DNA of 38,213 nucleotides from Alphaproteobacteria bacterium (GTDB lineage Bacteria > Pseudomonadota > Alphaproteobacteria > SHVW01). A program made the position numbers and the translations under genes. Under the pieces are notes generated by a model that had not been told where the DNA came from, did not search any database, and saw only the letters and a list, made by a program, of their open reading frames with translations. The stretch covers positions 1 to 38,213 of the forward strand of contig SHVW01000013.1 in assembly GCA_009694085.1 (NCBI GenBank), given 5' to 3'. This document shows, piece after piece, positions 1 to 38,213 of this stretch; the stretch's first letter is position 1, and each line of letters starts with the position of its first letter.

Positions 1-147
1 GCCCGAACGGTTCTTGCGCGCCACAATCCGCCGTTTCCACAGCGGACGGAGCTTCCGGCTCATCGCCAGAAATTGACCCGGCGTTACCCCGGTCAGCGAC
101 CGAAACGGCCGCCGGCGCACAAGGCCCGCGCAGCTAAATCTCGCCAT
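1..147 (-). mobile_element. IS5-type transposase, N-terminal part (cut by window edge)
   Basis: Reading the minus strand from an ATG at 147 gives 49 codons that run off the window's left edge. The segment FRSLTGVTPGQF followed by LRPLWKRR resembles the helix-turn-helix start of IS5-superfamily DDE transposases, where a phrase like FxxLTGVTPxxF opens the protein. A GGAGGG ribosome site lies 8-9 bases upstream of the ATG, so this looks like a true gene start. No terminal inverted repeat or target duplication can be fixed because the rest of the element is outside the window. The family call rests on pattern recognition of a short piece. Confidence 0.6.
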
Positions 148-276
148 CGGAAGGGCCCTCCAACGCCCTTCCATCTTGAATCACGTCATGCCGCCCTTGG
201 GAATCCCCTCATTTTCGCAACAGGTCTAATGAATCGGTGCAGAAAGACGACCTAAGATTTGCAGGGGATGGAAATC

Positions 277-666
277 ATGAGCAAGGTCGCGCAGACAACA
301 TCGGGACCGGAATCGCAAGGCCAAGCCGCAGCAGCGCCGGCGCCCGTCAAAATGCTGGAGCCGAGCCGTAAGATGGAGCTGAGCCATGTGCTCAACCGCA
401 TGAGTTCGGTCGCCGCCGTCTTCCAGGTACGCACGGACAGCATCGCCAATCGCCGCTTCGCCGCGTTCCGCGAATTGATGGATTTCTATATCGGGACGGC
501 AACCAGTAATTTGAACGTCGGCCACGATTATCTGTTTCACGGCCTCAACATGACCGACGAGCAGCGCGCCGAGGTGGAGAAGCTGGTTGCCACCATCTTC
601 GGCGGCGGCGAAGTCGCCGAGCCCGCCGCTCCTCCCCAGCCGCCATCGGCCAAGGGGAAGGGCTAA
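277..666 (+). CDS. Hypothetical protein, 129 aa
   Basis: I do not recognise this family. The ATG at 277 was chosen because an AGGGG ribosome site sits about 9 bases upstream; an in-frame ATG at 268 and a TTG at 259 lack such spacing. The product has an Ala/Pro/Gln-rich, probably disordered head (residues 1-30), a helical-looking core of about 75 residues rich in Met, Ala, Arg and Phe, and a Pro/Ala/Lys tail. There is no signal peptide or membrane segment. A phasin-like or other small helical cytoplasmic protein is conceivable but not shown. It lies between the IS5-type fragment and the quinone-reductase gene. Confidence 0.6.
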   Translation: MSKVAQTTSGPESQGQAAAAPAPVKMLEPSRKMELSHVLNRMSSVAAVFQVRTDSIANRRFAAFRELMDFYIGTATSNLNVGHDYLFHGLNMTDEQRAEVEKLVATIFGGGEVAEPAAPPQPPSAKGKG

Positions 667-707
667 ACTGGAGCGTCGGATCGAGTTCCCTGCGACGCTG
701 GAGCAAG

Positions 708-2147
708 ATGCGCGTCTTCATCGTTCACGCCCACGCCGAACCAAAGAGCTTCAACGGCGCGATGACGAGCACGGCCATGGAAGCCTTAACGACGGCTGGA
801 CATGACGTCGTCCTCTCGGACCTCTACGCGATCGGCTTCAACCCCGTGTCGGACCGATCCAATTTCGTGACCGTCCACAACCCGGACTACTATCGGCAGC
901 AGTCCGAAGAAGCCCATGCCGCCGCGCATAACGGATTTGCACCGGACATTCCGGCGGAGATAGACAAGCTCTTCTGGGGCGACGCGCCGATCCTTCAGTT
1001 TCCATTGTGGTGGTTTGGACTGCCGGCAATCCTCAAGGGCTGGATCGATCGCGTTTTTGCTTCGGGTGGACGCACCTATGGGGGCGGCAAGTGGTACGAC
1101 CGCGGTGTTTTTGCCGGAAAACGCGCGATGTGTTCCGTCACCATCGGCGGGCCCTCGCCGATCTATTCCGAACACGGGCTGGACGGTCCGATCTCGTCGA
1201 TTCTTTTTCCGATCAATCACGGGGTGCTCTATTTCACGGGTTTCACCGTGATCGACCCCTTCCTCGTGCATGCGCCGGCACGCATTAGCGAAGCCGAGCG
1301 CGCGGCCCATCTCGACCGTTATCGCAAGCACGTGCTTACTCTCGCCACGGCACCCACAATCACTTACCGTGGGCTTGCCGACTACGACGAACGCTTTGTT
1401 CTGAAATTGCCGCCGTGCGCCTGGTCCGGTCCGGCCATCAGAAGACTCGAATGGCCTCGGCCAGAATGCTCGTCTTCAAGACTGGATGAAGCCCATCGCG
1501 CGTCGTCACGTCGACCGGGCGACGCAACAGGCGTTCGACAGCGCCTTAAGTGCTTTGTCCCGGGTCATGGCGACATTGTAACGCGGGAAGCATCGGCGCG
1601 AAAGTCGCTCTACCCCACGGCCGGCAATCGCGCCAAGGGCGCGAAAGCGCGGGACCACAGCTCGCCGAGCGCGACCGCATCGAATTCGGCACGCTTCTGT
1701 CGCGCGACCGAGGCGTCGATGCGGGCGTTGATCCGGCGCAGCATGCGTTCCACGCCGCTATCCTCGCCGTCGAACACGGCATGCAGCCGCGACATGCCGC
1801 GCCGCGCGGCCAATTGCGACATGCGACCGAGCAACCGCCCGCCCCGGCGGCGCGATAGGGTTCAAGCACGGTCAGCGCGATCTCGCCGACCGGCGCGACC
1901 GGCGCCAGCCGCACGCAGCGCGCCGTGCCGATCTCCGCACAATCGCCCGCCGCGCCGAGCGCGATCAAGGCGATGCGGTTCGACTGATCGACGCGCGAGA
2001 GATAATCGAGATCGGCCAGGGCAAAATGAGTCCAGGCCGTGCCCTGGCGCTCCGCACGGGGCTTGCCGGCAAGCGCGCGCAGCCCGTTGGAGCGCACGCC
2101 GTCGCCATCGCCGAGCGCGCGGATCACGATGGTGCGGCCGTCCTTGA
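708..2147 (+). CDS. NAD(P)H-quinone reductase-like flavodoxin-fold protein with lost stop codon
   Basis: Residues 1 to about 234 match the NQO1/MdaB/KefF-type flavodoxin-like fold, FMN or FAD enzymes that reduce quinones with NAD(P)H. The opening MRVFIVHAHAEPKSFN is the FMN-phosphate loop, and PLWWFGLPAILKGWIDRVF followed by a Gly-rich stretch is the family's flavin/substrate segment. The family normally ends soon after the stretch reading ADYDERFVLK (near base 1406). Here the frame stays open for another ~245 codons of Arg/Ser/Pro-rich sequence, which from about base 1600 is simply the antisense of a decayed GNAT gene. The native stop was probably lost by an indel or rearrangement near 1410-1450. 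The domain call is firm; the true 3' end and activity are uncertain. Confidence 0.6.
   Translation: MRVFIVHAHAEPKSFNGAMTSTAMEALTTAGHDVVLSDLYAIGFNPVSDRSNFVTVHNPDYYRQQSEEAHAAAHNGFAPDIPAEIDKLFWGDAPILQFPLWWFGLPAILKGWIDRVFASGGRTYGGGKWYDRGVFAGKRAMCSVTIGGPSPIYSEHGLDGPISSILFPINHGVLYFTGFTVIDPFLVHAPARISEAERAAHLDRYRKHVLTLATAPTITYRGLADYDERFVLKLPPCAWSGPAIRRLEWPRPECSSSRLDEAHRASSRRPGDATGVRQRLKCFVPGHGDIVTREASARKSLYPTAGNRAKGAKARDHSSPSATASNSARFCRATEASMRALIRRSMRSTPLSSPSNTACSRDMPRRAANCDMRPSNRPPRRRDRVQARSARSRRPARPAPAARSAPCRSPHNRPPRRARSRRCGSTDRRARDNRDRPGQNESRPCPGAPHGACRQARAARWSARRRHRRARGSRWCGRP
1413..1609. other. Unassigned stretch between quinone reductase and GNAT remnant
   Basis: No convincing gene covers these ~200 bases. 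A 31-codon plus-strand frame at 1486-1581 (starting MKPIARRHVDRATQQ) reads like a helical protein tail, and a different frame just before it (1451-1489) reads as a short peptide ending KTG. Together they could be the end of a frameshifted gene, but no family is recognised. Confidence 0.3.
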
Positions 2148-2180
2148 GACGGGTGGTTACCGGGGCAAAACCGGGTCCAT
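1610..2180 (-). pseudogene. GNAT acetyltransferase, frameshifted remnant
   Basis: Two minus-strand frames together rebuild one GNAT-family acetyltransferase of about 190 aa. The upstream frame carries LKDGRTIVIRALGDGDGV and EIGTARCVRLAP, then EIALTVLEPYR, typical beta-strands before the acetyl-CoA loop. The protein continues in another frame as GRLLGRMSQLAARRGM, the loop and helix that bind acetyl-CoA. The switch falls in a GC-rich run near 1838-1850. A second frame problem lies near 2160: the ATG at 2180 reaches TAA after seven codons, while the conserved frame has no ATG and could start only at GTG 2127. Both lesions are in or near short homopolymers, so sequencing error cannot be excluded. 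The plus-strand frame over this region is a shadow. Confidence 0.65.
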
Positions 2181-2272
2181 GGTTAGGTTAGTCTAGCGCC
2201 GACGGCGCAGCCTGGCGAATCGGGCGCGATCGGCCTTGCTCCGGCCGGGCTGCAAGAGTTAGAAAGCTGACA

Positions 2273-2767
2273 ATGCCGGTGGTTCTCGACTCGACCGTTT
2301 CTCTTGACCTGGCCGATGAAGCGGCGACCGGCCGGCTGGCTGCTGCCATTGCGGCCTCCGCGCGGCCGGGCGATTTGATTGCGCTCACGGGCGATCTTGG
2401 CGCGGGCAAGACGGCCTTCGCCCGTGCCTTCGTTCGAGCGCGTGCCGGCGCCGATATCGACGTGCCCAGCCCGACTTTCACCCTGGTGCAAACCTACGAC
2501 CTGCCCAGCGGACCGATTTGGCATGTCGATCTCTATCGTACCGAGCGCCCGGAGGAAGCGCGCGAACTGGGCCTGGACGAAGCATTGGCCGACGCCATCG
2601 TACTGATCGAATGGCCGGAGCGCCTGGGCCCGGCGTTTGGCGCCGCGCTTGCCGCCAACCGACTCGATCTCACGCTCGCTTTCGGTATCGGGGAAAACGA
2701 ACGCCGCGCCCGGCTTACGGGCCATGGCAGTTTGGCGCGCCGGCTGCGCAGCCTGAAACTCTCATGA
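2273..2767 (+). CDS. tsaE: tRNA threonylcarbamoyladenosine biosynthesis ATPase TsaE
   Basis: TsaE is the ATPase partner of TsaB/TsaD in making the universal t6A base at position 37 of ANN-decoding tRNAs. The 164-aa product has the Walker A loop GDLGAGKT at residues 40-47, the family block SPTFTLVQTYD, and HVDLYR followed by a Glu-rich region and IEWPERLG, all diagnostic. Length is normal. Its TGA overlaps the ATG of the downstream amgK as ATGA, so the two are translationally coupled; the tsaE-amgK-murU order is widespread in alphaproteobacteria. Function assignment is confident. Confidence 0.95.
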   Translation: MPVVLDSTVSLDLADEAATGRLAAAIAASARPGDLIALTGDLGAGKTAFARAFVRARAGADIDVPSPTFTLVQTYDLPSGPIWHVDLYRTERPEEARELGLDEALADAIVLIEWPERLGPAFGAALAANRLDLTLAFGIGENERRARLTGHGSLARRLRSLKLS

Positions 2768-3807
2768 CCAAGCCCGTGGCGATGAAGGCTGATAAGCGTC
2801 GAAGCCAACGTGCGGCATTGTTGGATAGTGCGGGCTGGGCGGCGGCCGAGAGCAAGCCGCTGGCCGGCGACGCCTCGTTTCGCCGTTACGACCGGCTGAC
2901 TCTGGGCGACCGCCGCGCCGTGCTGATGGACGCACCGGCACCCATGGAAGATGTCCAGCCCTTTATGGCGGTGGCGAAACGGCTTACCGCGCTTGGCCTG
3001 AGCGCGCCTGCCGTGATCGCCGCCGACATCGCGGCCGGTTTTCTGCTGCTGGAGGACCTAGGCGACGATACCTATACTCGGGTGATCGCCGCGGGCGGCG
3101 ACGAGCCGGCGCTTTACGCGCTTGCCATCGATCTGCTGATCGCGCTGCATCGCCGCCCGGCCGCCGAGACCGCCTGCGGCATGCCGGCCTATGACGACGC
3201 GCTGCTGCTGCGCGAGGCGGCCCTGCTGGTGGATTGGTATCTGCCGGCCATGACAGGGCAACCGGTCGCGCCGGCGCTGCGTCAAGACTATCTCGACCTC
3301 TGGACCCGGTTGTTCCCGATCGCCCGGCGCGTGCCGGATACCTTGGTGCTGCGCGATTATCACGTCGACAATCTGATGTGGCTGCCCCAGCGCAGCGGCG
3401 TCGCCGCCTGCGGCCTGCTGGATTTCCAGGACGCGGTCGCCGGCCCGCTCGCCTATGACGTGGTCTCGCTGCTGGAAGATGCGCGCCGCGATCTCGATCC
3501 CGCCCTGATCGCCACCATGATCCAGCGCTACTGCGCCGCCATGCCCGGCATCGATGCCGGCGCGTTCGCGGCCAGCTATGCCGTGCTCGGCGCCCAGCGC
3601 AACGCCAAGATCGTCGGCATTTTCACGCGCCTGTCGGTGCGCGACGGCAAGCCGCATTACCTCAAACACATCCCCCGGGTTTGGCGCCTACTGGCGAACG
3701 ATCTCACCCATCCCGCGCTCGCCCCCATGCGCGGCTGGATCGACCGCCATATTCCAGCCGCACTGCGCGGCGTGCCGCAGCCCGCGTTGGCCGAGGCCGG
3801 CCGATGA
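2764..3807 (+). CDS. amgK: N-acetylmuramate/N-acetylglucosamine kinase AmgK
   Basis: A 347-aa aminoglycoside-phosphotransferase-fold kinase. In the AmgK family it phosphorylates the anomeric OH of MurNAc (and GlcNAc) in the MurNAc-salvage route that bypasses de novo UDP-MurNAc synthesis. Visible motifs are the catalytic loop LRDYHVDNLMW (around residues 196-206) and the metal-binding DFQDA (220-224), with FRRYDRL near the N-terminus. The start at 2764 overlaps the tsaE stop (ATGA), and the gene's own stop overlaps the next ATG. Direct coupling to a MurU-type nucleotidyltransferase supports AmgK over a generic APH enzyme. In organisms with this pathway AmgK/MurU contributes to intrinsic fosfomycin tolerance; that is family knowledge, not shown here. 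Confidence 0.9.
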   Translation: MTKPVAMKADKRRSQRAALLDSAGWAAAESKPLAGDASFRRYDRLTLGDRRAVLMDAPAPMEDVQPFMAVAKRLTALGLSAPAVIAADIAAGFLLLEDLGDDTYTRVIAAGGDEPALYALAIDLLIALHRRPAAETACGMPAYDDALLLREAALLVDWYLPAMTGQPVAPALRQDYLDLWTRLFPIARRVPDTLVLRDYHVDNLMWLPQRSGVAACGLLDFQDAVAGPLAYDVVSLLEDARRDLDPALIATMIQRYCAAMPGIDAGAFAASYAVLGAQRNAKIVGIFTRLSVRDGKPHYLKHIPRVWRLLANDLTHPALAPMRGWIDRHIPAALRGVPQPALAEAGR

Positions 3808-4559
3808 CCAAGCCCTTGGCGATGATGAAGCCGGTACCGAAGCGTGCCATGGTGCTGGCGGCAGGGCTTGGCGTGCGGCTCCGCCCGATCACCGCCGACC
3901 GGCCGAAGCCGTTGGTGGAAGTGGGCGGCCAGAGCTTGCTCGACCGCGCGCTCGACCGGCTGGCCGAGGCCGGCGTCGAGCACGCCGTGGTCAACACGCA
4001 TTATTTCGCCGAGATGGTGGCGAAGCATCTGGCCAGCCGGCTCAAGCCGCGCATCCATCTGTCGCCCGAGGCTAAGCTGTTGGAGACCGGCGGCGGCATC
4101 GCCCACGCCCTGCCCCTGCTCGGCCGCGACCCCTTCTTCGTCGTCAACGGCGACAGCTTCTGGCTGAACGGCCCGACCGACGTGCTCAAGCGCCTGGCCA
4201 ATGCGTGGGACGACGAGCGCATGGACGCGCTGCTCGCCGTTTACTTGACGCCGCGGGCGCTCGGCTATGACGGTCTCGGCGATTTTATGGTCGACCCCCT
4301 CGGCCGGCTGACCCGCCGGCGCGAGGACGAGGTGGCGCCCTTCGCCTATATCGGCTTGCAGATTCTCCATCCCCGCCTGTTCCGCGCGGCCCAGGACGGC
4401 GCCTTCTCGCTCAACCGCCTTTACGATCAAGCAGATGCAGCCGGCCGGCTCTGGGGCATCGTGCACGATGGCGAGTGGTTCCACATCAGCACGCCCGCCG
4501 ACCTCGCCGAAGCGCAGGAGCGGCTAAGTTCAAGATTTTCCTACTATCATCGCATCTGA
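3804..4559 (+). CDS. murU: N-acetylmuramate-1-phosphate uridylyltransferase MurU
   Basis: A 251-aa sugar-nucleotidyltransferase that in this pathway converts MurNAc-1-phosphate and UTP to UDP-MurNAc. The N-terminal signature VLAAGLGVRLRPIT, followed by DRPKPL, is the nucleotide-binding P-loop of this fold; VVNGDSFW supplies the metal-binding Asp, and the tail has the WFHISTPADLAEAQ block typical of short MurU/RmlA-like enzymes. The start at 3804 overlaps the amgK stop as ATGA. In many alphaproteobacteria the run continues into addB/addA; here it stops and a yciB-type gene follows after about 40 bases, so the cluster has been rearranged. Confidence 0.9.
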   Translation: MTKPLAMMKPVPKRAMVLAAGLGVRLRPITADRPKPLVEVGGQSLLDRALDRLAEAGVEHAVVNTHYFAEMVAKHLASRLKPRIHLSPEAKLLETGGGIAHALPLLGRDPFFVVNGDSFWLNGPTDVLKRLANAWDDERMDALLAVYLTPRALGYDGLGDFMVDPLGRLTRRREDEVAPFAYIGLQILHPRLFRAAQDGAFSLNRLYDQADAAGRLWGIVHDGEWFHISTPADLAEAQERLSSRFSYYHRI

Positions 4560-4597
4560 GGCCCCCCTTCGATTCCCCTTGGTGCGGCCCGGTCTTG

Positions 4598-5161
4598 ATG
4601 GTACGTCCACGCTCCATGTTCAAACTTCTGGTCGATTTCGGACCTCTCCTTGCCTTTTTCGTCGCCTATGGGCTCTCCGGCATCATGGCGGCGACGGCGG
4701 CCGTGATGGCGGCGGGCGTGGCGGCCCTGATCGCGGGCTGGGTCGTGGAAAAGCGGCTGGCCCCGGTGCCGCTGTTGACCACCGGCCTGCTTCTGGTGTT
4801 CGGCGGCCTGACCCTATGGCTGGCCGACGAGACCTTTATCAAGATGAAGCCGACCATCATCAATTTGATGTTCGCCGCGGTGCTGTTGGGCGGCCTCGTC
4901 TTCGATCGCATCCTGCTGCGCCATGTGCTGGGCGCGGCCTTTGCGCTGACCGACATTGGCTGGCGCAGGCTGACCGTGCGCTGGGCCCTGTTTTTCGCGG
5001 CTATGGCCGTACTCAACGAGGCGGTCTGGCGCACGCAGTCGACCGATTTCTGGGTCAGCTTCAAGGTGTTCGGTCTGATCGGTCTGACCGTGTTGTTCAG
5101 CATCGCTCAAATGCCGTTCCTGCGCCGGCACGCCGCTGCGCCAAGTGGAGATCAGACATGA
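4598..5161 (+). CDS. yciB: YciB/IspZ septation-associated inner membrane protein
   Basis: A 187-aa polytopic membrane protein of the YciB/IspZ (intracellular septation protein A) family, implicated in envelope synthesis and division. The family-typical start is FKLLVDFGPLLAFFVAYG. Five or so hydrophobic helices follow, with KMKPTIINLMFAAVLLGG, LNEAVWRTQSTDFWVSFKVFG and a final helix as family landmarks. Neither ATG 4598 nor the in-frame ATG 4616 has a strong ribosome site; the second matches the family start more closely and gives 181 aa. The stop overlaps the next gene as ATGA. Confidence 0.88.
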   Translation: MVRPRSMFKLLVDFGPLLAFFVAYGLSGIMAATAAVMAAGVAALIAGWVVEKRLAPVPLLTTGLLLVFGGLTLWLADETFIKMKPTIINLMFAAVLLGGLVFDRILLRHVLGAAFALTDIGWRRLTVRWALFFAAMAVLNEAVWRTQSTDFWVSFKVFGLIGLTVLFSIAQMPFLRRHAAAPSGDQT

Positions 5162-5943
5162 CCGATGCCGGCCTGCTCGCGCGCCATCTCGCCGCCATCG
5201 CCATTGCCCAGGAAGCCGGCGATCTGGCGCGCCGCCATTTCCTCGACCGCGACGCCATGGCAATTACCTTCAAGGGGCCGCAGGATTGGCTGACCCAGGC
5301 GGATCGTCAGGTCGAGGATTTGGTGACCGGCCGCGTCCGCGCCGCCTTTCCCGGCGATGCCTGCGTCGGCGAGGAGACCGGTGGCACCGAGGCTGGTAGC
5401 GTGTGGGTGATCGATCCGATCGACGGCACCTCGAACTTCGCGCGCGCCGTGCCCCATTTCTGCATCTCGATCGGCTATATGCGCGACCGCAAAATCGAGA
5501 CCGGCGTGATCTATAATCCGATCACCGGCGAAATGTTCACCGGCCGGCGCGGCCATGGCGCGTTCTGCAACGGCCGGGCGATGAAGGTCAGCCGGACCGA
5601 CGATTTCATGCGCGCGACCATCGAATTGGGTTGGTCGACCCGCCGATCGATCGCCGACTACACCCAGCTCATGACCCGTGTGGTCGGCGCCGGCGCCAGC
5701 TTCCGGCGCGCCGGATCGGGCGCGCTGGGCATGGCCTATGTGGCCGACGGGCGCAATGACGGCTATGCCGAGCTGCATATCAACGTATGGGATGTGCTGG
5801 CGGGTATCGTGATGGTGACGGAAGCCGGCGGCTGGACCAACGATTTCCTGACCGGCGACGGCTTCGCCAAGGGCAATGCCATCCTGGCCGGCGCGCCCGG
5901 CATCCGCGCCGTGCTGACGGAGACCACGGGGATTGCGGCCTGA
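5158..5943 (+). CDS. Inositol-monophosphatase-family phosphatase
   Basis: A 261-aa Mg-dependent, lithium-sensitive-type phosphatase of the IMPase/FIG superfamily. The metal-binding residues are visible as GEE (71-73) and VIDPIDGTSNF (84-94), with a downstream NVWDVLAG supplying the last metal Asp. Substrates in this family include inositol-1-phosphate, histidinol-phosphate (HisN-type) and sugar phosphates; the sequence does not decide among them. It is translationally coupled (ATGA) to the yciB-type gene, which says little about substrate. The soluble fold lacks a signal peptide, so it is cytoplasmic. Confidence 0.9.
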   Translation: MTDAGLLARHLAAIAIAQEAGDLARRHFLDRDAMAITFKGPQDWLTQADRQVEDLVTGRVRAAFPGDACVGEETGGTEAGSVWVIDPIDGTSNFARAVPHFCISIGYMRDRKIETGVIYNPITGEMFTGRRGHGAFCNGRAMKVSRTDDFMRATIELGWSTRRSIADYTQLMTRVVGAGASFRRAGSGALGMAYVADGRNDGYAELHINVWDVLAGIVMVTEAGGWTNDFLTGDGFAKGNAILAGAPGIRAVLTETTGIAA

Positions 5944-5966
5944 CGCGCCAGCGCGGGACCGCTGCC

Positions 5967-7148
5967 ATGCCTGGAATTTCAGCCGTCGTAATCCTCGTGC
6001 TCGGCGCGCTCACCGCCTTTGCGCCCTTGTCGATCGATATGTATTTGCCCAGCCTGCCGATGCTGGGACGCGAACTGGCCGCACCGGCGGCATCGGTGAA
6101 GCTGACGCTGTCGGCTTTCCTGATCGGCCTCGCGGCTGGACAATTGCTGTATGGGCCACTCTCCGACCGCTTCGGGCGCAAGGCGCCGCTGATCGCAGGC
6201 GTGGCGCTCTATACCCTCGCCTCCATCGGCTGCGCTTACGCCGCCACCGTCGAGGCCCTGATCGCGCTACGCGTGCTCCAGGCGCTGGGCGGTTGCGCCG
6301 GCATGGTGATCACCCGCGCCATCGTGCGCGATTTGGTGGAGGGGGCGGAGGCCGCGCGGCTGTTTTCCACCCTGATGCTGGTCATGGGCGTGGCGCCAAT
6401 CCTGGCGCCGCTGTTGGGCGGCTATGTCCTGATCTGGTTCGGCTGGCCGGCGATTTTCTGGTTCCTCGCCCTGTTCGGCGCCGCCTGCCTGGCCGGCATT
6501 GTCTTCGTGCTGCCGGAAACGCGGCCGCCGGAGTTGCGCACGGACGGCGGCGTGGGCGCCACGCTTGCCACCTATGGCCGATTGCTGGTCAGCCGGCGTT
6601 TCCTCGGTTTCGTGCTGTCCACCGGCTTTCCGATATCCGGCATGTTCGTTTACATCACGGCCTCGCCCCATCTATTGATCGAGACCTATGGCGTGGCGCC
6701 CGAGGCCTATGGCTGGGTGTTCGGCGCCAATGCCGCCGGGCTGATCGGGGCGTCCCAGCTTAACCGCGTCCTGCTGCGCCGATTTAGCGTGGAACGCATG
6801 CTGGCCCTGGGCGTGGCGATTTATCTCGCGGGCGCGCTGGCCCTACTGGCCGTGGCGGCGGCCGGGATCGGCGGCTTGCCGACCCTGCTCGTGCCCTTGT
6901 TCCTGACCATCGCCAGCCTGGGCATAATCATGCCTAACGCCGCCGCCGCCGCGCTCTCGGGCGAGGCGGTCCATGCCGGCAGCGCGTCGGCCCTGATCGG
7001 CACCATTCCCTTCGTGATCGGCGCGCTGGCCGGGGCCACGGTCGCGGCCCTCCCCACCGGCTCGGCGCTTGCCATGGCCGGCGTGATCGCCGGCTGCGCT
7101 GGGCTTGGTTTCCTGGCCAACCGGACGCTGGCACGGCCCGCGGCTTGA
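5967..7148 (+). CDS. MFS multidrug exporter, Bcr/CflA type
   Basis: A 393-aa, roughly 12-helix major facilitator. The first helix ends in FAPLSIDMYLPSLPML, the signature of the Bcr/CflA drug-efflux subfamily, and loop 2-3 contains GPLSDRFGRKAPL, the universal MFS motif A. RALGG-type motif B variants (RVLQALGGCAGMVITRAIVRD) are also Bcr/CflA-like. The ATG at 5967 follows the phosphatase stop by about 24 bases and gives the family's usual N-terminus. The substrate is unknown; sulfonamide, bicyclomycin or chloramphenicol export is known for relatives. Confidence 0.9.
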   Translation: MPGISAVVILVLGALTAFAPLSIDMYLPSLPMLGRELAAPAASVKLTLSAFLIGLAAGQLLYGPLSDRFGRKAPLIAGVALYTLASIGCAYAATVEALIALRVLQALGGCAGMVITRAIVRDLVEGAEAARLFSTLMLVMGVAPILAPLLGGYVLIWFGWPAIFWFLALFGAACLAGIVFVLPETRPPELRTDGGVGATLATYGRLLVSRRFLGFVLSTGFPISGMFVYITASPHLLIETYGVAPEAYGWVFGANAAGLIGASQLNRVLLRRFSVERMLALGVAIYLAGALALLAVAAAGIGGLPTLLVPLFLTIASLGIIMPNAAAAALSGEAVHAGSASALIGTIPFVIGALAGATVAALPTGSALAMAGVIAGCAGLGFLANRTLARPAA

Positions 7149-7157
7149 CCCCCTGAC

Positions 7158-7186
7158 TTGACCGGCAGCCCGTGCGGGAATAAATC
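7158..7186 (+). promoter_or_regulatory. Candidate sigma-70 promoter of the small exported protein
   Basis: TTGACC at 7158-7163 and TAAATC at 7181-7186 are separated by exactly 17 bases, just downstream of the MFS gene stop and about 45 bases before the next ATG. The -35 box fits well, the -10 box moderately. Confidence 0.4.
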
Positions 7187-7229
7187 TTAAGTCACCGCCG
7201 TTGTCGTTCGGACCTTCGGAGGGTATGTC

Positions 7230-7643
7230 ATGGCCCGATCGCGCAAAATCCTGTTCGGCTCCCTTATCGCGACGGCATTCGCCGCGACGCTGCTGGCGCT
7301 GCCGGAGCCGGCCGCTGCCGACGCCTATTTCTCTTACGGTTTCCGCACCGGCGGCCACCACAGCGGTGGCCATCGCTGGCGCCCCCATTACGGCGCCGGC
7401 TATGTCTGGGGCCCGCCGGTCGTGGTCTATCGCGAGGCACCGCCCCAGACGGTCTATGTCGTGCCCGCCCCAACCGTCATCACCCAGCCCATCCCGGCCA
7501 ACCCGGCCTCGCCGGTCTATCAGACCACGGACGGCCGCCAGTGCCGCGAGTACCAACGCACGGTCTTCATCGACGGCATGCCCCAGGCCAGCTACGGCAC
7601 GGCATGCTTGCAGCCCGACGGGGTTTGGCGGATCGTGAATTAG
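7230..7643 (+). CDS. Small exported protein with surface-antigen-like C-terminal domain
   Basis: A 137-aa protein with a clear Sec signal peptide (basic MARSRK, hydrophobic core, cleavage after AAA near residue 30). The mature part starts with a Gly/His/Tyr-rich stretch, has a Pro/Val-rich middle (about 66-95), and ends with CREYQRTVFIDGMPQASYGTACLQPDG, the short conserved tail seen in many alphaproteobacterial outer-surface proteins of the 17-kDa-antigen/RcnB-like kind. The two Cys residues in the tail could form a disulfide. A GGAGG ribosome site precedes the ATG. Exact role unknown; it probably sits in the periplasm or outer membrane. Confidence 0.8.
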   Translation: MARSRKILFGSLIATAFAATLLALPEPAAADAYFSYGFRTGGHHSGGHRWRPHYGAGYVWGPPVVVYREAPPQTVYVVPAPTVITQPIPANPASPVYQTTDGRQCREYQRTVFIDGMPQASYGTACLQPDGVWRIVN

Positions 7644-7650
7644 GGCGACG

Positions 7651-8193
7651 CTAACCGCGCGGCACATGCTTGTTCAATATCCGCTGCAACGTCCGCCGGT
7701 GCATGCGCAGCCGCCGCGCGGTTTCCGAGACGTTGCGCTCGCATTGCTCATAGACACGCTGAATATGCTCCCGGCGCACGCGGTCGGCCGACATTGGGTT
7801 TTCCGGCGGCGGCGGCAGGGCGTCGCCCCGGGCGAGCAGCGCGTTCTCGATGGCGTCGGCGTCGGCCGGCTTGGGCAGATAGTCCACTGCGCCCGCCTTG
7901 ACCGCGGCAACGGCGGTGGCGATGTTGCCATAGCCGGTCAGCATGACGATGCGCATGGCCGGCCGCGCCTGGCGCAACGCCGCCACCACGTCGAGCCCGC
8001 TGCCATCGGCCAAGCGCAGATCGACCACCGCGTAGTCCGGCGGCGCGCTTTTGGCGGCGGTCAGGCCGGCTGCCACGCTATCTGCCGTGTTGACCTGGAA
8101 GCCTCGTTTTTCCATGGCGGCGGCCAAGCGCTGAAGCAGGGGCAAATCGTCATCGACCAACAGCAGGCTGCGCGCGGTTGCGGTGTCGGTCAT
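7651..8193 (-). CDS. regA: Redox response regulator RegA/PrrA/ActR
   Basis: A 180-aa two-domain response regulator. The receiver domain carries the acidic pocket VDDD, phospho-acceptor Asp58 in YAVVDLRLADG, and Lys108 in YLPKP. A Pro-rich linker leads to a Fis-type HTH at about 150-176 with NVSETARRLRMHRRTLQRIL, nearly invariant in RegA/PrrA/ActR proteins. These regulators switch photosynthesis, respiration, nitrogen and carbon fixation genes with redox state. The ATG at 8193 overlaps the regB stop as ATGA, so an upstream in-frame extension is rejected. It converges with the exported-protein gene with only 7 bases between stops and no obvious terminator. Confidence 0.95.
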   Translation of the reverse strand: MTDTATARSLLLVDDDLPLLQRLAAAMEKRGFQVNTADSVAAGLTAAKSAPPDYAVVDLRLADGSGLDVVAALRQARPAMRIVMLTGYGNIATAVAAVKAGAVDYLPKPADADAIENALLARGDALPPPPENPMSADRVRREHIQRVYEQCERNVSETARRLRMHRRTLQRILNKHVPRG

Positions 8194-9578
8194 GGCGTTG
8201 TCCCCGATTGCGGCGTCGGCACGCGTCCATTGTCGCCCGTTCCGCGCACGATTTCCATGGCGTCGCGCGGCCAAGCGATGCGTACGCGTGTGCCGCCCAC
8301 TCTGCCCTCGGATAACTTATTGGCAAATTCGAGCGCGGCACCCGTACTTTCCAGTAGGGTTTTGGCGATAAAGATGCCGAGGCCCATATGGCCATCCCGG
8401 CCGGGCCGGCTGGAAACATAGGGCTCGCCTAGTTCTGCCAGCACGTCCGGCGGAAAGCCGGGCCCGTCATCGGCGATCGTCACCGCGACGTCGCGCAGAC
8501 CCCAGGCAACCACGACCTCGGCTTGGGCGGCGGCGAACTGAACCGCGTTCTGGATCAAGGTGCCGATCGCGTGGATCAGTTCGGGCCGGCGGCGCACCGT
8601 GGGTTCCGCCCAATCGGTCTCGTCGGCATCGGCGCCGTCGGGCGTCAGACAGCGCACGACCAAGGTTACGCCTTCGCGCTCATGAGGGGCGGCGGCATCT
8701 TCCACCAGCAGCGACAGCGGCATTTCGTCGAAGGACGCGCCGCCCTCCGCTTCGGGCCGCCGGGCGAGGCCGGCCAGAATGTCGCGGCAGCGCTCGCTCT
8801 GGCTCAACAGCAGCGCGACATCCTGGGCGATCGGACTATCCGCCGGCGTATCGCGCGCCAATTCCTTGGCGACCACGGCGATCGTGCTGAGTGGGCTGCC
8901 GAGCTCGTGGGCCGCGGCGGCGGCAAGCGCGCCGAGCGCCGACAGCCGATGCTCGCGCGCCAGCGTCATCTGGGTGGCGGCGAGCGCATCGGCCAGTTTG
9001 CGCGCTTCCTCCGCCACGCGCAGCGCATAGGCGCCGATGAACACGGTGGCGATGGTCAGCGCCGCCCAGATCGCCGTGACATAGATGCGCGGCAGGTCGA
9101 GCGGCGCGCCGCGCCAGGGCAGCGGCAAATGCCAGACCGCCAGCACGGCGAGACACAGCGCGGCAAACAGGCACAGCCCGATCGTGGTCTGACGCGACAG
9201 GATGGTGGCGGAGACGGCAACCGGCGCCAGGATCAGAATCGAAAACGGGTTTTGCAGCCCGCCCGTGAGAAACAGCAGCACGGCTAGCTGGAGCAGATCG
9301 TATCCCAGGAACAGCGCTGCCGCCCGGTCGCTGAGCCGCGCGCCCGCCGGCCCGCCCAACCCGGCCGCCACATTGACCAAGACGGACAACCCGACCACGG
9401 CGAGCGCCACATCGATCGGCAGCGCGAAGCCAAGCCCGACATGGACGACCAGAAGCGTTGTCGCCTGTCCCGCCAGCGCCACCCAGCGGATCAACACCAG
9501 GGTGCGCAGGCGAACGAGACCGCGCGTCGCCAACCAGTCGGCCTGAGTGCTACCGGCGGTTTGGGCGCGCGGGATCAC
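8190..9578 (-). CDS. regB: Redox sensor histidine kinase RegB/PrrB/ActS
   Basis: A 462-aa membrane sensor kinase. About six transmembrane helices occupy residues 25-190, with the RegB quinone-site loop GGLQNPF at 106-112. The H-box AAAHELGSPLSTI places the phospho-His at 224, and Cys264 sits in SERCRDIL, equivalent to the redox-active cysteine of RegB proteins. ATP-binding boxes follow: N-box LIQNAVQFA, G1 DDGPGFPP, G2 GHMGLGIFIAKTL. It senses the quinone pool and redox state, then phosphorylates RegA. Both sensing features are intact, so I expect a functional kinase. Confidence 0.95.
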   Translation of the reverse strand: MIPRAQTAGSTQADWLATRGLVRLRTLVLIRWVALAGQATTLLVVHVGLGFALPIDVALAVVGLSVLVNVAAGLGGPAGARLSDRAAALFLGYDLLQLAVLLFLTGGLQNPFSILILAPVAVSATILSRQTTIGLCLFAALCLAVLAVWHLPLPWRGAPLDLPRIYVTAIWAALTIATVFIGAYALRVAEEARKLADALAATQMTLAREHRLSALGALAAAAAHELGSPLSTIAVVAKELARDTPADSPIAQDVALLLSQSERCRDILAGLARRPEAEGGASFDEMPLSLLVEDAAAPHEREGVTLVVRCLTPDGADADETDWAEPTVRRRPELIHAIGTLIQNAVQFAAAQAEVVVAWGLRDVAVTIADDGPGFPPDVLAELGEPYVSSRPGRDGHMGLGIFIAKTLLESTGAALEFANKLSEGRVGGTRVRIAWPRDAMEIVRGTGDNGRVPTPQSGTTP

Positions 9579-9606
9579 GCCTGGGGTTTGGATGCGCGCC
9601 GCGCTG

Positions 9607-9849
9607 TCATTCCGCCGCGTCTGCCAGCCCGCGCCGGCCCTCGATAACGGCGCGGCCTTCGGGCGTCAGCGCGATCGTTTTGCGGTCGCCGCCCTCATAG
9701 CGCACCACCCCGCCAAGCATCGCATCTTCCCAGATGGTCAGGCGCGGACACGAAGTCCGCCAGGCTTCCATCACCTCGGCATAGCTGCGCGGGCCGGAGG
9801 CGACCCATTCGAGGAACTGGATCGTCAATGCATCGGCAGGGTTCGCCAT
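9607..9849 (-). CDS. Small hypothetical protein, 80 aa
   Basis: No named family is recognised. The ATG at 9849 has a GGAGAG ribosome site at the right distance and is preferred over an upstream in-frame ATG at 9885. The protein looks like a compact winged-helix: helices in LTIQFLEWVASGPRSYAEVM and EAWRTSCPRLTIWEDAM, then a hairpin-like VRYEGGDRKTIALTPEGRAVI. The last phrase resembles the wing of small DNA-binding or adaptor proteins. It has no signal peptide. It is divergent from the 2OG-dioxygenase fusion with a 12-bp palindrome between them, which would fit a local autoregulator, but that is inference. Confidence 0.7.
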   Translation of the reverse strand: MANPADALTIQFLEWVASGPRSYAEVMEAWRTSCPRLTIWEDAMLGGVVRYEGGDRKTIALTPEGRAVIEGRRGLADAAE

Positions 9850-9886
9850 GGCGTGCTCTCCAATCGGATCGGGCGATGGCAACATG

Positions 9887-9898
9887 ATAGCATGCTAT
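9887..9898. promoter_or_regulatory. Perfect 12-bp palindrome in divergent promoter region
   Basis: ATAGCATGCTAT is a perfect inverted repeat in the 88-base gap between the small minus-strand gene and the dioxygenase gene. It overlaps -10-like sequences on both strands (TATCAT reading minus, TATGTT reading plus). This position and symmetry suit a dimeric regulator's operator. Confidence 0.45.
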
Positions 9899-9937
9899 GT
9901 TGGCCATTATTCCAGCGATTGCGCCACGCCTAAGCCC

Positions 9938-10975
9938 ATGACCGACGCGACGCCCCCTCGCAACCGCACCGCCGCCCGACTGCTCGAGCCGGGCGGACGG
10001 TTCCCCAATTTTGCGCTCCGCCGGATCGGGCCGGATGGGCGGCCCGGCCAGGTCTTCGAGTATTATCGCGACGCCACCCACGGCCCCAGCGTGATCCTGC
10101 TGGGTAACCCCGACCCGGTGGTCTGGTCGGCCCTCGATAGCGCCTTCGCCGCCCATGGCGCTAATCTGATGGCGGTCGCGGAGGCTCCGGCGCAGCCGGC
10201 TGGCCTGCCCGCGCGCATGGTTATGATGGCCGATGGCGGGGCGGGGTTGCGCCTGCGTCTCGTCGACGGCGCCGGCTCGCCGGCCGAACCAACCATCGTG
10301 GTCCTCGACGCCAATCAGCGCATCCTGGCCCACCGCCACGGCCCCGACGGCGCGGCCCTGACAGCCTGGGCCTTGGCCCGGCTCGCCGAATTACCGCCGC
10401 CCGGTCCCGCCACCATCCGCGCCACCGCGCCGGTGCTGATGCTTGAGCGCGCGATCGAGCCCGATTTCTGCCGCCGCTTGATCGACATCTGGGCGGCCGA
10501 CCATGCGGAAGGCCGGGTCAGCGCCATCGTCGATGGCCAGCCGGCTTCGCTACGCTACGACACCATGAAACGGCGGCTCGACCATGAGGTGCCGCGCGCC
10601 TCCGCGCTCTATGACGAGATCACCGACCGCATCGCTCGCCGGGTGGCCGGCGAAATCCATAAATGCTTCCAGTATCCCAAGCTGCGCACGGGCCAATACT
10701 ACATCGCCTGCTACGATGCCGGGCGCGGCGACTATTTCCGCGCCCATCGCGACGACACCACCCCGCAGACCGCCAAGCGCCGCTTCGCGCTCACCGTCAA
10801 CCTCAACGACGATTACGAGGGCGGCGAGCTGGCCTTCCCCGAATTCGGTCCCATGGGTTATCGCACCGCCGTCGGCGGCGCTATTGCGTTCTCCTGCTCG
10901 CTGATGCACGAGGCGCGGCCGGTTACGGCGGGGCGGCGGTTTGCGCTGCTTGCGTTTTTGATCGATCCGGGATGA
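9938..10975 (+). CDS. Thioredoxin-fold / 2OG-Fe(II) dioxygenase (PKHD-type) fusion
   Basis: A 345-aa two-part protein. Residues 13-152 look like a peroxiredoxin/thioredoxin fold (PGGRFPNFALRRIG start, then SVILLGNPDPVVWSAL), but the place where peroxidatic or CxxC cysteines should be has none, so this half is probably not redox-active. Residues 160-345 form a prolyl-4-hydroxylase-like double-stranded beta-helix with the Fe(II) facial triad His270-x-Asp272 and His324, and Arg334 to bind 2-oxoglutarate. The dioxygenase half is intact and should hydroxylate a protein or small molecule; the substrate is unknown. The ATG at 9938 lacks a strong ribosome site, and an in-frame upstream extension is possible. 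Confidence 0.85.
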   Translation: MTDATPPRNRTAARLLEPGGRFPNFALRRIGPDGRPGQVFEYYRDATHGPSVILLGNPDPVVWSALDSAFAAHGANLMAVAEAPAQPAGLPARMVMMADGGAGLRLRLVDGAGSPAEPTIVVLDANQRILAHRHGPDGAALTAWALARLAELPPPGPATIRATAPVLMLERAIEPDFCRRLIDIWAADHAEGRVSAIVDGQPASLRYDTMKRRLDHEVPRASALYDEITDRIARRVAGEIHKCFQYPKLRTGQYYIACYDAGRGDYFRAHRDDTTPQTAKRRFALTVNLNDDYEGGELAFPEFGPMGYRTAVGGAIAFSCSLMHEARPVTAGRRFALLAFLIDPG

Positions 10976-11030
10976 ACTGCATGGGCGCCCGCGAAGGAAA
11001 ACGAGGAGCACTCCATGGTCGATTCGAATG

Positions 11031-11224
11031 TGCGCCAGTTGGCCGAACTGCCGGCCCAGTCGGCTGAGTTGGTGCCGATCGAGTTTCTGGTCCGGCACAT
11101 AGACAACGAGATAGCGGTCGAGCGCGTCGCGCAAGGCAGAGACTTCGCGGTTCGACGGCTCCGCCAGATTGATGCCGCGCATGACGGCGCCAAGCGCGCC
11201 GGTTACTGGAGAGATATCAGCCAT
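11031..11224 (-). pseudogene. TauD-family dioxygenase, 5' fragment only
   Basis: From an ATG at 11224, with an AGAGGG ribosome site, the minus strand encodes about 65 residues that match the start of TauD/TfdA taurine-type 2OG dioxygenases: SPVTGALGAVMRGINL, then LRDALDRYLVVYVPDQ, then LSRLGRQFGQL. Similarity then stops and the frame runs meaninglessly antisense through the upstream dioxygenase gene. The catalytic HxD and distal His are absent, so this is a truncated remnant. It fills most of the 350-base gap before gdhB; nothing else coding is seen there. Confidence 0.75.
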
Positions 11225-11325
11225 GGGCAACCCTCTGCGCGGGAACAGCCGAACCCTAGGACAAGACGACCCAAAGGCTTAATCTTTCTCGACATCGGAG
11301 CGACATAACGCGAGGGGGAAGCGCC

Positions 11326-14300
11326 ATGGCGGTCAAACCGGACGTGCTGAAGGCGGAGCTGGTCGACAAGCTCGCGGGCATGGCGAAACAGCGGCTGGGC
11401 GAGGCCAAGGGCGCGCAGGCCGAGGGCTTCATCAAGCGTTATTACAAAAACGTGGCGCCCGACGACATGAACGGCGTCGAGCCTGACGATCTGTTCGGCG
11501 CGGCCCTGTCGCTATGGAATTTTGGCGCCCAGCGCGCGGCCAAAACACCCAAAGTGCGCGCCTATAATCCACGGCTGGAGGAAAACGGCTGGCGCTCGGT
11601 CCACACGGTGATCGAGATCGTCAATGACGATATGCCGTTCCTGGTCGATTCCGTCACCGCCGAACTCAACCGCATGGATCCGACCGTCCATCTGGTCGTC
11701 CATCCCGTGGCTTATGTGAAGCGCGACGGCCAGGGCAAGCTGGTCAAGCCCTTGGAAAAGGGCGAGGCCGACGCCACGGCCGAATCCTACATGCATGTGG
11801 AGATTTCCGAGCAATCCTCGCCCGAGGCGCTGGACGGCATCGCCAAAGCCCTTCTGCGCGTGCTGGCCGACAATCGCGCCGCCGTGGAGGATTGGCGCGC
11901 CATGCGCAAGCGCATGGTCGATATCGTTGCTGCCATTCAAAAGGCACCGCCGCCGCTGCCCGGCGACGACGTGGCCGAGGCCTGCGAGTTCCTGCGCTGG
12001 GTCGAGGCCGAGCACTTCACCTTCCTCGGCTACCGCGAATTCGACTATGCCGGCACGGGCAAAGCGGCGCGCATGGCGGTGGTCGACAAATCCGGCCTGG
12101 GCATCCTGCGCGATCCCGAAACCCAGGTGTTCGAAGGACTGCGCGATATCGGCGCGCTCCCCGCCGATGTGCGCGATTTTCTGCACGAGCCGACCTTGCT
12201 GCTGATCATGAAGGCCGACCGCCAGGCTAGCGTGCACCGGCGCGTTCACATGGACAGCATCAGCATCAAGAAATTCGACGCCCAGGGCCGCGTCTCTGGC
12301 GAGCACCGCTTCGTCGGATTGTTCACCTCGGTCGCCTATAACCAGAGTCCCAAGCAGATTCCGTTACTGCGCCGGCGCGTCAGCCGCGCGGTCGAGCGTG
12401 CCGGCTTTACCCCGAGCAGCCATGACGGCAAGGCGATGGTCAACATTCTGGAGACCTTCCCGCGCGACGAGCTGTTCCAGATTTCCGACGACGAGCTGCT
12501 CGACGTGACCATGGGCATCCTGCATTTGCAGGAGCGCCAGCGCGTGGCCCTGTTCGTGCGGCGCGACCGGCTCGAACGCTTCGTGTCGAGCCTTGTCTAT
12601 GTGCCCCGCGACCATTTCAATACCGATCTCCGCCGGCGCATGCAGGCGATCCTGGAAACGGCCTTCAACGGCACGATCACCGCGTTCTACACCCAGCTCG
12701 CCGACAGCGTGCTGGCCCGGCTCCATTTCATCGTCAAGACCACGCGCGGCCAGATTCCCGATTACGACGTCAAGGAGATCGAGGCTCGCCTGATCGAAGC
12801 CGGTCGTTCCTGGACCGATCGGCTCCGCCAAGCGCTGATCGAAGGCAAGGGCGAGGAGCGCGGCTTGGCCCTGGCGCGCAAATACGGCGAGGCCTTTGCC
12901 GCCGCCTATCGCGAACATTTCAGCGCGGCGAGCGCGGTGTTCGATTTGGAGCGCATCGAGGAAGTACTCGCCACCGGCCGTGTCGGCCTCAATATCTATC
13001 ACCCGATCGAGGCGGCGGAATCCCAAGTCCACTTCAAGATTTTTCACACCGGCGCCCCGGTGCCGCTATCGAACGTGCTGCCCATGCTGGAGCATATGGG
13101 CCTGATGGTGGTCAGCGAGAATCCCTATCAGGTCTCGCCCAAGGGCGTGGAGCCGCAGATCTGGATTCACGATTTCGACATGGCGACCCGCTCGGGCCGC
13201 GAAGTCGACATCGCCAAATGCCGCGCCGTGTTCCACGAAGCCTTCGCCGCCGTGTGGAACGGTGAGATGGAAGACGACGGCTTCAACCGCCTGGTGCTGG
13301 CGGGCGGGCTGGCCTGGCGCGAGGTAACGATCCTGCGCGCTTACGCCAAATATTTGCGCCAGGCCGCGTTTACCTTCAGTCAGAGCTATATCGAGGACAC
13401 GCTGGCGAACCACGCCGGCATCGCGCGCCTGATCGTGCGCCTGTTCCTGACCCGCTTCGATCCGGCCAAGCAAGCCGACGCCGAAACCCAGACGCGCGGC
13501 ATCGCGGTAGAAATCGAACACGCGCTCGACGGCGTGACCAATCTGGACGAAGACCGCATCCTCCGGCGCTATCTGAACCTGGTGTCGTCGACGCTGCGTA
13601 CCAATTTCTTCCAGAAAGCGGCGAATGGCGGACCGAAATCCTACCTGTCCTTCAAGCTCGATAGCCGCAAGGTCGAGGAATTACCGCTACCGCGCCCGCT
13701 GGTCGAAGTGTTTGTTTACAGTCCGCGGGTCGAGGCGATCCATCTGCGCGGCGGCAAGGTGGCGCGCGGCGGCATCCGCTGGTCGGACCGGCGTGAGGAT
13801 TTCCGCACCGAGATTCTGGGCCTGATGAAGGCCCAGATGGTCAAGAACGCGGTCATCGTGCCCGTCGGCTCCAAGGGCGGTTTCGTGGTCAAGCGTCCGC
13901 CCGCCGAGGGCGGCCGCGAGGCTTATCTGGCCGAGGGCATCGAGTGCTACAAAACCCTGATGCGCGGCCTGCTCGACATCACCGATAACATCAAGTCGGG
14001 CGCCATCGTGCCGCCCAAGGACGTGGTGCGGCTGGATAAAGACGATCCCTATCTCGTGGTTGCCGCCGATAAAGGCACGGCCACCTTCTCCGACATCGCC
14101 AATTCCGTCTCGATCGAATACGGCCATTGGCTTGGCGACGCCTTCGCGTCCGGCGGTTCGGCCGGCTACGACCACAAGAAGATGGGCATCACGGCCAAGG
14201 GCGCCTGGGAATCGGTTAAGCGGCACTTCCGCGAAATCGGCGTCGACACCCAAAGTCAGGATTTCACCTGCGTCGGCGTCGGCGATATGGCGGGCGACGT

Positions 14301-16158
14301 GTTTGGCAACGGCATGTTGCTGTCCAAGCACATCAAGCTGGTCGCCGCCTTCAACCACATGCACATCTTCATCGATCCCAACCCCGACCCGGCCAAGACC
14401 TGGGCCGAGCGCAAGCGCATGTTCGACCTGCCGCGCTCGTCCTGGGCCGATTACGACGCCAAGCTGATCTCGGCTGGCGGCGGCCTATTCGAGCGCAAGG
14501 CCAAATCGATCAAGCTGTCACCCGAGGCGCGGGCCGCACTCGGCGTCGAACGCGATCAGATGACGCCGAACGAGCTGTTGACCGCCATCCTCAAGGCACC
14601 GGTCGACCTCATGTATTTCGGCGGCATCGGTTCCTATGTGAAGGCGTCGGACGAAAGCCATGCCGAATCCGGCGACCGCGCCAACGACGCTATCCGCATC
14701 AATGGCCGCGATCTCAAGGCCAAGGTGATGGGCGAAGGCGCCAATCTGGGCATGACCCAGCGCGGCCGCGTCGAATACGCCGGGAATGGCGGCCGGCTCA
14801 ACACCGATTTCATCGACAACTCCGCCGGCGTCGATTGCTCCGACCACGAGGTCAATATCAAGATCCTGATGAACGACGTGGTCGAGAGCGGCGATCTCAC
14901 GGTCAAGCAACGCGATGTCTTGCTGGCCGAGATGACCGACGAAGTCGCCGGCTTCGTGCTGCAAGACAACTATCTCCAATCCCAGGCCGTCAGCTTCGCT
15001 CAACATCAGGGCCCCGCCCTGCTCGACCAGCAGATCGCGCTGATGCGCGCGCTGGAAAAACAGGGACGCCTCGACCGCGCCATCGAGTTCCTCCCGCCGG
15101 ACGAGGTGTTGGCCGAGCGCCAGGCCGAGGGCAAGGGGCTGACCCGGCCGGAACTGGCCATCCTGCTGTCCTACAGCAAGATGACGCTGTACGACGATCT
15201 GCTGCCCTCCAGCCTGCCCGACGATCCCAAGCTGCTTGGCGACATCGCGCGCTATTTCCCCAAACGCCTGGGCAAACAGTTCCCCGACGCCATCCAACGC
15301 CATCGCCTGGGCCGCGAGATCGTGGCGACCTACATGACCAACAGCCTGGTCAACCGGGTCGGCGCCACCTTCGTCAACGTGATGACGGAAAAGACCGGCA
15401 TGGCCGCGCCCGACATCGCGCGCGCCTTTGCCATCAGCCGCGACGTGTTCCAACTGCGCAAGCTGTGGCGCGCGGTCGAGGCGTTGGACAACAAGGTGCC
15501 CGCCGCCCTTCAGAACGACATGCTCCGGGAAATGAGCGATCTGGTCGGCCGCGCCACACTGTGGTTCTTGCGCAACGGCAAGCAGGGCCTCGATATCGGC
15601 TCCCACATCCAGGAATTCCAGCCCGGGGTGGAGGAGCTGTTCGACTCGCTAGCCGACGCGCTGGTGCCCGAGGACCGCGCCGCGCTGGACGTGCGGGCAG
15701 CCGGGCTAGTCAAGCAAGGCGTGCCGGCGGAACTGGCCCGCCGGGTCGCCAGCCTGGACGTGTTGGTCGCCGCCTGCGACATCGTGCGCATCGGCCGGCA
15801 GAGCAATTTCGCACTGCTCGACGTGGCGCGCGTCTATTTCGCGTTGGGCGCGCATTTCGGTCTGGACTGGCTGCGCGGTGCCGCCGCGCGGGTCGTGCCG
15901 GAATCGCGCTGGGACCGTATGGCGGTTGGCGCCATTGTGGACGACCTGTTCGGCCACCAAGTCCAACTCACCCAGCGCGTGCTCGACCAGGCCAACGGCG
16001 CTTTGGGCGCCCCGGCGATCGAAAAATGGGTCGAGGGCCGCAAGGGCGCGGTCGACCGCACGACCCAGTTGGTTGCCGATCTCAAGAGCGCCGAGGGTAT
16101 CGAACTCGCCATGCTCGCGGTGGCCAACGGCCAGATGCGCGCCATGATGGGGGCGTGA
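11326..16158 (+). CDS. gdhB: NAD-specific glutamate dehydrogenase, large (180 kDa) class
   Basis: A 1,610-aa enzyme of the L-GDH180 class, which oxidatively deaminates glutamate to 2-oxoglutarate and ammonia with NAD+ and acts mainly in glutamate catabolism. The ~700-residue N-terminal regulatory part has ACT-like stretches (VNDDMPFLVDSVTAELNR). The catalytic half holds VARGGIRWSDRREDFRTEI, the substrate loop VPVGSKGGFVVKRP and KMGITAKGAWESVKRHF, then the NAD-binding region with VGVGDMAGDVFGNGML, followed by the family C-terminal domain. Length is normal and no lesion is visible. A GAGGGGG ribosome site precedes the ATG. It appears monocistronic: a decayed gene lies upstream and a perfect hairpin downstream. 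Confidence 0.97.
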   Translation: MAVKPDVLKAELVDKLAGMAKQRLGEAKGAQAEGFIKRYYKNVAPDDMNGVEPDDLFGAALSLWNFGAQRAAKTPKVRAYNPRLEENGWRSVHTVIEIVNDDMPFLVDSVTAELNRMDPTVHLVVHPVAYVKRDGQGKLVKPLEKGEADATAESYMHVEISEQSSPEALDGIAKALLRVLADNRAAVEDWRAMRKRMVDIVAAIQKAPPPLPGDDVAEACEFLRWVEAEHFTFLGYREFDYAGTGKAARMAVVDKSGLGILRDPETQVFEGLRDIGALPADVRDFLHEPTLLLIMKADRQASVHRRVHMDSISIKKFDAQGRVSGEHRFVGLFTSVAYNQSPKQIPLLRRRVSRAVERAGFTPSSHDGKAMVNILETFPRDELFQISDDELLDVTMGILHLQERQRVALFVRRDRLERFVSSLVYVPRDHFNTDLRRRMQAILETAFNGTITAFYTQLADSVLARLHFIVKTTRGQIPDYDVKEIEARLIEAGRSWTDRLRQALIEGKGEERGLALARKYGEAFAAAYREHFSAASAVFDLERIEEVLATGRVGLNIYHPIEAAESQVHFKIFHTGAPVPLSNVLPMLEHMGLMVVSENPYQVSPKGVEPQIWIHDFDMATRSGREVDIAKCRAVFHEAFAAVWNGEMEDDGFNRLVLAGGLAWREVTILRAYAKYLRQAAFTFSQSYIEDTLANHAGIARLIVRLFLTRFDPAKQADAETQTRGIAVEIEHALDGVTNLDEDRILRRYLNLVSSTLRTNFFQKAANGGPKSYLSFKLDSRKVEELPLPRPLVEVFVYSPRVEAIHLRGGKVARGGIRWSDRREDFRTEILGLMKAQMVKNAVIVPVGSKGGFVVKRPPAEGGREAYLAEGIECYKTLMRGLLDITDNIKSGAIVPPKDVVRLDKDDPYLVVAADKGTATFSDIANSVSIEYGHWLGDAFASGGSAGYDHKKMGITAKGAWESVKRHFREIGVDTQSQDFTCVGVGDMAGDVFGNGMLLSKHIKLVAAFNHMHIFIDPNPDPAKTWAERKRMFDLPRSSWADYDAKLISAGGGLFERKAKSIKLSPEARAALGVERDQMTPNELLTAILKAPVDLMYFGGIGSYVKASDESHAESGDRANDAIRINGRDLKAKVMGEGANLGMTQRGRVEYAGNGGRLNTDFIDNSAGVDCSDHEVNIKILMNDVVESGDLTVKQRDVLLAEMTDEVAGFVLQDNYLQSQAVSFAQHQGPALLDQQIALMRALEKQGRLDRAIEFLPPDEVLAERQAEGKGLTRPELAILLSYSKMTLYDDLLPSSLPDDPKLLGDIARYFPKRLGKQFPDAIQRHRLGREIVATYMTNSLVNRVGATFVNVMTEKTGMAAPDIARAFAISRDVFQLRKLWRAVEALDNKVPAALQNDMLREMSDLVGRATLWFLRNGKQGLDIGSHIQEFQPGVEELFDSLADALVPEDRAALDVRAAGLVKQGVPAELARRVASLDVLVAACDIVRIGRQSNFALLDVARVYFALGAHFGLDWLRGAAARVVPESRWDRMAVGAIVDDLFGHQVQLTQRVLDQANGALGAPAIEKWVEGRKGAVDRTTQLVADLKSAEGIELAMLAVANGQMRAMMGA

Positions 16159-16170
16159 ATCCCGGGGCCC

Positions 16171-16199
16171 TCCCCCGGATCGGAGTCCGATCCGGGGGA
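16171..16199 (+). terminator. Perfect hairpin after gdhB
   Basis: A 13-bp perfect stem (16171-16183 with 16187-16199) and a 3-base loop start 12 bases after the gdhB stop. No T-tract follows, so it may terminate weakly, act in both directions, or protect the mRNA 3' end. Confidence 0.6.
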
Positions 16200-16317
16200 A
16201 GTCGACTGGGAAAAGCCGGCATCCCGCCCTCGAAACGGCGGCAATTCCTGCCCACCTCTCGGCCGGGACCGTCAGTTTAATCTATTGAGTTTAAATACAT
16301 TATTTGGCAGATAGCGT

Positions 16318-16333
16318 CGGCACGGCACTTGCT
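16318..16333 (+). promoter_or_regulatory. Sigma-54 (-24/-12) promoter
   Basis: GGCACG and TTGCT are separated by four bases, so the invariant GG (16319-16320) and GC (16331-16332) lie exactly 10 bases apart, as RpoN promoters require. Only the first base of the extended consensus differs. An AT-rich stretch (about 16274-16305) just upstream is suitable for DNA bending. The site is about 60 bases before the ATG of the unknown gene at 16392. Confidence 0.65.
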
Positions 16334-16391
16334 TTCCCTAATCCTCCGAGGGCGCCTATTGCGTCTTCAGGGGAATTCGAGGGAGTTGTTC

Positions 16392-17045
16392 ATGTCCGCT
16401 GTTGCCGATGCCATGATGGATGCCGCCGATGGCCAGCCCGAGCAGGGCGCCGTGCCCGCCGCCATCGCCAAAGCCGCCCGCTTTCTGGTCGATCTCAAAT
16501 CCGGCAAGGTTGCCGATCGCGGCGAAGACAAGATCGGTGCCGCCAATCCCGCAGCACCCGCGCGCACCGATCACATCGCCATGGGACGGCCGACTTCCCA
16601 GCGCATCGCTGCCGCCCATGCTGCCGCCCAACGCGCATTGGGCATGACCGCCGCCGCACCCGTCGCTCAACGCCAGGAACCGCGTCTGGCCGCAGCACCT
16701 GCCGCACCCGCCCAGACCGCCGCCCGCCAAACCGCCACCGCCCAACCCGCAGCGCCCGCTGCCGCTGCGACACGCCCAGCCAATTCGGCAGCGCCGGCCA
16801 CCGCCCCGGCTGCTGCCCGCCGTGTTGTTGCTCAGCCGGCGGTGCGCGCCTCGGTCCCCGCCACTCAACCCGCCGCTGCCCCGCGCCCGGCCTTGTCGGT
16901 CCAACAATATTTGCGCGAACTGCAATTTCAAGTCAGCGGGCACAATCAGAACGAGGTTCGCCAGGCCCTGGTCGACGTGACGCCCGGCGAGATCGAGCGT
17001 GTCAGCCGCGTCGTCGCCAAGCTGCGCGGCCGATACCTTGCCTAG
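16392..17045 (+). CDS. Unknown Ala/Pro-rich protein, apparently ended early by an in-frame TAG
   Basis: I do not recognise this family. The ATG at 16392 has a GAGGGAG ribosome site and was chosen over an upstream in-frame start. The 217-aa product has a helical head (residues 1-50, with AAIAKAARFLVDLKSGKVAD), a long low-complexity Ala/Pro/Gln/Thr linker (about 75-175), and a helical C-terminal module starting LSVQQYLRELQFQVSGHNQN and ending RVVAKLRGRYLA. After the TAG at 17043-17045 the same frame continues for 53 more good codons to a second TAG at 17207. The original protein was therefore probably about 271 aa. There is no signal peptide. The sigma-54 promoter upstream suggests tightly switched expression. 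Confidence 0.65.
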   Translation: MSAVADAMMDAADGQPEQGAVPAAIAKAARFLVDLKSGKVADRGEDKIGAANPAAPARTDHIAMGRPTSQRIAAAHAAAQRALGMTAAAPVAQRQEPRLAAAPAAPAQTAARQTATAQPAAPAAAATRPANSAAPATAPAAARRVVAQPAVRASVPATQPAAAPRPALSVQQYLRELQFQVSGHNQNEVRQALVDVTPGEIERVSRVVAKLRGRYLA

Positions 17046-17207
17046 GCGCTCGAACTCGGCCAGACCGTGCACAAGCCAGTGCCCGAAGGCGAGATCAAAC
17101 AGCTGCGCGCCCATCGCGAAATGTTTGAGGAGGCCGCGCGCGGTCTCGACTATCTGAAAGACGCGATCGAAAAGGGCGATATCGGACTCAACGGCGTGAT
17201 CATGTAG
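17046..17207 (+). pseudogene. In-frame continuation of the preceding gene beyond the amber codon
   Basis: These 53 codons and a TAG follow the preceding gene in the same frame. They read as an amphipathic, charged helical tail (for example EGEIKQLRAHREMFEEAARG and LDYLKDAIEKGDIGLNG) with native-looking high-GC codons. No ribosome site or good start precedes them, so a separate gene is unlikely. Most simply this is the detached C-terminus after a nonsense change or a base-call error. Confidence 0.55.
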
Positions 17208-17255
17208 CGCTGCGCTTCCAGCTCCCCCGCCGGTTTTCCCCGACCGGCTCTCCCC

Positions 17256-17291
17256 ACCGGGCTCTCTCATGCGAGGGGGCCCGGTTCCCTT
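17256..17291 (+). terminator. Candidate terminator hairpin before zapE
   Basis: ACCGGGC (17256-17262) pairs perfectly with GCCCGGT (17279-17285), with further partial pairing inside the loop, followed by a short pyrimidine run ending in TTTT. It lies about 50 bases after the second stop of the unknown gene. Confidence 0.45.
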
Positions 17292-17394
17292 TTGGGGCAA
17301 CGGCCTGACCGCCCTGTTCGGGGATAGGCTTGCCTAGGCCGGTGGCATCGGCTACCTAACGGGTCATGTCGTTCCTGAGCGATTCGGCCCGGCG

Positions 17395-18516
17395 ATGACG
17401 GACGGACCTATTGCCGTCTATCGCGCACGCACCGGCGCGGGCGCAATCCGGCCCGACCCCGCCCAGGCGCTCGCCGTCGAAAAACTCCAGGTCCTGCACA
17501 ACGCCCTGATCGGCTACGAACCCGCGCTCGGCCGCACCGGTTGGCGCGAGCGGCTGGGCCTGGGCGCGAGCCATGCCGCCGCACCCCAGGGCCTCTACCT
17601 CTATGGCGGCGTCGGGCGCGGCAAATCCATGCTGATGGATTTGTTCTTCGAGACCGCGCCGGTCAAGGAGAAGCGCCGGGTCCATTTCCACGAATTCATG
17701 CAGGAATGCCATCAACGCATCCATGCCTGGCGCCAGGTCAACAAGGTCTCCAAGACCAGCGAGCCGATTCGACCGCTCGCCCGCACCATCGCCGAACATG
17801 CCTGGCTGATCTGCTTCGACGAATTCCAGGTGCTCGACATTGCCGACGCCATGATCCTGGGGCGATTGTTCTTTGCGCTGTTCGAACTGGGCGTCGTCGT
17901 GGTCGCGACGTCAAATCGTCCGCCCGACGATCTCTATAAGGACGGGCTGCAACGCGACCTGTTCCTGCCCTTCATCAAGATGCTCAAGCACAAGCACGAC
18001 GTGCTCGAACTCGACGGCGGCGTCGATTACCGGCTCCAGCGTCTGCGCCGCATGCAGGTCTATCACGCACCGCTCGGCGCGCCCTCGGCGCGCGCGCTCG
18101 ACGATGCCTTTGCCCAATTGACCGACAACGAACCCGGCCAGCTCGACCGCTTACAGGTACTGGGCCGCATCCTCGACATTCCCCGCCAGGCCAAGGGCGT
18201 GGCACACTTCGCGTTTCACGAGCTGTGCGAGCGACCGCTGGGTGCGGCCGACTATCTGGCGATCGCCGGCCAGTACCACACAGTGATCCTGTCCGGCGTG
18301 CCCGTGCTGGGGCCGGAGAACCGCAACGAGGCCAAGCGCTTCGTCACCCTGATCGACGCACTCTACGAACACCGGGTCAATCTGGTGTGTTCGGCCGCCG
18401 CACCACCGGAGACGCTGTATCCCGCGGGCGACGGCGCGTTCGAGTTCCAGCGCACAGTCTCGCGCCTGATGGAAATGCAGTCGGCCGACTATATCGAGTT
18501 GGCGCATCTGCCTTAA
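17395..18516 (+). CDS. zapE: Cell division protein ZapE (AFG1-like ATPase)
   Basis: A 373-aa AAA-type ATPase of the AFG1/ZapE family; bacterial ZapE associates with the Z-ring and modulates FtsZ assembly. Walker A is GGVGRGKS at 71-78, Walker B is LICFDEFQ at about 138-145, and the sensor region VVVATSNRPPDDLYKDGLQR is diagnostic, as is HFHEFMQ. The tail has ENRNEAKRFVTLIDALYE, also typical. Length is normal. phoR starts 28 bases downstream on the same strand, so read-through into phoR is possible. Confidence 0.93.
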   Translation: MTDGPIAVYRARTGAGAIRPDPAQALAVEKLQVLHNALIGYEPALGRTGWRERLGLGASHAAAPQGLYLYGGVGRGKSMLMDLFFETAPVKEKRRVHFHEFMQECHQRIHAWRQVNKVSKTSEPIRPLARTIAEHAWLICFDEFQVLDIADAMILGRLFFALFELGVVVVATSNRPPDDLYKDGLQRDLFLPFIKMLKHKHDVLELDGGVDYRLQRLRRMQVYHAPLGAPSARALDDAFAQLTDNEPGQLDRLQVLGRILDIPRQAKGVAHFAFHELCERPLGAADYLAIAGQYHTVILSGVPVLGPENRNEAKRFVTLIDALYEHRVNLVCSAAAPPETLYPAGDGAFEFQRTVSRLMEMQSADYIELAHLP

Positions 18517-18544
18517 CGGCGGCGCTAGAACATAGGAACGGAGC

Positions 18545-19945
18545 ATGCCGAACTCGGACGTTTCCGCTCGCCCGCTCGTCCTCGCCGCGCTTGCGCTTGC
18601 CTTGCCGTTTCTTGTTGCCATGCTGGCGCTTGCAGCGATCGAGGGGATCGGGATCGGCGCGATCGTGGCAACCTGGATCGCCGGCAGCCTGGCCATGGCC
18701 GCGATCGTCGCACGTCACCTGCGGCAGCTGCGCGCGCTTCGCCGCCAGATCGAGCTAGGAGAACGGCCCAGCGAACCGGACTCGATCTTGGCCGACCTGG
18801 TCGAGGCGGCGGCGCGGCTTGCGCGCGAGAACCAGGAACTGGAAGCGCGCGCCGTCGCGTCGGCGCGCGCGCGCGAGGCCATGTTGGATGCCGTGCCGGA
18901 ACCGGTGCTGCTGCTCGCACGCGATGGGCGGGTAGCGGTCGTCAACCAGGCCGCCCGCGATCTGCTCGGCATCGATTGCGCCGGGCGCGATCTGGCCGAG
19001 GTGTTGCGCTATCCCCAAGTCCTACAGGCCGCGAGCGCCGTGCTGGTTGACGGCAGAGCCCGTGCGGTGGAGGCGGCGCTGGTCGCGCCGGCGCCGCGCA
19101 ACTTGGATGTTCGTATTGCGCCCTTGCCTGGACTGGCACCGGAAGATGGCGCGGCGCTCGTGATGTTGGGCGACCTGACGGCGATCCGTCGAGCCGAGCG
19201 CACGCGTGCCGATTTCATCGCCAATGTCAGCCACGAGTTGCGCACGCCGCTTGCCTCGATCATCGGCTTTATCGAGACGCTGCGCGGCCCGGCCCAAGAC
19301 GATGCGCCGGCGCGTGCGCAGTTTTTGGAAATCATGGACCAGCAGGCCCAGCGCATGGCCCGCTTGGTCGCCGATCTGTTGTCGCTGGCGCGCATCGAGC
19401 AGAACGAGCACACGCCGCCAACCGGTCGGATTGCGATTCTTCCCTTGCTTGGCACCGTCAAGGACGCGCTCGCCCCGGCGGCGCAACGGCGCGACATGGC
19501 GATCGCGATCGACGCGGCACCCGATCTGCCCGACATCGCCGGCGAGACCGACGAAGTCGCCCAGGTGTTCCAGAACTTGATCGACAACGCACTGAAATAC
19601 GGCCGCACCGGCACAACAGTGACGGTTCGCGCCAGCATCGCCGACGATCCGCCCCCGGCCTTTCCGCACCCGCCCGGCACCCGCCCACGGGTGCTCGCTG
19701 TGGCCGTGCGCGACGTCAGTGCCGGTATCGCGCCCGAGTATCTGCCCCGTCTGACCGAGCGATTCTACCGCATCGACGTGGCCCGTTCGCGCGATGCCGG
19801 CGGCACCGGGCTTGGCCTTGCCATCGTCAAGCACATCCTGGGCCGGCACCGCGGTACGCTGACGATCGAGAGCGAGGTGGGCCGGGGCAGCACATTCACC
19901 GCCTATCTTCCGCTCGCACCGGACAAAAAGCCTTCGACCTCTTGA
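18545..19945 (+). CDS. phoR: Phosphate-regulon sensor histidine kinase PhoR
   Basis: A 466-aa kinase with two N-terminal membrane helices (about 10-32 and 36-57), a short coiled coil, a PAS domain (about 112-215, containing AVPEPVLLLARDGRVAVVNQ), and a HisKA-HATPase core. The phospho-His is His230 in NVSHELRTPLASIIGFIETL; the N-box is QNLIDNALKYG, and the G2 box is GGTGLGLAIVKHILGRH. RLTERFYRID is the PhoR-type F-box. The G1 box reads DVSAG (390-394) instead of the usual DxGxG, an uncommon change in the ATP lid. With PstSCAB and PhoU it would sense phosphate and control PhoB, which is encoded at the other end of the cluster. Confidence 0.93.
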   Translation: MPNSDVSARPLVLAALALALPFLVAMLALAAIEGIGIGAIVATWIAGSLAMAAIVARHLRQLRALRRQIELGERPSEPDSILADLVEAAARLARENQELEARAVASARAREAMLDAVPEPVLLLARDGRVAVVNQAARDLLGIDCAGRDLAEVLRYPQVLQAASAVLVDGRARAVEAALVAPAPRNLDVRIAPLPGLAPEDGAALVMLGDLTAIRRAERTRADFIANVSHELRTPLASIIGFIETLRGPAQDDAPARAQFLEIMDQQAQRMARLVADLLSLARIEQNEHTPPTGRIAILPLLGTVKDALAPAAQRRDMAIAIDAAPDLPDIAGETDEVAQVFQNLIDNALKYGRTGTTVTVRASIADDPPPAFPHPPGTRPRVLAVAVRDVSAGIAPEYLPRLTERFYRIDVARSRDAGGTGLGLAIVKHILGRHRGTLTIESEVGRGSTFTAYLPLAPDKKPSTS

Positions 19946-19999
19946 CAGAAAACCATTCAATGTCAGCGGTTTGCCATCCACATCGGCAGGTCGCGCCGA

Positions 20000-20036
20000 C
20001 TGTCATCAAACTGAAACGGAAACGACACAATATGGT
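20000..20036 (+). promoter_or_regulatory. Pho box and promoter of the pst operon
   Basis: CTGTCAT (20000-20006), the 4-base spacer CAAA, then CTGAAAC (20011-20017) form an 18-bp PhoB site; the first half is a perfect consensus heptamer. A -10-like TATGGT lies at 20031-20036, about 13 bases downstream, so the Pho box stands in for the -35 element as at PhoB-activated promoters. The pstS ribosome site AAGGAGG is at 20094-20100. Confidence 0.8.
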
Positions 20037-20105
20037 TGCCATCGATCGCTAGGGTGCCGGCGCATAGCGTGGGGCACGAGGCCCGCGCACCCTAAGGAGG
20101 ATATG

Positions 20106-21083
20106 ATGATCAACCGTACCATTCGTGCGCTGGCGATCCTGGCGCTGCCGATGGCCAGCCTGCCGGCACAAGCCGACCTGCTCGACCTGGCGCTGGAGGA
20201 CTACAAACCAGTCAGCGGGGTATCCGGCTCGCTCAAATCGATCGGCTCGGACACGTTGAACAACCTGATGACGCTGTGGAGCGAAGGCTTCAAGGCGATG
20301 TACCCCAACGTCAAACTGGAGATCGAGGGCAAGGGCTCGTCTACCGCCCCACCCGCGCTGATCGCCGGCACCGCCCAGTTCGGCCCGATGTCGCGCCCAA
20401 TGAAGGGTGCGGAGATCGACGAATTCGCCAAGAAGTTCGGCTACAAGCCGACCGCCGTGCGCAGCGCGGTCGACTCGCTCGCCGTGTTCGTCCACAAGGA
20501 CAACCCGATCCAGTGCATGACGCTGCAACAGATCGACGCCGTATTCTCGCGTACGCGCAAGGGCGGCAACGACAAGGACGCCGCACGCTGGGGCGATCTG
20601 GGCCTGACCGGCGAGTGGGCGAACCGGCCGATCTCGCTCTATGGCCGCAACTCGGCCTCGGGAACCTATGGCTATTTCAAGGAAGTCGCCCTGTTCAACG
20701 GCGACTACAAGGATAGCGTGAAGGAACAGCCGGGCTCGTCCACCGTGGTTCAGGGCGTGGCATCCGACCGTTACGCGATCGGTTACTCCGGTGTCGGTTA
20801 CAAGACGGCCGACGTGCGCATCGTGCCGATCGCCACGAAGCCAGGCACGAAGTGCCATGACGCGACAGCGGAGAACGCCTATTCCGGCGACTATGCGCTC
20901 GCGCGCTTCCTCTACATCTATATCAACCACAACCCGAACCAGGCGCTCGACCCGGTTCGCGGTGAGTTCGTGAAGTTCATCTACTCCAAGCAGGGCCAAA
21001 CCGGCGTGGTCAAGGATGGCTACTTCCCGATCACCCAGGTCGTGGCCGTGGACGACCTGAAGGCGATGGGCCTGAAAAAGTGA
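20106..21083 (+). CDS. pstS: Periplasmic phosphate-binding protein PstS
   Basis: A 325-aa substrate-binding protein that captures phosphate and delivers it to PstCA. The signal peptide ends ASLPAQA near residue 23. Phosphate-site segments are SIGSDTLNNLM, KGSSTAPPALIAGTAQFGPMSR, and YGRNSASGTYGYF. It is the PstS type that uses SIGSDT rather than the E. coli wording. ATG 20106 is favoured because it lies 5 bases after the AAGGAGG site; the adjacent ATG 20103 is only 2 bases away. The gene ends in a GTGA overlap with pstC, behind the Pho box. Confidence 0.95.
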   Translation: MINRTIRALAILALPMASLPAQADLLDLALEDYKPVSGVSGSLKSIGSDTLNNLMTLWSEGFKAMYPNVKLEIEGKGSSTAPPALIAGTAQFGPMSRPMKGAEIDEFAKKFGYKPTAVRSAVDSLAVFVHKDNPIQCMTLQQIDAVFSRTRKGGNDKDAARWGDLGLTGEWANRPISLYGRNSASGTYGYFKEVALFNGDYKDSVKEQPGSSTVVQGVASDRYAIGYSGVGYKTADVRIVPIATKPGTKCHDATAENAYSGDYALARFLYIYINHNPNQALDPVRGEFVKFIYSKQGQTGVVKDGYFPITQVVAVDDLKAMGLKK

Positions 21084-23704
21084 GCACCACGGAGGCCTCC
21101 TCTTCGATAGCGGCGCGGCGGCGCGACAAGCGTACGCCGCGCCGCGTCCTGATCGCCGACCGGGCCGCCGACCTGATCATCCGGGTCGGCGGCATTCTGG
21201 TGATCCTGGCCGTGTTCGCCATCATGGCGTTCCTGGCCCAGGTGGTGGTGCCGCTGTTTACCGGCGGACGCGTGGTGGCGGAAGCGTCGTTTATACTGCC
21301 GGACAAGGCGAAGCGTTTCCTTCATCAGACTCTCGACGAGACCCACACCGTCGCGGTCGCGGTCGCCGAGGATGGCACCGTGACCGCCTATCATATCGCT
21401 ACCGGCGCGCGCATCGACGCGCCGGCGTTCGATTTTGCCGGCAAACGGATCACGGCCTTCGCCGCCGCGCCGGTCGGCAGCGACATCGTATTCGGATTCG
21501 AGGACGGCACGATCCGCCAGGGCAGCTTGAAGTTTGCGACCGCCATTGTTCCCGGCGATCAAGCGCCGGCGGATGCCAAGGCACTCGCAACCGGCGGCAA
21601 GGCCAGCGCCGACCGGACCGATGGCAAAGCCATCTTCGCCCCCGCGCCCGTCGGCCAGATCAGGCGCATTGCGGTCGAAGGCGCGCTAGGCCGGCCACAG
21701 CAAGTCAGCCCTTCCGCCATTACGGCGATCGATACGCGTTCGGGCGGCACGGTCGAACGGCCGACCCTGGCAGTCGTGTCGGTGGATCGCGAGGGCCAGA
21801 TCCGGCTCAGCCGCGTCGAAAGCCGCATGAATCTCCTGACCCGACGCATGCGCACCGAGGTTACATCGGCCACCCTGCCGGTCCTGCCGCCGGGCACGCC
21901 GGTCGTGAGCGTGCTCATGACATCGGCTGCCGACCAGATCTATGTCGGCGCGCGCGATGGTCGAGTCTTCCGCTACGATTCGCGCAATCCTGACCGCGCC
22001 GAACTGGCCGAAATAGCCCAACCCCTGCCCGCCGGAGTCGAGTTGACCGTGCTCAGCTTCCTGATCGGCGAACAGTCCCTGGTGGTCGGCGGCAATAACG
22101 GCGCGGTCGATATCTTCTTGCGCCTGCAACGCGCGGGCGCGCGCACAACCGACGGCTACGCGCTGGTGCGCGCCCATGCGCTGGAGCCCCATCGGAGCGC
22201 CGTGGCCGCCTTCGGCGCAAGCCAGCGCGGCAAAATGCTGATCACCGCCGACGTTACCGGCGAGATCTGGCTGCGTCACGCGACCAGCGAGCAAGTCGTG
22301 CTGCGCCTGCCTGCGCCGCGCGGCGGTCAGCCATACGAAAGCGTGGCGTTGGCGCCGCGCGACGACGGCGTGCTGGCCATGGCGCCGGGCGGCGCTGGCC
22401 GGTTCTGGACCGTGGACGCGCCCCATCCGGAGACGACGTGGAAGTCGATCTTCGGCAAGATCTGGTACGAGGGTTTCGACAGTCCGAGTTATACGTGGCA
22501 ATCCTCGTCGGGCACCGACAGCTTCGAGCCCAAGCTATCGCTCGTCCCTCTCATCTTCGGCACGATCAAGGCGACGATCTATTCGCTGCTGTTCGCCGTG
22601 CCCATCGCCCTGCTCGGCGCCATCTACACCTCCGAATTCCTGCATCGACGCGTGCGCAACACGGTCAAACCGGTGATGGAGATGATGGCGTCCCTGCCAT
22701 CGGTCGTGCTTGGTTTCATCGCCGCCCTTATCCTGGCACCCGTGGTTGAGGCCTGGATTGCCGCCGTCATGATCGCCTTCTTCGCGATTCCCGGGGCGCT
22801 CGCGGCCGCGGCCTTCCTGTGGCAGGCGATACCGCCCCATGCGGCGCGGCGACTCGAAGGCGTTCCCAAATTCCTGCTGTTCTTCGTCGTGCTGGTGTTG
22901 ACCGTGCTGGCCGTAATCTGGTGGACGCCGGCATTGGAACGCATGTTCTTCGCTGGCGACCTCAGGGCTTGGGCTGATGGCACCGCCGGGTCGGGCGTGC
23001 CCTTCTTGATCATCCTCCTGACACCGCTCGCTCTGGTCGCCGTGTCGCTTGTTGCAGGCCGCACCATAGGTGAGCGCGTCAATGTCGCCCTGCGCGCCCT
23101 GCCACCATTCGCGGCGGCCGGCGTCGATCTTGCGCGTGCGCTGGCGCAGTTCCTGCTCGCCGTGCTCTTGGCCTATGCGCTGGCCCGCACATTCGCGGCC
23201 TTCGGCGGCGACGTGCGCGGCGGGTTGGTCGATACCTACGTCCAGCGCAACACGCTGGTCGTGGGCTTCGTCATGGGCTTCGCGGTCATCCCGATCATCT
23301 ACACCATCGCGGAGGATGCGCTGAATTCCGTGCCGGAGCATTTGCGTGCGGCCAGCTTGGCCTGCGGCGCCACCCCGTGGCAGACCGCGATTTCGGTCAT
23401 CCTGCCGACCGCGATGTCCGGCGTGTTTGCCGGCGTCATGATCGGCATGGGCCGCGCGGTGGGCGAGACCATGATCGTGGTCATGGCGGCGGGCAATACG
23501 CCAATCCTGGACTGGAACCTGTTCAACGGGTTGCGCGCGCTGTCCGCCAACATCGCGGTCGAGCTGCCCGAGGCGGTCAAGGACGGCACGCTCTACCGCA
23601 TGCTGTTCCTGGCGGCACTGGCCCTTTTCGTCATGACCTTCGTGCTCAATACCTTCGCCGAGATCGTACGCCTGCGCTTCCGCAAGCGCGCCGCGCAACT
23701 CTAG
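21080..23704 (+). CDS. pstC: Phosphate ABC permease PstC with large extracytoplasmic beta-propeller-like domain
   Basis: An 874-aa permease, more than twice the size of E. coli PstC (about 320 aa). After one membrane helix (36-58), residues about 65-447 are predicted to lie in the periplasm and show repeating short strands like a WD40-type propeller (for example VAVAVAEDGTVTAY, DIVFGFEDGTIRQG, DQIYVGARDGRVFRYD, LITADVTGEIWLRH). The permease proper spans about 490-874, with the ABC-coupling EAA loop at EHLRAASLACGATPWQTAI and the PstC segment MGRAVGETMIVVMAAGN. The GTG start overlaps the pstS stop. The propeller may bind PstS, a phosphate source or the cell wall; its role is unknown. Confidence 0.93.
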   Translation: MSTTEASSSIAARRRDKRTPRRVLIADRAADLIIRVGGILVILAVFAIMAFLAQVVVPLFTGGRVVAEASFILPDKAKRFLHQTLDETHTVAVAVAEDGTVTAYHIATGARIDAPAFDFAGKRITAFAAAPVGSDIVFGFEDGTIRQGSLKFATAIVPGDQAPADAKALATGGKASADRTDGKAIFAPAPVGQIRRIAVEGALGRPQQVSPSAITAIDTRSGGTVERPTLAVVSVDREGQIRLSRVESRMNLLTRRMRTEVTSATLPVLPPGTPVVSVLMTSAADQIYVGARDGRVFRYDSRNPDRAELAEIAQPLPAGVELTVLSFLIGEQSLVVGGNNGAVDIFLRLQRAGARTTDGYALVRAHALEPHRSAVAAFGASQRGKMLITADVTGEIWLRHATSEQVVLRLPAPRGGQPYESVALAPRDDGVLAMAPGGAGRFWTVDAPHPETTWKSIFGKIWYEGFDSPSYTWQSSSGTDSFEPKLSLVPLIFGTIKATIYSLLFAVPIALLGAIYTSEFLHRRVRNTVKPVMEMMASLPSVVLGFIAALILAPVVEAWIAAVMIAFFAIPGALAAAAFLWQAIPPHAARRLEGVPKFLLFFVVLVLTVLAVIWWTPALERMFFAGDLRAWADGTAGSGVPFLIILLTPLALVAVSLVAGRTIGERVNVALRALPPFAAAGVDLARALAQFLLAVLLAYALARTFAAFGGDVRGGLVDTYVQRNTLVVGFVMGFAVIPIIYTIAEDALNSVPEHLRAASLACGATPWQTAISVILPTAMSGVFAGVMIGMGRAVGETMIVVMAAGNTPILDWNLFNGLRALSANIAVELPEAVKDGTLYRMLFLAALALFVMTFVLNTFAEIVRLRFRKRAAQL

Positions 23705-23713
23705 GGATATCCG

Positions 23714-25435
23714 ATGACGGCCATCACCGCGCACGAAGGCAAGGCAATGGCCGGCGCACCGGCGCGTCTGCGTCGCCAGGGCGTCGATATCTCGGCGCGC
23801 GGCGAGCCGTTCCTGTGGGGTCTGGGCGGCGCGCTCGCCTTCGGCGTCGTCATGATCCTGGGATTCCTGTTTATCGTATTCTGGAACGGCGCGACCACGT
23901 TCTGGCCCGGACCGATCGACCTGGTCACGCTGACGGCGGGCGAACGGATCGCGGGCGAGCCGACTCGCAGCGAAGATTACCGTCCGACGACCAGCCAACT
24001 GGCCGAATTGGACGATGCGACCCGCGCGCGCATCGCGGCGCGCGACGGTTTCGCCACGCGCACGCTCTATCGCGTTGGCAATTTCGACATTTATGGCGAG
24101 GATTTCCGTTGGGTTTCCGATTTTCAGGTTTCGCGCCGCGAGCAGCCGGCCGATCTGGCGCTTGTCGAGCGCTTGGAGTGGGGCGTCTTCATCGGCCAGA
24201 TCAAGGCGGTGACGGTCGACGACAAGGCGGTCGAGACAGCTACCTTCGCAACCGCTCACAAGGTGGCGCGGCAGCGCTGGCTGCGCATCGCCGACATCGA
24301 GCGAGACGAGATCGGCGCCGTCAATCATCGGATGGAGCAGGGACGGCTGGAGGTACGGCGTGCCGAACTGGATCATGGCAAGTCGAGCCCGGCCTATGCG
24401 CGGATCGCGGCTGAAGTCGCCAAACGCGAGCAGTCGCTGGGCATCGACTACGCCAAATTATCCGCTGAGGCGCAGAGGCTGCGCGCTGAGGCCGCGCGCA
24501 CGCGCCTTACGCTGGCCGAAATCGGCGGCAAGGAAAAAACCATCCCGCTCTCCGCCGTGGTCCGGCTCTATCCGGCCAACGCGCTGGGGCCGATGGACAA
24601 ACTCGGCGTCTATCTCTCGCGCTGGTGGGAGTTCCTATCGGACGAGCCGCGCGAGGCAAATACCGAGGGCGGCGTGTGGCCCGCCATTTTCGGCACTTTC
24701 GCCATGACGCTGCTGATGGTGATCGTCGTGGCACCCTTCGGCGTGATCACCGCGCTTTATTTGCGCGAATACGCCCGGCAGGGCCGGCTGGTCACCATCG
24801 TGCGCATCTCGGTCAACAATCTGGCCGGCGTGCCCTCGATCGTTTACGGCGCGTTCGGGCTGGGCTTTTTCGCCTATATTCTGGGCGGATCGATCGACCA
24901 GTTCTTTTATCCCGAACGCCTGCCCAGCCCAACCTTCGGCACCGGCGGCTTGCTTTGGTCCTCCCTCACGCTGGCGCTGCTAACCGTCCCGGTCGTGATC
25001 GTGGCAACGGAAGAGGCGTTGGCCGCCGTGCCGCGCTCCATGCGCGAAGGCTCCCTCGCCTGCGGGGCGTCGAAATGGCAGACCATTCTCAACATCGTGC
25101 TGCCCCGCGCCATGCCCGGCATCATGACAGGGCTGATCCTGGCCATGGCGCGCGGCGCCGGCGAGGTGGCGCCGCTGATGCTGGTCGGCGTGGTCAAGCT
25201 GGCGCCCGAACTGCCGATCGACGGCATATTCCCCTATGTGCACCTGGAGCGCAGCTTCATGCATCTGGGTTTCCACATCTACGATGTCGGCTTTCAGTCG
25301 CGCAATTCCGAGGCCGGCAAACCCATGGTGTTCGTGACCACCATGCTTTTGATCGCGCTGATCGCCACCATGAACGCCAGCGCGATCGTTATCCGCAATC
25401 GCCTCAAACGTAAATTCGTCGGCAGTCAGTTCTAG
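23714..25435 (+). CDS. pstA: Phosphate ABC permease PstA with coiled-coil extracytoplasmic insert
   Basis: A 573-aa permease, about twice the usual length. One helix (36-57) is followed by an extracytoplasmic insert (about 60-315), whose second half (about 185-275) is Glu/Arg/Ala-rich with heptad-like spacing and probably forms a coiled-coil hairpin. The permease core begins at VWPAIFGTFAMTLLM and contains NNLAGVPSIVYGAFGLGFF and the EAA loop REGSLACGASKWQTILNIVLP; MARGAGEVAPLMLVGVV is PstA-like. It starts 9 bases after pstC. The insert pairs with the enlarged PstC, so the two may dock outside the membrane. Confidence 0.93.
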   Translation: MTAITAHEGKAMAGAPARLRRQGVDISARGEPFLWGLGGALAFGVVMILGFLFIVFWNGATTFWPGPIDLVTLTAGERIAGEPTRSEDYRPTTSQLAELDDATRARIAARDGFATRTLYRVGNFDIYGEDFRWVSDFQVSRREQPADLALVERLEWGVFIGQIKAVTVDDKAVETATFATAHKVARQRWLRIADIERDEIGAVNHRMEQGRLEVRRAELDHGKSSPAYARIAAEVAKREQSLGIDYAKLSAEAQRLRAEAARTRLTLAEIGGKEKTIPLSAVVRLYPANALGPMDKLGVYLSRWWEFLSDEPREANTEGGVWPAIFGTFAMTLLMVIVVAPFGVITALYLREYARQGRLVTIVRISVNNLAGVPSIVYGAFGLGFFAYILGGSIDQFFYPERLPSPTFGTGGLLWSSLTLALLTVPVVIVATEEALAAVPRSMREGSLACGASKWQTILNIVLPRAMPGIMTGLILAMARGAGEVAPLMLVGVVKLAPELPIDGIFPYVHLERSFMHLGFHIYDVGFQSRNSEAGKPMVFVTTMLLIALIATMNASAIVIRNRLKRKFVGSQF

Positions 25436-25444
25436 GAGAGCCCC

Positions 25445-26275
25445 ATGGTCGCCCTTCGCGAGGTCGAAGCACCACCCGCCACCGCGCACGAAACCAAGTA
25501 TCACGTCGCCAAAGGCGGGAGCGGCTCGGCGCTCGATATCGCGGATTTCAATCTGTGGTACGGCCCCAAGCAGGCGTTGTTCGACAATACTTTGTCGATC
25601 GAATCCGGCCTGGTGACGGCGTTGATCGGGCCATCTGGTTGCGGCAAATCGACCTTGCTGCGCTCGCTCAACCGCATGAACGATTTGATCGACGGGCTGA
25701 CCGTGCGCGGCAGCGTCTCGCTCCAAGGCGTCGATATCTATGCCCGCAGCACGGACGTGATCGCGCTCAGGAAGCGCATGGGCATGGTGTTTCAGAAGCC
25801 GAACCCGTTTCCCATGTCGATCTTCGAGAACGTGATCTATCCCCTGCGCATCGACGGCGTGCGCGCACGTTCGATCCTCGTGGAGACGGCGGAGCGTGCG
25901 TTGCGCGGCGCGGCACTGTGGGAAGAGGTCAAGGACCGGCTCGACGAATCGGCGTTGGGCTTGAGCGGCGGCCAGCAACAGCGCCTATGCATCGCGCGCG
26001 CCATCGTCGGCGATCCCGAAGTGCTGCTAATGGACGAACCGTGCTCCGCCCTCGACCCGATCGCGACTGCGCGCATCGAGGAGCTGATCGACGAACTGGC
26101 CGGCAGCTACACCATCGTCATCGTGACCCACAACATGCAGCAGGCGGCGCGCGTGTCGCAGAACACGGCTTTCATGTATCTCGGCCGCCTGATCGAGTAC
26201 GGCGAGACCCAGCGCGTGTTCACCGATCCCGTGGCGGAAAAAACCTCAGACTACATCACCGGCCGCTTCGGCTGA
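25445..26275 (+). CDS. pstB: Phosphate ABC transporter ATPase PstB
   Basis: A 276-aa ABC ATPase energising PstSCA. Walker A is GPSGCGKST (62-70), the Q-loop [16 protein letters not shown] is PstB-specific, the signature is [14 protein letters not shown] (from 173), Walker B LLMDEP (about 194-199), and the switch is [12 protein letters not shown]. The ~28-residue N-terminal extension before the ATPase fold is longer than in E. coli. The ribosome site GGAGAG lies just upstream of ATG 25445, and pstA ends 9 bases before. Fully intact. Confidence 0.96.
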
Positions 26276-26293
26276 TCACCCCTGGAGAATCCC

Positions 26294-27019
26294 ATGCCCG
26301 CCCAGCACACGGTCAAATCCTATGATGATGAGCTCAAGCAGCTCAAGACGCTGCTTTCGCGCATGGGCGGCCTGGTCGAGGCCCTGATCGCCGACGCCAT
26401 GGATGCGGTCGCCAAACGCGATAGCGAGCTGGCCCGCCGGACCGTGGAGAGCGACCATCGGATCGACGATCTGGAGCGCGAAATCGACGCTGCGGTCGTG
26501 CGCATGCTGGCGTTGCGCCAACCGATGGCGGTCGATCTGCGTTCGATCCTGGCCGCGTTAAAGATTTCCAGCGATTTGGAGCGCATCGGCGACTACGCCG
26601 CCAACGCCGCCAAGCGGGCGATCGCACTCAATCAGATGCCAGCCATGAATTCGACCGGCAGCATTGCCCGCATGGGCCGCCTGGTCCAGACCATCGTCAA
26701 GGATGTGCTCGACGCCTATGTGGGCGGCGACGCCGACAAGGCCGTCGTCGTGTGGCGCCGCGACGAGGAGGTCGACGCCCTCTACAACAGCGTGTTCCGC
26801 GAACTTTTGACCTACATGATGGAGGATGCGCGCAACATCACGCCGTGTACCCATCTGTTGTTCATGGCCAAGAATATCGAGCGCATGGGCGATCACGCCA
26901 CCAACATCGCCGAGACGCTGTATTTCCAGGTTCGCGGCAAAGCGTTGACCGAAGAACGCCCCAAGGGCGACAGCACCAGTTTCACCGTGATGAAACCCGA
27001 AGCTAGAGAAGGAGCATGA
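26294..27019 (+). CDS. phoU: Phosphate-signalling regulator PhoU
   Basis: A 241-aa helical PhoU protein: two similar three-helix halves, each with a metal-cluster motif, E/DxxxD-type, seen as DHRIDDLEREID in the first half and RRDEEVDALYNSVFRELLTYM in the second. LKISSDLERIGDYAANAA and AKNIERMGDHATNIAE are the signature repeats. PhoU links the Pst transporter to PhoR and keeps PhoB off when phosphate is plentiful. It lies between pstB and phoB, and its TGA overlaps the phoB ATG. Confidence 0.96.
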   Translation: MPAQHTVKSYDDELKQLKTLLSRMGGLVEALIADAMDAVAKRDSELARRTVESDHRIDDLEREIDAAVVRMLALRQPMAVDLRSILAALKISSDLERIGDYAANAAKRAIALNQMPAMNSTGSIARMGRLVQTIVKDVLDAYVGGDADKAVVVWRRDEEVDALYNSVFRELLTYMMEDARNITPCTHLLFMAKNIERMGDHATNIAETLYFQVRGKALTEERPKGDSTSFTVMKPEAREGA

Positions 27020-27711
27020 AGCCGTTGATTCTGATCGTTGAAGACGAAGTGTCGCTCGTTACCTTGTTGCGCTACAATTTGGAGCGTGCGGGATTCGCAG
27101 TGGCATCTGCCGGCGATGGCGAAGAGGCCCTTCTGCTTGCCGCGGAGCGCACGCCCGACCTCGTGCTGCTGGATTGGATGCTGCCCCGGCTATCGGGCAT
27201 CGAGGTCTGCCGGCAGTTGCGCCGGCGTGCCGAAACGCGCACGACGCCGATCATCATGCTGACCGCACGCGGCGAAGAGGGGGATCGCATCCGCGGCCTC
27301 AATGTCGGCGCCGACGACTACGTAACCAAGCCGTTCAGTCCGACCGAGCTGATCGCACGTGTTAACGCCGTCCTGCGCCGAACCAAGCCGGCGGCCGGTG
27401 CCGACACCTTGGCCTGTGCCGATCTGTCCATGGATTTGGCCGGCCACCGCGTGCGGCGCGGCGACCGCAGTATCCACCTCGGGCCGACCGAGTACCGCTT
27501 GCTCCGCTATTTCCTGTCGAACCAGCGCCGCGTGTTCTCGCGCGAGCAACTCTTGAATGCGGTCTGGGGTACCGACGTTCACGTCGAGCCGCGCACGGTC
27601 GATGTTCATATCCGTCGCCTGCGCAAGGCGATCAATGCCGAGGGCGAAATCGATCTGATCCGCACCGTGCGCGCAGCGGGTTATGCCCTGGAAAGCAAGC
27701 CGGGTTCCTAG
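27016..27711 (+). CDS. phoB: Phosphate-regulon response regulator PhoB
   Basis: A 231-aa OmpR/PhoB-family regulator. The receiver has VEDE near residues 8-11, phospho-acceptor Asp53 in VLLDWMLP, and YVTKPFSP with the conserved Lys. The winged-helix effector domain (about 130-228) ends with the typical HVEPRTVDVHIRRLRKAI. It binds Pho boxes such as the one before pstS, giving positive autoregulation of the operon if phoB is cotranscribed. The start overlaps the phoU stop as ATGA. Its kinase PhoR is encoded upstream of pstS, so kinase and regulator flank the transporter. Confidence 0.96.
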   Translation: MKPLILIVEDEVSLVTLLRYNLERAGFAVASAGDGEEALLLAAERTPDLVLLDWMLPRLSGIEVCRQLRRRAETRTTPIIMLTARGEEGDRIRGLNVGADDYVTKPFSPTELIARVNAVLRRTKPAAGADTLACADLSMDLAGHRVRRGDRSIHLGPTEYRLLRYFLSNQRRVFSREQLLNAVWGTDVHVEPRTVDVHIRRLRKAINAEGEIDLIRTVRAAGYALESKPGS

Positions 27712-27728
27712 AGCACGAGTCACGCCTC

Positions 27729-27757
27729 AAATTGAATCGCCAGAGGCGATTCAATTT
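27729..27757 (+). terminator. Perfect AT-rich hairpin after phoB
   Basis: A 13-bp perfect stem (27729-27741 with 27745-27757) closes a 3-base loop, 18 bases after the phoB stop. The right arm ends in a short T/A run rather than a long T-tract. Each arm contains a GANTC site. It lies between the phoB end and the pseudogene on the opposite strand, and may serve both. Confidence 0.55.
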
Positions 27758-27771
27758 AAGACGATCATGGT

Positions 27772-29147
27772 CTAAAGCGCCAAGCGAACTTCGACCATGG
27801 CGGGATCATCGGCCGCGGCGACGATCGCGAAGCCCATGTGCCGGCACATGTCCAGCATGGCCTCGTTCTCGCGCAGCACCCGGCCGAAAATGGCGCGCAG
27901 CCCGCGCTCGCGCGCGATATCGACGATGCGGCTCATCAGCAATCGGCCGAGTCCGCGGCCCTTGAGATCGGAGCGCACGACAATGGCGAACTCGCTCTCG
28001 ACATTGTCAGGATCGGCGGCCAGACGCACGACACCGGCAATCTCGATTCGATCCGGCTCGGCATCGGGCGGCCAACGCATGGGGCAGATTCTTCATCGCC
28101 GTGAAGAAGCGCAGCCGCACATCTTTCGCCGATAGGCGCGCGAAGGCGCGATGAATGGCCGGCTCGTCCTCGGGCCGGATCGGGCGCAAGAACGCCGAGC
28201 CCGCCGCCATTGGTGAGGATGGCGAGCCGGTCGCCTGCCGCAGGCCGTGCGCGCGCCAACGTTTCCACCGCCTCGAACAACTCGTCGAGCGTCACCACGC
28301 GCAGCAGGCCGGCGCGGCGAAAGGCGGCGTCGTAAACCGCATCCGATCCGGCAAGCGCGCCGGTGTGAGAGGTTGCCGCCCGCGCGCCCTCGGCATGGCG
28401 GCCGGACTTGACCACCACAACCGGCTTAGCCCGCGCGGCGGCCCGCGCCGCCGACATGAATTTGCGCGGGTTGGTGACCGCCTCGATATAAAGCAGGATC
28501 GCCCGCGTGGCGCCGTCGCGCGCCAGGAAATCGAGCAGATCGCCGAAATCCACATCGCTCATATCGCCGAGCGAGACGACATGGCTGAAGCCGATGCCGC
28601 GCGCGGCGGCGACATCGAGCACGGATGTCGCCACCGCGCCGGACTAGGTGACGAAGGCGAGATCGCCGGGCAGCGCCGCGGCCGGCGCGAAGCTGGCGTT
28701 GAGCCCGATGCCCGGCACCAGCACGCCCACGCAATTGGGCCCGACGATGCGCAACAGATAGGGCCGCGCAGCCTCCAACATGACTTGGCGCAAGGCCTGG
28801 CCACGGGCGCGGTCGGCCTGTTTGTTGCCCTCGCCGAACCCCGCGGTAATGACAACCGCCGCCTTGGTCCCGCGCGCGCCAAGCGCTGCGATAATGCCAG
28901 GCACGGCGTCGGGCGGCGTCGAGATCACAGCCAGATCGGGCACGATGGGCAAATCGGCCACGCTTCTATAGGCGAGTACGCCCTCAATGGCCGGATGGCT
29001 CGGATTGACTGGCAGCACCGGCCCCTTGAAGCCGCCGGTGAATAAATTATGCGCGAGCACGGCGCCGACCGAATGCGGCTTTGTACTGGCGCCGATCAGG
29101 GCGACCGATTTCGGCGCGAGCAGGCGATCGAGATTGCGGATCGACAT
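27772..29147 (-). pseudogene. Pat-type NDP-forming acyl-CoA synthetase/GNAT fusion, degraded
   Basis: The minus strand encodes scattered parts of a Pat-like protein lysine acetyltransferase (usually about 900 aa: CoA-binding, ligase, ATP-grasp, GNAT). The first ~168 codons (from ATG 29147) are a good CoA-binding domain (APKSVALIGASTKPHSVGAV, IVGPNCVGVLVPG). An amber TAG at about 28646 replaces the Gln expected in the conserved QSGAVAT context; the same frame then resumes to LAILTNGGG. There the ATP-grasp region is missing: the sequence jumps at about 28200 to the GNAT start FLRPIRPEDEPAIHRAF in another frame. A further frame change and deletion near 28080 lead to the GNAT core LKGRGLGRLLM. 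Three or more independent lesions make it a true pseudogene. Confidence 0.85.
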
Positions 29148-29182
29148 GGGAGCGATCCTACCCCGATATCAGGCGTGATCGG

Positions 29183-29530
29183 TTAGGATGCGAGCGCGCG
29201 CAGGGCCGCCCGGGGCTCGCGGTCCAAGATCGTCAGCAGCGCCACCGCCGCCGGGTCGGGATAAGTCCTCCCTTGCTCCCAGTTCCGCACGGTCGCCAGG
29301 GGAACGCGAATGCGGCTGGCGAAGGCGCTCTGGGTCAGGCCGAGTTTTCGTCTGAGCCCGCACACGTCCGGCAGTGGCGAACCCAGAGTCGACAAATCGG
29401 GCGCCAGATCCGGGTCGTCCGCGATCATGCGCGCAATGTCGGCGTCGGCCGTCGCCCGCAACTTCCTGCGATCCACGGTGCCGCCGCCCTCGCGTTTGAT
29501 CTGGGCGAGCGTTTTGTGAACAATGGTCAC
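29183..29530 (-). CDS. HTH (XRE/HigA-like) antitoxin, partner of a BrnT-like toxin
   Basis: A 115-aa DNA-binding protein starting at GTG 29530, with an AAGGA ribosome site. The N-terminal half is charged (TLAQIKREGG and DADIARMIADDP), typical of antitoxins that wrap a toxin; the C-terminal half is an XRE-type helix-turn-helix, LRRKLGLTQSAFASRIRVPLATVRNWEQGR. Its start overlaps (GTGA) the stop of a toxin remnant, the usual toxin-antitoxin order with coupling. With the toxin cut away, it is probably an orphan repressor. The exact TA family name is inference from this short toxin tail. Confidence 0.75.
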   Translation of the reverse strand: MTIVHKTLAQIKREGGGTVDRRKLRATADADIARMIADDPDLAPDLSTLGSPLPDVCGLRRKLGLTQSAFASRIRVPLATVRNWEQGRTYPDPAAVALLTILDREPRAALRALAS

Positions 29531-29586
29531 GACCGTTCCTTTCTGCTGGCGCGGCGGGCCGAAATGATCCGCAGCGTGTCGTCCAT
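29527..29586 (-). pseudogene. BrnT-like toxin, last ~18 codons only
   Basis: Just upstream of the antitoxin, and overlapping its start, the minus strand reads DDTLRIISARRASRKERS then TGA. This matches the end of BrnT (DUF497) RNase toxins, where IRIISARxAxRxER is a common finish. Nothing before it resembles a toxin body: similarity is lost within 25 bases of a 95-bp palindromic element. Confidence 0.55.
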
Positions 29587-29608
29587 ACCGGGACATGGAT
29601 ACCGGCAT

Positions 29609-29703
29609 CACCCCCCACCTGACCTCCCCCACAAGGGGGGGAATTCATTTTCAGGTCAATGGCTTCTCCCTCCACCTCGATGGGGGAGGGCGGGGTGGGG
29701 GTG
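29609..29703. repeat. 95-bp palindromic element (REP/MITE-like)
   Basis: The ends are imperfect inverted repeats: 29609-29631 (CACCCCCCACCTGACCTCC..) pairs with the reverse complement of 29681-29703, about 20 of 23 bases matching with one gap. Inner C-runs and G-runs can pair too. Similar C-rich palindromes of this type are scattered through many alphaproteobacterial genomes. It lies between ampG and the truncated toxin gene. Confidence 0.65.
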
Positions 29704-29778
29704 ACTCCAGCCCCGGCGATTGCGGATATGAGAATATACGCTCCAAGCGTACTGTGTCCAGGCCGAAGCTAACCCGCT

Positions 29779-31092
29779 TTACTCCTCCGCCAGCACCGCT
29801 GCCGGCTGGGCCGGCGCGTCGATCACCCGGCCCAGCCACAGCAGCAACAGCAGCCCGGGCACCGCCGCGCCGGTGGTGAGGATGAAGAACATGACCCAGT
29901 CCAATTTCTCCGCCAGCACGCCGCCCCAGGATGACAGCACCGTGCGGCCCATGGCGGCGAGCGAGGAGAGCAATGCGTATTGGGTCGCGGTGTAGGCGAC
30001 GTTGCACAGGCTGGAGAGATAGGCGACGAAGGCGGCGGAGCCCATGCCGCCGGTAACGTTCTCGGTGAAGATGGTCGCCATCAGGAAGACTTGGTTGTGG
30101 CCGACCACGGCCTGGGCGGCGAACATCAGGTTGGACAGCATCTGCAACACGCCGCACAGAACCAGGCTGCGGAACACGCCCAGGCGATAGACCACGAGGC
30201 CGCCCAGAAACACGCCTGCCATGGTGGCGATCACGCCGAACACCTTGCTGATCGCGGCGATCTCCGCCTTGGAGAAGCCGATGGCGATGTAGAAGGGGCC
30301 CGCCATGACACCGGCGAGCGCGTCGCCGAATTTATAGAGCAGCACGAACAGCAGCACCGCCATCCAGGCGGGCCGGCGCGCAAAATCGGCGAGCGGCGCG
30401 ATCACCGCATCGGCGACCCAAACGATGAACCCCGGACGCTTCGCCGCCTGGGCCGCAGCGCGAGCGCTGGCTTCGGGCTCGCGCGTCATCAGCACGGCGG
30501 CCATACCGACGCCAACAAATCCGGCCATGACGGTATAGGCCATGGCCCAGCCATGGAACTCGGCGATGAACAGCGCACCGGCGCCCGAGGCCAGCATGCC
30601 GATGCGGTAGCCGAGCTGGGTGGCGGCCGCGCCGGCACCTTGCTCGTGCGGCTCCAACAGCTCGACGCGGTAGGCGTCGATCACGATGTCCTGGCTGGCC
30701 GAACAGAACGCGACGATGACGGCAAGCAGCGCGGTCATTTCCGGGTTCTGGCGCGGATCGGCCCCGGCCATGGCCAGGATGGCGAGGGCGAGCAAGCATT
30801 GGATAACAAACGCCCAGCCCCGTCGCCGGCCGAACAACCGGCCCAGCACCGGCAGCGGCGCACGATCGATGATCGGCGACCACAGGAATTTCAGATTATA
30901 GGCAATGCCGACCAGCGCGAAGAACCCGATGGTCGCAAGCGACACGCCGGCATCCTTGAGCCAGATACCCAGCGTGGCGCCGGTCAGCGCCAGGGGCAGC
31001 CCGCTGGCAAAGCCCATGACGAAAATCGCGACCAGCCGGGGATCGCGATAGATCTTGAGCGCGCCGAACCAGCCGGCGGCGGCACTGCTCAC
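29779..31092 (-). CDS. ampG: AmpG-type muropeptide permease (MFS)
   Basis: A 437-aa membrane permease of about 12 helices. AmpG imports GlcNAc-anhydroMurNAc-peptides for peptidoglycan recycling. Family features: the opening FASGLPLALTGATLGIWLKD, NLKFLWSPIIDR, SASQDIVIDAYRVELLE, and YKFGDALAGVMAGPFY. The GTG start at 31092 is chosen because it overlaps the upstream kinase stop (GTGA), the coupling seen elsewhere in this window; the longer frame continues into non-family sequence. It would feed the MurNAc salvage by AmgK/MurU encoded 26 kb away. It is cotranscribed with the PfkB kinase. Confidence 0.9.
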   Translation of the reverse strand: MSSAAAGWFGALKIYRDPRLVAIFVMGFASGLPLALTGATLGIWLKDAGVSLATIGFFALVGIAYNLKFLWSPIIDRAPLPVLGRLFGRRRGWAFVIQCLLALAILAMAGADPRQNPEMTALLAVIVAFCSASQDIVIDAYRVELLEPHEQGAGAAATQLGYRIGMLASGAGALFIAEFHGWAMAYTVMAGFVGVGMAAVLMTREPEASARAAAQAAKRPGFIVWVADAVIAPLADFARRPAWMAVLLFVLLYKFGDALAGVMAGPFYIAIGFSKAEIAAISKVFGVIATMAGVFLGGLVVYRLGVFRSLVLCGVLQMLSNLMFAAQAVVGHNQVFLMATIFTENVTGGMGSAAFVAYLSSLCNVAYTATQYALLSSLAAMGRTVLSSWGGVLAEKLDWVMFFILTTGAAVPGLLLLLWLGRVIDAPAQPAAVLAEE

Positions 31093-32090
31093 GCGCGCGC
31101 TCCCGCGCCGGGGTCGATCAAAGTCTTCAGCGCGATTTCCGGTCGCGCGCCGAAATGGGAAATCACTTCGGCCGCCGCGATGGCGCCGAGCCGCGCACAT
31201 TCGGCCGGCGCCTTGCCGCGGGTGTAGCCATAGAGGAAACCGCTGGCATAGAGATCGCCCGCCCCGGTCGTATCGACCACACGCACCACCGGCGCCGCCT
31301 TGACCGCCTGCACGCTATCCTTCGTCACGACCACCGAGCCGGCCGCGCTACGCGTGACGGCCGTCAGTTCGCACTCCACCCGCGCGGCGGCGATGGCGCG
31401 ATCGAAATCCTCGACCTCGTAGAGCGACAGGATTTCGGCCTCGTTGGCAAATAGGATATCGACATGGTTGCGCACGAGATCGCGAAACTCGGCACGATGG
31501 CGCTCAACGCAGAACGGGTCTGACAGCGTTAACGACACTTTGTGGCCGGCGGCATGGGCCAGTTCGGCGGCCTTGCGGAACGCCTCCTTGGCGCGCGGCG
31601 GGTCCCATAGATAGCCTTCCAGATAGGTCACCTGGGCGGCGCCGATGGCGAAGGGATCGATATCCTCGGGGCCCAGCTCGACGCAGGCGCCGAGATAGGT
31701 GTTCATGGTGCGCTGGGCGTCGGATGTCACCAGTACCAGGCAGCGCGCCGTCGGCGCACCGGACTTCGTGGGCAGCGTGTCGAAAGCGATGCCGGCGGCG
31801 CGGATGTCGTGGCGGAACACCTGGCCCAGCTGGTCGTCGCGCACCTTGCCGATATAGGCGCCGCGTCCGCCGAGCGAGGCCAACCCCGCCATGGTATTGC
31901 CGGCCGAACCGCCGGAGCATTCGATGCCGGGCCCCATCACGGCATAGAGCGCTTCGGCGCGCGCGGCATCGATCAAGGTCATGGCGCCCTTGTTCAACCC
32001 ATGTTTGACGAGGAACGCATCGTCGGCATGGGCAATCACGTCGACGATGGCGTTGCCGATCCCGACGACATCGAGCGTTTCATTCGCCAT
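31089..32090 (-). CDS. PfkB-family carbohydrate/nucleoside kinase (adenosine-kinase-like)
   Basis: A 333-aa ribokinase-fold kinase. The N-terminal sugar-binding loop is CSGGSAGNTMAGLASLGG (59-75), followed by IGKVRDDQLG, and the catalytic/anion-hole motif DTTGAGDLYASGF is at 273-285 with the base Asp279. Relatives are annotated adenosine kinase or sugar kinase; substrate is not fixed by sequence alone. The ATG at 32090 has a GGAG ribosome site about 10-12 bases upstream, and a promoter-like pair lies behind it. The stop overlaps the ampG start, suggesting an operon in which a sugar or nucleoside kinase accompanies the muropeptide permease. Confidence 0.88.
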   Translation of the reverse strand: MANETLDVVGIGNAIVDVIAHADDAFLVKHGLNKGAMTLIDAARAEALYAVMGPGIECSGGSAGNTMAGLASLGGRGAYIGKVRDDQLGQVFRHDIRAAGIAFDTLPTKSGAPTARCLVLVTSDAQRTMNTYLGACVELGPEDIDPFAIGAAQVTYLEGYLWDPPRAKEAFRKAAELAHAAGHKVSLTLSDPFCVERHRAEFRDLVRNHVDILFANEAEILSLYEVEDFDRAIAAARVECELTAVTRSAAGSVVVTKDSVQAVKAAPVVRVVDTTGAGDLYASGFLYGYTRGKAPAECARLGAIAAAEVISHFGARPEIALKTLIDPGAGARA

Positions 32091-32126
32091 GCTAGGCAAT
32101 CTCCGAAAAAATGACGTTCCGTCGGC

Positions 32127-32154
32127 AGTATAACGACCGACACGCTTGCGGCAA
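32127..32154 (-). promoter_or_regulatory. Candidate sigma-70 promoter of the kinase-ampG operon
   Basis: On the minus strand TTGCCG (32154-32149) and TATACT (32132-32127) are 16 bases apart, about 40 bases before the kinase ATG. On the plus strand the same bases give TATAAC, which could serve the divergent membrane-protein gene, so the two promoters may overlap. Confidence 0.45.
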
Positions 32155-32179
32155 CGACGGCGACAGGACAGTGTGGACC

Positions 32180-32875
32180 ATGTTTGCCACGATCCGAAAA
32201 ACCTTCGGTCAGCTCGACGACCCGACCATCCGGCGCGTGCTGGCGTTCGGCGCGGTGATGGCGGCGCTGGTCCTGACGGGGGTTTGGTATGGTCTGTCCT
32301 GGTTGCTCGACGGCAAGGTCGCGACGGGGATCGCCTGGCTCGACGGCCCACTCAACTGGATCGTCCAAGTGCTGGGCGCGGCGGCCGTAGCCGTCATGGC
32401 GTGGTTGTTTTATCCCGGCCTGGTCGGCGCCTTCGCCGGTATTTTTCTGGAAGAGGTCGCGGGCGCAGTGGAGCGCCGTCATTATCCCGAGCTGCCCGCG
32501 CCGCGCGACATCTCGATCTGGCAAGCGACCGTGGCTGCACTGCGCATGGCGGGCACGACGGTGGGGCTAACCATTCTCGCGCTACCGCTTTTGTTGATCC
32601 CGGGACTCGGCCTGGTTGCGTTCATGCTGCTCAATGGCTGGCTGCTCGGGCGAGGGTTTTTCGAGATCGTCGCCCTGCGCCGATTGAGTGCTGCCGAAGC
32701 GGCCGGGCTTCGGCGCACTCATCGGTTGAAACTTCTACTCCCCGGCCTGGTCATTGCGGGCACCATGGCGGTGCCCGTGCTCAACCTCCTGGCGCCGGTC
32801 TTGGCAACCATTCTGATGGTCCATTTGTTCCACCGCCTGCCCAATCAGCGGCGAATCGGCAGTTCAGAGCAATAA
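32180..32875 (+). CDS. CysZ/EI24-family membrane protein
   Basis: A 231-aa protein of the EI24/CysZ family (relatives include a sulfate transporter and eukaryotic EI24). Four or more hydrophobic stretches (about 22-46, 63-90, 130-160, 190-220) are separated by polar turns, with the family phrase FLEEVAGAVERRHYP and the helix beginning ALPLLLIPGLGLVAFML. The ATG at 32180 follows AGGA and is divergent from the kinase gene. A sulfate or other anion function is known only for some members and is not shown here. Confidence 0.8.
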   Translation: MFATIRKTFGQLDDPTIRRVLAFGAVMAALVLTGVWYGLSWLLDGKVATGIAWLDGPLNWIVQVLGAAAVAVMAWLFYPGLVGAFAGIFLEEVAGAVERRHYPELPAPRDISIWQATVAALRMAGTTVGLTILALPLLLIPGLGLVAFMLLNGWLLGRGFFEIVALRRLSAAEAAGLRRTHRLKLLLPGLVIAGTMAVPVLNLLAPVLATILMVHLFHRLPNQRRIGSSEQ

Positions 32876-32943
32876 AACGTTGGTTTCCCCCAATAAAATA
32901 GGTTAAAAGAAGGTTAATTAATGCACCTTGCGAGGGGTGGAGC

Positions 32944-33582
32944 ATGTTTGGCCCCAAGTCATCAAACTCGGTCACCGAACGGCCGGGGTCGGCGGCATCT
33001 TCGAGCCCGACGCCAGAGGCGGCGAAAGGCGGCGAGGCGAGAGACGGTGAGGCTGCACGCAGCGTCGCTCAGCCGATCAAGTCGATATTGTCCAGGTTAT
33101 CGTCGGCGCGGAGCGATACGGCACCGGCAATGCGCCCGGTCGCGGTCAAGCCCGAACCCACGCGTGCAGACGTCGCAAAGCCAGATCCGAACAGATCCGA
33201 AGCCGCAAAGCCGTCGCAAGTCGAGGGCAAGAAGCTGATGGTCGGCCGCGACATCTTTTTGTCCGGCGAGATTGCGGCCTGCGATCTTTTGATCGTCGAA
33301 GGCAAGATCGAGGCGACGCTGCGCAACAGCAATGCAGTCGAAATCGCCGAGAGCGGCACGTTCAAGGGCACGGCTGAAATCGAAAAAGCCGATGTCAGCG
33401 GCCTGTTCGACGGCGACCTGACGGTGCGCGACCGGCTGATCGTGCGCCGCTCCGGCCGGATCAAGGGCAAGCTGCGTTACGGCAGCATACAAATCGAGCC
33501 GGGCGGCGAAGTCAGCGGCACGGTCGAAATTCTTCCAAAACCGGGAGCGAAACCGGAAGCAAAGGTGGCGACCGGCGACTAA
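32944..33582 (+). CDS. Bactofilin (BacM/CcmA family cytoskeletal protein)
   Basis: A 212-aa bactofilin, a polymer-forming protein that scaffolds cell-shape and wall-synthesis machinery. The first ~95 residues are a disordered, Ser/Ala/Pro-rich tail. The core (about 98-200) is a right-handed beta-helix of short repeats: GRDIFLSGEIAACDLLIVEG, KIEATLRNSNAVEIAESG, FKGTAEIEKADVSGLFDGDL, and GKLRYGSIQIEPGGEVSGTV, each ending in a Gly-rich turn. A GGAG ribosome site precedes ATG 32944. Its wall-related role fits loosely with the recycling genes nearby. Confidence 0.92.
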   Translation: MFGPKSSNSVTERPGSAASSSPTPEAAKGGEARDGEAARSVAQPIKSILSRLSSARSDTAPAMRPVAVKPEPTRADVAKPDPNRSEAAKPSQVEGKKLMVGRDIFLSGEIAACDLLIVEGKIEATLRNSNAVEIAESGTFKGTAEIEKADVSGLFDGDLTVRDRLIVRRSGRIKGKLRYGSIQIEPGGEVSGTVEILPKPGAKPEAKVATGD

Positions 33583-33612
33583 CCGCAGGCGCGATCGCGG
33601 GGTTTGTGGGTT

Positions 33613-34074
33613 ATGGGTGGGGGTCTTTCAATCCGTTCGCTTCTCGCGACCGGCGTTTTGCTGGCGGCGCTTAGCGCCTGCGCGGCGCCGCCCGCGCGCC
33701 AGAATGCAAGCCTGCCCGCACCGACGGCGACCGAACCCGGCAGCGACGCCAACGGCTTGGCCCAACGTGCCCTCCCCGCACCGCGCGAGGAGTCACAGCG
33801 CGCCGCCGACCCCAAAACATTGGTGGGGCTGACCGGCAGCGAAGTGTCCGGCTTACTCGGCCGCCCCGGCTTTGTCCGCCGCGACGCCCCGGCGGAGATT
33901 TGGCAATATCGCGGCGCCGATTGCGTGCTCGATGTCTTTCTCTATACCGAGGCCAACGGCGCCCGGGTCAAGCATGTGGAATTACGCCCGCGTCAGCCGG
34001 CCCGGCCCACCTCGCCCGCCTGTTTCGCCGGCATGCTCGGCCGCGTCCAGCCCGCGAGTTATTCGGGATCGTAG
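33613..34074 (+). CDS. Predicted lipoprotein, 153 aa
   Basis: The N-terminus has a basic start, a hydrophobic stretch and the lipobox LSAC (Cys at about residue 23), so it should be lipidated at the outer or inner membrane. After a disordered Pro/Ala linker comes a compact domain (about 70-120) with GLTGSEVSGLLGRPGFVRRD and WQYRGADCVLDVFLY, which resembles the SmpA/OmlA-type beta-alpha fold of small outer-membrane lipoproteins, though I do not assign it firmly. ATG 33613 is preferred over an in-frame TTG at 33604. It is 30 bases after the bactofilin stop and probably cotranscribed. Confidence 0.8.
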   Translation: MGGGLSIRSLLATGVLLAALSACAAPPARQNASLPAPTATEPGSDANGLAQRALPAPREESQRAADPKTLVGLTGSEVSGLLGRPGFVRRDAPAEIWQYRGADCVLDVFLYTEANGARVKHVELRPRQPARPTSPACFAGMLGRVQPASYSGS

Positions 34075-34133
34075 CGGAAAATCCCGCGGCTTTCTGACCC
34101 GTCGAAGTATTGCGCGCGAATCTGCGCAAGGGT

Positions 34134-34246
34134 TGAACCACCGAGGCACAGAGAAGATATCCTGCGGCTTCGGCGCGAAGCGCGAGAAAGCTTTCGGTAT
34201 CGGCCCCACAACTTTGCTTTCTCCGCGCCTCTGTGTCTCGGGGTAA
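34134..34246. repeat. REP-like palindromic element
   Basis: A left arm at about 34141-34155 (CCGAGGCACAGAGAA) faces its imperfect reverse complement at about 34218-34241. The arms pair with a few mismatches around an ~60-base centre. Such CCGAGGCACAGAG elements recur in many bacterial genomes and often give spurious open frames reading NHRGTE. It lies between the lipoprotein and nth stops. Confidence 0.65.
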
Positions 34247-34265
34247 ATTTTCGTTTGACCCGGCC

Positions 34266-34913
34266 TCAAGCCGCGACCGTCTTCCCCTTAAAACGGCAAA
34301 GATCGGCGACCGCGCAAACAGGGCAATCGGGTTTGCGCGCCTTGCACACATAGCGCCCGTGCAGGATCAGCCAGTGATGGGCGTGGCGTTTCCAGCGCAC
34401 GGGCACGCGCTTCTCCAGGATCGACTCCACCGCCAGCGGCGTCTTGCCCGGCGCCAGGCCGGTGCGGTTGCCCAGGCGGAACAGGTGGGTGTCGACCGCG
34501 ATGGTCGGCTGACCGAAGGCGATGTTGAGAACGACATTGGCGGTCTTGCGGCCGACGCCGGGCAGCGCTTCCAACTCCTCCCTGGTTTCGGGCACGCGAC
34601 CGCCATGGCGTTCGATCAGCAGCTTCGACAGCGCGATCACGTTCTTCGACTTGGCGTTGAATAGGCCGATCGTCTTGATGTGCTCCTTAAGCCTCGCCTC
34701 GCCCAGCGCCACCATGGCCTGGGGCGTCGTTACCTTCTTGAACAGCGCGCGGGTTGCCTTGTTGACCCCGGCATCGGTCGCCTGGGCGGAAAGCACGACA
34801 GCAACCAGCAGCGTGTAGGAATTGACGTGCTCCAACTCGCCCCGGGGTTCGGGATTGCGCGCGGCCAGACGAGCGAAGAAATCGTCGATCTCGGCGTCGC
34901 TGAGCTTTTTCAT
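34266..34913 (-). CDS. nth: Endonuclease III (Nth)
   Basis: A 215-aa base-excision repair glycosylase/AP lyase for oxidised pyrimidines. The helix-hairpin-helix LPGVGRKTA (117-125) carries the catalytic Lys123, the catalytic Asp141 is in VDTHLFRL, and the iron-sulfur cluster cysteines are C190, C197, C200, C206 with spacing 6-2-5. Length and all key residues are normal. Its ATG overlaps the upstream monooxygenase stop as ATGA, so the two are one transcription unit. Confidence 0.97.
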   Translation of the reverse strand: MKKLSDAEIDDFFARLAARNPEPRGELEHVNSYTLLVAVVLSAQATDAGVNKATRALFKKVTTPQAMVALGEARLKEHIKTIGLFNAKSKNVIALSKLLIERHGGRVPETREELEALPGVGRKTANVVLNIAFGQPTIAVDTHLFRLGNRTGLAPGKTPLAVESILEKRVPVRWKRHAHHWLILHGRYVCKARKPDCPVCAVADLCRFKGKTVAA

Positions 34914-35971
34914 GATCGCCCCCCGGCCCGCCCCTCCGCAAACACCGGCATGACGTGACGGATGAACAGGTCGAGGGATTTCTTTTTCCGCGCATGGCCG
35001 ATCAAGCTGTCGATCCAGATGCTGTATTGGTCGTAGCCGAGCGCCTCATAGGCTCTGAGCCGCGGGATTACCTGCTCGGGCCGGCCGATCAACAGGTTTC
35101 GGCGGATCAGGTCGGGCGCGTATTGGGGCAGCGCCGCCAACTCCGCGGCGCTCATCTCCTGGATGAAACCTTGGGAGATCGGCCGCTCGTTCTTGAACCA
35201 GGCGAAAAAATAACCGTAATAGCGCGAGAGATCGCGCGCGAGACCGTCGGCCTCGTCCTCGCTATCGGCGACGAAGGCGTGTTGCAACAGCATGATGCGC
35301 GGGCGCGGGATGGCGGGATGGGCGGCGCAAGCAGTGCGGAACTTGCCCATCAGGCTTTCGATCTCGCCGTCGCCGGCCGCAAGCGGCGCGACCTGGACAT
35401 TGCAGCCCTCGCGCACCGCGAAATCATGGGAGTTTGGATCGCGTGCGGCGATCCAGATCGGCGGATGCGGCTGTTGAACCGGGGTCGGCAGTGCGGTTGT
35501 CGACGGCCAGGTCCAGAACTCGCCCTGGTGGGCATAGTTGCCCGCCCACAGTTTTTTGATCGCCGGCACAAGCTCGCGCATGCGCAAGCCCGCACCCATA
35601 GCATCCAACCCCGGCATGATGCGGTCGTATTCGAAGGTGTACGCGCCGCGCGCCAGGCCGAGATCGAGCCGCCCGTTGGACGCCACGTCGACATAGGCCG
35701 CCTCGCCCGCCAGCTTGATCGGGTGCCAGAACGGCGCGATGCAATTGCCCGTGCCAAGGCGAATGCGCTTGGTCTTGCCCGCGAGATAGGCCAGTGGGAT
35801 GAACGGATTGGGCGCGATGGTGAATTCCATCCCATGATGCTCGCCGATCCAGACGGTCTCGAACCCGGCGGCTTCCGCCATGAGCACGAGTTCTTCGACC
35901 TCGTCGAATAGCTGGGCATGGGATTGATCGGGCCGGAAGCGTTCGATATGCACGAACAGGGAGAATTTCAT
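34910..35971 (-). CDS. LLM-class flavin-dependent monooxygenase (luciferase-like)
   Basis: A 353-aa TIM-barrel protein of the bacterial-luciferase-like family, which uses FMNH2 (or F420) for oxidations. Family features are MKFSLFVHIERF at the start, VWIGEHHGMEFTIAPNPF, RIRLGTGNCIAPFWHP, and GRLDLGLARGAYTFEYDR. The C-terminal half has ARDPNSHDFAVREGCNVQ and the segment starting LLQHAFVADSEDEAD. Substrate unknown. It is coupled (ATGA) with nth, which says nothing about substrate. Confidence 0.9.
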   Translation of the reverse strand: MKFSLFVHIERFRPDQSHAQLFDEVEELVLMAEAAGFETVWIGEHHGMEFTIAPNPFIPLAYLAGKTKRIRLGTGNCIAPFWHPIKLAGEAAYVDVASNGRLDLGLARGAYTFEYDRIMPGLDAMGAGLRMRELVPAIKKLWAGNYAHQGEFWTWPSTTALPTPVQQPHPPIWIAARDPNSHDFAVREGCNVQVAPLAAGDGEIESLMGKFRTACAAHPAIPRPRIMLLQHAFVADSEDEADGLARDLSRYYGYFFAWFKNERPISQGFIQEMSAAELAALPQYAPDLIRRNLLIGRPEQVIPRLRAYEALGYDQYSIWIDSLIGHARKKKSLDLFIRHVMPVFAEGRAGGRS

Positions 35972-36221
35972 GCCGCGAATTTAGCCCGGGCGGTGGGACC
36001 GTGCCAAGCCGGCACGCGCGGCTTTACCGTGGGCAACCCGGCTCCTATCATTGCTGCTCATGCTCACCCTTCGGTCAAGACGACAAGTGACCGGGCGGGC
36101 GGAGAATTCCTCGATCTCGGAATTGCGAAGGCGCTTATCGATTGAAGACGCAGCCGATATGACCGCACCGATTTGTATGGTTGAATTCTCGGGGCGACTC
36201 AATGCCGCTTGGAATTGACGG
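35972..36221. other. Intergenic, no gene recognised
   Basis: This 250-base gap between the monooxygenase and the toxin-like gene contains only shadow frames in both directions. No antitoxin-like frame with a ribosome site was seen upstream of the PemK-like gene. Confidence 0.5.
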
Positions 36222-36635
36222 ATGCCAATTCAGTTCGTGCCCGAACCTGGAATGGTTCTGTTGTGCGACTACGATACTGGATTTCGACCGCCGGAAATGG
36301 TCAAGCTCCGACACTGCATCGTCACCTCTTCAAAATTCCAGAATAAGCAAGGCTTGTGTATCGTCGTGCCGGTCAGCAGCGTCGAGCCGAAGCCCTTCCT
36401 GGCGTATCATTTCCTATTCGGCGCGAATGCGTACCCGTTTTTCAAACCCGATCGATCACATTGGGCGAAGTGCGATTTGATTTCGCATGTTGGCTTTGCC
36501 AGGCTGGACCGTCTCCTGCTGAATGGCCAACGTGCGACTCCAAAAATATCGGATGCGCATTTGACTGGCGTCAGGCATTGCGTCTTGTCAGCAGCGGGCT
36601 TGCATGCCCTGAAGCCGCAAAGTCCACCGCATTGA
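36222..36635 (+). CDS. PemK/MazF-like toxin, apparently orphan
   Basis: A 137-aa protein resembling PemK/MazF ribonucleases, which cleave mRNA and are normally restrained by a small antitoxin encoded just upstream. Matching segments are VLLCDYDTGFRPPEMVKLRH, IVVPVSSVEPKPF, and HWAKCDLISHVGFARLDR; the usual RRPVVVIS strand has become LRHCIVTSS, so the active-site strand is altered. Codon use and GC are lower than neighbours, hinting at transfer. No antitoxin partner is visible. It may be inactive, or its partner may be elsewhere. Confidence 0.65.
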   Translation: MPIQFVPEPGMVLLCDYDTGFRPPEMVKLRHCIVTSSKFQNKQGLCIVVPVSSVEPKPFLAYHFLFGANAYPFFKPDRSHWAKCDLISHVGFARLDRLLLNGQRATPKISDAHLTGVRHCVLSAAGLHALKPQSPPH

Positions 36636-36639
36636 AACC

Positions 36640-36668
36640 TTGACGGATAAGGGTCTCAGCCCTATTTT
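36640..36668 (+). promoter_or_regulatory. Candidate sigma-70 promoter for a small RNA
   Basis: TTGACG (36640-36645) and TATTTT (36663-36668) are exactly 17 bases apart, immediately downstream of the toxin gene. The spacer also contains a short hairpin with a T-run (36650-36669), which could instead be a weak terminator of the toxin gene. Confidence 0.4.
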
Positions 36669-36674
36669 TGAATT

Positions 36675-36749
36675 GTACCCCGGTTAGCCGGGATTGAAGA
36701 ACGATCTTGGGAAGCCCCGCGCCATCCAAACGTGCGGGGCTTTCTTTTT
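36675..36749 (+). ncRNA. Candidate ~75-nt small RNA
   Basis: Downstream of the promoter-like pair, a CCCGG-TTAG-CCGGG hairpin (36679-36692) is followed by an unstructured-looking 19-base segment and a strong terminator hairpin with T-run. No ribosome site or open frame fits. It could alternatively be an attenuator leader for the DUF2244 gene, whose ATG is 48 bases after the terminator. No known RNA family is recognised. Confidence 0.35.
36712..36749 (+). terminator. Intrinsic terminator
   Basis: A 9-bp perfect stem, AAGCCCCGC (36712-36720) with GCGGGGCTT (36734-36742), is followed by a T-rich tract (TTTCTTTTT). This is the clearest rho-independent terminator in the window. Confidence 0.85.
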
Positions 36750-36796
36750 GGGCCCAGGCTTTACGCCCCATTACGTCCCTCCTATCATCCCCAGCC

Positions 36797-37288
36797 ATGA
36801 CCGAGCCCGCACCCGCCGAGCCTGTCTATTTCGATGCCGTGTTGCGGCCCCATCGCAGCCTGGGGCCGGCCGGATTCGCGGCGTTCATGATCGCCGTGGC
36901 CGGCGTTAGTTTCATCGCAGGCTTGCGTTTCTGGGTGTTGGGCGCCTGGCCGGTCGCGGCCTTTCTTGCGCTCGACGTATTGCTTATCTATGGCGCCTTC
37001 AAGCTCTGCTATTGGAGCGCCCGGCGCTACGAGGCGATCACCTTGACCGACCGCGATTTGATCGTGCGCCAGGTCAACCCACGCGGCGATGCCGTGGTTT
37101 GGCGCTTCCAGCCCTATTGGCTGCGGGTCGACCAGGCGGACACGCCGGACTGCGACGCGCCCCTCCACCTGCGCTCCCACGGCCAATCGCTGGAAATCGG
37201 GGCGTTCCTACCGCCCAGCGAACGCCACGAAATCGGGCGCGCCCTGTCCCAGGCGCTGGCACGCCAGCGCCTGCCCCATTTCGATTAG
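36797..37288 (+). CDS. DUF2244 integral membrane protein
   Basis: A 163-aa protein of the DUF2244 family common in alphaproteobacteria. Two membrane helices (about 29-47 and 50-70) are preceded by YFDAVLRPHRSLGPAGF and followed by a soluble PH-like part with YEAITLTDRDLIVRQVNPRG and WLRVDQAD. The ATG at 36797 matches the family start; earlier in-frame starts are within the terminator region. Function unknown; relatives often lie near cytochrome oxidase genes, which is not the case here. Possibly cotranscribed with the EamA gene 21 bases downstream. Confidence 0.85.
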   Translation: MTEPAPAEPVYFDAVLRPHRSLGPAGFAAFMIAVAGVSFIAGLRFWVLGAWPVAAFLALDVLLIYGAFKLCYWSARRYEAITLTDRDLIVRQVNPRGDAVVWRFQPYWLRVDQADTPDCDAPLHLRSHGQSLEIGAFLPPSERHEIGRALSQALARQRLPHFD

Positions 37289-37309
37289 CCGCACGAGCGC
37301 GGACGCAGA

Positions 37310-38209
37310 GTGACCGCAACGCTCACCGCACCGGGACCGCGGCAATTTCTGATGCTGCTCGCGCTGGCCGTGTTCTGGGGCACGTCGTTCCAATTCATCA
37401 AAGTCGCGGTCGAAACCATGCCGCCGCTGACCCTCGCCGCCGCACGCATTGCGCTGGGCGCCGCGTTCTTGTTCGCCGTGTTGCGCTTGCGCGGGGCGCG
37501 CCTGGTCGTGCCCGGCGCCCGCCGGGGTCGCATGGCCGTGGTGGCGCTGGTGGGCACCGCCGGGCCGCTATTCCTGATCGCCTGGGGCGGCGCGCGCATC
37601 GACAGCGCAGTCTCCGCGATCCAGCTCGCGATCACGCCGCTCCTGGTGATGATGCTCGCCCATATAAGCCTGCCCGACGAGAAGATGACCGCTTCGCGCG
37701 CACTCGGTGTTGCCTTCGGTTTTGTCGGCATGGCCCTGCTGATCGGGCCGGACGCGTTCGCCGGGTTCGGCGCCCATGTGTGGGGCCAGCTTGCCGTCAT
37801 GTTGGCGGCGCTTGGCTTCGCCGTGTCGTCGGTTGTCGCACGCGGTCTATCGGCCGGCGACGCGCTGGCCAATGCGACCGTGGTTCTGATCGTCTCCGCC
37901 GCTGCGACCGTGCCCGTGGCGCTGGCGATCGACCGGCCCTGGACTTTGTCGCCATCGGGGCTATCGCTCGCTGCCGTGATCTGGCTGGGCATATTGCCCA
38001 CGGCGGTCGCGACCCATATCTACCTGCACCTGATCGCCACAACAGGCGCCAATTTCGTCACTAGCCTGAATTACTTGTCGCCGCCGCTCGGCGTGCTTGC
38101 GGGCGTGCTGGTGCTCGACGATCGCCTGGAGCCGCGCATGCTGATCGCCATGGCCGTCATCATGGGCGGCATTGCGATTGCCGAGCTTGGACGCCTTAGA
38201 CGACGATGA
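37310..38209 (+). CDS. EamA-family (DMT) transporter
   Basis: A 299-aa drug/metabolite transporter of the EamA/RhaT-like superfamily, with ten membrane helices arranged as two repeats. The first repeat opens LAVFWGTSFQFIKVAVETMPP and the second has a similar LSYLSPPLGVLAG-like region (here LNYLSPPLGVLAGVLVL), both typical. A GTG start at 37310 is used, with only a weak ribosome site. Substrate unknown; relatives export amino acids or other metabolites. The gene ends four bases before the window edge. Confidence 0.9.
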   Translation: MTATLTAPGPRQFLMLLALAVFWGTSFQFIKVAVETMPPLTLAAARIALGAAFLFAVLRLRGARLVVPGARRGRMAVVALVGTAGPLFLIAWGGARIDSAVSAIQLAITPLLVMMLAHISLPDEKMTASRALGVAFGFVGMALLIGPDAFAGFGAHVWGQLAVMLAALGFAVSSVVARGLSAGDALANATVVLIVSAAATVPVALAIDRPWTLSPSGLSLAAVIWLGILPTAVATHIYLHLIATTGANFVTSLNYLSPPLGVLAGVLVLDDRLEPRMLIAMAVIMGGIAIAELGRLRRR

Positions 38210-38213
38210 CGGT

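Follow-up and report, generated by a model that had tools for sequence, protein, structure and literature searches.

What switches on the unnamed gene at 16392..17045, and which regulon does it belong to? The question arises in a 38,213-nucleotide (nt) stretch of DNA (contig C110, here called the window) from the MAG of a freshwater alphaproteobacterium (3.08 Mb in 141 contigs, 70.6% complete). The original prediction placed a sigma-54 promoter at 16318-16333 and named nitrogen, flagella, and the envelope as the usual fields of RpoN targets. The best reading, which the data below support, is that 16318-16333 is a putative RpoN (sigma-54) promoter ahead of a gene without a named family. The explanation as a whole, with an RpoN promoter, a palindrome-bound activator, and a gene of the flagellar regulon, has in our estimate a probability of about 0.78.

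The putative promoter element and its conservation

Direct reading of the element CGGCACGGCACTTGCT (16318..16333, forward strand) shows GG at 16319-16320 and GC at 16331-16332, exactly ten bases apart, and this confirmed the predicted GG-N10-GC spacing. Compared with the sigma-54 consensus TGGCACG-N4-TTGCW, the element has one mismatch, C for T at the first base. It is the sole site in the window with at most one mismatch; at up to two mismatches, 4 sites were observed, and 8.04 were expected from shuffles. Transcription from sigma-54 promoters usually starts 12 nt downstream of the -12 GC, and the transcription start of the unnamed gene is thus expected at approximately 16343-16344. The predicted 5' leader inferred from this spacing (16343..16391, forward strand) contains a Shine-Dalgarno-like AGGGAG at 16380-16385, and the ATG at 16392 lies 58 bp downstream of the motif. 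The region had been described as otherwise sigma-70-like. A promoter scan of 16100-16450 found no sigma-70-type promoter, and we dropped this description.

Upstream of the locus is a large NAD-glutamate dehydrogenase gene (11326-16158), and downstream are zapE/AFG1 (17395-18516) and a gene for a PhoR-like kinase (18545-19945). Behind the glutamate dehydrogenase gene, at 16165-16200, we noted a perfect-looking inverted repeat, CCCCCGGATCGGAGTCCGATCCGGGGG, which has no T run and was not listed by a terminator scan. Inverted repeats seen by eye had also suggested that the 5' leader might form a conserved RNA structure. This candidate was rejected: 20 leaders (that of L033 was left out for its length) folded with a mean z of -0.31 against shuffles, the leader in the window folded no better than its shuffles (z of -0.75), and the stretch 15000-18600 gave no Rfam match.

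In the congener G001 (contig VGDO01000025.1), an orthologue with 69% identity is preceded by the element CGGCACGCCACTTGCT, located 51 bp ahead of its ATG. The rest of the leader is only partly alike and the gene upstream of the orthologue differs from that in the window, yet the sigma-54 element is kept. A profile of the C-terminal domain of the protein was then compared with 385 genomes of the class, yielding matches at 55 places in 46 genomes. One place (L042), where the match runs into the end of its contig, was left out. The 54 places examined comprise 21 homologues that have a long N-terminus and represent 11 genera, 9 short homologues (together the first set of 30 loci), and 24 weaker matches. 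Long and short refer to at least 45 and at most 17 residues ahead of the domain, counted from the ATG; this split was noticed post hoc, once the promoters had been inspected.

All 21 long homologues have a GG-N10-GC site upstream, 20 of them with at most two mismatches and L017 with three. The site lies 36-66 bp ahead of the chosen ATG in 20 of the 21 cases and 188 bp ahead in L033. Since the ATG had been chosen as the first one after the site, sites were counted again in a stretch of fixed extent around the first start codon. By this measure the site was found in 18/21 long homologues, compared with 0/21 in antisense orientation, 0/9 short homologues, and 9/225 neighbouring genes (Fisher P = 6e-18). 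Among the weaker domain matches, 1/24 had a site with at most two mismatches. Thus, the sigma-54 site goes with one subfamily rather than with the domain superfamily as a whole. When 398 genomes were drawn from the phylum, eight matched the domain, one of them outside the class, and no close sigma-54 site was found at the five new matches from this draw. A short relative of the domain lacking the site occurs at least once in another class of the phylum (L128 in G659).

Could the motif be a chance match that is no promoter at all? In neither genome do matches this good outnumber those of the reversed control: those with at most one mismatch number 16 (reversed pattern, 21) in the window's own genome and 55 (reversed pattern, 63) in the congener, without enrichment in either. 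With a frequency at chance level, the motif by itself proves nothing, and the evidence lies in position and conservation. The predicted promoter is therefore upheld by its conservation and not by the rarity of its motif. Against the background of neighbouring genes and antisense strands given above, the constant position across 11 genera makes a chance match extremely unlikely, and we consider it highly likely that the element acts as a promoter within the lineage.

The upstream palindrome and the genes that share it

Comparison of the upstream DNA of the window and the congener revealed a near-palindrome, CGGCA-N5-TGCCG, at -79 and -78, respectively, from the promoter element. In the window it is CGGCAATTCCTGCCC (16239..16253, forward strand), which has one mismatch to this pattern and is a candidate site for a flagellar sigma-54 activator. 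The pattern was derived from these two sequences and tested on the other 19 homologues at -150 to -25. In this held-out set it was exact in 4 and had at most one mismatch in 8, whereas shuffles gave 0.017 and 0.27; the corresponding counts for neighbour regions were 1/224 and 9/224. The remaining 11 of the 19, including all four of genus g38, lack it at this threshold.

The same enhancer-like pattern was seen at flagellar genes. It is exact ahead of the congener flagellin L113 and has one mismatch ahead of L114, both with sigma-54 sites, and among fliK genes with sigma-54 sites it is exact at L106 and has one mismatch at L109. At nitrogen genes it reached at best two mismatches (both amtB promoters in the congener) and three (glnB of the window's own genome). 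It also had two or three mismatches at the congener promoters of the FlgF/E-type gene (L062), FlgK (L083), and FliS (L063, L082), at the flagellin L115, and at three DUF1217 sigma-54 promoters, showing that not all flagellar promoters are marked by the motif. Against a flagellar assignment, only 3 of the 9 congener flagellins examined, out of 11 matches, have a close sigma-54 site, and the two flagellins in the window's own genome have none.

We searched the 21 family genomes for a combined pattern consisting of the enhancer, 38-68 bases, and GGC-N7-TTGC. It gave 39 matches in 18 of the 21 genomes, compared with 7 for the reversed pattern (binomial P = 2e-6), and no exact match in the window's own genome. 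The promoter had at most two mismatches in 25 of the 39, and the breakdown by genes covers these; a good promoter is lacking in most of the remaining 14. Four of the 25 precede members of the unnamed family, two flagellin genes (L137, L164), two FlgB genes (L141, L143), and three genes for FlgE-type hook or rod proteins (L139, L154, L166). Three more precede genes of GGDEF diguanylate cyclases (L145, L158, L165), one an NMT1-like gene (L151), and ten genes without an assigned family (L144 and L170 are outside the family test). Altogether, 11 of the 25, including the NMT1-like one, precede genes without an identified flagellar role.

Some of these targets are related to each other. The GGDEF proteins L145 (G057), L158 (G317), and L165 (G372) are short (249-257 aa) and mutually related, and in three genera their genes are preceded by the enhancer and the sigma-54 promoter; they may represent a c-di-GMP branch within the flagellar regulon. 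The unnamed proteins L140 (G203) and L169 (G350), both with the combined promoter pattern, are 53% identical over 97 aa and have an NPLQHIP motif in common. As for gene neighbourhoods, no conserved neighbour was found across families in the 21 neighbourhoods; only zapE is next in both congeners. In some genera the family gene lies near DUF1217 or fliK genes that have sigma-54 sites of their own, and in genus g135 near the DUF1217 genes L099, L100, and L102, whose sigma-54-type sites have 1-2 mismatches.

An AT-rich bend upstream of the motif had also been predicted. The stretch is present, with 85% A+T between -40 and -21 relative to the motif in the window. Between enhancer and promoter it contains an IHF-like site (16278..16290, reverse strand) with one mismatch to the IHF consensus WATCAANNNNTTR. 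The congener has an IHF-like site at the same position, and sites with at most one mismatch were found in 4/21 homologues, compared with 0.62 expected. This is weakly consistent with the usual bending of DNA between an enhancer and a sigma-54 promoter.

Flagellin genes were present in 21/21 family genomes (E of 3e-16 or better) and in 28/50 genomes without the domain (Fisher P = 1e-4, uncorrected for kinship); as the family genomes are related, this P overstates the case. In related genomes the arrangement of enhancer plus promoter is also found ahead of fliK and of genes for flagellin, hook, and rod proteins, which places the unnamed gene, very probably, in the RpoN-dependent flagellar regulon. 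From the motif, its conservation, the shared enhancer, and the co-occurrence with flagellins, we infer activator binding, transcription, and a flagellar role. In the proposed mechanism, a bacterial enhancer-binding protein of the flagellar hierarchy would bind the palindrome at 16239-16253, about 40-75 bp upstream of the promoter, and the AT-rich stretch, perhaps bound by IHF, would bend the DNA between the two. The activator would then open the RpoN polymerase at 16318-16333, driving a single gene, and the unnamed product would be made together with the hook and rod wave. The gene of this freshwater bacterium thus probably belongs to the apparatus for building or running the bacterial tail.

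The unnamed protein and its in-frame TAG

The open reading frame (16392..17045, forward strand, table 11) encodes 217 residues and ends at an in-frame TAG (17043-17045) inside a conserved helical domain of about 100 residues at the C-terminus, where conservation of the gene is highest. This domain (16887..17204, forward strand) continues past the TAG up to a second TAG at 17205-17207, and the protein would have 271 residues if the first TAG were passed. The congener copy and other family members are open at this position. Thus, the product in the window may be truncated. Compared with the congener, dN/dS values are 0.06/0.53 before the TAG and 0.13/0.62 after it, which indicates that the stretch behind the TAG was under selection until recently. 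The TAG may mark a genuine loss, or it may be a variant of the strain, an error in the assembly of the MAG, or a codon that is read through.

According to an AlphaFold2 model, the protein consists of helices only, with a pLDDT of 66.8 for the whole and 90.8 for the domain, which has three helices. The N-terminus is of low complexity, rich in Ala and Pro, and modelled with low confidence. Foldseek and VIA-align gave no match above generic helical hairpins, and no solved structure related by sequence was found. No Pfam family was matched at the cut-off, NCBIfam and PHROGs gave no match for the family, and searches of plasmids with three members were negative; the view that the protein has no nameable family held in all these searches. 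The nameless family, which precludes a search by name, is not described in the available portions of PMC12316311, PMC12826043, PMC3930126, and PMC3096577.

FlgM (PF04316) was considered as an identity. The similarity is weak and limited to 4/21 members, with a best E of 0.007 and at most 16.5 bits among the matches listed; all four are below the curated cut-off of 25, and the best stretch among the matches listed covers 32 aa. The flagellar chaperones FlgN, FliT, FliS, and FliJ were absent from the Pfam matches of the 21 members (E up to 10) and from the fold matches listed, which contain only generic helical hairpins; this absence does not speak against a chaperone. As a guess, which we regard as possible but somewhat improbable, the product could be a small soluble accessory protein of flagellar assembly or export, chaperone-like or checkpoint-like. 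A more specific idea is very unlikely: that the family is an undescribed alphaproteobacterial flagellar checkpoint protein, exported or bound, which is made with the hook/rod sigma-54 wave and does the job of FlgM in RpoN-using bacteria lacking FliA/FlgM. If it were true, the truncation in the window would mean that the checkpoint has been lost naturally.

Competing explanations and known flagellar systems

The RpoN DNA-binding domain is present in 20 of the 21 family genomes, which together with the element's constant place in 11 genera supports the sigma-54 interpretation. The congener has RpoN. In the window's own genome, at 70.6% completeness, neither an RpoN domain nor a flagellar-type activator was found; there are five Sigma54_activat matches, only one with GAFTGA, and this sole clear activator sits in a tandem pair, an arrangement typical of ntrC/ntrX. 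The glnB-type P-II gene of the same genome (L052, contig C92) is preceded by the site TGGCATGGCCCTTGCT at a distance of 71 bp, and an NtrC-like box lies at -98.

These observations bear on two further explanations. The promoter might be real and be run by NtrC and the nitrogen status, or by another activator, outside the flagellar regulon. The tandem-pair activator is in line with this, as are nitrogen genes with RpoN-type promoters in both genomes (glnB in the window's own, amtB in the congener) and the absence of the flagellar-type enhancer from about half of the homologues. Scored against the NtrC consensus, however, the box has one mismatch at glnB and 3-4 at the two congener amtB promoters, and among the 21 family promoters it was never better than two mismatches. 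The enhancer recurs at the promoters of fliK and of flagellin, hook, and rod genes, but not at those of glnB or amtB, and flagellins occur in every family genome. Control from outside the flagellar regulon is thus quite unlikely. Among the fields of RpoN function originally offered, flagella are favoured by the shared enhancer-like element, the neighbours, and the co-occurrence, and the test for an NtrC-type box spoke against nitrogen.

The locus might also be a relic, with a promoter conserved in the lineage, a system lost from this bacterium, a pseudogene downstream, and rpoN truly absent. The TAG inside the conserved domain and the failure to find an RpoN domain would fit, as would the two flagellins of this genome, which have no sigma-54 sites. 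On the other hand, almost 30% of the genome is missing, and the GAFTGA activator together with the glnB promoter and its NtrC-like box suggest that RpoN works and lies in the missing part. The purifying selection past the TAG means that any loss is recent, or that the TAG is a variant or an assembly error, and the promoter element itself is intact. Taken together, we consider a relic unlikely, and we prefer an RpoN-dependent flagellar gene. With this reading, a hypothetical protein gains a concrete function class, the flagellum, and the enhancer-promoter pattern becomes a means to list the whole regulon, short diguanylate cyclases included.

The closest known system is that of the Caulobacter flagellar promoters, with the roles of FlbD, ftr, and IHF (PMC3930126, PMC3096577). 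As far as the available portions of these papers go, the likeness is that in both cases, within the Alphaproteobacteria, genes for hook, rod, and flagellin have a sigma-54 promoter and an element upstream of it. It is a likeness in the arrangement of sites: the candidate enhancer here has the sequence CGGCA-N5-TGCCG, and an unnamed protein is among the targets. The accessible part of the work on the RpoN-dependent flagella of Azospirillum brasilense does not treat the family; Asf6 (98 aa, beside rpoE6) is a different gene in a different setting. With FlgM, an anti-sigma-28 protein, the unnamed protein shares a low-complexity N-terminus, C-terminal helices, and the flagellar regulon; unlike FlgM, it is longer and has a domain of three helices, and its Pfam similarity is below the curated cut-off. 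RpoN-driven flagellar promoters are thus an already known type. New are an unnamed family without a matching Pfam or NCBIfam model and the maintenance of its promoter, with a flagellar-type enhancer, across 11 alphaproteobacterial genera.
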